The position numbers and the translations under genes were made by a program. Under the pieces are notes generated by a model. That model was not told the origin of the DNA. It did no database searches and was given only the letters and a program-made list of their open reading frames with translations. A stretch of 64,000 nucleotides of DNA, from the NCBI GenBank assembly GCA_018223125.1, contig JAAEZA010000012.1, forward strand, positions 1 to 64,000. The letters are read 5' to 3'. Of this stretch, positions 1 through 64,000 are shown in pieces (positions within the stretch are counted from its first letter, which is position 1; every line of letters starts with the position of its first letter). The DNA comes from Paracoccaceae bacterium (GTDB lineage Bacteria; Pseudomonadota; Alphaproteobacteria; Rhodobacterales; Rhodobacteraceae).

Positions 1-107
1 TGGAGGAATTGTCTGTGGCAATGGTGGATGCGTCTATCTGTGGACTCGGTCAGGCAGCGCCCAATCCGATCCGCTCGGTCATGAAGCATTTTCCTGACGA
101 GGTGTGA
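1..107 (+). CDS. C-terminus of a NuoF/FdsB-like NADH-binding subunit (partial, 5' truncated by window)
   Basis: Frame 3 reads EELSVAMVDASICGLGQAAPNPIRSVMKHFPDEV*, matching the CGLG 4Fe-4S C-terminal motif of NuoF/formate dehydrogenase beta-type proteins. Confidence 0.6.
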   Translation, partial: EELSVAMVDASICGLGQAAPNPIRSVMKHFPDEV

Positions 108-817
108 CGGACGTCTTGCCTTTTGACTTGCTGAATACCGGAGCAAGCCGCGAAGCTGTGGGCGTTGCTATGGCTTTCTTCGCGCTTGGCGGCGTTTGCG
201 CTGTGATCTACTGGGGTGGCTATTGTTATCGCAGGACGGGTGCGGCGCGGTCTTTCATCAAGACACTCAGTGTTGCGAGTCTCGCCCTTGCTGCATGGAG
301 TATCGGGGGAGACTGGCGCCTGATTGCTGCACTTTCATTCTGTGCGCTGGGCGATTATGCGCTGTCGCGCAACAGTGACCGGCTTTTTCTGCTGGGTGTC
401 GGGGCGTTTGCTGTCGGGCATTTGTTCTATATCGGCACGTTTCTGACACATCCTGCCGCTGATCCTTCACGGCTTGCTTCTGCCCCCCGTTTGGCAGTTA
501 TGGCTGGACTGGCTGTTTTAGGGGGCGCGATGACTGTCCTGCTTTACCGGACAGCCAAGGAACTGCGGTTCGCGGTGGTTGCATATGTGCCGGTAATCAT
601 CGTGATGGGCGGTTCGGCACTGGTTTTGCCCGACAGAGGTGTTCTGGCGTTGGCCCTGTGCGGCGCCTTTGTGTTCATGCTGTCCGATCTCATCCTTTCG
701 CTGGAGCTATTTGTGATTCCCGAAGGAAGCCGCTGGCTTTACCTGACACCTTTCGCAGTATGGGGAACCTATTGGTGCGCGCAGGCACTGCTTTTGGCAG
801 GATTGCTTGCTGGATAG
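104..817 (+). CDS. Lysoplasmalogenase-like (YhhN family) integral membrane protein
   Basis: 237 aa multi-TM ORF with a FCALGDYALSR / GVGAFAVGHLFYI pattern; GTG start overlaps the upstream stop. Confidence 0.7.
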   Translation: MTDVLPFDLLNTGASREAVGVAMAFFALGGVCAVIYWGGYCYRRTGAARSFIKTLSVASLALAAWSIGGDWRLIAALSFCALGDYALSRNSDRLFLLGVGAFAVGHLFYIGTFLTHPAADPSRLASAPRLAVMAGLAVLGGAMTVLLYRTAKELRFAVVAYVPVIIVMGGSALVLPDRGVLALALCGAFVFMLSDLILSLELFVIPEGSRWLYLTPFAVWGTYWCAQALLLAGLLAG

Positions 818-1152
818 TCCGGCTGGACTCAGACGCTGATTCCCCGAACGGCTGTGAAACCTTACGAAAAAACCGTGACATCCCGGGGGAGGGCTGCCTT
901 GGCGGCCTCGAAATCCGGACGTATTGTGCCCGTAACGGATTGCGAAATCGGAAAAAAACGGGTTTTCCGTGCTCTCAGACTTGTGCCTGTAGGGATATTG
1001 GAAAACATTTGCCAACAGGGTAACTTATGGTATAGCGCGGCACGAGTTAACCGGTGAACGGGGGCCTTTGGGCTTCGTGATCATCTTTTGAGGTGCCTGC
1101 TTGCGGGCCAAAGGCGAAGGCAGAGCTTTCGCGAAATATGAGGATAGAAAAC

Positions 1153-1386
1153 ATGAGCGACATCGCAGATCGCGTGAGAAAAATCGTTGTCGAGCACCTG
1201 AGCGTTGACGAAGACAAAGTTGTTGAGGGTGCGTCCTTCATCGACGATCTGGGCGCAGACAGCCTTGACACTGTTGAACTGGTTATGGCCTTCGAAGAGG
1301 AATTCGGCATCGAAATCCCTGACGACGCGGCTGAAACCATCCAGTCTTTCGGCGATGCAGTGAAGTTCATCAAAGAAGCTTCCTAA
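1153..1386 (+). CDS. acpP: Acyl carrier protein
   Basis: [23 protein letters not shown]...[30 protein letters not shown] phosphopantetheine site. Confidence 0.97.
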
Positions 1387-1416
1387 GACTTCCGGTCTTA
1401 CACCACAGAATTTTGA

Positions 1417-1444
1417 AACGCGGTCCCTTTCGGGCCGCGTTTTG
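1417..1444 (+). terminator. Rho-independent terminator after acpP
   Basis: aacgcggtccctttcgggccgcgtttt stem-loop followed by T-run. Confidence 0.75.
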
Positions 1445-1538
1445 CGTTTTGGACTTAAAACGTCGGTGGTGTGTTAGGGAAAGGGGCGGCGTTGCGCTAT
1501 TGTGATTCTTGTAAATCACGAAGCGGGGAGGCTGTGTC

Positions 1539-2282
1539 ATGATCATCTATCCAACTATCGAGTTAAAAGACGGGAAATGTGTCAGCCTGACACGGGGGCG
1601 TCTGGAAGAAGCTGCGATCTGGCATGTGGATCCATTAAGTGTGGCAAAGAGTTTTGCCGAGGCTGGGGCGTCGTGGATGCAGGTCACGGATTTCAATGCG
1701 ATTGAGGGCGGTTCGGAGAATGTCGATCTGGTTGAGGAGATCATCCGCACGGTAGGTATTCCGGTGCAGGTTGCCGGCGGAATGCGCAGTGTGGAATCCG
1801 CCGTGCGCTGGATTGACAAGGGTGCGGGGCGCATTGTGATCGGTACGGCGGCGGTAAAGCAACCGGCCTTGGTGCAACAACTGGCGCGGGCCTTTCCCGA
1901 CCAGATTATTGTTGCGGTGGACTGCTGGCGCGGGCGCGTTCTGACGGACGGATGGCGGGAAGAAAGCATGTTTGCGCCGATTCCCTTTCTGCGCAGCTAT
2001 GCCGATGCGCCGCTTGCCGGTTTCCTTGTTACTGACGTGGATGCCGATGTTGAGGATATCGAAGTCGGGGCTTCCGAGATCTCGGTTCTGGCTGCAAGCA
2101 CGCGCCATCCTGTCATCGCCAGCGGACTGGTGCGCAATCTTGATGATGTCTCCATGCTGAAGTACGCAGGGCATTGCGACGGGGTGATCATCGGGCGGGC
2201 CTTGTTCAATAAAAGCGTCGATTTGCGCAAGGCGCTGGAAATCGCCGTTCCCGAGGTGGAAGAGATCGCCAGCTTTGTCTAA
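1539..2282 (+). CDS. HisA-like TIM-barrel protein (phosphoribosylformimino-AICAR ribotide isomerase family paralogue)
   Basis: 247 aa; MIIYPTIELKDGKCVSLTRGR, VQVAGGMRSVESAVRWIDKGAGRIVIGTAAVK, GVIIGRALFN resemble HisA, but it is not in a his operon. Confidence 0.75.
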   Translation: MIIYPTIELKDGKCVSLTRGRLEEAAIWHVDPLSVAKSFAEAGASWMQVTDFNAIEGGSENVDLVEEIIRTVGIPVQVAGGMRSVESAVRWIDKGAGRIVIGTAAVKQPALVQQLARAFPDQIIVAVDCWRGRVLTDGWREESMFAPIPFLRSYADAPLAGFLVTDVDADVEDIEVGASEISVLAASTRHPVIASGLVRNLDDVSMLKYAGHCDGVIIGRALFNKSVDLRKALEIAVPEVEEIASFV

Positions 2283-2393
2283 CGGTATAGTGCCAAACGT
2301 ATGATTAAGATTTGAAGCCGCCAATTACTTGCCCAGAGTGGCGCAAGGCTGTAGAGAGGCTTGGAAGTAAATAACCAAGATACGAGGGCTAGT

Positions 2394-3653
2394 ATGCGTC
2401 GGGTTGTTGTCACAGGTTTGGGTATGGTTTCGCCGCTGGCATGTGGTGTGGAAGAAACATGGAAGCGTTTGCTGGCGGGTGACAGTGCTGCGGGGACGAT
2501 TACGCGGTTTGATGCGGATCATCTGGCGACGAATTACGCCTGTGAAATCCCGCGCGGGGATGGCTCTGACGGGACGTTCAATCCGGATGACTGGATGGAG
2601 CCGAAAGAGCAGCGCAAGGTGGATGATTTTATCCTATATGGCATTGCGGCGGCGACACAGGCTGTGGAAGACAGCGGCTGGACCCCGAAAGAGGAAGAAG
2701 ACTTCCACCGCACTGGTGTTCTGATCGGTTCCGGAATTGGCGGTCTGGATTCCATTGCGCAGACTGCGATCACCCTGAAGGAAAAGGGCCCGCGCCGGGT
2801 ATCGCCGTTTTTTATTCCCGGGGCGCTGATCAATCTGGTTTCCGGTCAGGTTTCCATCAAATACGGCTTTAAAGGCCCGAACCATTCGGTTGTGACGGCT
2901 TGTTCCACAGGGGCGCATGCAATTGGCGATGCAGCGCGGATCATTGCGCTTGATGATGCGGATGTGATGATTGCCGGTGGTGCCGAAGGTGCGATCTGCG
3001 AGATTGGCATGGCTGGTTTCAACGCCTGTAAGGCGCTGAGCACGAAACGCCGTGACGAACCGAAATCCGCGAGCCGCCCTTATGATACGGACCGTGACGG
3101 TTTCGTCATGGGCGAAGGTGCCGGTATCGTGGTTCTGGAAGAATACGAGCACGCCAAGGCCCGTGGTGCGAAGATTTACGCCGAGGTTCTGGGCTACGGC
3201 ATGTCAGGTGATGCCTATCACATCACCGCGCCGTCCGAAGACGGTGACGGCGGCTTCCGTGCCATGAAAGCGGCGCTGAAACGGGCCGGACTGGAGCCGG
3301 AGGACGTTGATTACATCAATGCGCACGGCACATCCACGATGGCTGACACGATTGAACTGGGCGCGGTGGAGCGTTTGCTTGGGGATCATGCCAAGGATGC
3401 AACAATGTCGTCGACCAAATCGTCGATCGGGCATCTGTTGGGCGCAGCGGGTGCGGTTGAAGCGATCTTCTGTATCCTTGCCCTGCGGGACCAGACTGCG
3501 CCACCGACGATTAATCTGGATAATCCTGCTGTGGACAGCAAAATCGACCTTGCGCCGAATTCCGCGCGTAAACGGGAAATTGAAGTCGCGCTGTCGAACT
3601 CTTTCGGGTTTGGTGGTACGAACGCTTGCCTGATTATGGGGCGCGCTTCTTAA
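2394..3653 (+). CDS. fabF: Beta-ketoacyl-ACP synthase II
   Basis: MRRVVVTGLGMVSPLACG; VVTACSTGAHAIGDA active-site Cys; NAHGTST and SIGHLLGAAGA motifs. Confidence 0.96.
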   Translation: MRRVVVTGLGMVSPLACGVEETWKRLLAGDSAAGTITRFDADHLATNYACEIPRGDGSDGTFNPDDWMEPKEQRKVDDFILYGIAAATQAVEDSGWTPKEEEDFHRTGVLIGSGIGGLDSIAQTAITLKEKGPRRVSPFFIPGALINLVSGQVSIKYGFKGPNHSVVTACSTGAHAIGDAARIIALDDADVMIAGGAEGAICEIGMAGFNACKALSTKRRDEPKSASRPYDTDRDGFVMGEGAGIVVLEEYEHAKARGAKIYAEVLGYGMSGDAYHITAPSEDGDGGFRAMKAALKRAGLEPEDVDYINAHGTSTMADTIELGAVERLLGDHAKDATMSSTKSSIGHLLGAAGAVEAIFCILALRDQTAPPTINLDNPAVDSKIDLAPNSARKREIEVALSNSFGFGGTNACLIMGRAS

Positions 3654-3664
3654 GCGCCCCTTTT
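3638..3664 (+). terminator. Terminator overlapping the end of fabF
   Basis: ggggcgcgcttcttaagcgcccctttt stem-loop. Confidence 0.65.
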
Positions 3665-3729
3665 ACGGGTCTCGGTAAGATATTTGCCGCACCGGTGCGT
3701 GTACCGGCGGCTCAGCGGAAAGCGCAAAA

Positions 3730-4896
3730 ATGGCACGGCATATTGCGGCGAACTTCGTCAACCTTCTGATTGTGCTGCTGGTTGTTGCCGGCGGCTTGTT
3801 CTTTTGGGCCAAGGCGGAATTTACCCGTCCCGGACCATTGCAGAACTCTATCTATATTGAGGTGCCGCGTGGCGGTACGGTCAGCCGGCTGTCCAAGACG
3901 CTGGAGGAGCAGGGAGCTGTGTCCTACGGGCTGATCATGCGGGTCGCGTCCGATTACAACGGGCAGGCGAGCCAGTTGAAGTTCGGGAATTACGAAATTC
4001 CGGCGCGTGCTTCGATGGCGGATATTCTGGACATTGTCACCAAGGGCGGGGCGGGTTCCTTCCGGTTCCTTGCGAACTATCGCATCGGTATTCGCGGTGC
4101 TAAAATGACCCTTTCCGAGCGGGAACCCGGCACTGGCAAGACCGAAGAACTGGCCGAATTCGAAGAAGGTGCGGAACTGCCGGAGCCTTATGCAAAGCTG
4201 GTTGAGGCGAAAACCCCTATTGTATACCGGATTACCGTGGCAGAAGGCACAACCAGCTGGCAGATCGTGGAAAGCCTGAAACAGGCGGATTTCCTTGGTG
4301 GCACGTTCGAAAATGTACCCCCGGAAGGTATGCTTTCCCCGAACACTTATGAGGTGCGGCGCGGTACGCTTGTAGAAGATGTGATCGAGCAGATGTATCA
4401 GGCGCAGGAGCGGATCCTTGCGGAAGAATGGGAAAACCGTGCAGAGGGTCTGCCGTTTGATACGCCCGAAGCCGCTTTGACGCTTGCTTCTATCATCGAG
4501 AAGGAAACCGGCGTTGCAGAGGAGCGGGCCGAGGTGTCAGCGGTGTTTGTAAATCGTCTGAACAAGGGCATGAAACTGCAAATGGATTCCACGGTCGAGT
4601 ATGGCATCACCAATGGTGAGGGTTTTCTGGAGCGGGGCCTGCGGCGGAGCGAGCTGTCAAAGAAGACGCCTTATAACACCTATATCATTGAGGGGCTACC
4701 GCCTGGCCCGATCGGAAATCCCGGACGGGATGCGATTCACGCGACCTTGCATCCAAACGAAAGCAACAATTTGTTCTTCGTGGCTGACGGCACGGGTGGA
4801 CATGCCTTTGCGGAAACACTGGTAGAGCACAACGCGAATGTTGCAAAATGGCGCAAGATCGAAGCTGAGAAACGGCGGCAAAGCAACGGCGGGTGA
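3730..4896 (+). CDS. mltG: Endolytic transglycosylase MltG (YceG-like)
   Basis: 388 aa; N-terminal TM, LASIIEKETGVAEERAEVSAVFVNRL, MQMDSTVEYGI, YNTYIIEGLPPGPIGNPG motifs. Confidence 0.93.
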   Translation: MARHIAANFVNLLIVLLVVAGGLFFWAKAEFTRPGPLQNSIYIEVPRGGTVSRLSKTLEEQGAVSYGLIMRVASDYNGQASQLKFGNYEIPARASMADILDIVTKGGAGSFRFLANYRIGIRGAKMTLSEREPGTGKTEELAEFEEGAELPEPYAKLVEAKTPIVYRITVAEGTTSWQIVESLKQADFLGGTFENVPPEGMLSPNTYEVRRGTLVEDVIEQMYQAQERILAEEWENRAEGLPFDTPEAALTLASIIEKETGVAEERAEVSAVFVNRLNKGMKLQMDSTVEYGITNGEGFLERGLRRSELSKKTPYNTYIIEGLPPGPIGNPGRDAIHATLHPNESNNLFFVADGTGGHAFAETLVEHNANVAKWRKIEAEKRRQSNGG

Positions 4897-4984
4897 CAAC
4901 CTGCGATCTGTAGAAAACGTTTTGTTTTCAGTTGGTTGGTTGTGGTGTTGCGTCTTGGGTGTTGCGCGGAGCATGCGGGTTTGA

Positions 4985-5013
4985 TTGACTTTGCGACCGC
5001 CGCCCGGTATACC
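4985..5013 (+). promoter_or_regulatory. Candidate sigma70-type promoter upstream of the GTA cluster
   Basis: TTGACT (4985-4990), 17-nt spacer, TATACC (5008-5013). Confidence 0.5.
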
Positions 5014-5038
5014 TTTGGACAAGATGGAAGAAGTGGGT

Positions 5039-5073
5039 AACGACCCGGGCAGAATATGCCTAGGGTCGTTTTT
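5039..5073 (+). terminator. Intrinsic terminator/attenuator hairpin upstream of GTA g1
   Basis: AACGACCC-gggcagaatatgccta-GGGTCGTT plus TTT. Confidence 0.7.
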
Positions 5074-5117
5074 CGTTTCTGTCGTCGCGGTGATGGCACC
5101 GGTAGGAACCCTTATAC

Positions 5118-5444
5118 ATGACAAAAATAGAAGACGTGGACGTGCAAGCGTTGCCGCTGCTTTTGCGTGAAGCACGGGCAGCTGTGGCTGGACTGCGCAA
5201 GCGTATTATTCGCGATTTGTCGGAAAGGTCTCCTCATGCCGAACCTATCTCAACTGCGCAATTGTTAACCCTTGTACGGGAATACAGTGCCGCAGTTTTG
5301 CATGTAACGTCGCTTGAGGCCCACATTGAAAAACACAGCAGCGCCATCCGCGGTGTCGTCCAAGGAGACGCCGTCAACCTTGAACATGCAAGACGGGAAG
5401 TCCTTGACCGACTTGCTCGGTTCCGCGACCGAAGCGGAGATTGA
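5118..5444 (+). CDS. GTA small terminase-like protein (g1)
   Basis: 108 aa ORF immediately upstream of terminase large subunit; position matches RcGTA g1. Confidence 0.65.
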   Translation: MTKIEDVDVQALPLLLREARAAVAGLRKRIIRDLSERSPHAEPISTAQLLTLVREYSAAVLHVTSLEAHIEKHSSAIRGVVQGDAVNLEHARREVLDRLARFRDRSGD

Positions 5445-6093
5445 AGAATTCCTTGCAGGGCTGAGTGATCAAACGTTGATGGCCCTGCCTTACCTGTTTG
5501 ACTTCTGGGCTTTGCCACACCAGCGGGCACCAAGCGGTGACTGGGCCACTTGGGTGATCATGGGGGGGCGAGGGGCGGGTAAGACCCGTGCAGGCGCGGA
5601 ATGGGTGCGCCAGCAAGTCGAAGGGGCAGAGCCTTTCGAGCAAGGGCGGTATCGTCGTGTGGCGCTGGTGGGAGAGACGCTCGATCAGGTGCGCGAGGTG
5701 ATGGTGTTTGGTGAGAGTGGCATTATGGCCTGTAGCCCGCCCGATCGCAAACCGGAATGGCAGGGATCCCGTCGTGTGCTGGTCTGGCCGAACGGGGCCG
5801 AGGCCTGGGCCATGTCTGCAAGCAGTCCCGAAAGTTTGCGTGGCCCGCAATTCGACTGCGCTTGGGCGGACGAGTTGGGCAAATGGCGGCGAGGGCGGGA
5901 ATGTTGGGACATGCTGCAATTTGCGCTGCGATTGGGGGATAACCCCCGCACGCTTGTGACAACGACACCGCGCAACATCGGAGTGTTAAAGGAGATACTG
6001 AAGGCAGAGGATACGGCTGTAACCCACGCGCCGACCGAGGCGAACAAGGCCAATCTTGCGCCCGGTTTCTTGAAGAAAGTGTACACGGATTAA
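5386..6093 (+). CDS. GTA large terminase (g2), N-terminal ATPase part, ends at in-frame TAA
   Basis: WVIMGGRGAGKTRAGAEWVRQ Walker A; ...NLAPGFLKKVYTD* then the same frame continues SGTRLGRQELEG. Confidence 0.88.
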   Translation: MQDGKSLTDLLGSATEAEIEEFLAGLSDQTLMALPYLFDFWALPHQRAPSGDWATWVIMGGRGAGKTRAGAEWVRQQVEGAEPFEQGRYRRVALVGETLDQVREVMVFGESGIMACSPPDRKPEWQGSRRVLVWPNGAEAWAMSASSPESLRGPQFDCAWADELGKWRRGRECWDMLQFALRLGDNPRTLVTTTPRNIGVLKEILKAEDTAVTHAPTEANKANLAPGFLKKVYTD

Positions 6094-6741
6094 AGCGGGA
6101 CGCGGTTGGGCCGGCAAGAACTGGAGGGCCGGTTGCTGGAAGACGCGGAAGGCGCGCTGTGGCCGATGGAGCGACTGGAGGAGTTGCGGAGGGCGGAGGT
6201 GCCGGAACTGGACCGGATTGTGGTTGCGGTTGATCCGCCTGCCTCTGGCAAGTCCACATCGGATGCTTGCGGGATTGTTGTCGCAGGAATGCAGATGATT
6301 GGCGCGGGCCCGCAGGACTGGCGGGCGTGGGTGCTGGAGGATGCGAGCATTCGGGGGGCAAGCCCTGCGAAATGGGCTGCACGGGTCGTGGAAGCGGCGC
6401 GAAGCTGGCAGGCGGACCGAGTGGTCGCCGAGGTCAATCAGGGCGGTGACATGGTTGAGAGCGTTCTGCGCCAGCAGGATCCGCTGCTTGCCTATCGCGG
6501 TGTCCATGCGTCGCGCGGGAAATCTGTCAGGGCGGAGCCTGTGGCGGCGCTATACGAGCAGGGCCGCGTGTTTCACGCGCCCGGATTGCAGGCGTTAGAG
6601 GCACAGATGGGGGATATGACGCTGCTGGGGTATGAGGGCAAGGGATCGCCGGATCGGGTTGACGCCCTGGTTTGGGCATTGACGGATTTGATGATTGATC
6701 CGGCGGCGCAGTTCAAAAGGCCGCAGATACGCCGCCTGTAG
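6094..6741 (+). pseudogene. GTA large terminase (g2), C-terminal nuclease part, same reading frame as the preceding ORF
   Basis: SGTRLGRQELEGRLLEDAEGALW...RIVVAVDPPASGKSTSDACGIVVAG; 6106 and 5386 are in the same frame (difference divisible by 3). May be translated only by restart (e.g. TTG at 6106) or readthrough. Confidence 0.8.
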
Positions 6742-6789
6742 ATCGGCCTGCAACGCACTGTTTTAATTATAGATTAGGAGAAGTTTCAG

Positions 6790-7968
6790 ATGGTACTGCA
6801 ATTTTTGCGCAGTGCGTCCCAACGGGATGTGCCGGAAGAAAAAAACTCGGCGGCGGGACCGGTTATCGCGTTTCACGGAGCGGGACGGCCGGCCTGGTCT
6901 GCGCGGGATGTGGGCAGTCTGACACGCAGCGGATTTCTGGCCAATCCGGTCGGGTTTCGCTGTGTGAAGATGATTGCGGAAGCGGCGGCGGCGGTGCCAC
7001 TGATCGTGAGCGGGTCGGGAACGCGGTTTGAGGTGCATCCGTTAATCGACCTGCTGGCGCGGCCGAACGGGATTCAGGGCGGCGCGGACCTTTTGGAGAG
7101 TTTTTACGGACAGTTCCTGTTGTCCGGCGACGGGTATCTTGAGGCGGCAGGGAGCAGCCCGGATGGCGGGCCTGCCGAGATTTACGTCCTGCGCTCCGAC
7201 CGGATGAAGGTGGTTCCCGGCGCTGACGGGTGGCCGGATGCCTACGAATATTCGGTCGGTTCCCGTAAGGTTCGCTTTGACATGGGTACGGAGCTGCCGC
7301 CGGTCTGTCATGTACGGGCGTTCCACCCTTTGGATGATCATTACGGATTGTCCCCGATACAGGCGGCGGCGACGGCACTGGATGTTCACAATGCGGCCTG
7401 CCGCTGGTCCAAGGCGCTGCTGGACAATGCGGCGCGGCCAAGCGGTGCGATTGTGTACCGCGGGGTGGACGGACAGGGAAGCTTGCAGGCGGATCAGTAT
7501 GACCGGCTGGTAGAGGAGATCGAAGCAAACCATCAGGGAGCGCGCAATGCAGGGCGTCCGATGCTGCTGGAAGGCGGGCTTGACTGGAAGCCTATGGGGT
7601 TTTCGCCTTCGGATATGGAGTTCCAGAAAACCAAGGAAAGTGCGGCGCGGGAGGTGGCCCTTGCCTTCGGGGTGCCGCCTATGCTGCTGGGGCTGCCCGG
7701 CGATGCGACCTATGCAAATTATGCAGAAGCGAACCGCGCGTTCTATCGTCTGACAGTCCTGCCGCTGGTGCAGAAGCTGGCGGCGGGTTTGTCGGCGTGG
7801 CTGTCGGCTTTCTACGGTGAAACGCTGCGGCTGTCGGCAGACCTGGATGGTATTCCGGCCCTTGCGATAGAGCGGGAGGCGCAGTGGCGCCGCGTGGCAG
7901 AGGCAGGCTTTCTGACCGATCGGGAAAAGCGGAGGCTGTTGGGCTTGCCCGCTGAACCAGATGAGTAG
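6790..7968 (+). CDS. GTA/HK97-type phage portal protein (g3)
   Basis: 392 aa; FRCVKMIAEAAAAVPL, HLIDLLARPN-type N-terminus, ALAFGVPPMLLGLPGDATYANYAEANRAFYRLTVLPL. Confidence 0.92.
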   Translation: MVLQFLRSASQRDVPEEKNSAAGPVIAFHGAGRPAWSARDVGSLTRSGFLANPVGFRCVKMIAEAAAAVPLIVSGSGTRFEVHPLIDLLARPNGIQGGADLLESFYGQFLLSGDGYLEAAGSSPDGGPAEIYVLRSDRMKVVPGADGWPDAYEYSVGSRKVRFDMGTELPPVCHVRAFHPLDDHYGLSPIQAAATALDVHNAACRWSKALLDNAARPSGAIVYRGVDGQGSLQADQYDRLVEEIEANHQGARNAGRPMLLEGGLDWKPMGFSPSDMEFQKTKESAAREVALAFGVPPMLLGLPGDATYANYAEANRAFYRLTVLPLVQKLAAGLSAWLSAFYGETLRLSADLDGIPALAIEREAQWRRVAEAGFLTDREKRRLLGLPAEPDE

Positions 7969-8197
7969 GGGCGTCGGATCGCGCTATTTGTACGAACCGT
8001 TCGAGGCGGCGGCAAAGCTGGAAACGCATCGTCAGGTAACGGATGAACGCTGGATCGCGCTGGAGCGTCGGCTTGAGATGATCGAGAGCGCGCTGGAGCG
8101 GCTGGAGCGGCGGATCTGGCTGGCGGTTTACGGCGTGGTCGGGTTCGTGCTGACACGGGGCGTTCTGGTGCTTCTGGATGTGACGCAGCAGGTTTGA
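7961..8197 (+). CDS. GTA small head-associated protein (g3.5-like)
   Basis: 78 aa ORF overlapping the portal gene end; position between portal and prohead protease as in RcGTA. Confidence 0.6.
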   Translation: MSRGVGSRYLYEPFEAAAKLETHRQVTDERWIALERRLEMIESALERLERRIWLAVYGVVGFVLTRGVLVLLDVTQQV

Positions 8198-8230
8198 TGC
8201 CCACTGGCATCGCAATTCAAAGGAAATGGT

Positions 8231-8788
8231 ATGGGATATGCGGAGAGCGCCCTGGCGCTGGAGAGGAAGTTTTGCCGGTTTGAAGACGGGATCGACGTTT
8301 CGGGAGACTGTGAGATTTCGGGCTATGCGTCGGTTTTCGGGGCTTCGGACCAGAGCGGCGACGTGGTTCAAAAAGGGGCCTACGAGCGCAGCCTGAAAGC
8401 GATGGCACAGGACGGGCGGCGTGTGAAAATGCTTTGGCAGCACGATCCGGCCAAGCCAATCGGCGTCTGGCAGGTGGTGCGCGAAGATACCAAGGGGCTG
8501 TTTGTGAAAGGGCGCATTCTGGCGGATGTGCAGGCGGGTTCCGAAGCTTTGTCGCTGGTCAAGGCCGGAGCAATTGAGGGGCTTTCCATCGGGTATCGTA
8601 CCGTGCGGTCGGAAAAATCAAGCAAGGGCAACAGGTTATTGTGTGAACTTGATCTATGGGAGGTGTCGCTGGTGACTTTCCCGATGTTGCCCGAAGCGCG
8701 GATTGGCGCTGGTGCAAAAGGGGATGAAACCCTGGCTGAAGAACTGGTTACCGCGCTTGCCGCTGCAAAGGCACGGCTGTCCGGGTGA
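8231..8788 (+). CDS. HK97-family prohead protease (g4)
   Basis: GYASVFGASDQSGDVVQKGAYERSL, LWQHDPAKPIGVW, GLSIGYRTV motifs. Confidence 0.92.
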   Translation: MGYAESALALERKFCRFEDGIDVSGDCEISGYASVFGASDQSGDVVQKGAYERSLKAMAQDGRRVKMLWQHDPAKPIGVWQVVREDTKGLFVKGRILADVQAGSEALSLVKAGAIEGLSIGYRTVRSEKSSKGNRLLCELDLWEVSLVTFPMLPEARIGAGAKGDETLAEELVTALAAAKARLSG

Positions 8789-8845
8789 CGGGTTTCTGCG
8801 GCCCCTTAATTATTTCAAAGTTTTAACCACAGCACAGGATTGATC

Positions 8846-10045
8846 ATGAGCACATCGACTACCGCGGCGCCGCGAGGCGTGAAAGAGGCCAAGTCCATGC
8901 CTTCGCTTCAGGTGAAGGCTGCGATGGAAGATTTTCTACAGGACGTAACCAAAGTGAATAGCGATTTGAAAGACCGACTTCAGGAACAGGAAAAGAGATT
9001 GAACATGCTGGAACGCAAGAACACTGGCGCGCGGCGCCCTGTATTGTCCGCAGTGGCCGAGGTTGAGGTGCCACACAAGAAGGCATTTGCAGCCTATCTG
9101 CGCAGTGGTGACGACGACGCAATGCGGGCATTAAATGTGGAAGAAAAGGCATTGTCTACTGCGGTTTCCGGCGATGGGGGCTATCTGGTTGATCCCCAGA
9201 CTGCGGATCAGATTGCCGGTGTGCTCCATGCAACGGCCTCTATTCGTTCGATTGCCAATGTGGTGGCGGTGGAATCGACGGCCTATGATGTGCTGGTGGA
9301 TCACACCGAATTGGGGGCGGGATGGGCCACCGAGACCGGCGCCGCGACCGAGACTTCAACGCCGCAGGTCGAGCGGATTTCGATCCCGTTGCATGAACTT
9401 TCGGCCCTACCCAAAGCTTCCCAGCGGTTGCTGGATGACAGTGCCTTTGACGTGGAAGGTTGGCTGGCGTCGCGGATAGCCGACAAATTCTCCCGCGCGG
9501 AAGGGGTGGCTTTTGTGTCGGGTAACGGTGTGGACAAGCCGACGGGTTTTCTGACCTATACCACAGTGGCAAACAACAGTTGGAGCTGGGGCGATCTTGG
9601 CTATGTGGCAACAGGAGCTGACGGAGACTTTGCAGCGCTCGACCCTGCGGATGCGATTGTGGATCTGGTTTATTCGCTGGGCGCGCGCTATCGCGCGAAT
9701 GCGACCTTTGTGATGAATTCCAAGACAGCGGGCGCCGTGCGCAAGATGAAGGACGCGGACGGGCGTTTCTTGTGGTCGGATGGGTTGGCTGCGGGGGAGC
9801 CTGCACGCCTGATGGGCTATCCGGTGCTGGTGGCCGAAGATATGCCGGATATTTCCAGCGGCGCAAATGCCATTGCTTTTGGCGACTTTGCGGCTGGCTA
9901 TACCGTGGCAGAGCGGCCGGACCTGCGGATTCTGCGCGATCCGTTTAGCGCCAAACCGCATGTATTGTTCTACGCCACGAAACGTGTTGGCGGGGATGTC
10001 AGCGATTTTGCGGCAATCAAACTGCTGAAATTCGCCGTTTCTTAA
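8846..10045 (+). CDS. HK97-family major capsid protein (g5)
   Basis: DGGYLVDPQTADQIAGVL, VSGNGVDKPTGFL, GYPVLVAEDMPDISSGANAIAFGDFAAGYTV. Confidence 0.94.
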   Translation: MSTSTTAAPRGVKEAKSMPSLQVKAAMEDFLQDVTKVNSDLKDRLQEQEKRLNMLERKNTGARRPVLSAVAEVEVPHKKAFAAYLRSGDDDAMRALNVEEKALSTAVSGDGGYLVDPQTADQIAGVLHATASIRSIANVVAVESTAYDVLVDHTELGAGWATETGAATETSTPQVERISIPLHELSALPKASQRLLDDSAFDVEGWLASRIADKFSRAEGVAFVSGNGVDKPTGFLTYTTVANNSWSWGDLGYVATGADGDFAALDPADAIVDLVYSLGARYRANATFVMNSKTAGAVRKMKDADGRFLWSDGLAAGEPARLMGYPVLVAEDMPDISSGANAIAFGDFAAGYTVAERPDLRILRDPFSAKPHVLFYATKRVGGDVSDFAAIKLLKFAVS

Positions 10046-10192
10046 TCAAAAGTAGGGGTCCCTTTCAGGGATGGGGCAACGGGGTTCGCTGCGTTGCTTC
10101 TGGTGTGCTGCGGGTCGGTTCTGCTGTCCTCCGTCCAGCCGGCCCGCACGCACTGCATTTATCAATTTGATCCGTATTGGGAGAATACGCTT

Positions 10193-10780
10193 ATGATTTT
10201 GACTGAACTTTCAAGCGTTCCGAGCGGATCGCTGCCACTGGCTTTGCTGAAAGAGCATTTGCGTTTGGGGACAGGGTTTTCCAGCGGAGCGGAGCAGGAC
10301 GATCTGTTGGAAGCCTATCTGCGTGCGGCGATCAGCGCGGTAGAGGGGCGCACAGGGCTGGTGCTGCTGGAGAAGTCCTTTAACTGGGCACTGACTGGGT
10401 GGCGGCACTATGACAGGCAAGTCTTGCCGGTGCGACCTGTGCAATCGCTGGATGCTCTGACGCTGGTGGACAGGGCGGGTGTCGAGACGGTGATGCCGTC
10501 AGAATCCTATCATTTGGAAAAGGATAGCCAGAACCCTGCTTTGGTCGCGGTTGGACTGGCGTTGGCAGTTATTCCGGAAGCGGGTCGTGCAGAGGTATCC
10601 TTTACCGCCGGTTATGGTCCGTCGTGGAACGATCTGCCGCCCGATCTGGCACGGGCAGTTCTGCTGCTGGCGGCAGAGTTTTACGAACATCGTGCGAGCC
10701 GTGAGGGCGCGAGCCTGCCTCCGGCGATTTTGTCCCTTCTGGATCGGTTTAGAAAAGTGCGCTTGCTGGGGGGAAGCTGA
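10193..10780 (+). CDS. GTA head-tail connector protein (g6, phiE125 gp8-like)
   Basis: MILTELSSVPSGSLPLALLKEHLRLGTGF...; PPDLARAVLLLAAEFYEHR. Confidence 0.8.
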   Translation: MILTELSSVPSGSLPLALLKEHLRLGTGFSSGAEQDDLLEAYLRAAISAVEGRTGLVLLEKSFNWALTGWRHYDRQVLPVRPVQSLDALTLVDRAGVETVMPSESYHLEKDSQNPALVAVGLALAVIPEAGRAEVSFTAGYGPSWNDLPPDLARAVLLLAAEFYEHRASREGASLPPAILSLLDRFRKVRLLGGS

Positions 10781-11121
10781 TGGTGCGGCATGTGGAGTTG
10801 AACCGGAAGTTGACGCTGGAGCGGCGGCAGCGGGTTTCCGATGGTGCTGGCGGGTTCGAGCGGAACTGGGTGGCCTTGGGAGAGGTCTGGGCCGATGTGC
10901 AGATGCGCAGTGTCAGGGTGACGGAGGTTTCTGCGGGCACAACGGCTTTGGAACGGCACAGGATCATCGTGCGCGGTGCACCGCAGGGGGATCCGCAGCG
11001 TCCGATGCCCGGACAACGGTTTGTCGAAGGAAGCCGGATTTACGGAATTGAATCGGTAACGGAGCATGATCACGCCGGGCTGTATCTGCTGTGTTGGACC
11101 CGTGAGGAGGTGCTGACGTGA
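10780..11121 (+). CDS. Phage head-tail adaptor (g7)
   Basis: LNRKLTLERRQRVSDGAGGFERNWVALGEVWADV; ATGA-type overlap with neighbours. Confidence 0.8.
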   Translation: MVRHVELNRKLTLERRQRVSDGAGGFERNWVALGEVWADVQMRSVRVTEVSAGTTALERHRIIVRGAPQGDPQRPMPGQRFVEGSRIYGIESVTEHDHAGLYLLCWTREEVLT

Positions 11122-11528
11122 CTTATGCGGTTTCCCATGCGCTTCAGCAGGGGATCTATCTGGCTTTGAAGGCGGATGCGACTTTGACGGGGCTGGTTGG
11201 TAGCGATGTGTTTGACGCACCGCCAAGCGGGGCAATACCGGACCTTTATGTCATGATCGGAGACGAACAGGCGCGGGACCGTTCCAGTGGTTCGGCAGGT
11301 GCGGCGGTACATGATCTGGACATACGCGTGGTGTCCTCGGCGGCGGGGTTTGCTGCGGCAAAGCAGGTTGCGGGGGCGGTGTGCGATGCGGTGATCGGGG
11401 CGCAGATTGCCCTGACCAGAGGCCGGTTGGTGTCGCTTTCCTTTCGAACGGCGCGTGCATTGCGGGACGGCAGCCCCGAGCAGAGGCAGATCCGTCTGAA
11501 ATTTCGCGCATTTGTAGAGGATGCCTGA
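11118..11528 (+). CDS. DUF3168 tail terminator-like protein (g8)
   Basis: ALQQGIYLALKADATLTGLVGSDVFDAPPSGAIPDLYVMIGDE. Confidence 0.8.
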   Translation: MTYAVSHALQQGIYLALKADATLTGLVGSDVFDAPPSGAIPDLYVMIGDEQARDRSSGSAGAAVHDLDIRVVSSAAGFAAAKQVAGAVCDAVIGAQIALTRGRLVSLSFRTARALRDGSPEQRQIRLKFRAFVEDA

Positions 11529-11579
11529 CCGGCTGCGGGCCGGTTTCAGAAAGAAGTTTAGAGGAATTAGGAGAGAGTT

Positions 11580-11993
11580 ATGGCGGCACAGAACGGCAAG
11601 GATCTGTTGATCAAGGTGGATATGGACAATGCGGGGACATTCGCGACACTGGCAGGGCTGCGTGCCTCGCGCATTTCGTTCAACACGGAAACCGTGGATG
11701 TAACGGCGCTCGACAGTACAGGGGGGTGGCGGGAATTGCTGGCGGGGGGCGGTGTGAAAACCGCCAGTATCAGCGGATCGGGCGTGTTTCGGGATGAAAA
11801 CACCGACGAGCGGGCGCGGCAGATTTTCTTTGACGGGCAAATCCCCGATTTTCAGGTGGTAATACCGGATTTCGGCATTGTGGAAGGGGCGTTTCAGATC
11901 ACGTCACTGGAGTATGCGGGGCAGTTTGACGGAGAGGCGACCTATGAAATGGCCTTCGCGTCGGCGGGCGCGCTGGCGTTTTCCGTGATTTGA
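11580..11993 (+). CDS. Major tail tube protein, TP901-1/GTA family (g9)
   Basis: MAAQNGKDLLIKVDMDNAGTFATLAGLRASRISFNTETVDVTALDSTGGWRELLAGGGVKTASISGSGVF. Confidence 0.88.
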   Translation: MAAQNGKDLLIKVDMDNAGTFATLAGLRASRISFNTETVDVTALDSTGGWRELLAGGGVKTASISGSGVFRDENTDERARQIFFDGQIPDFQVVIPDFGIVEGAFQITSLEYAGQFDGEATYEMAFASAGALAFSVI

Positions 11994-12319
11994 TGGCGAA
12001 TCCTTATCGCGGCGAGGTGTCGCTGACAGTGGATGGCGTAAAGCGCGTGATGCGGCTGAGCCTCGGGGCTTTGGCGGGGCTTGAAGCCCGTCTCGGGGCG
12101 GAGGGATTGCTGCCGCTGATTGTGCGGTTCGAGAACGGGGCGTTTGCGACGGAGGATCTGATTGCATTGCTTCGGGCCGGACTGTCGGGCGGGGGCTGGG
12201 AGTGCAGCGAGGCAGAACTGAGGCGGGCCGAGATCGAAGGAGGCGCGATGGAGGCAGCGCGGGCTGCGGGGATGCTGTTGCGCTTGACGTTCACGCTGCC
12301 GGAGAGTGCGGATGATTGA
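11993..12319 (+). CDS. GTA gp10-like tail assembly protein
   Basis: MANPYRGEVSLTVDGVKRVMRLSLGALAGLEARLG; start overlaps stop of g9. Confidence 0.75.
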   Translation: MANPYRGEVSLTVDGVKRVMRLSLGALAGLEARLGAEGLLPLIVRFENGAFATEDLIALLRAGLSGGGWECSEAELRRAEIEGGAMEAARAAGMLLRLTFTLPESADD

Positions 12320-12500
12320 CTGGGCCGGTTTGATGGCGCTGGGGCTGGGGCAGTTGCGCCTGTTGCCGGAACAGTTCTGGGCGCTGACGCCTGTGGAGTT
12401 GCTGATGATGGCGGGTGTAACGCCTGGCGGGACACCGGGGCTGAGCCGTGCGCGGCTGGATGCGCTTTGTGCGCAGTTTCCGGATGTGAGAGAGCATTAG
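12312..12500 (+). CDS. GTA g10.1-like phage tail assembly chaperone
   Basis: MIDWAGLMALGLGQLRLLPEQFWALTPVELLMMAG; overlaps g10. Confidence 0.7.
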   Translation: MIDWAGLMALGLGQLRLLPEQFWALTPVELLMMAGVTPGGTPGLSRARLDALCAQFPDVREH

Positions 12501-12512
12501 AGAGGACCAAGC

Positions 12513-13178
12513 ATGGATGATAACGGACCTGATCTGGAGACGCTGGAAAACCAGTTGGAGGCTCTGGAAGGCGATATTTCTGCTACGGCACGAATTTCGG
12601 CTGTGTTCCAGCAGGAGTTGAAGGGGATGCAGACGAGCATCTCGCTGGCGGAAAAGGAGGCGCGGGGGTTGTCGGGGTCTCTGTCCAAGGGGCTGAGGGG
12701 GGCCTTCGGGGATGTGATCCTTCAGGGGGCGAAGTTTTCTGATGTGCTTGAGACACTGGCGCAGCGGATGATCCGCAGCACCTTCAATCAGGCGATCTCC
12801 CCCGTAAGTGATGCGATCGGGGGCGCTTTGAGCGGTGGTGTCAATTCGATCCTTGGCAGCATCTTCCCGAGCGCCAGCGGCAATGTCTTTTCGGGAGGGC
12901 GGGCGACTGGCTTTGCCAAAGGGGGCGTTGTGGGCGGGCCAACGGTACTTCCGATGCGCGGGGGGATAGGGCTGATGGGGGAGGCAGGAGCTGAGGCGAT
13001 CATGCCGTTGCGCCGCGGTGCCGACGGGCGCTTGGGGGTCGAGGGTGCCGGAGGAGGCACAGCGGTTCACGTCACGATGAACATTACCACACCGGATGCA
13101 GAAAGCTTCGCGCGGTCCCAGACCCAAGTGGCGGCAGGGATCAGTCGGGCGATCGCCCGCGGGAACCGGAACCAGTAG
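12513..13178 (+). CDS. Short GTA tape-measure protein (g11)
   Basis: 221 aa; Gly/Ser-rich centre, FAKGGVVGGPTVLPMRGGIGLMGEAGAEAIMPLRRGADGRLGVEG. Confidence 0.85.
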   Translation: MDDNGPDLETLENQLEALEGDISATARISAVFQQELKGMQTSISLAEKEARGLSGSLSKGLRGAFGDVILQGAKFSDVLETLAQRMIRSTFNQAISPVSDAIGGALSGGVNSILGSIFPSASGNVFSGGRATGFAKGGVVGGPTVLPMRGGIGLMGEAGAEAIMPLRRGADGRLGVEGAGGGTAVHVTMNITTPDAESFARSQTQVAAGISRAIARGNRNQ

Positions 13179-13189
13179 GAGAGTAGATC

Positions 13190-13822
13190 TTGAACTTTCA
13201 TGAAGTCAGATTTCCGGCCGGATTGTCATTCGGGTCAAGCGGCGGGCCGGAACGGCGCACCGAGATTGTGACGCTGAACAGCGGCTATGAAGAGCGTAAC
13301 AGCCCCTGGGCCCATGCGCGGCGGCGCTATGATGCGGGGGTTGCCATGCGTTCTACCGATGATCTGGAAGCTGTGATCGCTTTTTTCGAGGCACGGCGCG
13401 GCCGGTTGTACGGGTTTCGCTGGAAGGACTGGACGGATTTCAAAAGTTGCCTGTCATCCCGCGAGCCTGCGTTTACGGATCAGGAGATCGCGGTGGGAGA
13501 CAGTGTGACGGTGCAGGTTCCCCTGTGCAAGACCTACCGTTCGGGAGAGACCACATACTGTCGCACGATTTCCAAGCCTGTGGAGGGAACCTTGGCTGTC
13601 GGGGTTGGCGGTGCGCAGGTTTTTGAGGGGGAGCATTATGAAGTGGATTATACAACTGGCGTCATCCGTTTTAATGAAGCTCCTCCCGAAGGGGCGCTTG
13701 TGACGGCCGGGTTTGTGTTTGATGTGCCGGTACGGTTTGACACTGACCGGCTGGACATGAGCATGGCAAGCTTTGCTGCCGGATCCGTACCTAGTGTGCC
13801 TGTGGTGGAGGTCCGTGTCTGA
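13190..13822 (+). CDS. DUF2460 distal tail protein (g12)
   Basis: MNFHEVRFPAGLSFGSSGGPERRTEIVTLNSGYEERNSPWAHARRRYDAG. Confidence 0.92.
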   Translation: MNFHEVRFPAGLSFGSSGGPERRTEIVTLNSGYEERNSPWAHARRRYDAGVAMRSTDDLEAVIAFFEARRGRLYGFRWKDWTDFKSCLSSREPAFTDQEIAVGDSVTVQVPLCKTYRSGETTYCRTISKPVEGTLAVGVGGAQVFEGEHYEVDYTTGVIRFNEAPPEGALVTAGFVFDVPVRFDTDRLDMSMASFAAGSVPSVPVVEVRV

Positions 13823-14709
13823 TGCGCAGGATTGGTGAAGCCATGCAGGCGCATCTGAACAGTGGTGCGACAACGTTGTGCCGTGCATGGGTCGTGCGGC
13901 GGAGGGACGGAGCGGTTTACGGGTTTACGGATCATGACAGCGATTTGCCGGTTGACGGCGTGTTGTGTGAAGCGGCATCCGGTATGGATGCAAGTGCTGT
14001 GGAGCGGTCTACCGGACTTGCGGTTGACAACGCGCAGGCTGTCGGGGCGCTAAGTTCGCTTGGTATCAATGATCTTGATATCGAGACAGGACGGTTTGAC
14101 GGGGCCGAGGTTACCCACTGGCTGGTAAACTGGAAGCAGCCGGCACAGGCTATTCTGCAATTTCGCGGTACGATCGGAGAGGTGCGGCGGGGACAAGGCG
14201 CTTTCGAAGCGGAATTGCGCGGGCTGAGCGAGGCCCTGAACAAACCGGTAGGGCGAACCTATCTGCGCCAGTGTGACCGGATTGTCGGGGACGGGAAATG
14301 CGGTGTGGACCTGTTTGCCGAAGGGTTTGTAGCCGAGGATGTTGTCGATACCTCCACGGGACGGCGGGTGATCGAGCTGAAGCATCTGGGCGCGTTTGAG
14401 GAAGACTGGTTTGCACAGGGGCGGGTCACTTGGTTAAGCGGGCCGAATGAGGGTGCGGACGGTCTGGTGAAAGTGGATTACCGTCGGGGTCCGGTGCATG
14501 TAGTGGAACTGTGGGAAGAGACCCGCTTTCCGATCGGGAACGGTGACCGGATCCGCTTGCACGCAGGATGTGACAAGCATGCAGGCACCTGTCGGGAGAA
14601 ATTCGGTAATTTCCTGAACTTTCGCGGATTTCCCCATATGCCCGGTGAGGATTTCAGTCTGACCTATCCTGTTGCAGGGCGTCCTATGGACGGCGCAAGG
14701 CGCGAATAG
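13822..14709 (+). CDS. DUF2163/phage BR0599-type tail hub protein (g13)
   Basis: TLCRAWVVRRRDGAVYGFTDHDSDL...RTYLRQCDRIVGDGKCGVD...GCDKHAGTCREKFGNFLNFRGFPHMPGED, Cys-rich C-terminus. Confidence 0.92.
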   Translation: MRRIGEAMQAHLNSGATTLCRAWVVRRRDGAVYGFTDHDSDLPVDGVLCEAASGMDASAVERSTGLAVDNAQAVGALSSLGINDLDIETGRFDGAEVTHWLVNWKQPAQAILQFRGTIGEVRRGQGAFEAELRGLSEALNKPVGRTYLRQCDRIVGDGKCGVDLFAEGFVAEDVVDTSTGRRVIELKHLGAFEEDWFAQGRVTWLSGPNEGADGLVKVDYRRGPVHVVELWEETRFPIGNGDRIRLHAGCDKHAGTCREKFGNFLNFRGFPHMPGEDFSLTYPVAGRPMDGARRE

Positions 14710-15162
14710 ATGACACCGCAGATGCGTAAGGAAATCCTTGCCGTGGCGCGGGGCTGGATCGGTACGCCCTATCGCCACCAATGCAGTGTGAAGGGGCAGG
14801 GTACGGATTGTCTGGGGCTGCTACGCGGAGTCTGGCGCGAGCTATTCGGTGCAGAACCTGTGGTCGTACCGGCCTATACGGCGGATTGGTCGGAGGCGTC
14901 CGGAGAGGAGCGGCTGTGGCGTGCCGCGCGGCGGTATCTGGTGGCGGTGCCGGTTTGTCTGCCGTGTTTTGGTGACGTGGTGCTGTTCCGGATGCGGCAG
15001 CAGGCGGTGGCGAAACATGTCGGAATCTTGAGCAGGGCGTCCGGTGGCCTGCCGACACTTGTCCATGCTTACAGCGGCAAAGGTGTTGTCGAGACGCCTT
15101 TAACGCAGGCCTGGTCCCGCCGGATCGTAGCACAATTCGAATTTCCCGAGAGGAGGGGCTAA
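14710..15162 (+). CDS. NlpC/P60-type GTA peptidase (g14)
   Basis: ARGWIGTPYRHQCSVKGQGTDCLGLLRGVWRELFG, AKHVGILSR. Confidence 0.9.
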   Translation: MTPQMRKEILAVARGWIGTPYRHQCSVKGQGTDCLGLLRGVWRELFGAEPVVVPAYTADWSEASGEERLWRAARRYLVAVPVCLPCFGDVVLFRMRQQAVAKHVGILSRASGGLPTLVHAYSGKGVVETPLTQAWSRRIVAQFEFPERRG

Positions 15163-18100
15163 TGGCGACGATACTCTTATCTGCGGCAGGCGCTGCGATC
15201 GGTGGTACTTTCGGGGGAACTGTGTTGGGCCTGACGGGGGCGGCAATTGGCAAGGCCGTCGGGGCGAGCCTTGGCGGGGTGATCGACCAGAAGATCCTTG
15301 GTAGCGGCAGTCGGGTGGTTGAAACCGGACGGCTTGAAAGCTTCCGCTTGCAGGGCGTGAGCGAGGGGGCGGCGGTGCCCCGGGTGATGGGGCGCGCACG
15401 CATTGCAGGACATCTGATCTGGGCGAGCCGGTTTGAGGAACACGTCAGCACGCAGACCTCTGGAGGCGGTAAGGGGGGCGGCGGGCCGCGGGTTACAACC
15501 AAGTCTTATTCTTACACGGTAAATGTTGCCTTCGCTCTGGGCGAGGGCGTGGTAGACAAGATCGGGCGGATTTGGGCGGACGGGCAGGAAATCAGCCGCG
15601 ACGGATTGTCGATAGCGTTCTATCCCGGAGACGAGTCACAGGTGCCCGATCCGACGATTTCCGCGATAGAAGGGTTGGAAAATGCGCCAAGTTATCGGGG
15701 CACGGCTTATATCGTTTTCGAAGACCTTGATCTTGGGCCTTTCGGCAACAGGATTCCCCAGTTCAATTTCGAAGTGTTCCGGAAAGCGCAGCCCGAACAC
15801 AGCACACTGGATGATCCGTCGCGGGATATAACAGGTGTTTGCCTGATCCCGGGAACAGGCGAGTATTCTCTGGCAGTGACGCCGGTCGAATATCCGGGGG
15901 ACTTTGGTGACGGCAAATTTGCGAATGTGAACTCTCCGCGCGGAAAGACCGACCTGCTGCACGCGCTGGAGGATCTGCAGGAGGACATTCCGAATATTGC
16001 GTCTGTCTCGCTTGTGGTGAGCTGGTTTGGAGATGATCTGCGCTGTGGGATGTGCAACCTGACACCCCGTGTCGAGCAGACCGAGGTGGACGGGGATCCG
16101 ATGCCTTGGGTGGTTTCCGGTCTGGCGCGGTCTGCAGCCTCTTTGGTGAGTTTTTACGGCGACCGGCCTGTCTATGGGGGGACACCTGCGGACGGCGCTG
16201 TTCTGGAAGCTATAGAGCACATGAAAGATGCGGGACAGAGTGTTGTTTTCTATCCGTTTATCCTGATGGACATTCAGGCGGACAACGGATTGGCTGATCC
16301 CTATTCCGACAATCCAGACCAGCCCGTTATGCCGTGGCGTGGCCGGATTACAACGGCGAAGGCGGCGGGACGGGACGGGAGCAGCGACAAGACGCCGGCA
16401 GCCGCTTCGGAAGTTGCAGCGTTTTTCGGGACAGCGGCGGTGACTGATTTTTCGGTTGCGGACGGCGCAGTGCTTTACAGTGGTCCGGCGGAGTGGAGCT
16501 ATCGCCGCTTTATACTGCATTACGCCTATCTGTGCCTTGCCGCTGGCGGGGTCGAGGCGTTTAATATCGGGTCGGAAATGCGGGGGCTCACCCGCATTCG
16601 GGATGGGGTGGACAGTTTTCCGGCTGTTCTTGCCTTGCAGCAACTTGCAAGTGATGTGCGGACGGTTCTGGGACCGGATGTTAAAATCGGCTATGCTGCG
16701 GATTGGTCCGAATATTTCGGTTATCATCCCGATGACGGATCAGGGGACGTGTTGTTCCATCTTGATCCGCTGTGGGCACAATCGGAAATCGACTATATCG
16801 GGATTGATAATTACATGCCGCTGGCGGACTGGCGGGACAGTCTGGGGCATCGTGATGAGGGCGAAGGCTCGGTCTATTCTGTGGATTACCTGCGCAAGAA
16901 TGTAGCGGGTGGGGAGGGATTTGACTGGTATTATGCGGATGCGGCGGGGCGCGATGCGCAGGACCGTATTGCGATCACGGATGGCGCATACGGGGAGCCT
17001 TGGGTCTTTCGTTACAAGGATCTGGTAAGCTGGTGGAGCAAGGAGCATTACAACCGTCTGGGCGGCGTCCGGCAGAGTGTTCCGACACAGTGGCAGCGCA
17101 AATCCAAACCGATCCGTTTTACCGAATTGGGATGCCCTGCCGTGGACAAGGGGGCGAACCAGCCAAATGTTTTCTTTGACCCGAAATCATCTGAATCTGC
17201 CTTGCCGTATTATTCCGAAGGTTCCGTCGATACCCTGATGCAGGCGCAGTATCTGCGGGCGACATACGCACACTGGCTGGAGCCTGACAATAATCCGGTT
17301 TCGGACGTGTATTTCGCGCCGATGGTGGACATTGCGAACAGTCATGTCTGGGCATGGGATGCGCGGCCCTGGCCGGATTTTCCGAACCGTCTTGATGTGT
17401 GGAGTGACGGGGAAAACCACGGGCGGGGGCATTGGATCACGGGGCGGTTTTCCGATCAGTCGCTTGGGGCAATTGTCTCGGAAATTTGTGACATTTCGGG
17501 TTTGCGGGACATTGATGTGTCACAGCTTTACGGTTCGACCATCGGCTTTGCCATGACCTCGGTTGAGACAGGGCGGCAGAGCTTGCAGCCCCTTATGCTG
17601 GCGTTTGATTTTTCCTGTACAGAAGCAGACGGCAAGCTGGTTTTCATGAACCGGAGCGAGCAGATAGCATTCACGGCTTTGCCTGCGGATCTGGCCGTTG
17701 CGGATGCCATCCCCGCTGTCGCGAAAACCCGCGCACCGGCGGCAGAAACCGTCGGGCGTGTGCGCGTATCGTTTTGGGACGAAACACGGGATTACCAGAC
17801 TGCAACATCCGAGTTTGCCCTTTCCGACGACGAAAGCCAGGCCTCGTCCCATGTGTCGCTGCCACTGGTCCTGCGGCCGGGTACAGGGGTGAATCTGGCG
17901 AGTAGATGGCTTGTGTCTGCGCGGGTGGCGCAGGATGAGGTGAAGCTGTCCTTCCCGCCGAGCGTGCAGGGGCTGGTTGCGGGTGATGTGTTCAAGCTTG
18001 ATGACGGAGGGACTGGTGCGACCTACCGGATCGAGAGGATTTTTGAACAGGGCGCGCGGGAAACGGAGGCCGTGCGGGTCGAACAATCGGTTTACAAGCA

Positions 18101-19085
18101 GAAAGACGCAAGTTCGACGATCGGGACAGTTTCTGCGCTGCAACCGGCAGGGGGATTTGTCCTGCGCTTTCTGGATTTGCCCGTGCTTGAGGCTGAACAG
18201 GAAAGTTTTGCACCATACGCTGTGGCAGCGGGATCGCCCTGGCCGGACGCTGTGGCTGTGTTCAAATCGGCCACGGATGACGGATATGTGCTCGACACGA
18301 TAATCGAGACGCCTTCAAAGATCGGCAAAACCGTGACGGAACTTCGTTGCGGTCCAGTGGGTTTCTGGGACGAGGTGAATACGCTGCGGGTCCGGATTTC
18401 AAGTGGAAGTCTGGAAGGGCGCAGTGTTCTTGATGTGCTGAACGGTTCCAACGGTGTCGCGATAGGAAGCGGTGCGGCGGCGGGATGGGAAGTGTTCCAG
18501 TACCGCGAGGCCGAACTTCAGTCCGACGGTAGCTACATTCTGCGGGGCCTGTTGCGGGGGCAGTTGGGCAGCGATGCCGACATGCCGGATGTCTGGCCGG
18601 AAGGTTCCGAACTGGTGTTTCTGGACCGTATTCCCGAACGTTTGCAACACAAGGACGCAGATCGTGGCGTCGAAAGGTATTATCGCAGCGGACCGGCTGC
18701 CAAACCTGTGGGGGATCCAGCATATAGGACACGAACAGAAAGCTTTGATCTGGTGGCTTTGCGCCCGCTTTCCCCTGTGCATTTACAAAGCCGGCGCGAC
18801 GAGGCGAACGCCATTCACCTGAGCTGGATCAGGCGCACGCGGATTGACGGGGACAGTTGGGAAGGTCTGGAGGTGCCTTTGGGGGAAGGGACAGAGCTGT
18901 ACCGTGTCGACGTGCTTGACGGCACCGGCGTGCTGCGGAGCGAGATGGTCGGGACGCCGGAGTGGAGCTACTCTGCCGCGATGCAGGCCGAGGACGGTGC
19001 CGCAGGTGCGGTGAATGTCAGCGTTTCGCAGGTTTCAGAGAAATTCGGTCCCGGCGCGGCTGCGGGTTTAACCATAGAAATCTAA
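15162..19085 (+). CDS. GTA host-specificity/tail megatron protein (g15)
   Basis: 1307 aa single ORF; glycoside-hydrolase-like (IGIDNYMPLADWRD) and phage tail domains. Confidence 0.92.
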   Translation: MATILLSAAGAAIGGTFGGTVLGLTGAAIGKAVGASLGGVIDQKILGSGSRVVETGRLESFRLQGVSEGAAVPRVMGRARIAGHLIWASRFEEHVSTQTSGGGKGGGGPRVTTKSYSYTVNVAFALGEGVVDKIGRIWADGQEISRDGLSIAFYPGDESQVPDPTISAIEGLENAPSYRGTAYIVFEDLDLGPFGNRIPQFNFEVFRKAQPEHSTLDDPSRDITGVCLIPGTGEYSLAVTPVEYPGDFGDGKFANVNSPRGKTDLLHALEDLQEDIPNIASVSLVVSWFGDDLRCGMCNLTPRVEQTEVDGDPMPWVVSGLARSAASLVSFYGDRPVYGGTPADGAVLEAIEHMKDAGQSVVFYPFILMDIQADNGLADPYSDNPDQPVMPWRGRITTAKAAGRDGSSDKTPAAASEVAAFFGTAAVTDFSVADGAVLYSGPAEWSYRRFILHYAYLCLAAGGVEAFNIGSEMRGLTRIRDGVDSFPAVLALQQLASDVRTVLGPDVKIGYAADWSEYFGYHPDDGSGDVLFHLDPLWAQSEIDYIGIDNYMPLADWRDSLGHRDEGEGSVYSVDYLRKNVAGGEGFDWYYADAAGRDAQDRIAITDGAYGEPWVFRYKDLVSWWSKEHYNRLGGVRQSVPTQWQRKSKPIRFTELGCPAVDKGANQPNVFFDPKSSESALPYYSEGSVDTLMQAQYLRATYAHWLEPDNNPVSDVYFAPMVDIANSHVWAWDARPWPDFPNRLDVWSDGENHGRGHWITGRFSDQSLGAIVSEICDISGLRDIDVSQLYGSTIGFAMTSVETGRQSLQPLMLAFDFSCTEADGKLVFMNRSEQIAFTALPADLAVADAIPAVAKTRAPAAETVGRVRVSFWDETRDYQTATSEFALSDDESQASSHVSLPLVLRPGTGVNLASRWLVSARVAQDEVKLSFPPSVQGLVAGDVFKLDDGGTGATYRIERIFEQGARETEAVRVEQSVYKQKDASSTIGTVSALQPAGGFVLRFLDLPVLEAEQESFAPYAVAAGSPWPDAVAVFKSATDDGYVLDTIIETPSKIGKTVTELRCGPVGFWDEVNTLRVRISSGSLEGRSVLDVLNGSNGVAIGSGAAAGWEVFQYREAELQSDGSYILRGLLRGQLGSDADMPDVWPEGSELVFLDRIPERLQHKDADRGVERYYRSGPAAKPVGDPAYRTRTESFDLVALRPLSPVHLQSRRDEANAIHLSWIRRTRIDGDSWEGLEVPLGEGTELYRVDVLDGTGVLRSEMVGTPEWSYSAAMQAEDGAAGAVNVSVSQVSEKFGPGAAAGLTIEI

Positions 19086-19101
19086 CTGCCGGGACAGGCA
19101 A

Positions 19102-19401
19102 ATGCGGGCTGTACTGCATCAGGATATCGTAGCACTGGCCTGTTGTCTGCGCGCCCTTCCAGCGACAGCACGTAAACGGGCAGCCAGAAAGATTGTAGAC
19201 CGGACAGCCCGCGCGGATTGTTATCGCTTGCGAACAGGGCGCGTTCATCCGTTTTATGGTAACGGAACGCTGCAATCCTTCTGCCAGTCCCTTCCAAAAC
19301 TTTGCGAAGGGCGACTGGACGATCCCGATTATGCGGATTGCCTGATCCGCGCTTTAAAGGCGGTTCGGGCGTTTCGAAACGGGTCAGCTTCCAGCGGGTG
19401 A
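19102..19401 (+). CDS. Conserved hypothetical protein immediately downstream of GTA g15
   Basis: 99 aa ORF, same strand, 16 bp after g15. Confidence 0.6.
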   Translation: MRAVLHQDIVALACCLRALPATARKRAARKIVDRTARADCYRLRTGRVHPFYGNGTLQSFCQSLPKLCEGRLDDPDYADCLIRALKAVRAFRNGSASSG

Positions 19402-19441
19402 GTAGCCGGTCTTGCGGGCAATTAACACCGGAGCACCCGTT

Positions 19442-19464
19442 TTTGTGATCGGCTCTATCACAAA
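19442..19464. promoter_or_regulatory. Perfect 8-bp inverted repeat upstream of cysE (candidate operator)
   Basis: TTTGTGAT-cggctct-ATCACAAA. Confidence 0.4.
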
Positions 19465-19532
19465 TCCAAAATTGTATTTGGCGGCATAGTCGCGTAGGTC
19501 TGGGATAACCAGCTTTTATGCGAGATCAGAAA

Positions 19533-20339
19533 ATGACACAGAATGCCCAGAAAATCGCGGAACTGGATCCGGTTTGGTCCCGTATCCGCACCGATGCAGC
19601 GCAAATGGTCGAAGAAGAACCCATTCTCGGCGGGCTTGTCCATTCCGGCGTGCTGCACCACAACTCCCTTGAAAAAGTTCTCAGCTACCGTATGGCGTTG
19701 AAAATTTCCTCCGATGAAATGCCAACGCAAATTCTGCGTGAGCTGATAGACGAGGCCTACGCCAGCGATCCCTCTTTAGGTGATGCGGCGCGGGCTGATC
19801 TGACAGCCGTATTTGAACGGGACCCCGCCTGCCATCGCCTGATCCAGCCGATCCTTTTCTACAAGGGTTTTCAGGCCGTTCAGGTGTATCGCGTGGCCCA
19901 TTGGTTGTGGACGAATAACCGGAAGGGGATGGCACAGTTCTTCCAGATGCGCTCGTCCGAAGTGTTCGGTGTGGATATCCATCCCGGCGCAGTGGTCGGA
20001 CGCGGTATCATGATCGACCACGCCCATTCGATTGTGATCGGTGAAACCGCTGTTGTCGGAGATAACGTTTCCATGCTGCACTCCGTGACACTTGGCGGCA
20101 CGGGTAAAGCAGACGGAGACCGGCATCCCAAGATTGAAAACGGCGTGCTGATCGGGGCCGGTGCCAAGGTGCTCGGGAATATCCGCATCGGGTATTGCAG
20201 CAGGATAGCGGCGGGCTCGGTTGTCTTGCAGGAAATTCCGCCATGCAAGACCGTGGCGGGCGTTCCGGCCAAGATTGTTGGCGAAGCAGGCTGCTCCCAG
20301 CCGTCACAATCCATGGATCAGTTGCTGAATTACCAATAG
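19533..20339 (+). CDS. cysE: Serine O-acetyltransferase
   Basis: VFGVDIHPGAVVGRGIMIDHAHSIVIGETAVVGDNVSMLHSVTLGGTGK left-handed beta-helix hexapeptides. Confidence 0.95.
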   Translation: MTQNAQKIAELDPVWSRIRTDAAQMVEEEPILGGLVHSGVLHHNSLEKVLSYRMALKISSDEMPTQILRELIDEAYASDPSLGDAARADLTAVFERDPACHRLIQPILFYKGFQAVQVYRVAHWLWTNNRKGMAQFFQMRSSEVFGVDIHPGAVVGRGIMIDHAHSIVIGETAVVGDNVSMLHSVTLGGTGKADGDRHPKIENGVLIGAGAKVLGNIRIGYCSRIAAGSVVLQEIPPCKTVAGVPAKIVGEAGCSQPSQSMDQLLNYQ

Positions 20340-20381
20340 TTTTTTTGGGGTTTAGTGAACTGAAAAGTATTAATTTTCTTT

Positions 20382-20409
20382 AGGCGCTCCCGTTGTCGGG
20401 GGCGCCTAA
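20382..20409. terminator. Bidirectional terminator between cysE and the convergent gene
   Basis: taggcgctcccgttgtcgggggcgccta. Confidence 0.65.
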
Positions 20410-20957
20410 TTCTTTATTCCGTCAAAGTCGCTGTGGGACACCAGACCGAATTCTTCTGCCGTGACCTTGGCGACAATGGGAGAGTCTAGATCCAGTTTGC
20501 GCTGGTAGAGTTTGACCGCGATCTTGGTTTCTTCATCCATCCATCCGGTCAGGGGGCCGGAATAAAACCCCCGTGCTTTGAGTGCGCGTTGCAGGCTTTG
20601 CACAAAATTTTCTGTGTATTTATGGGGGCACACTGCCGGAAACCATTGTTCGCTTCGCGGTGTCACGATCCGCTGCATGGTCATGGTTTTGAAGGTGGCC
20701 TTGCGGATGACAGTGGTTTCACCGGTTTCCAGATCAACCGCCAGTCGCGCAGGTTTGAGCGGAATTTTCTCTGTTACTGTTTCAATGACTGCCGGCGTGA
20801 ATTCGTGTCCGAAGCAATCGGTCGGTCCGGCATTTTCCGGAAGCATCGCATGGTCGGGATGGGTCAGTCTGGAGACGATTTGCCCGCCTTGCGTGATTGT
20901 AGCACCGGTCAGCAAGGCCAGTGCGGTCATGGAAAGGATGTGCCTGTATCGTGCCAT
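20406..20957 (-). CDS. Secreted peptidoglycan-binding domain protein
   Basis: 183 aa; signal peptide; FVQSLQRALKARGFYSGPLTGWMDEETKIAVKLYQRKLDLDS. Confidence 0.75.
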   Translation of the reverse strand: MARYRHILSMTALALLTGATITQGGQIVSRLTHPDHAMLPENAGPTDCFGHEFTPAVIETVTEKIPLKPARLAVDLETGETTVIRKATFKTMTMQRIVTPRSEQWFPAVCPHKYTENFVQSLQRALKARGFYSGPLTGWMDEETKIAVKLYQRKLDLDSPIVAKVTAEEFGLVSHSDFDGIKN

Positions 20958-21017
20958 CTGCGGCCTCTTTTTCGGTGAAACTAGCCGGACCGTCCGTTAA
21001 AACAAGCGTTTTGTGTG

Positions 21018-22601
<1,584 letters not shown>

Positions 22602-22605
<4 letters not shown>

Positions 22606-23515
22606 ACCATCCGCCGGAACCGCACCTGACTGATCGCAAGCCCCAGTAGGATCAAGGCAAGGGCCCCGACAAAGCGGCCGGGCAGGGGTTCCCCCAACAG
22701 GACCACGCCGAAGACAACCGCCCAGACCGGCACCTGATAATTCACCAGAGACAGAAAACTCGGTCCGGCTGAATTGATCACAGTTACCAGAATAATCGTT
22801 GCCAGTGCGGTCGGGAACAGACCCAAATAGACCACGCCCCAGAGTGCCTCGCGTGCTGGGGCATCCGGCAAGCCCTCCAGCCAGAGCGCCAGTGGCACCA
22901 TTACGCCGCTTGCCAGCAACAGGGCGCCGGCTGCGAATCCCATGTTGGAAACAGGCGGACAAAGCCGCGTAATGATAGAGCCGATGGCATAGCAACAGGC
23001 CGCACCGACACAGGCCAGACGGGCCACGCCTTCCAGATCATTGCCCGAAAGATCGAAGGCATCAAATCCGATCAGCAGAATCGTACCGGCAAACCCGATA
23101 AAAAATCCGATCGTTTTACGCAGGTTTGTTTGTTCTCCGGGGACCAGCAGAAACGCCAGTGGCAGAACCAGTAATGGCACAACCGCCATTGTGATCCCTG
23201 CAAAGCCCGAAGACACATGCAACTGCCCCCAACTTAGCAATGTGAATGGAATGGCGTTTGAAAACAGTGCCATACCCAGACAATGAATCCAGATCCGCCT
23301 GCCGTTCGGGCCTGACCACGCAGGCAAACGCCGCCCCAGCGCATGGATCATGACGGTCAGCGCTACCGCGCCAAGTGCAATCCGGAGAGCGGCAACCGTG
23401 AAGGGGCCAAATCCCGTCAGAGCGTATTTGGACCCCATGAACGACGCCCCCAGATCATCCCGAGCAAGATCAAAAGAGCCCAGTTCAACAGGCCCCGATT
23501 GTGCTGCGCAGTCAT
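22602..23515 (-). pseudogene. EamA/DMT-family transporter with a 1-nt frameshift near its N-terminus
   Basis: Main ORF 22602..23438; upstream frame from ATG at 23515 reads MTAQHNRGLLNWALLILLGMIWG then shifts at a G5 run (plus-strand C5 at 23447-23451). Confidence 0.75.
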
Positions 23516-23673
23516 GGTAAAATCCTCCCGTGAGGATTACCCATAACGCTCTATTCCGCCCAGTGCACCCGTTTTCACCAGTTCTTTAAGGACGGCTTCA
23601 ATGTTCCCGAAATACTCATCTAGAACACCGCAGCAGGAGGATCGCCATCGGGCCGGATCCCCGCGGCAACGGG

Positions 23674-24561
23674 CTATCGGGATAACTTCTTTGACAGGAA
23701 ATCTACAAATACCCTGATTTTTGGGGCCAGATTGCGTTTCTCGGCGTAAATCACAGCCACATCCGCATGGGGTTGCACGTACTCCGGCAAAACGCGCACC
23801 AATCTGCCAGTTTCCAGATCCTTATCAACGATGAATGTTGACAGTCGCGAGATGCCCAGACCTTTCAGGGTCGCGCGGTAGATCACATCGGCAGAGTTGC
23901 CAAAGAAATTCCCTGTCACCTCGATTTTTTCAGGACCGTCCGGCCCGATCATTTCCCAGGTATTCCGTCGCCGGATTTTAGTCACCTGAAGGCAGTTGTG
24001 ACGGCCCAGTTCTTCCAGTGTTTCCGGCATCCCGTGTTTGTCGAGGTATTCGGGCGCGGCGCAAATAACCCGCTCGTTCGTAAAAATGCGTCGTGCAATC
24101 ACGTTGGGATTATCCATCTGCTCGGCAAAGCGCACAGCCGCATCAAGGTCTTCTGCTTCAATATCCGCACTGCGGTCGGACAATTCCAGCTGCAGGGACA
24201 CTTCGGGATAGAGTTCCAGAAACTCCGGCATCAGGGGGATCAGGCGGGCTTTGCCGAAAGCTACCGAACTGATGACCTTCAGCAATCCGCGCGGCTGTCC
24301 TTCGGCTTCATCTACTTCTTCGGTAGCATCGCGTACCAAAGCTGCAATTTCCGCGCATTTTGCGTAGAAATCCCGTCCTGTGTCAGTCAGCAGAATGCCA
24401 TCTTTGGTGCGGTGCAGTAACCGCGTGTGCATCCGGTCCTCCAGCTGGCTGATCTGTTTGCTGACCGAAGAGGGCGTCCGCCCCAAGCTGCGCGCAGCCC
24501 CTGAAAAGCTGCCGCTGTCGACAACTTTCGCAAAAACCACCATTAATCCTGCCGTATCCAT
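23674..24561 (-). CDS. LysR-family transcriptional regulator
   Basis: MDTAGLMVVFAKVVDSGSFSGAARSLGRTPSSVSKQISQLEDRMHTRLLHRT HTH. Confidence 0.93.
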   Translation of the reverse strand: MDTAGLMVVFAKVVDSGSFSGAARSLGRTPSSVSKQISQLEDRMHTRLLHRTKDGILLTDTGRDFYAKCAEIAALVRDATEEVDEAEGQPRGLLKVISSVAFGKARLIPLMPEFLELYPEVSLQLELSDRSADIEAEDLDAAVRFAEQMDNPNVIARRIFTNERVICAAPEYLDKHGMPETLEELGRHNCLQVTKIRRRNTWEMIGPDGPEKIEVTGNFFGNSADVIYRATLKGLGISRLSTFIVDKDLETGRLVRVLPEYVQPHADVAVIYAEKRNLAPKIRVFVDFLSKKLSR

Positions 24562-24798
24562 GTCTCTTGACCTGTTTCCAAAATGGCAAACCCGTTGTGA
24601 CGATAACTAGTGTTGTTTTGATGGATGTCCCGCGATATTACTGCATTGCAGCAGAGATTTCTGCGGCGCAGCATAGAGTGAAGGCACCAAACTTCGCAAC
24701 GCTGAAAATGAATGCAGAATACAAACGCATCTACCTCCTCCCAGATGTTGTTTGTTCTAAGTGGCCCTCCCGTATCCTCCTCCCACGGGAGGGCTATT

Positions 24799-25716
24799 TT
24801 ATTTCCTCCAGAAATCAACCAAGGCGCGGCTCTGGCTGATTGCGATTCCCCCCAGTACCAGCCCCATGCCCGAATACATCGACAGGGTGATTTTTTCTCC
24901 TAGCAGCAGAACCCCGAAGATCACAGACCAGACCGGCACCATATAGCTGGTCAGGCTCATGAAAACCGAACCGGCAGATTTAATGATACGCACCCGCATT
25001 ACCGCGCCCACTGCCGTCGGGATCAGGGCTGCATAAAGCAGCGCATAGCCCGCAGGGGTCGCAAGGCTTGCCGGTGGTCCCTCTGTTGCAATCGCAATGG
25101 GAACCAGCACAACGGTCCCGACCCAAAGGGTGGCTGCTGCAAAGGCAAGCTGTGGCATCGGCGGACTGCGCCGTGTGATGATAGAGCCGACGGCATATGT
25201 GGCGGCCGTTCCCACGCAGGCCAGTTGACCCCAAGTTTCCAGATCACGGCCTGTGGATGACAGCGCCTTTGGCCCCATTAAAACTGCCAAACCGATAAAA
25301 CCGACAATGAAGCCGGCAATCCGCCTTGGCCCGATGCCTTCCTCTTTGGAAAAAACCGCCGCCAGCGGCAGGATCAACAGCGGGACAGCGCCCATGGAAA
25401 TTCCGGCAAAGGCGGAAGGGACATATTGCTGGCCGAATGCCAGCAGCGCCATGCCCGCCGCAACCGATGTCATCCCGAAGGCGCAAATGAACAGCCAGCT
25501 TCGCAAGCCCCTGATCCGGTGCATCCCCTGACCTGTCATCGCGCCCAGAACGGTGATCGCCACAGCCGCAATCCCCACACGGCCCGAGGCAACCCACCAC
25601 GGACCGAAACCGTCCAGCGCCAGTTTGGTGGACAGGAACGCGCCGCCCCAGATCGCGCCAAGGGCAATGATCGAAAGCCAGTTCGAAAGGCCGGGATTTT
25701 GCGGGGAAGGGGGCAT
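24799..25716 (-). CDS. EamA/DMT-family transporter
   Basis: 305 aa, 10-TM pattern; IIALGAIWGGAFLSTKLALDGFGPWWVASGRV. Confidence 0.9.
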   Translation of the reverse strand: MPPSPQNPGLSNWLSIIALGAIWGGAFLSTKLALDGFGPWWVASGRVGIAAVAITVLGAMTGQGMHRIRGLRSWLFICAFGMTSVAAGMALLAFGQQYVPSAFAGISMGAVPLLILPLAAVFSKEEGIGPRRIAGFIVGFIGLAVLMGPKALSSTGRDLETWGQLACVGTAATYAVGSIITRRSPPMPQLAFAAATLWVGTVVLVPIAIATEGPPASLATPAGYALLYAALIPTAVGAVMRVRIIKSAGSVFMSLTSYMVPVWSVIFGVLLLGEKITLSMYSGMGLVLGGIAISQSRALVDFWRK

Positions 25717-25821
25717 CTGCTCTCGTTCAAAATTTCAGTTAAAATATGGCAAAGATAAAAGAAAGAAAGGGCACCGCCTGCGATGCCCTTCCTTTAATCT
25801 TCAAACACGTTAATCCTGCGT

Positions 25822-26889
<1,068 letters not shown>

Positions 26890-26920
26890 TCAGTAAAACG
26901 GGGTTCGTATTTACAGGATT

Positions 26921-26937
26921 TTCACTGATTAAGTGAA
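26921..26937. promoter_or_regulatory. Inverted repeat in the ilvC-lrp divergent region
   Basis: TTCACT-gatta-AGTGAA. Confidence 0.35.
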
Positions 26938-26973
26938 TTGTTATTCGCACAATATCGTGTTAATGAAATACTC

Positions 26974-27435
26974 ATGCAAAACATTGATGACATGGACAGA
27001 AAACTGCTGCGCCTGATGCAGCATGACCCCGCCGCAAGCACAGCGCAACTGGCGGAACAGGCCGGGCTGACCACGGCCTCCTGCTGGCGGCGGATAGAGC
27101 GGCTGGAAACCGCCGGTGTGATTCTTGGCCGCGACATACGAATTGATCCCAAGGCTTTGGGTTACGAGGTCGAGGTGTCTTTGCGCATCACCCTTGATAA
27201 AACCCAAAGCAATGCTTTTGATGCTTTCATCGCAGAGGCACGCAAGATCCCCGAAATAAACGAAATCCAGACCTTTCTGGGCCGTGTGGATGTGCGCCTG
27301 AATGTGCTGGCGCGGGATATGGCCCATTATCAGGATATTTACCGCACGCATCTTCTGGCCTTGCCCCATATCGCGGATATCGAGGCTTTGATGCTGATTT
27401 CCAACCTCAAGAACTCGGATATCCTGCCGCTATGA
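26974..27435 (+). CDS. Lrp/AsnC-family regulator
   Basis: MQNIDDMDRKLLRLMQHDPAASTAQLAEQAGLTTASCWRRIERLETAGVI. Confidence 0.92.
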   Translation: MQNIDDMDRKLLRLMQHDPAASTAQLAEQAGLTTASCWRRIERLETAGVILGRDIRIDPKALGYEVEVSLRITLDKTQSNAFDAFIAEARKIPEINEIQTFLGRVDVRLNVLARDMAHYQDIYRTHLLALPHIADIEALMLISNLKNSDILPL

Positions 27436-27887
27436 TGGATCTGGACGATACCGACCGCGCCATCCTGCGCACGCTGCAAAAAGACGGTTCGCTGAATGCT
27501 GCGGCGGTGGCAAAGCGGGTCGGCCTGTCCCAGCCTGCCTGCTGGCGCCGGATCCGCAAGCTGGAGGACAGCGGCGTTATTACGGGGCGCAGTATCCGTC
27601 TCAATCAGGAAGCATTGGGGTTTGGCGTGACTGTTTTCCTTGGCATCAAGCTTGCCACACGGGGCCGCGTGAGTGTCGAGGATTTCGAGCGGGCCGTGAT
27701 CGCCATTCCAGAAGTGCAGGTGGTGCAGCATGTTCTGGGGCTTTATGATTACCGCCTTAAGGTTGTGGCCCGCGATATTGCTGATTTCGAGCGGGTTTTA
27801 CGCCGCCGGATCATGACCTTACCGGGGGCAGGGGCGGTGGATGCCAATGTCCTGCTGAGCGAGGAGACCAGCCCGATGCTGCTTTAG
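27432..27887 (+). CDS. Lrp/AsnC-family regulator
   Basis: MMDLDDTDRAILRTLQKDGSLNAAAVAKRVGLSQPACWRRIRKLEDSGVI; overlaps previous gene by 4 bp. Confidence 0.92.
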   Translation: MMDLDDTDRAILRTLQKDGSLNAAAVAKRVGLSQPACWRRIRKLEDSGVITGRSIRLNQEALGFGVTVFLGIKLATRGRVSVEDFERAVIAIPEVQVVQHVLGLYDYRLKVVARDIADFERVLRRRIMTLPGAGAVDANVLLSEETSPMLL

Positions 27888-28123
27888 CCCTTGGCAATGA
27901 AATAGATCTGGACCGGCCCGTTCGCGCCGGTTTCTTCGGTGTTGTCAATCAACCGGTGGCCCTGTTCGGCGCAGAAATGGGGCATGTCTATCACGGCCGC
28001 AGGATCATCCGCCCGCACTTTAAGAACCTGCCCCGATTGCAGGGCCAGCAAGCGTTTGCGCGCCTTCAGGACGGGCAGGGGGCAGAGCAATCCGGTTGCG
28101 TCAACTTCGGCATCAAAGGTCAT
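27884..28123 (-). CDS. TusA-family sulfurtransferase
   Basis: MTFDAEVDATGLLCPLPVLKARKRL CPxP motif. Confidence 0.88.
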   Translation of the reverse strand: MTFDAEVDATGLLCPLPVLKARKRLLALQSGQVLKVRADDPAAVIDMPHFCAEQGHRLIDNTEETGANGPVQIYFIAKG

Positions 28124-28216
28124 AGCCGCCAGATAATCTGCTTTGTTGCAAAAGTCCACGCAAGCGTGATCAAATGATGGATGACGCAAGCGCAGCCTTC
28201 GCGTAGAGCAGGGGGT

Positions 28217-28969
28217 ATGTTTGGTATTGATGTCATAGACGCAGCCCTGCTGCCCTCGCTTCTGGTCGCGCTGCTGGCCGGTGTGATTTCCTTTCTCAGC
28301 CCCTGCGTCCTGCCGATTGTTCCGCCTTACATTGCCTATATGGGCGGAATTTCCATGGCGGATATGACTGAAGGCACCAAATCACGCCGCCCTGTCATTA
28401 CGGCTGCAATTTTCTTTGCCCTTGGCTTGTCCACCGTTTTTATTTTCCTTGGCTTCACGTCATCCTTGCTGGGGCAGATGTTTTTGCAGAACCAGCGGGC
28501 TTTCGGCATCGTGGCGGGGGCGATTATTATCCTGTTCGGTCTGCATTTCATCGGATTGATCCGCCTGCCCTTCCTCTATCGGGAGGCACGAATTGACGCG
28601 GGCGATCAGGGCGGCAGTGCCTTTGGGGCCTATATCCTTGGCCTTGCCTTTGCCTTTGGCTGGACCCCGTGCATCGGTCCGATCCTTGGCGCGATCCTGT
28701 CGGTCGCCGCGCAAGACGGCTCTGTCGCACGGGGCACAACCTTGATGGCCTTCTACGCTCTCGGTCTTGGCCTGCCGTTTGTCCTTGCCGCCGTTTACAT
28801 CAACCGTGCTGTTGTGATCATGAACCGTTTCAAACGCCATATGGCTTTGATCGAAAAGATCATGGGGGCGCTTTTGATCGGCGTCGGCCTGATGCTGGTT
28901 TTTGATCTCTTCTCGGTCTTTTCTTACTGGCTGCTTGAAACCTTCCCCGCTTTGGCACGCATCGGATAA
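28217..28969 (+). CDS. ccdA: CcdA-type cytochrome c biogenesis/thiol transport protein
   Basis: FLSPCVLPIVPPYIAYMGG; AFGWTPCIGPILGAIL. Confidence 0.92.
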   Translation: MFGIDVIDAALLPSLLVALLAGVISFLSPCVLPIVPPYIAYMGGISMADMTEGTKSRRPVITAAIFFALGLSTVFIFLGFTSSLLGQMFLQNQRAFGIVAGAIIILFGLHFIGLIRLPFLYREARIDAGDQGGSAFGAYILGLAFAFGWTPCIGPILGAILSVAAQDGSVARGTTLMAFYALGLGLPFVLAAVYINRAVVIMNRFKRHMALIEKIMGALLIGVGLMLVFDLFSVFSYWLLETFPALARIG

Positions 28970-29045
28970 ATGCCTTATTATTGCTGGATTTTCCGACTAT
29001 AGTAGGCGGACTTCCGTCGTGATTTAGCAGTATCAGGTTTTCAAT

Positions 29046-30266
29046 ATGCCCGAAGAGGCACAGAACAGCGTCCGGACACGCCAGTTATTCTATATCCCCG
29101 GCTACGACCCCGTGCCGCCCCGCCGCTATCGCGAGCTTTACCGAAAGGAAGGCGCAGAGCAGGCGGCGCTTTCCGGTTATTCCCTTGAAATGAAGCCCAA
29201 AGCAAAGGGCGTAAAGAATTTCGGCTGGGGAGTCAGCGCAGAAATTGACGGGCAGAAGACGCAGACACAGGCGGAAATTCTGTACTGGGCGGATATTGTC
29301 CAACGCTCGATGGACCAGAATATTCCCCGAACCTATCTGCTGCTGCTGTCAACCGCATGGGAATATATCGGCTCCGGCGCCTTGTTTGGTCTTATGAAGC
29401 TGCGGATCGGTCCTGTTCTGGCGGCGCTCTACCCTGTGGCGATGCTGTTGTTGCAACTGCTGCTGGCGCTGGCTCTTGGGGGCGTGGCATACTATCTGTC
29501 AGCGCTTTATCTGCACTGGGGCTTTGGCGTGGTGCTGGGCGCGGCGATCCTTTGTGGTGTTCTGGTCTGGTTCAAACGCAAGGACGCAAAGTTGTTTGCC
29601 TATTACCTGATGCACGATTACGGCTATTCCGCCCGTTATAAAGGGGAAAACCCGCCCGAACTGGAGGCGCGGATGGCGGAATTTACCGACCGGATTGCTC
29701 AAGCCATGCGCTCTGATGCGGATGAAGTTCTTGTGGTCGGCCATTCCTCCGGTGCGCATCTTGCGGTCAGTATCCTTGCGGATCTTTTGCGTCAGGGCTG
29801 GGTGCCTGCCAATGGCCCGCGCCTTGGTCTTTTGACGCTCGGTCAGGTGATCCCGATGGTCAGTTTCCTGCGCAACGCATCGCGGTTGCGGGCCGATCTG
29901 AACTATCTCTGCCAGCAGAACCGCCTGTCATGGGTGGATGTCTCCGCCCCCGGCGACGGGGCGACATTTGCGCTCTGCGATCCGGTGGCTGTGTCGGGCG
30001 TGGCCCCTGAAACCGGCCAGTTGCACCCGTTGGTCCTGTCAGCGGCCTTCACGCAAACCCTGTCAGAGGCCAAACGAAAAGAGCTCCATCGCCGTTTTTT
30101 CCGCCTTCATTTTCAGTATCTTTGCGCTTTTGATCAGCCCAAAGATTACGACTATTTCAAAATCACCGCAGGACCGCAGTTTCTGGGGGACCGTTTCGCC
30201 CATCGCAGTCATTCGCCCTCGCGCTTTACCCGTGCCGTGAACCCCCACACAAGCCAGTCGACATGA
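29046..30266 (+). CDS. Membrane protein with alpha/beta-hydrolase-like domain
   Basis: 406 aa; two TM segments followed by VLVVGHSSGAHLAVSILADLL (nucleophile elbow). Confidence 0.65.
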   Translation: MPEEAQNSVRTRQLFYIPGYDPVPPRRYRELYRKEGAEQAALSGYSLEMKPKAKGVKNFGWGVSAEIDGQKTQTQAEILYWADIVQRSMDQNIPRTYLLLLSTAWEYIGSGALFGLMKLRIGPVLAALYPVAMLLLQLLLALALGGVAYYLSALYLHWGFGVVLGAAILCGVLVWFKRKDAKLFAYYLMHDYGYSARYKGENPPELEARMAEFTDRIAQAMRSDADEVLVVGHSSGAHLAVSILADLLRQGWVPANGPRLGLLTLGQVIPMVSFLRNASRLRADLNYLCQQNRLSWVDVSAPGDGATFALCDPVAVSGVAPETGQLHPLVLSAAFTQTLSEAKRKELHRRFFRLHFQYLCAFDQPKDYDYFKITAGPQFLGDRFAHRSHSPSRFTRAVNPHTSQST

Positions 30267-31666
30267 CCGATTACACCCCTCCGAAACCCGGATCGCGGCC
30301 CGAAAAAGTCTCGCTCTGGCAGCATATACAACTGTTCCGCAAAGATATTTTCGCGAGCCAGCCCGAACGGCTCTACCGTGCTTGGATGGCAGAATTTCGC
30401 ATGCCCTTCTTTCGCAGCTATTTCGTGAACCAGCCGGAACTGGTCAAAACCGTGCTGAACGAGCGTCCCGACGATTTCCCCAAGTCCGAGATCATTCGCG
30501 GTGCCCTTTATTCCCTGCTTGGTGACGGGGTTTTTGTCTCAAACGGAGAGAAGTGGAAGCGTCAACGCCGTATCATCGACCCTGCTTTTGAAGGTGGCCG
30601 CCTGCGCGATGTGTTCCCTTCGATGCGCGATGCGGGCCATGACGCGGTGGCGCGTCTGACGCCGCTTGCAACCGGTGCTCCGGTAGAGGTTGAAGCGCAA
30701 ACTTCCAAACTGGCGGCCGATGTTATTTTCCGCACCCTGTTTTCCATCCCGATCACCGACGATGACGCCAGCAGTGTGTTTGAAAACTTCCGCGATTATC
30801 AACGCACCCAGCCCCTTATGAATGTGGCGAGCTTTTTTAAAATGCCTCGCTGGATGCCGGCTTTCCAGCGAAGCAGCACCAAGGAAACCAGTGCAAGAAT
30901 TCGCGCATTGCTGACCAAGCTCACGGACGAGCGTACGGCCCGGATTGCCGCTGGCACGGCTCCTGAAGATCTGGCCACCAAGATCATGACCACTGCCGAT
31001 CCCCTGACGGGCGAGAAATTCAGCGGCGCGGAAATGGTGGATCAGGTGGCGATCTTCTTTCTTGCAGGGCATGAAACCTCTGCCTCGGCGCTGGCGTGGA
31101 CGCTCTACCTGCTGGCGATGGATCAGGTTGCGCAGGATCGTGTCGCAGCAGAGGCCAGAGCCGCCAGTGCAGAGGGCGATTTCACCTTTAAGAACCTGTC
31201 GAAAATGCCCTTCACCCGCAACGTCTTTCGCGAAGCGCTGCGGCTTTATCCGCCTGTGCCCATGATGGTACGCGAGAACCAGCGACCGGAAACCTTCCGC
31301 AAACGCAGTATCAAGGTCGGCAGCCAGATCGTGATTTCCCCTTGGCATCTGGGCCGTCATCAGCGGTTCTGGGACAAGCCGGATGTGTTTGATCCGGGCC
31401 GTTGGGACAGACCGGAAACCAAAACGCCTGCGCGGGAGGCCTATATCCCGTTTTCATCCGGCCCGAGGGTCTGTACGGGGGCCGGTTTTGCGATGGTTGA
31501 AGGGGTGCTGTTGCTGGCGATGCTGGTCAAAGCGTTCCGGTTCGACCCTGTTGCGGGCAAAATTCCCGTGCCTGCCGCTCATCTGACCGTTCGCGCGCAG
31601 GACGGCATTCACCTTAGCCTGACGCCCCGTGATCCCGATACCAACGGAACACAAACAGGCGGATAG
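30263..31666 (+). CDS. Cytochrome P450
   Basis: I-helix FFLAGHETSASAL; EALRLYPPVP ExxR; heme loop FSSGPRVCTGAGFAMVEG. Confidence 0.93.
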   Translation: MTDYTPPKPGSRPEKVSLWQHIQLFRKDIFASQPERLYRAWMAEFRMPFFRSYFVNQPELVKTVLNERPDDFPKSEIIRGALYSLLGDGVFVSNGEKWKRQRRIIDPAFEGGRLRDVFPSMRDAGHDAVARLTPLATGAPVEVEAQTSKLAADVIFRTLFSIPITDDDASSVFENFRDYQRTQPLMNVASFFKMPRWMPAFQRSSTKETSARIRALLTKLTDERTARIAAGTAPEDLATKIMTTADPLTGEKFSGAEMVDQVAIFFLAGHETSASALAWTLYLLAMDQVAQDRVAAEARAASAEGDFTFKNLSKMPFTRNVFREALRLYPPVPMMVRENQRPETFRKRSIKVGSQIVISPWHLGRHQRFWDKPDVFDPGRWDRPETKTPAREAYIPFSSGPRVCTGAGFAMVEGVLLLAMLVKAFRFDPVAGKIPVPAAHLTVRAQDGIHLSLTPRDPDTNGTQTGG

Positions 31667-31850
31667 CCGAGGCCAGACCGCAATCGATTCCGCGCTCGGC
31701 ATCAATCCGTGCCGCCAGCGCGTTGAGCGCAACGCCCTCTGACTGTGCAATGGCACGAAATCCGTCCCAGAACTCCTGCTCCAGCGAAACGCTGGTACGG
31801 TGACCTTTCAATGACAGGGAGTGTTTGCGCGGGCGGTCATACTCCATCAC
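31614..31850 (-). CDS. Ribbon-helix-helix domain DNA-binding protein
   Basis: HSLSLKGHRTSVSLEQEFWDGFRAIAQSEGVALNALAARID (RHH_4-like). Confidence 0.8.
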   Translation of the reverse strand: MMEYDRPRKHSLSLKGHRTSVSLEQEFWDGFRAIAQSEGVALNALAARIDAERGIDCGLASAIRLFVFRWYRDHGASG

Positions 31851-32803
31851 GCAGCAAGGATCTGTTTGAGTTTGCTTGGCAACAGGGGCCGTGCGCTTGG
31901 ACCATAACGCAGCGGGTGCTCTGAAAGTTCCGGCATGATCTCGAAGATTCCGGCGCGTCCTTCCGGTGTCAGGGACATCAAGCCGTTGGGGCAGGGATAG
32001 AAGCTCTCTGTCGGAATGCCGTCGGCGAAAACGATCTGGTGCTCGTCAAACAACAGGTGGATGTAGCGGGTGTCCTTCGGGGCAGGGTCCAGCAGGATCG
32101 TGCTGTCGCTTGCCAGAACCGAAGCGGGCGCAAGGATGCCGCCCGATCCGAAAGCTTTGGTGATTTCTGGGGTTTCCAGCACCATACGGTGCTTCTGGGA
32201 AACGCGGATGTCGTTTGACGGCAAACCCGGCCCAAAGGCGTCGCGCCGGATCAGTACGGGGCAGAGGTGCGGTGCAGCGTCGAAGCGCGTGCAGGACACG
32301 TCGCGCGACCCGATCCAGCGGACCGGTTGCAATCCGTTGTCCACCGTGTGGACCAGATCGCCGACTTGCAAATCTTCAATCGGGAGATCGCCAAAGGCTG
32401 TCAGTATCCGGCAGCCCTGTGTAAAACAGACCATACCGTCTGCCGCAAAAGCTGCCGTTTCATCGCTTCTTGTTATCTCGCAAATCGCCTCGCCCCGTGC
32501 GACATAGCCTTTGATTAGTATTATACGGGGCGGGCTGAGCTTGCCATCCTGTCGTCGGAGTTCCGCAAATTCCACCCGTCGCTGGTCACGGCGGTCCGGA
32601 TTGATGGTGCCGCTCCAGACGGAACGCTGATCGGGGCCGCAAATGCGGTAGTCCACGCCGTCGATCCGGCAACCGGCTTGCGGAGCGACGGAGTTTAAAA
32701 AAGTATCGGAGGCAACGGAAAACTGTCCGGTGCCTTGTTTCAGGATTGTGCAATCAGGATCAGCCCCGGGGCGACCCAGGGTTTCATAAAACGTGATGTT
32801 CAC
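31847..32803 (-). CDS. Hint-domain-containing protein
   Basis: VCFTQGCRILTAFGDLPIEDLQVGDLVHTVDNGLQPVRWIGSRD...SQKHRMVLE. Confidence 0.88.
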   Translation of the reverse strand: MNITFYETLGRPGADPDCTILKQGTGQFSVASDTFLNSVAPQAGCRIDGVDYRICGPDQRSVWSGTINPDRRDQRRVEFAELRRQDGKLSPPRIILIKGYVARGEAICEITRSDETAAFAADGMVCFTQGCRILTAFGDLPIEDLQVGDLVHTVDNGLQPVRWIGSRDVSCTRFDAAPHLCPVLIRRDAFGPGLPSNDIRVSQKHRMVLETPEITKAFGSGGILAPASVLASDSTILLDPAPKDTRYIHLLFDEHQIVFADGIPTESFYPCPNGLMSLTPEGRAGIFEIMPELSEHPLRYGPSARPLLPSKLKQILAA

Positions 32804-32981
32804 ATCACACCTGTCTGTTCGGGATGCCGTCCCCGCCTCGTCGCGGGGACGTTATCGCCTGCCTCATGTCTGTCCAGCTTTTGCCGGATCGTTTATGAAC
32901 CCATTCTGCGCCAAGGCAGCGAAGTGTTCAATTCCGTATAGTCCGGATTGCATGTGTTTTCACCGGATTGAGTCTTTCCGG

Positions 32982-34046
32982 TCACATAGCGAACCGGTTG
33001 GAGTCGTTAAGTAATTTACCTCCACCCGTGCCGAGGTCCCTGCCGCTACGGTGCATGAACGCGCGGGTTTCCTGCACCTTCAGACTAAGCCGCGCAGTAG
33101 GGCCGTAATTTGTAGGAGTGGTCTCCAGTTCGGGGAAGATTTCAAAGAGTTCGTTGCGGGCGTCATCGTCAATCGTGTCTATCGCGTGGCGGCCCGGATG
33201 GAAGCTTTCGCTTGGTGTTCCATTTGCAAAAATGACTTCGTGGCGGTCGAAAAGGATGTGGATATAGTCCGTTTCCCGCATGCCGTAATCCACCGTTATG
33301 GAACTGTCGTTCAGCAAGCCTTTGGCGGGCAGCAGCATTTCCGTCTCGCCAAAATCAAGCGTAGCCCGTTCGGAGCGCACCAGCATCCGGTGTTGTGGCG
33401 ATACCCACAAATCCCGTGTCGGTTGCCCCGGACCGAAGGCGTCTTTCCGGATGCGGATCGGGCGCAGTTCGGGGTAGGCTTGCAAGCGGGCGCCGGTCAT
33501 TCTTTTACGGCCTATCCAGCGGATGGCCTGCAAACCGTTGTCTGCTGTAATTACCAGATCGCCTACCTGAAGATCCTGTACCTGAACCTGCCCGCGGGGG
33601 GTGGTAATCAATGCCCCCGGCGTGAAGCAGATGATGGAGGGAATGGAGCTATAGGGAACGTCGGTGTTGCCATTATAAAGCGAGACGTTGTAGAGCCACG
33701 TATTCTTCGTGAACTCGGGGCCTGACAGTTGGACAACGCGATCCACATTATCGTCAACCCCGTCGTGTTTTGCGGTCAGATAAGCAAAGGTGACTGGCTC
33801 GTATGAACCTTTGACCCTGATATAGGCCGAGAAGATTTCGACGTTGTCGCCGGTGGAAGAATAGTCTGGCCAAGCGGAAGATGTGAAATCCTCACCGTCG
33901 ATGGAAAATTGCACACCGGTATCGTCAGCGCCGGATTGCAGGAATCCGTCGTTGTCTTCAACAACAGCTGTTCCGCTCTTTTTCAGCCGCAGACTGCTGC
34001 TGTTTAACGGATCGCCGTTAACCTCAAAAAAGGTAAAATATGCCAA
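32982..34046 (-). CDS. Hint-domain-containing protein (paralogue of upstream neighbour)
   Basis: ICFTPGALITTPRGQVQVQDLQVGDLVITADNGLQAIRWIGRKR...SPQHRMLVR. Confidence 0.88.
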   Translation of the reverse strand: MAYFTFFEVNGDPLNSSSLRLKKSGTAVVEDNDGFLQSGADDTGVQFSIDGEDFTSSAWPDYSSTGDNVEIFSAYIRVKGSYEPVTFAYLTAKHDGVDDNVDRVVQLSGPEFTKNTWLYNVSLYNGNTDVPYSSIPSIICFTPGALITTPRGQVQVQDLQVGDLVITADNGLQAIRWIGRKRMTGARLQAYPELRPIRIRKDAFGPGQPTRDLWVSPQHRMLVRSERATLDFGETEMLLPAKGLLNDSSITVDYGMRETDYIHILFDRHEVIFANGTPSESFHPGRHAIDTIDDDARNELFEIFPELETTPTNYGPTARLSLKVQETRAFMHRSGRDLGTGGGKLLNDSNRFAM

Positions 34047-34664
34047 TTTACCTGCCCGATACCCTTGGGCAGAGAGACTCCCACCTTATGCTGGTGATGT
34101 AATCCGCTGCCCGCCTCTTCCCTTGATGCTTCTCTTGCGGAAGCTTGGGTTGTTTTTAAAACCTTAATGCAACTGCTAGGGGCAAACAAGAATTAAAGGT
34201 CCAAGGGCCCGTAGACGTTGTCTGAATCGGCATAAAAGCCACTGACCCTAGGTCAATTGTTTCTGTCTTCACCCGCTCTACCAAGGGTGAGACGGTCTTG
34301 TGCGCCGGTCAGCCCGACACCGCCGCACGACAGGCCAGCGCCCTGTGACGGTGCGCGGCACGATGGGCAAAAGCTGCGCTTTTGGTGGTGAACTCGTCCC
34401 GCAACACACCTGTGCCGAGCCAGTCCGCGCCGGTTCGTTGCGGTGCGCTGCGTCTGGTTTTCGCGTCCTGTGGCCCTTGCGGTTCGACCGGCGTGCCAGC
34501 GCGCTTTTTTACAGTGTTGCGGCTTGGGACTTTTAACGGAAAACTATAGGGAAATTTCATCGGACCACCCTGTGTCTGCTGCTGTTGGATTCACCTTCGT
34601 CGTAGTTGTTTCTTGCGGTGTTTTCCGTCGATACGCAAATTGATAGTAATTCGGTTTTTATTAA

Positions 34665-34698
34665 AAGAGCCGCCACTGCACGGGGCAGGGCGGCTCTG
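34665..34698 (-). terminator. fumC terminator
   Basis: agagccgccactgcacggggcagggcggctct hairpin with T-rich tract on the minus strand. Confidence 0.65.
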
Positions 34699-34719
34699 GT
34701 TGTCGGGATGTGATCCGGT

Positions 34720-36111
34720 TTACTTCGGGCCGATCATATCCGCAGGCTGCACCACTTCGTCAAAGCGTTCGGCAGTCACAAAGCCCAGCTTCACAGCTTC
34801 TTCCTTCAGCGTCGTGCGGTTCTTGTGGGCGGTCTTGGCAACGGTTGTCGCGTTGTCATAGCCGATTTCCGGTGCCAGTGCAGTCACCAGCATCAGGCTT
34901 TCCCACATCAGGTTGGAAATCCGCTCTTCGTCGGCTTCGATCCCGTCCACACAGTTGTCGGTGAAGGCCACGGCCGCGTCACCCAGAAGCTGCATGGATT
35001 GCAACACGTTATAGGCCATCATCGGCTTGTAGACGTTCAGCTCAAAGTGGCCTTGGGAGCCGGCAAAGCCGACGGCGGCGTCATTGCCGAACACATGGGC
35101 GCATACCTGTGTCAGGGCTTCGCACTGGGTGGGGTTTACCTTGCCGGGCATGATGCTGGAACCCGGCTCGTTCTCGGGCAGCATCAATTCTCCCAGACCA
35201 CAACGGGGGCCGGAGCCAAGCAGGCGGATATCATTGGCAATCTTGAACAGCGAGGCTGCAACAACCTTCAGCGCACCGGACATTTCCACATGGGCGTCAT
35301 GGGCTGCAAGGGCTTCGAATTTGTTCGGAGCGGTGACAAACGGCAGGCCGGTGATCTCGGCCATGTTCTTGGCAACCATCTCGCCCCAGCCCTTGGGCGT
35401 GTTCAACCCGGTGCCCACGGCTGTGCCACCCTGCGCCAGCGGATAGATGTTTTCCAGCGCGTGTTTCACACGTTTGATGCCCTGTTCCACCTGAAAGGCA
35501 TAACCACCGAATTCCTGACCGAGTGTCAGAGGCGTTGCATCCTGCGTGTGGGTGCGGCCGATCTTGATGATGTCCTTGAAGGCTTCGGATTTTGCAGCCA
35601 GCGCAGCATGCAGCTTTTCCAGACCGGGGATCAGCACGTCACGGGCTGTCATCGCGGCAGAGATGTGCATGGCTGTCGGGAATGTATCGTTGGAAGACTG
35701 CCCCATGTTGCAGTGATCGTTGGGGTGGACGGGTGTTTTGCTGCCCAGTTCACCGCCCAGAATCTCGATCGCACGGTTGGACACAACTTCGTTTGCGTTC
35801 ATGTTGGACTGTGTGCCCGAACCCGTCTGCCAGACCACCAGCGGGAAGTGATCGTCCAGCTTGCCGTCTACTACTTCACCGGCGGCTTCGATCATCGCGT
35901 CGGCCAGTTCGGCGGGGATCTTGCCCAGTTCCTTATTCGCCTGTGCACAGGCTTTCTTGATCACACCAAGGGCACGAACCACAGCAACCGGCTGTTTTTC
36001 CCAGCCAATCGGGAAGTTCTTCAGGCTGCGCTGGGTCTGTGCGCCCCAGTATTTGTCGGAAGGAACTTCCAACGGGCCAAAACTGTCGGTTTCTGTGCGG
36101 GTGTCGCTCAT
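34720..36111 (-). CDS. fumC: Class II fumarate hydratase
   Basis: [46 protein letters not shown]. Confidence 0.96.
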
Positions 36112-36198
36112 AATGCGCTCCTGTGTGAAAAAACTCGCTTCCATATACTGGGCGGGATGGTTCTTGCCAACGTCCAAAAGTCATACCAATGTGCAGCG

Positions 36199-37836
36199 AT
36201 GAACAGCTATTACGATCTGGGCGCACATAGTCGCGCCGTAACAACCTCCTCCGATCAGGCGCAGCTCTGGTTTGATCGGGGACTGAACTGGACCTACGGG
36301 TTTAACCACAACGAAGCGATTGCCTGTTTCCAAAAGGCGCTGGAGTCCGATCCGGATTGCATTATGGCCCATTGGGGCATCTGCTATGCAATCGGGCCGA
36401 ACTATAACTACACATGGCCGGATTTTCCCTACAGGGAAAAACAAAATGCGGTCGACATGTTCAACCGGCATTACGCTGCTGCCCTGGCCGGGGTAGAGCA
36501 GGCGACACCCGAAGAAAAAGCCTTGGTGCGCGCACTGGCGGCACGCAATATCGAACAGGCCGAGATCGAGGATTTCCAACCCTATACAGAAGCCTACGCA
36601 GAGGCGATGCGCGGCGTTTACCGGCAATTCCCGACAGATCTTGATATTTGTGCCCTGACGGCCGAGGCCCTGATGGGGCGCACCCCATGGATGCTGTGGA
36701 ATTTGCAAACCGGCGCACCTGCCGAAAATGCCAGTACAGCCGAAGCCATGACCCTGATGGAAACCGCCTTTGCCAATGATCCTGCGGCCATGGCCCATCC
36801 GGGGCTCTTGCACATGTATATTCACCTGATGGAAATGTCCCCCCACCCCGAGAAGGCGCTCAAAGCGGGGGATGCGCTGACCGTACTGGTGCCCGACGCG
36901 GGACATCTGCAACATATGGCAACCCATATTGACGTGCTCTGCGGGGAATACGGTAACGTGGTGGCACGTAACAAACGGGCGTGGCAGGCGGATCAGAAGT
37001 ATCTGGCGGAACACGGACCGTTTACGTTTTACACCACCTATATGTGCCACAACCTGCACTTCCAGCTTTATGGTGCCATGTTTCTCGGCCAGATCGGCCC
37101 TGCGCTGGAGGCGGCGGAGCATTTGGAAAACCTGCTGACACGCGAGGTCATCGAACCTGTGGCGGACTGGAAGGAAAGCTACTTTCCCATGCGCCTGCAT
37201 GCGCTGATCCGCTTTGGCCAGTGGGACGCGATCAAAGCCTATACCCCGCCCGCAGACGCTGAACTTTATGCTTACACACATGCGGTTTCGGCCTATGCCA
37301 AAGCGGTGGCCTGTGCAGCCAGCGGCGATGTGGCGGGCGCAGAACAGCACCGCGCGGCGTTTTATCCGGCAAAAGCCGCTGTGCCGGAAACGCGATTGCT
37401 GTTTAACAACCTGTGTTCGGATCTTCTGAATATCGGCGCCGAAATGCTGGAAGGGGAGCTGGCCTACCGCAAGGGGGAATATGACAAAGCCTTTGCCCAT
37501 CTGCGCCGCTCGGTAGAGCTGGATGACACCTTGCCTTATGCGGAACCCTGGGGCTGGATGCAGCCCAGCCGTCATGCACTCGGGGCGCTGTTGCTGGAAC
37601 AGGGCAGGGTCGAAGAAGCCGAAGCCGTCTACCGCGCCGATCTGGGGCTGGATGGCAAACTGGCGCGGGCCTGCCAGAACCCCGACAACGTCTGGGCGCT
37701 GCACGGGTTGCACGAATGTCTGATGAAAACCGGACAGGTAGCCGAAGCCCGTCTGATCAAACAGCGGCTCGATATTGCCAATGCCCGCGCAGACCGCCCG
37801 ATCCGCGCGTCCTGTTTCTGCCGGTTGGAACACTGA
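36199..37836 (+). CDS. Tetratricopeptide-repeat protein
   Basis: MNSYYDLGAHSRAVTTSSDQAQLWFDRGLNWTYGFNHNEAIACFQKALESDPDCIMAHWGICYAIGPNYN. Confidence 0.8.
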   Translation: MNSYYDLGAHSRAVTTSSDQAQLWFDRGLNWTYGFNHNEAIACFQKALESDPDCIMAHWGICYAIGPNYNYTWPDFPYREKQNAVDMFNRHYAAALAGVEQATPEEKALVRALAARNIEQAEIEDFQPYTEAYAEAMRGVYRQFPTDLDICALTAEALMGRTPWMLWNLQTGAPAENASTAEAMTLMETAFANDPAAMAHPGLLHMYIHLMEMSPHPEKALKAGDALTVLVPDAGHLQHMATHIDVLCGEYGNVVARNKRAWQADQKYLAEHGPFTFYTTYMCHNLHFQLYGAMFLGQIGPALEAAEHLENLLTREVIEPVADWKESYFPMRLHALIRFGQWDAIKAYTPPADAELYAYTHAVSAYAKAVACAASGDVAGAEQHRAAFYPAKAAVPETRLLFNNLCSDLLNIGAEMLEGELAYRKGEYDKAFAHLRRSVELDDTLPYAEPWGWMQPSRHALGALLLEQGRVEEAEAVYRADLGLDGKLARACQNPDNVWALHGLHECLMKTGQVAEARLIKQRLDIANARADRPIRASCFCRLEH

Positions 37837-37894
37837 GTATTCGCCATCAAAAAGGGGCCATGCGGCCCCTGCAAAACTTAAGAAAACATTTGCG

Positions 37895-38389
37895 TCAGTG
37901 CTTGCGGAAACTGTCGAGTGACACGATTTCCGCTTCGCCCTTCGGGGTGTCTTCCGCGTCGTCTTCTTCGTCCTCCTCGATAACGATCATCGGGCTTTCG
38001 GGCACGTCGTCGAAATCGTCGTCTTCGTCGCTCTCGTGGGTTTCAAAGCGCAGGCCGAATTCGACCGAAGGGTCCACAAAGGTGCGGATGGCATCAAACG
38101 GGATTACCAGAGGTTCAGGCTGATCCCCGAAATTCAGCGTCACGGCAAAGCGGTCCTCGCTCACCACAAGATTGTCGAACCAGTGCTGCATGACCACGGT
38201 CATATCCTCGGGATAGCGTTCCCGCAGCCAGTCCGCGATGTCCACACCGGGATGGTTCGTATCAAAGGTTATGAAGAAATGGTGCTCCCCGGGGAGGTGC
38301 CCCGCTTTGGATATATCAATCAGCAGCTCGCGCATCAGGCCCCGCATGGCGCGGTGCATCAACTGGCCGTATGGAATGGTATCTGTCAT
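37895..38389 (-). CDS. sspB: SspB-family ClpXP adaptor protein (alphaproteobacterial type)
   Basis: MTDTIPYGQLMHRAMRGLMRELLIDISKAGHLPGEHHFFITFDTNHPGVDIADWLRERYPEDMTVVMQHWFDNLVV; acidic C-terminal tail. Confidence 0.9.
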   Translation of the reverse strand: MTDTIPYGQLMHRAMRGLMRELLIDISKAGHLPGEHHFFITFDTNHPGVDIADWLRERYPEDMTVVMQHWFDNLVVSEDRFAVTLNFGDQPEPLVIPFDAIRTFVDPSVEFGLRFETHESDEDDDFDDVPESPMIVIEEDEEDDAEDTPKGEAEIVSLDSFRKH

Positions 38390-38539
38390 TAGGTCTGCCA
38401 AGCGGTTTTCAGGGTCTTTTCCTTACAATAGCTGGTTCAGCCACTATGGAAAGTCCAACTTGGTGAAGAAACGCGCTGGCGTGCGAAAAAAATCCATGCG
38501 GTTGTCGCAGAAGAGACCACATAGGGTGCACCCAAGCTG

Positions 38540-38830
38540 GAATGAAAGTGCAGGCTTCTGTTGCCAGGTGCCTGCGGACCCCGCCTAGGCTGCAAAGCCT
38601 AGGACTAAGTTTTCAGTATTCCGCACTGCTTACGCAGCGAGGGCAACTGGAGCTCTGTTGTCATTTGCAACTAGCTTAATCGTACCGATAACGGTGGTAA
38701 CTCACCGAGTAAAAGCTAACATCTTTAGACGTCCGTCGATCCTGTTTCGACCCCGTACCCCCTGCAAAGACAGGTGTTTTGGTGGAGTCGCCGGGTACCG
38801 CCCCCGGGTCCGATCCGTTTATTACATGCG
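38540..38830 (-). ncRNA. ssrA: Two-piece (circularly permuted) tmRNA; boundaries approximate
   Basis: Tag ORF GCA AAT GAC AAC AGA GCT CCA GTT GCC CTC GCT GCG TAA = ANDNRAPVALAA* at 38668..38630; acceptor piece ends ...GGCGACTCCACCA at 38780; coding piece starts GGGGTCGAAACAGGATCGACGG at 38754, and GGGGTCG pairs with CGACTCC. Confidence 0.93.
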
Positions 38831-38891
38831 CGTTTATCACCATAGTCCCGCAAGCGGAACATCTCTGATATAGGGCGGCTCTGGTGGTGTT

Positions 38892-39302
38892 TCAAGAGGT
38901 TTCGCCGGATGCTTCGGGCAAAGGGGCGCGGTTCTGGTGTTCTACAAGCCAGTCAAGGAAATCTGCCGCGCTCCGGTTCATGGCGGTTTCAAAGGCCGCG
39001 TGTCGCTCCACCAGTGCGGTCCCGAGCGCGGTGAGCCTGCTACCACTATTGTTGCCGCCCCGTTCGGTGATCAAAAGCGGGCTGTCGAACATCCGCTGGG
39101 TGGTTTCGATCAGGAACAGCGCACGGCGATAGCCCAGCCCCATTTCTTTGGCGGCAGCGCTGATCGAGCCTGTGTCTGCGATGCGGCGCAGCAGTTCGAT
39201 CTTGCCTGCGCCGATCATGTCGTTGCGGACAAGAACCTTGGCCCTTAATTGGGGCGTGTTGGCCAATCGTTCGGCGCGGCGGTTGTTTTTCCTGATGCTC
39301 AT
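38892..39302 (-). CDS. ModE-type winged-HTH regulator (N-terminal domain only)
   Basis: IGAGKIELLRRIADTGSISAAAKEMGLGYRRALFLIETTQRMFDSPLLITERGGNNSGSRLTALG. Confidence 0.8.
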   Translation of the reverse strand: MSIRKNNRRAERLANTPQLRAKVLVRNDMIGAGKIELLRRIADTGSISAAAKEMGLGYRRALFLIETTQRMFDSPLLITERGGNNSGSRLTALGTALVERHAAFETAMNRSAADFLDWLVEHQNRAPLPEASGETS

Positions 39303-39353
39303 TTGTCTTCTGGCTTGCGTGTAGACTGCGTAGGGGCTACCGCTTGACCATTA

Positions 39354-39367
39354 TGCTAAGTTTAGCA
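39354..39367. promoter_or_regulatory. Perfect palindrome in regulator-tupA intergenic region (candidate operator)
   Basis: TGCTAA-gt-TTAGCA, 27 bp upstream of the tupA ATG. Confidence 0.5.
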
Positions 39368-39393
39368 CATTGGATTCTCGAGCGGAGGCACAC

Positions 39394-40228
39394 CATGCGT
39401 ATTTCCAAATTTCTTGGCAGTCTTGCGGCCTTTGCCCTTGCTGGCAACCTCGTTCTGGCCGACCCAACGCGGGTTTTGGTGCAATCGACCACTTCGACGG
39501 AAAATTCGGGGCTTTATGCTTATCTGCTGCCTTTGTTCGAAGCAGAAACCGGATTGCGGGTGGATGTCGTTTCGGTCGGTACCGGTCAGGCGATCAAAAA
39601 TGCAAGGAATGGCGATGCAGATGTGTTGCTGGTCCATGCCAAAGCTGCCGAAGAGGCTTTTGTGGCGGAAGGCTACGGGGTGGAACGCTTTGATCTGATG
39701 TACAACGATTTCGTGCTGGTGGGGCCTGCGTCCGACCCAGACGCGCTGCGGGCTGTGGATAGCCTGCCCGAAGTGCTGGACGTTATTGCCAAAAGCGGCA
39801 GGCCTTTCTTTTCCCGCGGGGATGACAGCGGCACCCACAAGAAGGAACGCAGCCTTTGGGCCGGAGCGGGCGTGGATGTGGAGGCCGAAGCGGGGCAATG
39901 GTACCGTGAAACCGGTGCGGGCATGGGTGCGACCCTGCGCATTGCCGTGGAATCAGAAGGATATACCCTTACAGATCGCGCAACATGGATCGCCTTTGCC
40001 GGAAAGGATCAACACGAGATCCTTTTTGCGGGAGACGCGTCGTTGTTTAATCAATACGGCATCATTGCCGTTAATCCCGAACGCCATCCCCATGTGAATG
40101 CAGATGGTGCGCAGAGCTTTATCGACTGGATGCTGTCGCAAGAGGGCCAGACCCTGATCGGGGCTTATCAGCGGGACGGGCAGCAGTTGTTCTTTCCGAA
40201 CGGAACGGAAACTGCCGGAACGCATTGA
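39394..40228 (+). CDS. tupA: TupA-like tungstate ABC transporter substrate-binding protein
   Basis: VLVQSTTSTENSGLYAYLLPLFEAETGLRVDVVSVGTGQAIKNARNGDADVLLVHAKAAEEAFVAEGYGVERFDLMYNDFVLVGP. Confidence 0.85.
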
Positions 40229-40274
40229 AGCCGGACGGTGGATTTTGAGTATTTGCGGAACATTGAAGGCGGCT

Positions 40275-41030
40275 TCAGCCGTCTTCCTTGGTTTCTGACC
40301 CTTGCGCGACTTGTTTGGTGATTTCACGGATCAGCTTGCGGCGGATCTTTTCGGGGTAGTCTTTGAAGCCGAAGGCGGGCAGGACAAAAGAGTTGGGTCC
40401 GGCGATGACGTTCCTGCGGTAGTATTCTGTAAGCTGTGCGGTTTCCCCTTCGATGGACAGGCCGTTGATCACATAGCCTGCTGCGGCAAGGATTTCCTTG
40501 ATTTCTTCAGGGGGCGCGCCTTCGTTGGACGTTCCGTCGCCGGACACATCAATGACACGGCGGGTGCAGTCCGCCACAGGGGCAAAGCGGTTTGCGGTAA
40601 AAATCAGCGCCTCCCCGATGCCGGTTGAAAAATTGCGCCACTGGCGGGGGACTGTTTCCACGGATTTTGCGAAACGCTCTACATCAGCAGGGGAGGCCAA
40701 TCGCTGCCAGTCTACAACAACAGATTGCCGTGAACTGCCGGACCAGAGCACGACCATCACGGCGGCCTCTTCGGCGATCAGGGCATCGGCCACCAGCCCG
40801 TCCCGCAGGGCAGCGGCGATCCCGCCCATCTGCAGATCATATTCCCTGTCATCGACGGAACCGGATACATCTACTGCAAGAGCCAGCGCGATGCCGCAGG
40901 CTTGCGCCATAGGCGCGCTCAGCCAGGCGATCGCGGCCACTGCGGCTCTGTGCAAATAGTGGCAGGCTGTGTCCATCAGCGCCCCTTTGAGGTTCGGGGC
41001 CAGTTTAGCCTGCATTCTGCTTTCCGGCAA
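40275..41030 (-). CDS. DUF1194/VWA-like secreted protein
   Basis: ACGIALALAVDVSGSVDDREYDLQMGGIAAALRD MIDAS-like DxSxS. Confidence 0.85.
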   Translation of the reverse strand: MPESRMQAKLAPNLKGALMDTACHYLHRAAVAAIAWLSAPMAQACGIALALAVDVSGSVDDREYDLQMGGIAAALRDGLVADALIAEEAAVMVVLWSGSSRQSVVVDWQRLASPADVERFAKSVETVPRQWRNFSTGIGEALIFTANRFAPVADCTRRVIDVSGDGTSNEGAPPEEIKEILAAAGYVINGLSIEGETAQLTEYYRRNVIAGPNSFVLPAFGFKDYPEKIRRKLIREITKQVAQGSETKEDG

Positions 41031-41039
41031 ATCCGTCGA

Positions 41040-42419
41040 TCAGAAGGTGGATTTGAACCCGATGTTCATCCGCAAATCTTTCGTCGAATAGATCGGAACG
41101 GTGGAATTTGTCTTGCTCGCGCTGAGATTTAAGGTCGGGGCAAAGCCGTAATAATCCACTTTGGGAAACAGCAGCGAAACCGCTGCGCGCGCGCGCTCGT
41201 CCGCCCGCGCAACACCGGCGATGCGCAGGCGCGGGTATTCCGTGCGCTCTGCCGAGAGAGAGAAGGAGGGCACCACATCCACTGGCAGCGGCGGCGGTGT
41301 ATAGGTCAGATGCCCGCCTGTCACACGGCTTTCCACCAGATTGGAGCGGGAGGAGGTATCGCGCAGATAGATTCCGTAACCGACACGGGCGCGGTTTTTG
41401 AACCTGTGCTGCATTTCAAGGTTGAAGCTGGCGATATTGGCCGAGGATATGGCTGCATCGAGACGGTTCTGGCGTTCCAGTTCCAGCGAGCCGCGCAGTC
41501 TTGCGGTTTTGGAGATGTTGTAATCCTGCCCGACGCCGGCGCGCATGTAATTGGACAGGGGGCTGCCACCGTACCAGCTGCGCCCGAGCGCAAGATCAAA
41601 GCGGGTTGCCCCGAAACCCGGTGTTTGGCCGCTGTCGGGATAGAGCGTTAGTCCGGCCTGAACCTCGACCGCAGCATATGAGAAATCCGAGCCGGTTTTG
41701 CCGGAGCCGAGTGCCTTGGAGGCACTTGAAAGTTGGTAGGTTGTGCCGGTAGCACTAAACCCCAGCCGCAGGAGCGTGGTGTCATTCAGTTCCTTGTTGT
41801 AACGGGTCGTCATCCCGAGCCGGAACCCCGTGCCCGAATGGGGCTGGCCGGAGGCTGGCACGCGGAAGGGCAACCCGCCAATCACCAGCGCATCGTTGGT
41901 AGATCCATTGTTGATATTGGATGACGGGAAGACAGAAAAAGACAGCGCCGTTGCCAGCGGTTTGCTGCGACGCACAAAATTGAAATCCCGCTTTGCCAGC
42001 CGCCGCGCCTGCGCATCCGGGGCGTTTTGTGCTGCGCGGCGCAGCCAGAATTGCGCGCGCAGCTTGGCTCCGTCTGCAAAATAGCTTTTCGCCACCAGAT
42101 GGGCGGCGTCGAACCTGTGTTCGGGCGTCTGTGCAAGGGACCAGGCCTTCAGGGCAGCCCCCTTGGCGGCTTTGGGCTGTTGCAGGCTGCGCAGGGCTTC
42201 GCCGCGCAGCAGGTTTGCTTCGAAACTGTCGGGATCACGCTTGTTCAGGGCGTCTGCGATTTGCAGGGTGATATGGGGGCGGTTCTGCTGAAGGGATCGC
42301 CATGCAAAGGCTCGGGCCTCTTCGGGGGACATGGAAAGGGGGGCGGCAAAACCGACGGAAACGGCCAGCCCGAGGCTGACCGCACCCAGTGTTGCAAGTC
42401 TGGCAAGTAAACGCCGCAT
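41040..42419 (-). CDS. Slam-like outer-membrane protein (TPR N-terminus plus beta-barrel)
   Basis: Signal peptide; TPR-like 40-140; LSFSVFPSSNINNGSTND barrel start; C-terminal aromatic ...MNIGFKSTF. Confidence 0.7.
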   Translation of the reverse strand: MRRLLARLATLGAVSLGLAVSVGFAAPLSMSPEEARAFAWRSLQQNRPHITLQIADALNKRDPDSFEANLLRGEALRSLQQPKAAKGAALKAWSLAQTPEHRFDAAHLVAKSYFADGAKLRAQFWLRRAAQNAPDAQARRLAKRDFNFVRRSKPLATALSFSVFPSSNINNGSTNDALVIGGLPFRVPASGQPHSGTGFRLGMTTRYNKELNDTTLLRLGFSATGTTYQLSSASKALGSGKTGSDFSYAAVEVQAGLTLYPDSGQTPGFGATRFDLALGRSWYGGSPLSNYMRAGVGQDYNISKTARLRGSLELERQNRLDAAISSANIASFNLEMQHRFKNRARVGYGIYLRDTSSRSNLVESRVTGGHLTYTPPPLPVDVVPSFSLSAERTEYPRLRIAGVARADERARAAVSLLFPKVDYYGFAPTLNLSASKTNSTVPIYSTKDLRMNIGFKSTF

Positions 42420-42440
42420 CCCCCGCGCGGTCCCTTGCGG

Positions 42441-43286
42441 TTAGCGTTCGACGGCTGTGAAGACGCCCAACTCGCGGGTGGCATCCCGTTCGAGGATCAG
42501 ATAGCCCGCTGTCTCATTCGCGGTTTCACCGCCAAGAATACCGGAATACGTGCCTTCGGAGGTTATACCATCATTTGTCTGGCTCACCGAACCGTTAAAG
42601 GTGCCAGAACTGCGGTCGATGGATGTATTGGCCAGCGTAATATCGGTTCCGGCGTCCACGCCCAGTCCGTCTTCGGTCACGCGGCGCTTGGTGATGCTGC
42701 CGCGAATGGTGTCATCAGAGAAATCCGCTTCCAGCGCAGCATCGCCAACGATGACATCCATACCGCCGCTTTCCTCGCTTGTGCGGGTGCCAAGATATTC
42801 ACCTTCATAAAACGCACGCTGGTTTTCTGTCGGCAGGGTTGTGGTGCCGGTGCGGGTGTAAGCAGCACCGCTGTAGCCGTGGTCCTTGTATTCACCGCTG
42901 TTCACAACCACGACGGATACGGCACCGCTATCGGTTTCGCGGGTATAGGCGGTGTAGTCGTCAAACCCGCGTTTGCTGGAATAGGCGCGATAGGCGCTTT
43001 CATCACGGCTGGCGGTACGGTCAAGCCGGCTTTCGAACACCTCGTCATCGAAGGGAATATTCTCAACGATGATCTGGTCCGCTTCGCTGTCATATTCCAG
43101 ACGGGTTGCCTGATTGTCTCCCTCCAGCAGGATATGGGCCGGTCCGGTATCAACAACCACTTCTTCTTCGGTGCCACCGTCTGTGCCGTCGGTGCCGCCG
43201 GTATCGTCAGACCCGCTGTCAGTCGAGCCGCCACATGCGGATAAGAACACAGCCACGGACGCTGCTGCTGCCAATGAGAATCTCAT
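42441..43286 (-). CDS. Lipoprotein with TbpB-like C-terminal barrel
   Basis: [31 protein letters not shown] lipobox; C-terminal [20 protein letters not shown] resembles transferrin-binding-protein-like barrels. Confidence 0.68.
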
Positions 43287-43512
43287 TTTCAATTCCTGCT
43301 TTTTTTTGTTTTTGAACTGCCTCGTTGGTTCCACTAACCTGAAAGTTGTGGAATCTGTCAATCTTTTCAAACGCTCGGGCCGTGAACCTGTTGCAAAACT
43401 ATCGCGGGCTGAAACTTTGGAAATTTCCGCAGATTCCGCCACATATCGAGTTTATTGCCGCGGTTCTTCTAGATATAGTGGTGGGCGAGTCAGGAACACA
43501 GGAAGAAAACAG

Positions 43513-44427
43513 ATGCCACTTACCGCGGAACAACAGGCCGAAATCAGCGAGCAAAGGGCGCAGTCCGCGCCGACCCGACGTGTTGTTGCACCGGGAATGG
43601 AGCAGCATCTTTATACGGCCCAACCGGTTCTGGACCACGGATTTGTCCGTGTGATCGACTACATGGGCGATGATGCGGCAATTACGCAGGCGGCCCGTGT
43701 ATCCTACGGCAAGGGCACGAAAGCGGTCCAGAATGACGAAGGTCTGATCCGCTATCTGATGCGGCACTGGCACTCCACCCCGTTTGAAATGTGTGAAATC
43801 AAGCTGCACGTCAAACTGCCTGTATTTGTGGCGCGTCAGTGGATCCGCCACCGGACCGCCAATGTGAACGAATATTCCGCCCGTTATTCAATTCTCGACC
43901 GTGAATTTTACATTCCCGCCGAAGAACATCTCGCCAAACAGAGCGTGATTAACAATCAGGGGCGCGGAGAGACACTGGCGGGCGAGGACGCGCAGCGGGT
44001 TCTGGAAATGCTCAAGGCGGACAGTGCGCGGGCCTATGACAGTTATTCTACCATGATTGACGAGGGCGAAGATGGTAACGGCATCGCACTGGCCCGTGAA
44101 CTTGCGCGGATGAACCTGCCTGCCAATATTTATACACAGTGGTACTGGAAGGTGGACTTGCACAACCTGTTCCATTTCCTGCGGCTGCGTGCGGATTCCC
44201 ACGCCCAGTATGAAATCCGCGTCTATGCCGAAGAAATCTGCCGTCTGGTGGCGGATTGGGTGCCCTACGCCTACAAAGCGTTTGAAGACTATCGTCTGGG
44301 TGGCGCACAACTGTCCCAACCGGCGGTAGAAGCCCTACGCAAGATGCTGAAGGGCGAAAAGGTTGAAGCTGCCGATGTGGGCATGAGCGCACGGGAATGG
44401 CGCGAGTTTATGGATATTGTCAGCTAG
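43513..44427 (+). CDS. thyX: FAD-dependent thymidylate synthase
   Basis: [24 protein letters not shown] (ThyX RHRxxSxNEYSxRY-like motif). Confidence 0.96.
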
Positions 44428-44457
44428 GCGCTTCGGCTGCGCCAATTCTGCCGGAAT

Positions 44458-44485
44458 AAAAAAAGGACGGGCTTCCCGTCCTTTT
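44458..44485 (+). terminator. thyX terminator
   Basis: aaaaaaggacgggcttcccgtccttttt. Confidence 0.8.
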
Positions 44486-44572
44486 TGGTTTGCAGGGTGC
44501 TTTGCGTTTCTTGCATGACCGCCCTGTGACGGTTTTGCTTGTTTCTTTGCGTTTACAGGCGGATACGGGTGT

Positions 44573-44935
44573 ATGGTTTGTGAAACATCTACTCTGCGGC
44601 GCACTCTTCGCGTTCTTTGCCTTTGGCTGCTGGCGTTTGCGCTGGCGGGTAGCTTTGGCGCGGGTGATGGATGGGACGACACGTCTCGCGCAACACTTGT
44701 AGAGCGTATTGATACGCCGGACCGCATCGCCTCTCAGGGCAGCAGACAGGCTGTGCTGGCGCTGGCGGGGGATGAGGTGCAGGGCGGGGATGATCCCTTG
44801 TCCGGCGCAGTTGCGCTGGCAGCTTTGGACCCTGCGCAGGGCGTACGGCTCGCCGTAACTAGCAGCAAGGGTGCTTTGCGTGGCAAGCGGTTCTGGCTGC
44901 GCACACCGATCCGCGCGCCGCCTTTTCCTGTGTAA
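44573..44935 (+). CDS. Hypothetical secreted/membrane protein
   Basis: 120 aa, hydrophobic N-terminus. Confidence 0.35.
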   Translation: MVCETSTLRRTLRVLCLWLLAFALAGSFGAGDGWDDTSRATLVERIDTPDRIASQGSRQAVLALAGDEVQGGDDPLSGAVALAALDPAQGVRLAVTSSKGALRGKRFWLRTPIRAPPFPV

Positions 44936-45012
44936 TCGCCCCTTTTCAGGGGATCGCAGCCGGACAGATAAAACCTCCGGCTCAAATTGATCACACAGAC
45001 GAAAGAAATCTA

Positions 45013-45117
45013 ATGAAAGACAATAGTCCGGCGCATATCATTGCGTCATGGATCCTGAGCATCGTGATGATGGCTCTGCTGGTCGGGCTTGGCCAGCTTG
45101 CGCTTGCTCTGCTTTAA
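45013..45117 (+). CDS. Candidate 34-aa single-TM small membrane protein
   Basis: MKDNSPAHIIASWILSIVMMALLVGLGQLALALL*; purine-rich gaaagaaat upstream; not in the supplied ORF track. Confidence 0.45.
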   Translation: MKDNSPAHIIASWILSIVMMALLVGLGQLALALL

Positions 45118-45165
45118 GCTGAGCGCACCACATACAGGCGGTGGCGGCTGTCTTGCGGCCACCGC

Positions 45166-46137
45166 CTAAGGCGCGATCATCCAGTGTCCGTTGGGCCAGA
45201 AGGCATGGAAAGCGAAGGCAAACATCACGTCATGCACCACGTCCCTTCCTTGCGCGTCGCGTACACGGATGCTGCCGACGTCCCTGCCACGGGCGATCTC
45301 TCCGGTGTCCAGCGCCGATGCCTGTCCCGCTTCCCAACTGATCCGAACACCGGCTTCCGTCACTCCGCCTGATGCGCGTATGCGGGCGACCGGCCAGGCT
45401 CTGTCACCAACCCGTACCACCCGTGCTACAGGGGAAATTCCGTGGGGTGGCATTTCGCCGTTATACAGGAACGGTCGGGCGGAACTGTCATACCCCTGAT
45501 AGGGATTGCGCCCGTAGGGGCGGCGTTGCGCGGGCGCTTTCATGACGAGGCCCGCATCCTGATTACGTGTTTTGAACTGCTTCCAGCTTTCCATCCAGCC
45601 CGGAATCATCCTTAATTTCGTGCCCGTCAGATCCCCGACAATGGCAATGCCAACGGCCTGCTGCCACCAGCTTTCGGTTTCCCGATCGAACATCACCATA
45701 TCCGAATTGCGCAGCTTGCCCGAAACCCCGAATGTCAGCACGCCATGCTTTGTCCGCCGGTCGAATGTCACGCCGGAATTGCACAGGGGGCAAAAGGTTA
45801 CCGCAACCGGCACACCGCCGATGGTGTCATTCACGATCTCGTGCCAGATAAGATAACGGATCGGATAGGCCCGTTCGCTTTCCCCTGAAATCGCAACCGT
45901 CATCACGGGTTCATTCGCTTGCAGCGCGGTTTCCGAGGTAGCTTTGTGAAACTCCGGCGCATTAATGGCGGGAATACCATCCCTTGGCGGTCCACCGGAC
46001 TGGATCTCCCCCCAGCTTTCTATATTTTTCTTGCTGAAATCGGTTTCAGGCCATTCCCGCTTCCATGAAGCCGGGTCGGACAGCACGGGCGTTGCTGCGA
46101 GAACAACCAAGGCAACCAGTGACAAAACTCTGTGCAT
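45166..46137 (-). CDS. DUF3179 domain-containing secreted protein
   Basis: GIPAINAPEF...YPIRYLIWHEIVNDTIGGVPVAVTFCPLCNSGVTFDR. Confidence 0.9.
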   Translation of the reverse strand: MHRVLSLVALVVLAATPVLSDPASWKREWPETDFSKKNIESWGEIQSGGPPRDGIPAINAPEFHKATSETALQANEPVMTVAISGESERAYPIRYLIWHEIVNDTIGGVPVAVTFCPLCNSGVTFDRRTKHGVLTFGVSGKLRNSDMVMFDRETESWWQQAVGIAIVGDLTGTKLRMIPGWMESWKQFKTRNQDAGLVMKAPAQRRPYGRNPYQGYDSSARPFLYNGEMPPHGISPVARVVRVGDRAWPVARIRASGGVTEAGVRISWEAGQASALDTGEIARGRDVGSIRVRDAQGRDVVHDVMFAFAFHAFWPNGHWMIAP

Positions 46138-46356
46138 GTTTTTACTCCCCCCAGAATATGCAGACGTTTCCAGCATGCCCGCGACGGAAAGCTCTGCATA
46201 GGTCTGCCACGGGATTGTGAGAATGCCGCATCCGGTTTTCACCTGCAAATTGCAGAGATGCTTTATACAAGGGCACAAAAACTGGTTGAAAGAGCCGGTT
46301 TTTTGTCAATTTTACCCTTGCAGCCCGAAAGCTGTGGCGCTAAATACAGCCTCAGT

Positions 46357-46431
46357 TGGGACGTGGCCTAGTGGTAGGGCAACGCTTTTTGGTAGCGCAG
46401 ATCGTAGGTTCGAATCCTACCGTCCCAGCCA
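46357..46431 (+). tRNA. tRNA-Gln (UUG)
   Basis: 75-nt cloverleaf TGGGACG...CGTCCCAGCCA; anticodon loop TTTTGGT = TTG; T-loop GGTTCGAATCC. Confidence 0.93.
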
Positions 46432-46589
46432 ACTTCTTAATCCGGCATGATCGTTTCTTCGGCAGTATTACAAATCTGCTTAGACCTTTCGGGGAATATC
46501 GGCGCTTGCGACAGTGAAGCTTGTTGAGCCTGTCCAAACACTCGTCTAGCGTAGCGCGCAATCCGAAGTCCAAAGAGAACCTTTCATCT

Positions 46590-47456
46590 ATGTCCGAAAC
46601 CACCGAAACGGCCGTCAGCCCGAAAGACGCCAAAGTCTACAGCACAGTTCAGGAAATACCCGAAGGCACCGCCGGGCTGGTTGAAGGGCAATACGTCTGG
46701 AAGGGCGAAGACCGGTCGCGCGTTTTCATTTTCTTCTGTGGCGCAGTCAGTGGCAAGATGATCCCGCTTTCGCCGATCTTTCAACGCTGGAAGTGGGTGC
46801 ACAAGTTTTCCCATTCCGTTGTCATCGCGCACGACCCCCTGATCAAGAGCAGCGGTAAATTACAGCTGGCCTGGTACACCGGAACCAACAACGGCGCGGA
46901 TTTCGATGAAATTGTCTCCGTTCCCCTGCGGCTGGCCCGCAGCCTGACAGACGGAGAGGTTTGCGCCTTTGGCAGTTCAGGGGGCGGATTTGCCGCTTTG
47001 ATGGCAACGGTGCGCAATCATGTGGACAGTACGCTGGCCATCAATCCGCAAACGAATGTGCTGCGCTATCATCCCCATATGCGGGAATCGTTTCTGCGCA
47101 CCTATTTGGAAGAGCCAAAGAGCTTGCAGCAGTCCGATTACGAAAGACTTTCCATCAGCGGTTCGCTCTGGCGGTATTACGACCGTTGCAGGACACAGGT
47201 TGTTGTAAACACCCATGATTCCCTGCACTATAAATCACATGTTTTGCCGTTAAGCCGTGCTGTAGCGCAGCAGAATCTCAACAGCTTTTCGTTTGACACG
47301 TACGACGACAAGAAAAACGGGCATAACCCGCCATCCATGAACCGCACGCTCTGGCTGATTAACCGCTGGTGGCCCAAAGCAATTGCCGGACCATACAGAA
47401 AAGAAGTGCAAGGCATGAAGTCTCTTAAAACACTGAAAGATCCCGGCGCTGTCTAG
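46590..47456 (+). CDS. Alpha/beta-hydrolase-fold-like hypothetical protein
   Basis: 288 aa; VCAFGSSGGGFAALMA nucleophile elbow. Confidence 0.6.
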   Translation: MSETTETAVSPKDAKVYSTVQEIPEGTAGLVEGQYVWKGEDRSRVFIFFCGAVSGKMIPLSPIFQRWKWVHKFSHSVVIAHDPLIKSSGKLQLAWYTGTNNGADFDEIVSVPLRLARSLTDGEVCAFGSSGGGFAALMATVRNHVDSTLAINPQTNVLRYHPHMRESFLRTYLEEPKSLQQSDYERLSISGSLWRYYDRCRTQVVVNTHDSLHYKSHVLPLSRAVAQQNLNSFSFDTYDDKKNGHNPPSMNRTLWLINRWWPKAIAGPYRKEVQGMKSLKTLKDPGAV

Positions 47457-47509
47457 TGGGGCGGATGAGTGCAGTGCCACTTCTTTTTGCGCTCACAAGT
47501 GCAGAGAGT

Positions 47510-47584
47510 TGGCTGGGACGGTAGGATTCGAACCTACGATCTGCGCTACCAAAAAGCGTTGCCCTACCACTAGGCCACGTCCCA
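47510..47584 (-). tRNA. tRNA-Gln (UUG), identical inverted copy
   Basis: Exact reverse complement of 46357..46431. Confidence 0.93.
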
Positions 47585-47682
47585 ACTGGGGCGCTGTTTA
47601 ACCGTAACCCCGCCGGTCTGCAAAGGGTAATTTACAAAAAAGCACCACTTGTTTTGAACGGGGCTGCTGGATAAGGCAGGGC

Positions 47683-48858
47683 ATGGAAAAATTTGACGTT
47701 TGTATCGTAGGGGCGGGCGCAGCAGGGCTGATGTGCGCGATTGAATCGGGTCGCCGGGGACGCTCTGTTCTCTTGCTTGATCACAGTAAGGCACCGGCAG
47801 AGAAAATCCGCATTTCCGGCGGCGGGCGCTGTAATTTCACGAATCTGGACATCCGGCCCGAACGGTTTCTGTCGAATAATCCCCATTTCGCGAAATCCGC
47901 GCTCAGCCGCTATACGCAGTTCGATTTTATAGACAAGGTGGCCAGCCACAATATTCCCTACCACGAGAAAACCCTTGGCCAGTTGTTCTGTGACAGTTCC
48001 GCCAAGGACATCATTTCGATGCTTCTGGAAGAGGCGCGTCAGGCAGGGGTGGTGTTGCGCCTGAACACCCCGGTGGCGGAGGTTTCCGAGGGGGAAGGGT
48101 TTCAGCTCAAAACGTCAGGTGGGAGTATCGTTGCGGACTCACTGGTAATCGCCACGGGCGGCAAATCGATTCCCAAGATGGGTGCCACAGGCTGGGGCTA
48201 TCAGATCGCCCGCCAGTTTGACCTGCCTGTGGTGGAAACCCGCCCCGGCCTTGTGCCGCTTACCTTTGCAGAGCAGGACCTGCAGCAGACAAAACCGCTC
48301 GCAGGGGTGTCTGTGCAGGCAAGGGTGAGTACGCCGCAGATCGGATTTGACGAAGGGCTGTTATTTACACATCGCGGCCTTTCCGGCCCTTCCATTCTAC
48401 AAATTTCCTCTTACTGGCGGGAAGGGGACGGGATTTTCATTGATCTGGCCGCTGGCGAAAACACGTTGGAAACCCTTCGGGCCGCGCGCAGCCAGAAGGG
48501 GCGTGTCTCACCAGCCAAAGCGTTGGCGCAAATCGTACCTTCACGACTGGCGGAGCAAATTCTTAAGGATGTGCCGTTGAAGGGGAATCTGGCGGATCAG
48601 AGCGATGCGAGCCTGCAATTGCTGCATGAACGCGTACACCGCTGGGCGGTAAAACCGGTGGGATCAGAGGGGTATCGCACGGCAGAAGTCACCCTTGGCG
48701 GTGTGGATACAGCGGCGCTGGACGCCAAGACCATGGCGGTGCGCAAACGTCCCAACCTGTTCTTTATCGGGGAAGTGGTGGATGTAACCGGCTGGCTGGG
48801 CGGGTATAACTTCCAGTGGGCATGGTCGTCGGGCTGGGCGGCAGGGCAGGTGGCCTAG
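47683..48858 (+). CDS. FAD-dependent oxidoreductase, YhiN/HI0933 family
   Basis: FDVCIVGAGAAGLMCAIESGRRGRSVLLLDHS; GGGRCNFTN; GEVVDVTGWLGGYNFQWAWSSG. Confidence 0.92.
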   Translation: MEKFDVCIVGAGAAGLMCAIESGRRGRSVLLLDHSKAPAEKIRISGGGRCNFTNLDIRPERFLSNNPHFAKSALSRYTQFDFIDKVASHNIPYHEKTLGQLFCDSSAKDIISMLLEEARQAGVVLRLNTPVAEVSEGEGFQLKTSGGSIVADSLVIATGGKSIPKMGATGWGYQIARQFDLPVVETRPGLVPLTFAEQDLQQTKPLAGVSVQARVSTPQIGFDEGLLFTHRGLSGPSILQISSYWREGDGIFIDLAAGENTLETLRAARSQKGRVSPAKALAQIVPSRLAEQILKDVPLKGNLADQSDASLQLLHERVHRWAVKPVGSEGYRTAEVTLGGVDTAALDAKTMAVRKRPNLFFIGEVVDVTGWLGGYNFQWAWSSGWAAGQVA

Positions 48859-48862
48859 GCGC

Positions 48863-50206
48863 TCACTCCTCAGGCGCCTGACGTGTCAGAAGGTCGTTAT
48901 CCTGCCGGGCATCCCGTTCTTCGTTTACAATGTCATCCAGCGCCTCATCCGCGCTGACATCTTTCAGATCCACCTGCTCGGGGGTTTTGCCTGCCGCCGG
49001 TTTCGGTTTCGCAGTTGCAGATGTATTCGTGGAGGTCTCAGCCCCGCCGGCGCTTTGCGTTACAAGTCGATAAGTCGGCTCCGGCATATCCACTCCGGCC
49101 TCTTCCAGCGCAGTTTTGATCACTTCGATCGCCTCGCCTCGGGCCAGTACGAGCGAGCTGTCCTGTTGGTTTACCCAGCCCGCACAGCGCAAAGTGATCG
49201 TGCTGTCGCCCAAGCCTTCGACCCAAACACCAGGGGCCGGGGCTTCGATCACAAAGGGCAGGCTTTGCAAGGCGTTCAGGGCTATCTGGCGGGCTTCTGT
49301 CAGGTCCGTGTTTCCGGCAACACCGAAATCTATCACAAAGCGCCGTTCCGCATTGCGCGAGTAGTTTACGATCCGGCTTTTGAACACGGTGGAGTTGGGA
49401 ATGCGTATGTGGTTGCCATCAAACGATAAAAGGATGGTGGCGCGACTGGTCAGGCGGATCACCATCCCTTCATCGCCGTTGATTTCGATGCTGTCATTGG
49501 GGCGGAAGGGTTGGCGAATTGACAACATGATGGATGCGATAAAGTTTTCCACCGTATCACGCACGGCAAAACCGATGGCCAGACCGATGATCCCTGCAGC
49601 ACCCAGAATTGTGGACAGCAAGGCGGTGGCGTTCAGAATGTCGAGCGCGACGACAAGCCCTGCAATCAGAAAGACCAGCCGGATGATCTGGCGGTAAATA
49701 TCTGCGATGAACATATTCGGGGCAAGCCTGTCCCAAGGTTGTTTCATTCGCGCCAGAAGAATCCCCAGTGCGGCGACGATGCCAAATGCGGTCAGCGCCA
49801 CCAGCAACAGTGGCAGATAGGCGATACTGCGCTGCATCCGGTCGCTGAACCGCTCCATCAGGGGATCGAGCCGCTCCATCAGGTCGGTGCTCTCGATCAC
49901 GCGGTTTTCCACCGCGACAACGCCTTCAACGCGGTTAACCAATTCCCCGACAGCCGTAACCGATGCTGCATCCAGCGTAGTGCCCCGCAGCAAAACGATA
50001 CCGTTACTGACGCTGACCGTGACGTTGGAATAGACTTCAAGTTCTTCCAGAATATCGCGGATACGTGTCGCAATGGCGGCATCCGTTGCGGCGTTGTCCT
50101 CAACCGCGATTTGTCCGGCCGGTTGATCGGATTCTGCCGTCTGGGCGGAAGCAGGTGCCGCGACAGTCAACACAAACAATAGCGGGAGCAGCAAGAAAAG
50201 GCGCAT
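48863..50206 (-). CDS. MscS-type mechanosensitive channel with N-terminal BON domain
   Basis: IRDILEELEVYSNVTVSVSNGIVLLRGTTLD...; GAAGIIGLAIGFAVRDTVENFIASIMLSIRQPFRPND. Confidence 0.88.
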   Translation of the reverse strand: MRLFLLLPLLFVLTVAAPASAQTAESDQPAGQIAVEDNAATDAAIATRIRDILEELEVYSNVTVSVSNGIVLLRGTTLDAASVTAVGELVNRVEGVVAVENRVIESTDLMERLDPLMERFSDRMQRSIAYLPLLLVALTAFGIVAALGILLARMKQPWDRLAPNMFIADIYRQIIRLVFLIAGLVVALDILNATALLSTILGAAGIIGLAIGFAVRDTVENFIASIMLSIRQPFRPNDSIEINGDEGMVIRLTSRATILLSFDGNHIRIPNSTVFKSRIVNYSRNAERRFVIDFGVAGNTDLTEARQIALNALQSLPFVIEAPAPGVWVEGLGDSTITLRCAGWVNQQDSSLVLARGEAIEVIKTALEEAGVDMPEPTYRLVTQSAGGAETSTNTSATAKPKPAAGKTPEQVDLKDVSADEALDDIVNEERDARQDNDLLTRQAPEE

Positions 50207-50283
50207 CGGGAGTCTCTTTAACCAATATTTTTAAGAAAACCTTGCATATCAGGCGCAAAAGTCAAACCAGCGGATGCAAAAAA

Positions 50284-50312
50284 GGCCGCCGGAAACGACA
50301 GGCGGCCTTAAA
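50284..50312 (-). terminator. Terminator downstream of the phosphomannomutase gene
   Basis: ggccgccggaaacgacaggcggcc with T-run on minus strand. Confidence 0.7.
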
Positions 50313-50329
50313 TTCGGGCTTTGTAACGA

Positions 50330-51826
50330 TCAGATCGTCTGGTCGTAGTCGCCAACGGCCGGTTCGGTACGGATCACCGCGTCCAGATCGGCAAAGATCG
50401 CGCGCATTTCCGCGTCGCTTTCGGGGCTTTCGCAGACAACCACGAGATTCGGCGTGTTGGACGATGCCCGCACCAGACCCCAAGCGCCGTTTTCCAGCAT
50501 CACGCGGGCACCGTTCACGGTGACAACATTAATGATCTTGCGTCCACCAAGGCTGCCACCTTCGCCAGACATTGCGACCAGCTTTTGCACCAGCCGGTCC
50601 AGAACATCGTATTTTTCCGTGTCGGAACAATAAGGTGACATGGTGGGCGTGGCATAGGTCACGGGCAGGGCACGGCGCAGGTCCGCCATAGACATATCGG
50701 GGTTGCGATCCAGCAGTTTACACATTTCCACCGCAACGCGCATGCCGCAGTCATAGCCGCGGCCCACAGGCTCGGCGAGGAAATAGTGGCCGGATTTTTC
50801 AAAGCCTGCCAGCGCGCCAAGTTCCTTGACCCGCCGTTTCATATGGCTGTGGCCGGTTTTCCAGTAATCAGCCTTTGCGCCGTGCTTTTTCAACTCCGGA
50901 TCGCTTGCGAACAGGCCGGTGGCTTTCACATCGGCCACAAAGGTTGATCCGGGGTAAAGTTTGGACAGGTCGCGGGCCATGATAACACCCACTTTATCGG
51001 CAAAGATCTCCTCGCCCTCATTGTCTACAACGCCACAACGATCGCCGTCACCGTCAAAGCCAAGCGCCAGATCGGCACCGCTGTCTTTAACCGAAGCCGC
51101 CATATCGTGCAGCATTTCCATTGCTTCGGGGTTCGGGTTGTAGTTCGGGAAGGTGTAATCCAGCGCATTATGCGAGGGAACGACCTCTACACCGATACGT
51201 TCCAGAATTTCGGGCGCAAAGGCGCTGGCGGTGCCGTTGCCGGTTGCGCAGACGACGCGCAGTTTGCGGGTCATTTTGAAATCGCCGCACAGATCGTCGA
51301 TATAGGCTTCGCGTACGCCGTCGACAAATTCGTAAGATCCGCCTTCACGGGCCACTTGTTCGCCGTTCAACACGATTTCGCGCAGGCGCCCCATTTCGTC
51401 GGGACCATGGGTCAGCGGGCGCTGGAAACCCATCTTGACACCGGTCCAGCCGTTGGGATTGTGGCTGGCGGTGACCATCGCCACAGCGGGTGCGTCCAGA
51501 TGGAACTGGCTGAAATAAGCCATTGGGGACAGGGCAGGGCCGATGTCGCGCACACGAATACCGGCCCGCATCAGGCCCAGCATCAGCGCGTTTTTGATTG
51601 TAAGGGAATAGTCGCGGTAATCGTTGCCAACGGCGATAACAGGTTCGATTCCGGCTTCGTGCATCTGTGTGCCAAGCCCCATGCCAAGGGCCGTGATGCC
51701 GGGCAGGTTAATGTCGTCGGGGTATTTCCAGCGGGCGTCATATTCGCGGAAACCCGTCGGGGTAATCATCGGGTCGCGCAGGAATTCCCACGTGTTCTGG
51801 GCCACTGTTGCCGCAGGTTTCGTCAT
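50330..51826 (-). CDS. Phosphomannomutase/phosphoglucomutase
   Basis: VTASHNPNGWTGVKMGF; LGFDGDGDRCGVVD; GKSGHYF-like AGFEKSGHYFLAE. Confidence 0.93.
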   Translation of the reverse strand: MTKPAATVAQNTWEFLRDPMITPTGFREYDARWKYPDDINLPGITALGMGLGTQMHEAGIEPVIAVGNDYRDYSLTIKNALMLGLMRAGIRVRDIGPALSPMAYFSQFHLDAPAVAMVTASHNPNGWTGVKMGFQRPLTHGPDEMGRLREIVLNGEQVAREGGSYEFVDGVREAYIDDLCGDFKMTRKLRVVCATGNGTASAFAPEILERIGVEVVPSHNALDYTFPNYNPNPEAMEMLHDMAASVKDSGADLALGFDGDGDRCGVVDNEGEEIFADKVGVIMARDLSKLYPGSTFVADVKATGLFASDPELKKHGAKADYWKTGHSHMKRRVKELGALAGFEKSGHYFLAEPVGRGYDCGMRVAVEMCKLLDRNPDMSMADLRRALPVTYATPTMSPYCSDTEKYDVLDRLVQKLVAMSGEGGSLGGRKIINVVTVNGARVMLENGAWGLVRASSNTPNLVVVCESPESDAEMRAIFADLDAVIRTEPAVGDYDQTI

Positions 51827-51853
51827 GGAAAAGGCTCCATTATCAGTTTGAGT

Positions 51854-52687
51854 TTACAGTCGGAATGGATCGGATTTGGCAAGCCTGTCAAAGGCCATCA
51901 GGCTTTCAAGCACTGCGCCCATCCGGTTGAGCGGAATCATATTCGGCCCGTCAGACGGCGCGTTGTCGGGATCTTCGTGAGTTTCGATGAACACACCGGC
52001 AATGCCTGTGCTGACAGCGCAACGGGCCATAAGGGGGGCAAATTCACGCTGGCCACCGCTTGATCCGCCCTGACCGCCCGGTTGTTGTACCGAATGGGTT
52101 GCGTCCATGATGACGGGGTGTCCGGTTGCGGCCATCTGGGGCAGGCTGCGCATGTCCGCGACAAGGGTGTTATACCCGAAAGAGGTTCCCCGTTCGCAGG
52201 CCATCACCCGTGTGTTGCCGGTGCTGCTGACTTTTTCCAGCACATTGGGCATTTCCCAAGGGCTGAGGAACTGACCCTTTTTCACATTGATCGCAGCACC
52301 CGTATTGCCTGCGGCCAGCAAAAGATCGGTCTGGCGGCACAGGAAGGCAGGGATTTGCAGCACATCCACCACCTCGGCCACGGGGGCGCATTGATCGGGC
52401 AGGTGCACATCGGTGATCACAGGGCAGCCGAGTTTGGATTTCACATCGGCCATGACTTGCAGTCCGACGTCGATCCCAAGGCCGCGTTTCCCGCTGAGCG
52501 AGGTGCGGTTGGCCTTGTCAAAAGAGCCTTTGAAGATGAAACCGGCCCCGACAGCCGCACAGACCTGCGCCATTTCGGTCGCGATCATCAGGGCGTGTTC
52601 GCTGCTTTCCAGCTGGCACGGGCCTGCGATCACCACCAGAGGCCGGTCATTCCCGACGGTAATGTTTCCGACGTCAAAACTTTGCAT
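51854..52687 (-). CDS. kdsA: 3-deoxy-8-phosphooctulonate (KDO-8-P) synthase
   Basis: VVIAGPCQLESSEHALMIATEMA; FKGSFDKANRTSLSGKRG. Confidence 0.95.
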   Translation of the reverse strand: MQSFDVGNITVGNDRPLVVIAGPCQLESSEHALMIATEMAQVCAAVGAGFIFKGSFDKANRTSLSGKRGLGIDVGLQVMADVKSKLGCPVITDVHLPDQCAPVAEVVDVLQIPAFLCRQTDLLLAAGNTGAAINVKKGQFLSPWEMPNVLEKVSSTGNTRVMACERGTSFGYNTLVADMRSLPQMAATGHPVIMDATHSVQQPGGQGGSSGGQREFAPLMARCAVSTGIAGVFIETHEDPDNAPSDGPNMIPLNRMGAVLESLMAFDRLAKSDPFRL

Positions 52688-54355
52688 TTATGTTGTTACC
52701 TGTTCTCTCAGGATGCTGACAGTCAGGGACAGCATCAAGTAAATTCCGGCAAACACGATGAGAGCCAGAAGGGTGTTTTCAAAGGCGCGGGGGTAGGTGG
52801 CCTTATCCGGCGTCACCGGCGATACCCCGCGCGAGATGTAGCGGGTCTGGCGGCTTGCCTCAACCCGCGCGCTTTCGAGGTTCTGCAAGGCGGCAGCCAC
52901 CAGTTGCTGGCGCACGACCAGCTTGCTTTGGGCCTTGTTCAGTTCTGCGTTGATATTCACCAAAGAGTCGTTATTGCCGATCCCTTGGGACACTTCATTG
53001 CGCTTTTCATCCACTTTACCCTGCAATAGCGTGATTTCATCCTCCAGAACGCGCACTTTTGTGACATTCGGACGGGTGTTCGCCTTCAGGCGGGCCAGTT
53101 CAAGCTGTTTCGCGGTCAACTGGCTTTCCAGTTCACCGATCTGGCCCATGATCAGCGCGTTTTCACCCGCAGTATCAAGGGTTGCGGTCTGGCGTTGCAG
53201 GCGGGCGACTTCGTCATAGGCTTCTTCCATCTTGGCTTCGGCCTCTTCATAGATTTCCCGCGCTCCGGTCATCTGGTCGCCGCGCAGTCGGGCGGTCAAC
53301 TGGTCGACCTGTTCCTCGGCATATCCGATCAACGCCTGTGAAATTGCCTTGGAGGCTTCCGGAGAGGGGGCAACCACCTCCATTTTGATCACGCCTTCGG
53401 TAGGATCAAAGCCGATAATCACCCGTTTTTTGTAGACCTTATACGCGTCTTCATTGGTTGCATCCGCTTCAAGCCGTTGCAGCACGTCAATGCTTTCGTC
53501 CTGAAACAACTGGCGGAAGCCCGGATCTTCATCAAGGCGCAGCATCGCATCGCGAGAGGTGAGATAGCCCTGCACGGTGATACTATCGGTGACGGTTTCC
53601 AGCGGAGAGCCGGAGAACAGGCCGGATGCCCCTGTGGCACCGGGCGCATCCGCGCTCTGGATCACGAATTCGGTGTAAGTGGCGTACATGGGAGTCGCCA
53701 CTTTATAAAAGTAGTAACCGGCAAGAAGGGTGGGCAGGAACACGTAGCAGGCAAGTTTGATGAACAGAATGCCCAACCGTTTGCGGCGGCGCTTGACCAG
53801 ATCCCGCTGGATCTTGCGGACTTCCTGTTCCCGGCTGTCATCATCAATCACTTGGGGTTTGTGATCCGAAACGGACGATTTGCGCACGGTTGCAGGCAGG
53901 GCGACGCCCGGTCCGGGCTCGTCTGCGCCCTCCACAGGGGTAAGCACATTTGCGATGTCCTGACGGCCGAAGGGATCAATCCCCTGACGGCGCAACAGAC
54001 GCACTGCATCCAGATCCGAAGTGGGGGACAGGTTGTTCCGCTGGGCCAGCCGCCGTGCAATCCGCAATTGACGGCCTGTCAGGTTTTCTTTCTTGATCTG
54101 TTCGATTTCTTCGCGCGCCGTAAGTTCCCGTGCACCCGCTGCATTGGCAACCTGCCGGATCTTCTGACTGTCAAAATCGGCGTCATCCGAAGACATGTGA
54201 TGGCGTTCCACCGCAGATTGTCGCTGATGGCGCATCTCCACCTGCTTTTGTGACGCGGCACTGTCTGCCTCTTGTTGGGATGTGTTCGAAGGTTCACTTT
54301 TGTCCGGCTGGCTGCCGCCGCGCAAAATCCGAAAGTTCTTTGGGCTATTGGGCAT
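52688..54355 (-). CDS. Capsule polysaccharide export inner-membrane protein (KpsE/chain-length determinant-like)
   Basis: C-terminal and central TM segments flank coiled coil; PMYATYTEFVIQSADAP. Confidence 0.82.
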   Translation of the reverse strand: MPNSPKNFRILRGGSQPDKSEPSNTSQQEADSAASQKQVEMRHQRQSAVERHHMSSDDADFDSQKIRQVANAAGARELTAREEIEQIKKENLTGRQLRIARRLAQRNNLSPTSDLDAVRLLRRQGIDPFGRQDIANVLTPVEGADEPGPGVALPATVRKSSVSDHKPQVIDDDSREQEVRKIQRDLVKRRRKRLGILFIKLACYVFLPTLLAGYYFYKVATPMYATYTEFVIQSADAPGATGASGLFSGSPLETVTDSITVQGYLTSRDAMLRLDEDPGFRQLFQDESIDVLQRLEADATNEDAYKVYKKRVIIGFDPTEGVIKMEVVAPSPEASKAISQALIGYAEEQVDQLTARLRGDQMTGAREIYEEAEAKMEEAYDEVARLQRQTATLDTAGENALIMGQIGELESQLTAKQLELARLKANTRPNVTKVRVLEDEITLLQGKVDEKRNEVSQGIGNNDSLVNINAELNKAQSKLVVRQQLVAAALQNLESARVEASRQTRYISRGVSPVTPDKATYPRAFENTLLALIVFAGIYLMLSLTVSILREQVTT

Positions 54356-54998
54356 AGTTATAAACCTGTTTTGCCTCTTCCAAGGTGTCATACATTGTCA
54401 GCCGGCCGTTCCGCAGGACCGCCGCGCTCTGGCAGAATTTTTCCAGAATATCCGTTTGGTGCGACACAATCACGACAGTGGCCTTTTGCAAGCGTTCCCG
54501 CAGCACCGAACCGGCCTTGCGGTTGAACTCTGCGTCGGTGGAAGACGGCATGCCTTCGTCAATCAGGTAAATATCAAATTCCAGCGCCAGCAACAACGAC
54601 ATCATGAAACGCGCGCGCATCCCTTTCGAATAGGTCGCAATGGGCATTTCAAAATACTCTTCCAAGCCACAGATATAGCGGCAGAAACTTTCGATATAGT
54701 CGGGATCAAGCCCGTAGAGCCGCGCGATATAACGGGAGTTTTCAACCGCGTTCAGCTTGGGCAGGACTCCCCCCATATAGCCGAGCGGGAAAGAGATCCG
54801 CGAGGACCGCCGGATTTCCCCTTCGTCCGGTTTCTCAAGTCCTGACATCATATTGATAAGCGTGGTTTTTCCGGTGCCATTGGGCGCAAGAATGCCGACA
54901 GATCCGCCAAGGTTGATGCGGAAGGACGCCTGATCGAGAATGACCTTGCGCTGCGTGCCGGTCCAGAAGGACTTGCTGACATTTCTAAACTCAATCAT
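54345..54998 (-). CDS. Capsule polysaccharide export ATP-binding protein (KpsT-like)
   Basis: GSVGILAPNGTGKTTLINMMSGLEKPDEG; YSKGMRARFMMSLLLALEFDIYLIDE. Confidence 0.88.
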   Translation of the reverse strand: MIEFRNVSKSFWTGTQRKVILDQASFRINLGGSVGILAPNGTGKTTLINMMSGLEKPDEGEIRRSSRISFPLGYMGGVLPKLNAVENSRYIARLYGLDPDYIESFCRYICGLEEYFEMPIATYSKGMRARFMMSLLLALEFDIYLIDEGMPSSTDAEFNRKAGSVLRERLQKATVVIVSHQTDILEKFCQSAAVLRNGRLTMYDTLEEAKQVYNYAQ

Positions 54999-55248
54999 CC
55001 GGGGATGTCCCTGGCTACCTCAATCGAACTACGTTCTACTCGCTTCTTCGGGCATTTTTGTGACCGGGGCGCATTTGCCCGCCGGTGGTTGCCCGTTTAT
55101 GGCAATATGCCTGTTACTATCGTGGGAATGCAATGAAATACGGGCGTTTTATTGCAGATAGGCGGCGGAACGTTGCCCAAACACCGACAGAACCACCCGA
55201 AACCGTGGTGATTTCAGCGGCTTTACCTTGCGGAGCGTTTCTGCGGGG

Positions 55249-55288
55249 CGGGGGCGAGGTGCGCTAAACGGGGGCGAGGTGCGCTAAA
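55249..55288. repeat. 20-bp perfect tandem duplication
   Basis: cgggggcgaggtgcgctaaa x2. Confidence 0.9.
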
Positions 55289-55380
55289 ATAGCCTATCTC
55301 TGTCCGCCGATTGCGGTTTTCCTAATCCGTTGCTGTTGCTATAACCACCGGCAGAATTACAGCGGGGAGACTGAACACTG

Positions 55381-55860
55381 ATGCGCACAATTTTGTCTGC
55401 TTTGGCACTGTTCGGCCTGTGGCTGCTTATGTCGGGGATCTACAAACCTCTGGTGGTCGGACTGGGTGCGGCTTCTGCGGTATTTGCCGTATATATGGTG
55501 CGCCGGATGGATCGCGTTGATCAGGATCACCTGAAGATCCCCCTGAATCCATTCCGTTTTATTGCATATGCCATCTGGCTGCTGTGGGAGGTGGTGAAAT
55601 CCAACGTCACCGTGACGAAACTGATTCTCGCGCCGCATCTGAACCTGCGACAGCATCTGTTTCATGTCCCGAACACGCAAAAATCCGAACTGGCAGAGGT
55701 AATCTTTGCCAATTCGATCACCCTGACACCGGGCACGATCACAGTGGAAACCGAAGGCGATGCCTTCTGGGTCCATGCGGTCAGCTATGACGAGGGCGAT
55801 CACGAAGCTCTGGCCGATATGGACCGGCGGGTCACATCAATTGAAACGGGGGCAGCATGA
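55381..55860 (+). CDS. Na+/H+ antiporter subunit E (MrpE-like)
   Basis: WEVVKSNVTVTKLILAP...FANSITLTPGTITVE. Confidence 0.9.
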   Translation: MRTILSALALFGLWLLMSGIYKPLVVGLGAASAVFAVYMVRRMDRVDQDHLKIPLNPFRFIAYAIWLLWEVVKSNVTVTKLILAPHLNLRQHLFHVPNTQKSELAEVIFANSITLTPGTITVETEGDAFWVHAVSYDEGDHEALADMDRRVTSIETGAA

Positions 55861-56153
55861 TGTTTCTGGTGGCAGCCGTTGCGCTGTTTGTCACTATGGT
55901 TCTTATTCTGGTGCGGCTTTACGCAGGACCGATTGTTTATGACAGGGTACTTGCCGTGAACGCCTTCGGGACAGCAACCGTGCTGTTCATTGCCGTGCTC
56001 GGCTTTCTGACAGGCCGTCCTGATTTCCTCGATATTGCGCTTTTGTATGCGTTGATCAATTTTGTCGGCACGATCGCTGTGCTGAAGTTCTTCCGCTATC
56101 GTGCGCTCGGGGATATTCCACAGATGCCGGCTCATCCGGGCGAGGAGCGTTAA
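55857..56153 (+). CDS. Mrp subunit F-like
   Basis: RLYAGPIVYDRVLAVNAFGTATVLFIAVLG. Confidence 0.9.
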   Translation: MMFLVAAVALFVTMVLILVRLYAGPIVYDRVLAVNAFGTATVLFIAVLGFLTGRPDFLDIALLYALINFVGTIAVLKFFRYRALGDIPQMPAHPGEER

Positions 56154-56155
56154 TC

Positions 56156-56533
56156 ATGGATATTCCGGCACTGATTATAGAAATCCTGTCATGGGCCAGC
56201 ATTGTCACCGGCAGTTTCCTTATGGTTGTTAGTGGCATCGGCATGTTGCGCTTTCCCGATTTCTGGTCCCGCACCCATGCGGCTTCCGTCGGGGACAGTG
56301 GTGGAATGATATTGCTGATCCTTGGCATGTGCCTGCAAAGCGGGCTGACCCTGATCACCGTCAAGCTGATCATTATGGGGATCTTCCTGATTATCACCGG
56401 ACCAACCGCGACACATGCGGTGGCCAATGCGGCGCTGGTGACCGGCTGGCGTCCCAAAACAGCAGAGGATCTGGAGCCTGTGAAGGGCGTGCCATATTCC
56501 GATCTGCCCGAACCGACGGTGCGTGGCGAATGA
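56156..56533 (+). CDS. Mrp subunit G-like
   Basis: SGIGMLRFPDFWSRTHAASVGDSGGMILLILGM. Confidence 0.92.
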   Translation: MDIPALIIEILSWASIVTGSFLMVVSGIGMLRFPDFWSRTHAASVGDSGGMILLILGMCLQSGLTLITVKLIIMGIFLIITGPTATHAVANAALVTGWRPKTAEDLEPVKGVPYSDLPEPTVRGE

Positions 56534-57093
56534 CCGAGACCATAGTAAACTTTATCCTGTTCTCCATGCTGGTGATCACCGCTTTTGCCATTGTGCGGCA
56601 GGACCGGCTGTTCACGGTCGTGATGCTGGCAAGCGTGTTTTCCCTGCTGACGGCCATGCTGTTTATTGCTCTGGACGCGGTGGACGTCGCCTTCACCGAG
56701 GCAGCCGTGGGTGCCGGAATTTCCACCGTGCTGATGCTGGGCACAATCGCGCTGACCGCACGGGGTGCAAAACCGGCATCGCGGCCCAATACCCTGCCGC
56801 TGCTGGTGGTGCTGGTGACAGGGGCGGGGCTGGTTTACGGCACGCTCGACATGCCCAATTTCGGTGATCCCGAAGCGCCGTCGAATGTGCATCTGTCGCC
56901 CCATTATCTGACCAATTCAATCGAGGAAATCGACGTGCCCAACGTGGTGACAAGCATCCTCGCAAGCTATCGGGGCTTTGACACATTGGGGGAAACCGCC
57001 GTGGTCTTTGCTGCCGGTATCGGTGTTCTGATGATCCTGTCGGGCCTGCGCCATCGCCGCCGCAAGGACGAGGAAGAGGAAGAAGACGCATGA
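56530..57093 (+). CDS. DUF4040/MrpA C-terminal-like (hydrogenase subunit MbhD/E-like) protein
   Basis: LDAVDVAFTEAAVGAGISTVLMLGTIAL; ILASYRGFDTLGETAVVFAAGIGVL. Confidence 0.88.
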   Translation: MTETIVNFILFSMLVITAFAIVRQDRLFTVVMLASVFSLLTAMLFIALDAVDVAFTEAAVGAGISTVLMLGTIALTARGAKPASRPNTLPLLVVLVTGAGLVYGTLDMPNFGDPEAPSNVHLSPHYLTNSIEEIDVPNVVTSILASYRGFDTLGETAVVFAAGIGVLMILSGLRHRRRKDEEEEEDA

Positions 57094-57533
57094 AAGAGCA
57101 CCATCTGATCCTGCGTGTCGTTACCAAATCACTGGTCGGCACCATCATCCTTTTCGCCTTTTACGTGCAGTTCCACGGGGATTTTTCCCCCGGCGGCGGC
57201 TTTCAGGCCGGTGTGATCATGGCCGTGGCCTTCATTCTTTACGGCATCGTTTTCGGCCTGCATGAAGTCCAGCGTGTGCTTCCGGCGTGGGTGGTCCACA
57301 AACTGGTGGCGCTTGGCGTGCTGGTCTATGCGGGCACAGGCATCTGGAACATGTTTCTGGGCTATGAATTCCTGCATTACGGCAGCTTTACCCCCGATCA
57401 CATGTCCCACGGACAACACAGCGGCATTCTTTATGTAGAAGCCGGAGTAGGCATCACTGTGACCGGCGTCATGGTGGCTATTTATTACGCTTTTGCCGGA
57501 CGCACGCCGCGTCTTGGCAATGATGACTGGTAG
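57090..57533 (+). CDS. MrpB/MnhB-like subunit
   Basis: FHGDFSPGGGFQAGVIMAVAFILYGIVFG. Confidence 0.92.
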   Translation: MKEHHLILRVVTKSLVGTIILFAFYVQFHGDFSPGGGFQAGVIMAVAFILYGIVFGLHEVQRVLPAWVVHKLVALGVLVYAGTGIWNMFLGYEFLHYGSFTPDHMSHGQHSGILYVEAGVGITVTGVMVAIYYAFAGRTPRLGNDDW

Positions 57534-57539
57534 GGCGCA

Positions 57540-57977
57540 ATGACACTGGAATTCTTTATCGGCCATATCAACTACTGGCTGTTCATCGTGCTGATGATGA
57601 CCGGATTTTACATCGTTGTCTCTGCGGGCAATCTGGTAAAAAAGGTTGTCGGTCTGAACATCTTTCAGGTGGCGGTGTTCATGCTTTACATCTCTATCGG
57701 GAAGGTCACCGGCGGGACTGCGCCGATTTTTCCGACCGACCGGATGGGCAAGATCAAGGCCGACCCTGAAATCGTCTACTCCAACCCTTTGCCCCACGTT
57801 CTGATCCTGACAGCCATTGTTGTGGGGATCGCGACCACATCTCTGGCGCTTGCACTGATCGTGCGTATCCGTGAAGCCTATAACACCATTGAGGAAGACG
57901 ACATTCTGGAGATTGACGCCCGCACCGCCCGCGCTGAAAACATCATCCACGGCGAAGCGATGGGGGGGCGTGCGTAA
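57540..57977 (+). CDS. MrpC/NuoK-like subunit
   Basis: GFYIVVSAGNLVKKVVGLNIFQVAVFMLYIS; DPLPHVLILTAIVVGIATTSLALALIVRI-type. Confidence 0.9.
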   Translation: MTLEFFIGHINYWLFIVLMMTGFYIVVSAGNLVKKVVGLNIFQVAVFMLYISIGKVTGGTAPIFPTDRMGKIKADPEIVYSNPLPHVLILTAIVVGIATTSLALALIVRIREAYNTIEEDDILEIDARTARAENIIHGEAMGGRA

Positions 57978-59545
57978 TGGCCACTGCTTCCGAAACGCCG
58001 CATATTGCCCTGACGCTGCGGGACCATCTGCCGATCCTGCAAGTCCTGATCCCGCTGTGTACCGCACCGCTGATCGTGCTGCTGGGGGACCGCCGCGTGG
58101 CGTGGGGCCTTGCCTTCCTTGCTGCGCTCCTGTCGCTGGTTGTGTCCTTCCTTTTGATGATGCAGGTCATGGACGGCAGCTTTATCAGCTACCACCTTGG
58201 CGGATGGGCGCCTCCTATCGGGATCGAATACCGGATTGATGCGGCGAATGCCTTTGTGCTGCTGCTGATTTCGCTGACGGCGACACTGGTTCTGCCATTT
58301 GCGCTGCGCTCTGTTGCGGATGAAATTCCCGCCCGCAGCCACACGCTGTTTTACGCCTGTTTCACATTGGTGCTGACCGGCCTGCTTGGTGTTGTGGCGA
58401 CCGGCGATGCCTTTAACGTCTTTGTATTCCTAGAGATTTCCTCTCTGGCGACCTATGTTCTGGTATCCCAGGGACTCTACCGTGACAAACGGGCGCTAAG
58501 CGCGGCCTATGACTATCTGATCATGGGCACCATCGGTGCAACCTTCTTCGTGATCGGGATCGGCTTTCTCTACATGACCACAGGCACGCTCAACATGGCA
58601 GACATGGCTGAACGTCTGGCAGGGCAGGGAAGCAACCGCACGGTTCAGGCTGCTTTCGCCTTTATCGTTGTGGGTATGGGGCTGAAGGTGGCGATCTATC
58701 CGCTGCACCTGTGGCTGCCTGCGGCCTATAATTATGCGCCTTCTGCCGTGACGGTCTTTCTGGCGGCGACGTCCACCAAAGCGGCCGTCTATGTGCTGCT
58801 GCGGTTCATGTTCTCGGTCTTCCAGCCGGAGTTCGTCTTTGATACCAACCTCTTGCTGTGGATTCTTGCCCCTTTCGCATTGCTGGCGATGTTTGCAGCC
58901 AGCCTGATTGCGGTGTTCCAGACCAATTTCAAGCGGATGCTGGCCTATAGTTCCATTGCGCAGATCGGTTACATGCTGCTGGGTATCTCTTTGTTCTCGG
59001 TGACGGGGCTGAGCGCGACAATGGTGCACCTGTTCAACCACGGCATCACAAAAGCGGCGCTGTTCATGGCTGTTGGTGCGCTGGTGCTGCGGTCCGGCAC
59101 GACGTTTTATGACCGGATAGAGGGCATGGGGCGGGTGATGCCGCTGACAGGTGCCGCAGTGGTGCTGGGCGGATTGTCCCTGATCGGTGTGCCCGGGACC
59201 GCGGGGTTCATTTCCAAATGGGTGTTGGTGCAAGCCGCGTTTGAGGCTGACCTGTGGTGGATTGCCCTGCTGATCGTGGCTTCTTCGTTGCTGGCGGTGA
59301 TCTACATGTGGCGCGTGGTAGAGATCCTCTATCTTCACACCCCGCACCCCGAAGCAATCCACAAGGAAGCTCCCCTCAGCATGGTAATCCCGATGTGGAT
59401 CGCAGCTGGGGCCTGTGTGTGGTTCGGGATTGATACAAGCCTGACAATGGGCGCGGCCAATACGGCGGCAACCGGACTGATGGGCGGTACGGACGGTATG
59501 GCGCTTACCCCCACGGTGGGCGGACTTCTTGGCAACGGGCAATAG
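57977..59545 (+). CDS. MrpD/ND5-like antiporter subunit (1 of 3)
   Basis: 522 aa; MGLKVAIYPLHLWLPAAYNYAPSAVTVFLAATSTKAAVYVLLRF. Confidence 0.92.
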   Translation: MATASETPHIALTLRDHLPILQVLIPLCTAPLIVLLGDRRVAWGLAFLAALLSLVVSFLLMMQVMDGSFISYHLGGWAPPIGIEYRIDAANAFVLLLISLTATLVLPFALRSVADEIPARSHTLFYACFTLVLTGLLGVVATGDAFNVFVFLEISSLATYVLVSQGLYRDKRALSAAYDYLIMGTIGATFFVIGIGFLYMTTGTLNMADMAERLAGQGSNRTVQAAFAFIVVGMGLKVAIYPLHLWLPAAYNYAPSAVTVFLAATSTKAAVYVLLRFMFSVFQPEFVFDTNLLLWILAPFALLAMFAASLIAVFQTNFKRMLAYSSIAQIGYMLLGISLFSVTGLSATMVHLFNHGITKAALFMAVGALVLRSGTTFYDRIEGMGRVMPLTGAAVVLGGLSLIGVPGTAGFISKWVLVQAAFEADLWWIALLIVASSLLAVIYMWRVVEILYLHTPHPEAIHKEAPLSMVIPMWIAAGACVWFGIDTSLTMGAANTAATGLMGGTDGMALTPTVGGLLGNGQ

Positions 59546-59554
59546 GGTAGGAAC

Positions 59555-61021
59555 ATGGACACGAACACGCTCATCTTTCTGGCCTTGCTGCTGCCTGTGC
59601 TGGCCATGTTTGGCAATATGGTTTTTGCCAGACAGGACAACCTGCGCGACGGGTTTACCTTTGTCTGCGCGATCCTGACCTTTGGCGCGGTGCTGGGGGT
59701 TCTTGGCAATCTGGGCAACAGCACCTCCGAAGAAATTGTACTGGTGGAAATGCTGCCGGGCCTGCAAATTGCGCTACAGGTTGAACCGCTCGGCCTGATG
59801 TTCGCGCTGGTGGCCTCCGGCCTGTGGATCGTGACCCATATTTACGGCCTTGGCTACATGCGCGGCAACAAAGAGAAACATCACGCCCGTTTCTTCGCCT
59901 GTTTCTCGGTGGCGATTTCTGCGGCGATCGGCATTGCCTTTTCCGCCAACCTGTTAACGCTTTTCCTGTTTTACGAGGTTCTGACCGTTTCCACCTATCC
60001 GCTGGTCGCCCACAAGGGTACGCCGGAAGCGATCCGTGGTGCGCGCACTTATCTTGGCGTGCTGATCGGCACCTCTATCGCGCTGTTCCTGACCGCGATC
60101 ATCTGGACCTACACGCTGGCCGGAACGCTGGACTTTGCGCCCGGTGGTATCCTGCAAGGCAAGGTCGAAGGACTGCTTGTGCCGGTCCTGCTGGGTCTGT
60201 TTGCCTTTGGTATCGGTAAGGCCGCGTTGATGCCCTTCCACCGCTGGCTGCCTGCGGCGATGGTTGCACCGACCCCTGTTTCGGCACTGCTGCACGCTGT
60301 GGCTGTGGTGAAGGCGGGTGTGTTCACCATGCTGAAAGTGGGCGTTTACACCTTCGGGATCGACTTTCTGGCCGATACGGGTGCGTCTGACTGGTTGATG
60401 TGGATTGCAGCCTATACCATTCTGGCCAGTTCTATTGTGGCTTACCAGCAGGACAACCTGAAACGGCGGCTCGCCTATTCTACGGTGTCCCAGCTAAGCT
60501 ATGTAACGCTGGGTCTGGCGCTGGCGACGCAAATGGGCGTTATGGGCGGTGCGCTGCAAATCGCCATGCACGCGATGGGCAAGATCACCCTGTTCATGTG
60601 TGCCGGTGCGATCTATGTGGCCACCCATAAAAGCAATATCTCCGAAATGAAGGGCTTGGGGCGCAGCATGCCCTTCACCTATATCGCCTTTCTGATCGGT
60701 GCACTGTCCATCATCGGGTTGCCGCCTTTGGGTGGAAGCTGGTCCAAATGGCTGCTGATGGTCGGGGCTGCGGATGCGGATCACCAGATCATGATCGGCG
60801 TGCTGATGGCGTCCTCCCTGCTGAGTCTGAGCTACCTGCTGCCGGTCGTGGCGCAAGGCTTCTTCAGCACGTCGCCCGACAATCCTTATAACGGGATCAA
60901 GGAAGCCCCCGCTTTCTGCTATATTCCGCCCGTTTTCACGGCCATCGGGTGTGTGATCCTGTTCCTTTACGCAGGCACTTTGGTGGAATTCCTCACGCCC
61001 GTACTGGAAGAGGCACAATGA
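59555..61021 (+). CDS. MrpD/ND5-like antiporter subunit (2 of 3)
   Basis: 488 aa; GKAALMPFHRWLPAAMVAPTPVSALLHAVAVVKAGVF. Confidence 0.92.
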   Translation: MDTNTLIFLALLLPVLAMFGNMVFARQDNLRDGFTFVCAILTFGAVLGVLGNLGNSTSEEIVLVEMLPGLQIALQVEPLGLMFALVASGLWIVTHIYGLGYMRGNKEKHHARFFACFSVAISAAIGIAFSANLLTLFLFYEVLTVSTYPLVAHKGTPEAIRGARTYLGVLIGTSIALFLTAIIWTYTLAGTLDFAPGGILQGKVEGLLVPVLLGLFAFGIGKAALMPFHRWLPAAMVAPTPVSALLHAVAVVKAGVFTMLKVGVYTFGIDFLADTGASDWLMWIAAYTILASSIVAYQQDNLKRRLAYSTVSQLSYVTLGLALATQMGVMGGALQIAMHAMGKITLFMCAGAIYVATHKSNISEMKGLGRSMPFTYIAFLIGALSIIGLPPLGGSWSKWLLMVGAADADHQIMIGVLMASSLLSLSYLLPVVAQGFFSTSPDNPYNGIKEAPAFCYIPPVFTAIGCVILFLYAGTLVEFLTPVLEEAQ

Positions 61022-61091
61022 CCGGACCTGCGCAAGATTTCACAACACAGGCACGGCAGCCTGAAACCGTCACGGATATGAAGGGGTAACT

Positions 61092-61469
61092 ATGTCTGAC
61101 CAACAGAAAAAAGCGCCTTCCGCAGGAACTCAGGAGGCTGGATCCAACGGGGATCTGCCACCGCTCGGCCGGCTTTTTTCGGCTCTGGCGGCGCCAAAAG
61201 CCGCCAAAACCCTGTTCTATGCCTTGGTCGTGCTGTGCGCGGGATCGTTCCTTGCGGACTTCCTGTACCACAAACACACCTACGTTTCGGTTGAAAACAT
61301 CCCAGGTTTTTACGCGCTTTACGGATTGTTCATGACAGCCGGAGCCGTGGTGCTGGCAAAAATATGGGGCCGGTGGGTGCGCCGTGATCAAGACTACTAC
61401 GCGCCCTATGATGTGGATGCCGAAACCTATCCCCAAGACAACCTGAACGAGGAGCGCCACAATGGTTGA
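61092..61469 (+). CDS. Two-TM accessory hypothetical protein within the Mrp-type operon
   Basis: 125 aa; TFYALVVLCAGSFLADFLY-like and IPGFYALYGLFMTAGAVVLA segments; ends overlapping the next gene. Confidence 0.75.
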   Translation: MSDQQKKAPSAGTQEAGSNGDLPPLGRLFSALAAPKAAKTLFYALVVLCAGSFLADFLYHKHTYVSVENIPGFYALYGLFMTAGAVVLAKIWGRWVRRDQDYYAPYDVDAETYPQDNLNEERHNG

Positions 61470-63156
61470 AGCCTTTCCCATTGCTTTCCTGTTCTTCGCG
61501 GGGGCTGCGCTGCTGGCGCTGCTGCCCAAGGGCGCGCTGCGGGCAGGGGTGTTGCTGGCGGTGCCGCTGGTTGCGCTATATCTGATCTGGAACCTGCCAG
61601 AGGGCAATCTGTTTTCCGCACAACTGCTGAACGTTGAACTGGAACTGATGCGGGTGGACCGTTTGTCCCGTATCTTTGCGATTATCTTCTGTGTCGCGGC
61701 CTTTCTGGCCAATCTTTACGCATTGCACGTAAAAGATACGGTGCAGCAGGTGGCTGCGCTGGCCTATTCCGGTTCTGCCATCGGCGCGGTCTTTGCCGGT
61801 GATCTGATCGCGCTGTTCCTGTTCTGGGAAGGCACGGCGATTACTTCGGTCTTTCTGATCTGGGCACGGCGCACCGAAGGGGCGCTTGCCACGGGGATGC
61901 GCTATCTGATCATACAGGTGTCTTCGGGTGTGATGCTGCTGGCCGGTACCGTACTGATCTGGCAAGAGAGCGGGTCCTTCACCTTTGAAGCGATGACACT
62001 TGGTAGTCTGGGCACATGGCTTCTCCTCGCGTCTTTCGGGATAAAAGCGGCTTTCCCTCTGATGGGGAACTGGCTGTCCGATGCCTATCCGGCCGCCACC
62101 GTGACAGGGACAGTGATCCTTTCCGCCTTTACCACCAAACTGGCCATCTACGCGCTGGCGCGGGGATTTCCGGGCACGGAACTGCTGATCTATGTTGGCG
62201 CGGTCATGACCCTGTTGCCAACGCTCTACGCCATACTTGAAAACGATCTGCGCCGCGTTCTGGCCTATTCCCTGAACATCCAGCTTGGCTTTATGGTGGT
62301 CGGGGTTGGCATCGGGACAGAGCTGTCGCTGAACGGCACCGTCGCCCATGCGTTTGCGGGTATTCTTTATAAAGCCCTGCTGTTCATGGGCGTCGGCGCG
62401 GTGCTGTACCGGACCGGAACCGCCAAAGCGTCTGAACTTGGCGGACTGCACAGAACCATGCCGCTGACGATGATCTTCTGCGCCATTGGCGCCATGTCGA
62501 TCGCCGCATTCCCGTGGCTTTCCGGCTTCATCTCCAAATCCCTGATCCTGTCGGCTGCGGCCTACAAGGGATATTACATCATCTGGGGGGTGCTGTTGTT
62601 TGCCTCGGCGGTGACTTTGCACCACTCCGGTCTGAAGATCCTGCACAATGTCTTCTTTGGTCAGGATAGCGGCTTGCGCCCGAAAGAAGCGCCTGTGCAG
62701 ATGTTGCTGGCGATGGGGATGACAGCTGCCCTTTGTATCGCGCTCGGGATTTTCCCTGCGATGCTCTACGATCTGTTGCCCTTCGCTGTGGATTACGCGC
62801 CCTATACGCTGACCCATATTGTGACCCAGTTCCAGTTGTTGCTGTTCGCGATTCTGTCCTATGTGCTTCTGGTCAAATCGGGGTTCTATCCGGCCATGAA
62901 GCGCAGTGTGTATCTTGATACCGACTGGAGCTATCGCCGCATGGCACCGGCGGTGATCGGTTATGCCGCACTGATGATCGGACGGATGTGGACCGGCGTA
63001 ACCCGTTTTGCCCTGCGCCAGTTAACCGATGTGGCGACCGGCCTTTACAAAACCCACGGACCGGAAGGGCGTATAGCACGCGTTTGGCCGACAGGGTCAA
63101 TGGTGTTGTGGGTGGCGGTGCTGCTGGCGGCAGCTTTGCTGGTGAACTTCCTCTGA
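61462..63156 (+). CDS. MrpD/ND5-like antiporter subunit (3 of 3)
   Basis: 564 aa; GIKAAFPLMGNWLSDAYPAATVTGTVILSAFTTKLAIYAL. Confidence 0.9.
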   Translation: MVEAFPIAFLFFAGAALLALLPKGALRAGVLLAVPLVALYLIWNLPEGNLFSAQLLNVELELMRVDRLSRIFAIIFCVAAFLANLYALHVKDTVQQVAALAYSGSAIGAVFAGDLIALFLFWEGTAITSVFLIWARRTEGALATGMRYLIIQVSSGVMLLAGTVLIWQESGSFTFEAMTLGSLGTWLLLASFGIKAAFPLMGNWLSDAYPAATVTGTVILSAFTTKLAIYALARGFPGTELLIYVGAVMTLLPTLYAILENDLRRVLAYSLNIQLGFMVVGVGIGTELSLNGTVAHAFAGILYKALLFMGVGAVLYRTGTAKASELGGLHRTMPLTMIFCAIGAMSIAAFPWLSGFISKSLILSAAAYKGYYIIWGVLLFASAVTLHHSGLKILHNVFFGQDSGLRPKEAPVQMLLAMGMTAALCIALGIFPAMLYDLLPFAVDYAPYTLTHIVTQFQLLLFAILSYVLLVKSGFYPAMKRSVYLDTDWSYRRMAPAVIGYAALMIGRMWTGVTRFALRQLTDVATGLYKTHGPEGRIARVWPTGSMVLWVAVLLAAALLVNFL

Positions 63157-63189
63157 CGCGCCACAGGCAACAGGTTAGAAATTCAGATG

Positions 63190-63219
63190 AAACGGGGCGG
63201 AATGATCCGCCCCGTTTTC
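63190..63219. terminator. Bidirectional terminator at the end of the Mrp-type operon
   Basis: aacggggcggaatgatccgccccgtttt. Confidence 0.75.
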
Positions 63220-63222
63220 GTG

Positions 63223-63999
63223 TCAGTTCCAGGCAGCCCAGAGAAACCCTGCCATCAAGGAACCGGTGAAACCAAACGCGATATAGGCTGTAAACACCCG
63301 AGGCTTCACAATCGCCCAAACCGCGATTGCGGCGGGAATGCAACTGACTGAACCGGCCATCATGAAGCTCATGGCAGCACCCTGGCTCATGCCTTGCTCG
63401 ATCAGCCCGCCAACCAGCGGGGCCGCGGCATAGCCGTTCAGATAGGCAGGCCCACCCACCAGTGCACCAAGCAGGATAGGTCCGAACCCGTCGCCGCCAA
63501 GGATATTGGCAATCCATTCGGCTGGCACATAGCGGATCATGACAGCCTCTACTGTGTAGGCGAGCGTCAGCCACTTCAACAGAAACACAAGGTTATGGGA
63601 GGCGGTGGCTTTAAACTGGTTCAGACGCTCCGGCTCTTGCCAGAACTGCCAGACAGGTTTTCCGGTGAACGGATTTGCGCCGCATCCGCAACCGCCCCCT
63701 TGGGCGTCAGGGCGCAACGGATCGGTGAAAAGAGCCGTGCGGCTGAAGGCCATCACAACAAACCCACCGAACAGACCAAAGCAAACGGCCGCAATAGTCT
63801 TGGCGATGGCAAAATCCACCCCCAATGCAGCGCTGGTGATGATGAACATGGGCGGATCCATGATCGGCGAGGACAACCAGAAAGCCATGACCGCAGCCAG
63901 CGGTACGCCCATTGCCAGAAGGGCCGCCACAAAGGGGATAACCTCACAGGAACAAAACGGCGCGATACCACCCACAAGGGCGGCCAGTACCACCATACG
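63223..63999 (-). CDS. Permease of the SO_0444/DUF318 type (probably 5' truncated by window end)
   Basis: PFCSCEVIPFVAALLAMGVPLAAVMAFWLSSPIMDPPMF; GGGCGCGANPFTGKP. Confidence 0.8.
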   Translation of the reverse strand, partial: RMVVLAALVGGIAPFCSCEVIPFVAALLAMGVPLAAVMAFWLSSPIMDPPMFIITSAALGVDFAIAKTIAAVCFGLFGGFVVMAFSRTALFTDPLRPDAQGGGCGCGANPFTGKPVWQFWQEPERLNQFKATASHNLVFLLKWLTLAYTVEAVMIRYVPAEWIANILGGDGFGPILLGALVGGPAYLNGYAAAPLVGGLIEQGMSQGAAMSFMMAGSVSCIPAAIAVWAIVKPRVFTAYIAFGFTGSLMAGFLWAAWN

Positions 64000-64000
64000 C

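Follow-up and report, generated by a model that had tools for sequence, protein, structure and literature searches.

Does an in-frame stop codon in the large terminase gene of a gene-transfer machine disable DNA packaging, divide the enzyme into two cooperating chains, or reflect an error in the assembly? The question is raised by a 64,000-nucleotide stretch of DNA (hereafter the window) from a marine Rhodobacterales bacterium, in which a virus-derived gene transfer agent (GTA) is encoded with a TAA inside terL, the gene of its large terminase (TerL).

An interrupted terminase gene in a complete cluster

The window carries a complete RcGTA-type cluster (approximately 5118-19085) between fabF/mltG and cysE, neighbours that we named from their sequences and homologues. 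All of its genes described here lie on the forward strand (+), and every gene but terL is open; the sequence-only reading had claimed as much, and homologue comparison across the cluster bore it out. The first gene, g1 (5118..5444), is assigned as the small terminase (TerS) by position. It shares 95% amino acid identity with the homologue at the same place in Amylibacter (Neptunicoccus) cionae, and a Pfam search with it gave no match, as expected of a poorly conserved small terminase. Downstream of terL follow the genes of the portal (6790..7968; Pfam Phage_portal, E = 3e-84), the prohead protease (8231..8788; Peptidase_S78), the major capsid protein (8846..10045; Phage_capsid) and the remaining head-tail proteins (10094..19085). 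The last group matches GTA_TIM, Phage-tail_3, Rcc01698_C and other Pfam families, has open homologues in N. cionae and N. sediminis, and ends with a 1307-aa multidomain baseplate protein (15162-19085) bearing the GTA_TIM and Rcc01698_C domains. The syntenic head-tail cluster of portal, protease, capsid, tail and GTA TIM-barrel baseplate genes, together with slow, vertical evolution and conservation in sister species, is that of an RcGTA-like element, although the intact one-chain TerL with ATPase and nuclease is missing, the sole copy being interrupted by the TAA. Elsewhere in the genome, an open gene matches DUF6456, which we take to be the GafA domain of the GTA activator; this is a family match only, and the same search also finds Caulobacter, which has GafYZ.

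The terL frame extends from ATG 5386 (or TTG 5380) to 6741 and contains one internal stop, the TAA at 6091-6093, which is real in the assembly. Read directly around this codon, the frame is ...NLAPGFLKKVYTD-TAA-SGTRLGRQELEG... The 5' part (5386..6093), preceded by a Shine-Dalgarno (SD) sequence and aligned with 44 homologues, encodes a 235-aa product with the Walker A region and ATPase motifs and matches Terminase_6N (E = 6e-22). The 3' part (6094..6741) is open to the natural stop and matches Terminase_6C (E = 7e-24) in the same frame, as had been proposed from the letters alone. A chance frame match of the two halves was rejected, since the protein is continuous in both N. cionae and N. sediminis. 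A second, intact copy was likewise rejected: terL is present once in the 3.9 Mb genome assembly (98 contigs, 99% complete, 0.4% contamination).

Among 81 sequences compared, the codon at the stop site is TAT in 62, TAC in 16, a Phe codon in 2 and TAA in the window only. The earlier expectation of a Tyr at this site, lost by a single TAT/TAC-to-TAA change, is thus confirmed by Tyr in 78 of the 81 sequences and by TAC in the two nearest species, N. cionae and N. sediminis. Both align collinearly with the window, at 92% DNA identity over 10.6 kb around terL (89% over ~20 kb) for N. cionae and 85% (83% over ~20 kb) for N. sediminis. It is also alone in having an internal stop in TerL, both among the genus matches and among about 150 matches listed in a family-wide search, in which weaker and fragmented matches were left out and which is hence no census of frameshifts. 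As would be expected of a new pseudogene, the lesion is absent from all close homologues. An exact-pattern search of viral contigs for the stop site gave no match. As a separate observation, Nereida ignava, from another collection (L043:4284-5648), carries a nonsense codon at another TerL position, a conserved Trp in the ATPase domain, and its remaining GTA genes are open up to where the locus ends.

Across the window (~18,500 residues compared with N. cionae), no genuine gene except terL is interrupted relative to this species. Four other apparent stops were dismissed: three are read as antisense shadow frames, one of these on position alone, and the fourth as a codon that precedes a true start. 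This absence of further interruptions bears on the possibility that the TAA is an error of sequencing or assembly, or became fixed as a variant in laboratory culture, and that the natural terL is intact. Only one base is changed, and the assembly is a draft in 98 contigs, which is compatible with such an origin. However, terL is the sole interrupted gene, the assembly appears to be of high quality, and substitution errors are rare in consensus assemblies, which makes an artefact unlikely.

Position of the stop, restart and readthrough

The sequence-only reading had placed the TAA between the ATPase and nuclease halves of the enzyme. An AlphaFold2 model of the read-through TerL chain (mean pLDDT 85, pTM 0.65) contradicts this. 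In the model, a helix (226-236) terminates at codon 236 and is followed by a second helix (240-247), a linker and, from residue 277, the first strand of the RNase H-like nuclease core. A PDB search with the model found the terminases Sf6 gp2, T4 gp17 and D6E among the best matches, with poor superposition over the whole chain and differently oriented domains. From its place before the linker and from general knowledge of T4 gp17, we take the segment around codon 236 to be ATPase subdomain II. The stop is thus predicted to lie inside this subdomain, about 40 residues before the nuclease fold, and the 3' part would encode the end of subdomain II, the linker and the nuclease domain; this is not a clean domain split. 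Constructs of the RcGTA TerL delimit the ATPase domain as L27-V258, to which TerS binds, and the nuclease as V253-L455 (PMC6854486), and with these limits the stop would truncate the ATPase domain and remove the nuclease. We rejected any special meaning of the position itself: of 156 one-step nonsense changes possible in terL, 15 fall within 20 residues of the stop, so a stop near the domain boundary is unremarkable.

A TTG codon at 6106-6108 (+), correctly noted in the sequence-only reading, suggests an alternative in which ribosomes would reinitiate after the TAA (at TTG 6106, TTG 6133 or ATG 6166) and two chains would cooperate as a two-polypeptide terminase. According to the model, initiation at ATG 6166 (residue 261) would still yield a complete nuclease fold, and TTG 6133 is preceded by an SD-like match. 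Yet the SD score of the latter (-9.8) lies just past the 5% background quantile (-9.4) in a GC-rich coding region, and that of TTG 6106 is weak (-4.6, close to the median background score of -5.1). Since scores of roughly -3 to -12 occur at known starts of the cluster, SD strength is by itself a poor guide. Creation of the restart codon by mutation was rejected: TTG 6106 is not derived, being TTG also in N. cionae and CTG in N. sediminis. Nor is a split conserved across related genomes, as no homologue is divided at this site in the 81 sequences, the ~150 listed matches or the genus matches. The predicted break inside ATPase subdomain II, where TTG 6106 would also lie, likewise argues against two working chains, as does the analogy of T4 gp17, another large terminase brought into two pieces. 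Cut in the laboratory at its flexible linker, gp17 kept both activities and entirely lost translocation (PMC3012670), whereas the break in the window lies upstream, apparently within the ATPase domain itself. Cooperation of two restarted chains is accordingly improbable, and we give still less credence to a functional TAA that, by stop and restart, would produce a two-chain GTA terminase composed of an uncoupled ATPase fragment and a free nuclease. To our knowledge, a large terminase split in nature would be a first among GTAs.

Least probable of all is that readthrough or ochre suppression yields some full-length TerL. Low-level readthrough may occur at any stop, and a packaging motor would need few copies; against this, no TAA-reading anticodon is present among the 36 tRNAs found, and termination at UAA is normally efficient when the next base is A. 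A genome-wide alternative code or suppression was rejected on the same 36 tRNAs, among which tRNA-Tyr is not included. Neither covariance nor pattern searches located tRNA-Tyr (three pattern matches are not tRNAs), so the exclusion of a Tyr-derived suppressor is less than complete. In another part of the window, two inverted tRNA-Gln(TTG) genes (46357-46431, +, and 47510-47584, -) flank a gene at 46521-47456. N. cionae also has copies that match in inverted orientation, which suggests a segment able to invert or insert.

Selection on terL and age of the stop

Substitutions were counted on the branches leading to the window and to N. cionae, with N. sediminis as the outgroup. Nonsynonymous/synonymous counts (N/S) on the window branch were 4/30 before the stop and 2/20 after it, with no difference between them (Fisher p = 1); on the branch of the intact sister N. 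cionae they were 7/31 before the site and 3/26 after. By these counts, both TerL halves evolved under equally strong purifying selection on the window branch. The GTA cluster as a whole showed no relaxation either (N/S 153/446 on the window branch versus 147/443 on the N. cionae branch). One tail-region gene, at the g11 position (12513-13178), had N/S of 20/31 on the window branch versus 7/32 on that of N. cionae (p = 0.04, uncorrected).

Had the downstream half been neutral over the full branch, about 59 nonsynonymous changes would be expected, compared with the 2 observed. The 95% upper bound for the neutral share of the window branch is ~7%, or roughly 0.9% synonymous divergence. On the assumption that the downstream half is now untranslated, the stop would therefore be at most about 7% of the window branch in age. 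The relaxed selection that follows a lesion in an established pseudogene was not detected, as is to be expected if the lesion is very recent. The same pattern is accommodated by other explanations: the lack of any relaxation in either TerL half would fit an assembly error or culture variant, and strong conservation downstream is also expected from a functional two-piece terminase with restart.

Loss of GTAs in the genus and comparison with known systems

The genus, here a grouping of 33 genomes in the comparison set that includes quite divergent ones, has a TerL match in 21/33 genomes and a portal match in 18/33, several genomes being incomplete. One of them (G010, L169:4751-6087) has an independent TerL frameshift near residue 306-309, in the nuclease domain, and its other GTA genes show no break up to the contig end. 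In G022 only TerL 1-312 is left, adjoining cysE, and in G009 the portal gene is split over two frames; a search for a baseplate gene in G009 found none. Two further genomes, G440 (L171:8454-10919) and G001 (L172:240-2644), share a deletion junction at a short match (GA-TTGGGC-like), where TerL 1-165 is joined in frame to the baseplate protein from residue 655 onward. The fusion is one open frame of ~820 aa in G440 and breaks later in G001. Synonymous sites are near saturation and omega of the TerL part is ~0.16, which leaves two readings: a fusion protein formed long ago and retained since, or separate deletions in each genome at one short repeat. In three genomes without a portal or TerL match (G023:C8:11076-12983, G006:C91:27217-28809 and G013:C399:3681-5159), all that persists of the baseplate protein is its C-terminal half, in open frames of 500-644 aa. 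Taken together, the TerL frameshift, the broken portal, the deletion relics and outright absence indicate that the genus is losing its GTA repeatedly, as judged from these genomes; in such a series, the window fits as the opening step.

The TAA stands in the assembly, is unique to this genome among those compared and is accompanied by no other decay. With a probability of roughly three in four, we propose that the only TerL gene of this RcGTA-like cluster, whose other genes are intact, was inactivated by a nonsense mutation of a single base that arose very recently. A C-to-A transversion would have turned the conserved Tyr codon into TAA. Translation would end at codon 236, and the resulting fragment of 235 residues would contain the Walker region but neither the last stretch of ATPase subdomain II nor any of the nuclease domain. 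The cell could still produce capsids, tails and lysis functions; with DNA neither cut nor pumped into heads, it would be a futile, non-transducing producer. Packaging is predicted to be abolished and gene transfer is probably disabled. Of the options offered by the sequence-only reading, a recent nonsense mutation is well supported, restart is weakly placed and readthrough has no suppressor tRNA in its favour.

The closest known system is the RcGTA of Rhodobacter capsulatus (head-tail cluster from rcc01682), which the window resembles in gene order from the small terminase to the 1307-aa baseplate protein, in the GTA_TIM and Rcc01698_C domains and in a gafA-type activator gene elsewhere in the genome. 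In contrast to the window TerL, interrupted at codon 236, that of RcGTA is one chain, and loss of the small terminase leaves RcGTA without packaged DNA or infective particles (PMC6854486). We count this result, the loss of translocation in split T4 gp17 (PMC3012670) and the lesions in the genus in favour of a null terL allele.

It is thought that selection maintains GTA clusters and that they are nevertheless open to cheater mutations. Pseudogenised clusters have been described in several alphaproteobacterial lineages and proposed as possible newly arisen cheaters (PMC10883770). Like them, the window has a loss-of-function lesion in a cluster that is intact in recent relatives. It differs in that no lesion was found beyond the point mutation in terL, which marks an extremely early stage, and in that the costs of particle production and lysis may still fall on the cell, unlike in a classic non-producing cheater. 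Since pseudogenised GTAs and the cheater idea are already published, the window offers a clean early example, not a new kind of system, and the terminase itself is no new design. A one-step packaging-null allele in a pristine cluster, with intact sisters and with relatives at every later stage of decay, would allow the gain or loss of packaging-null cells to be tested.
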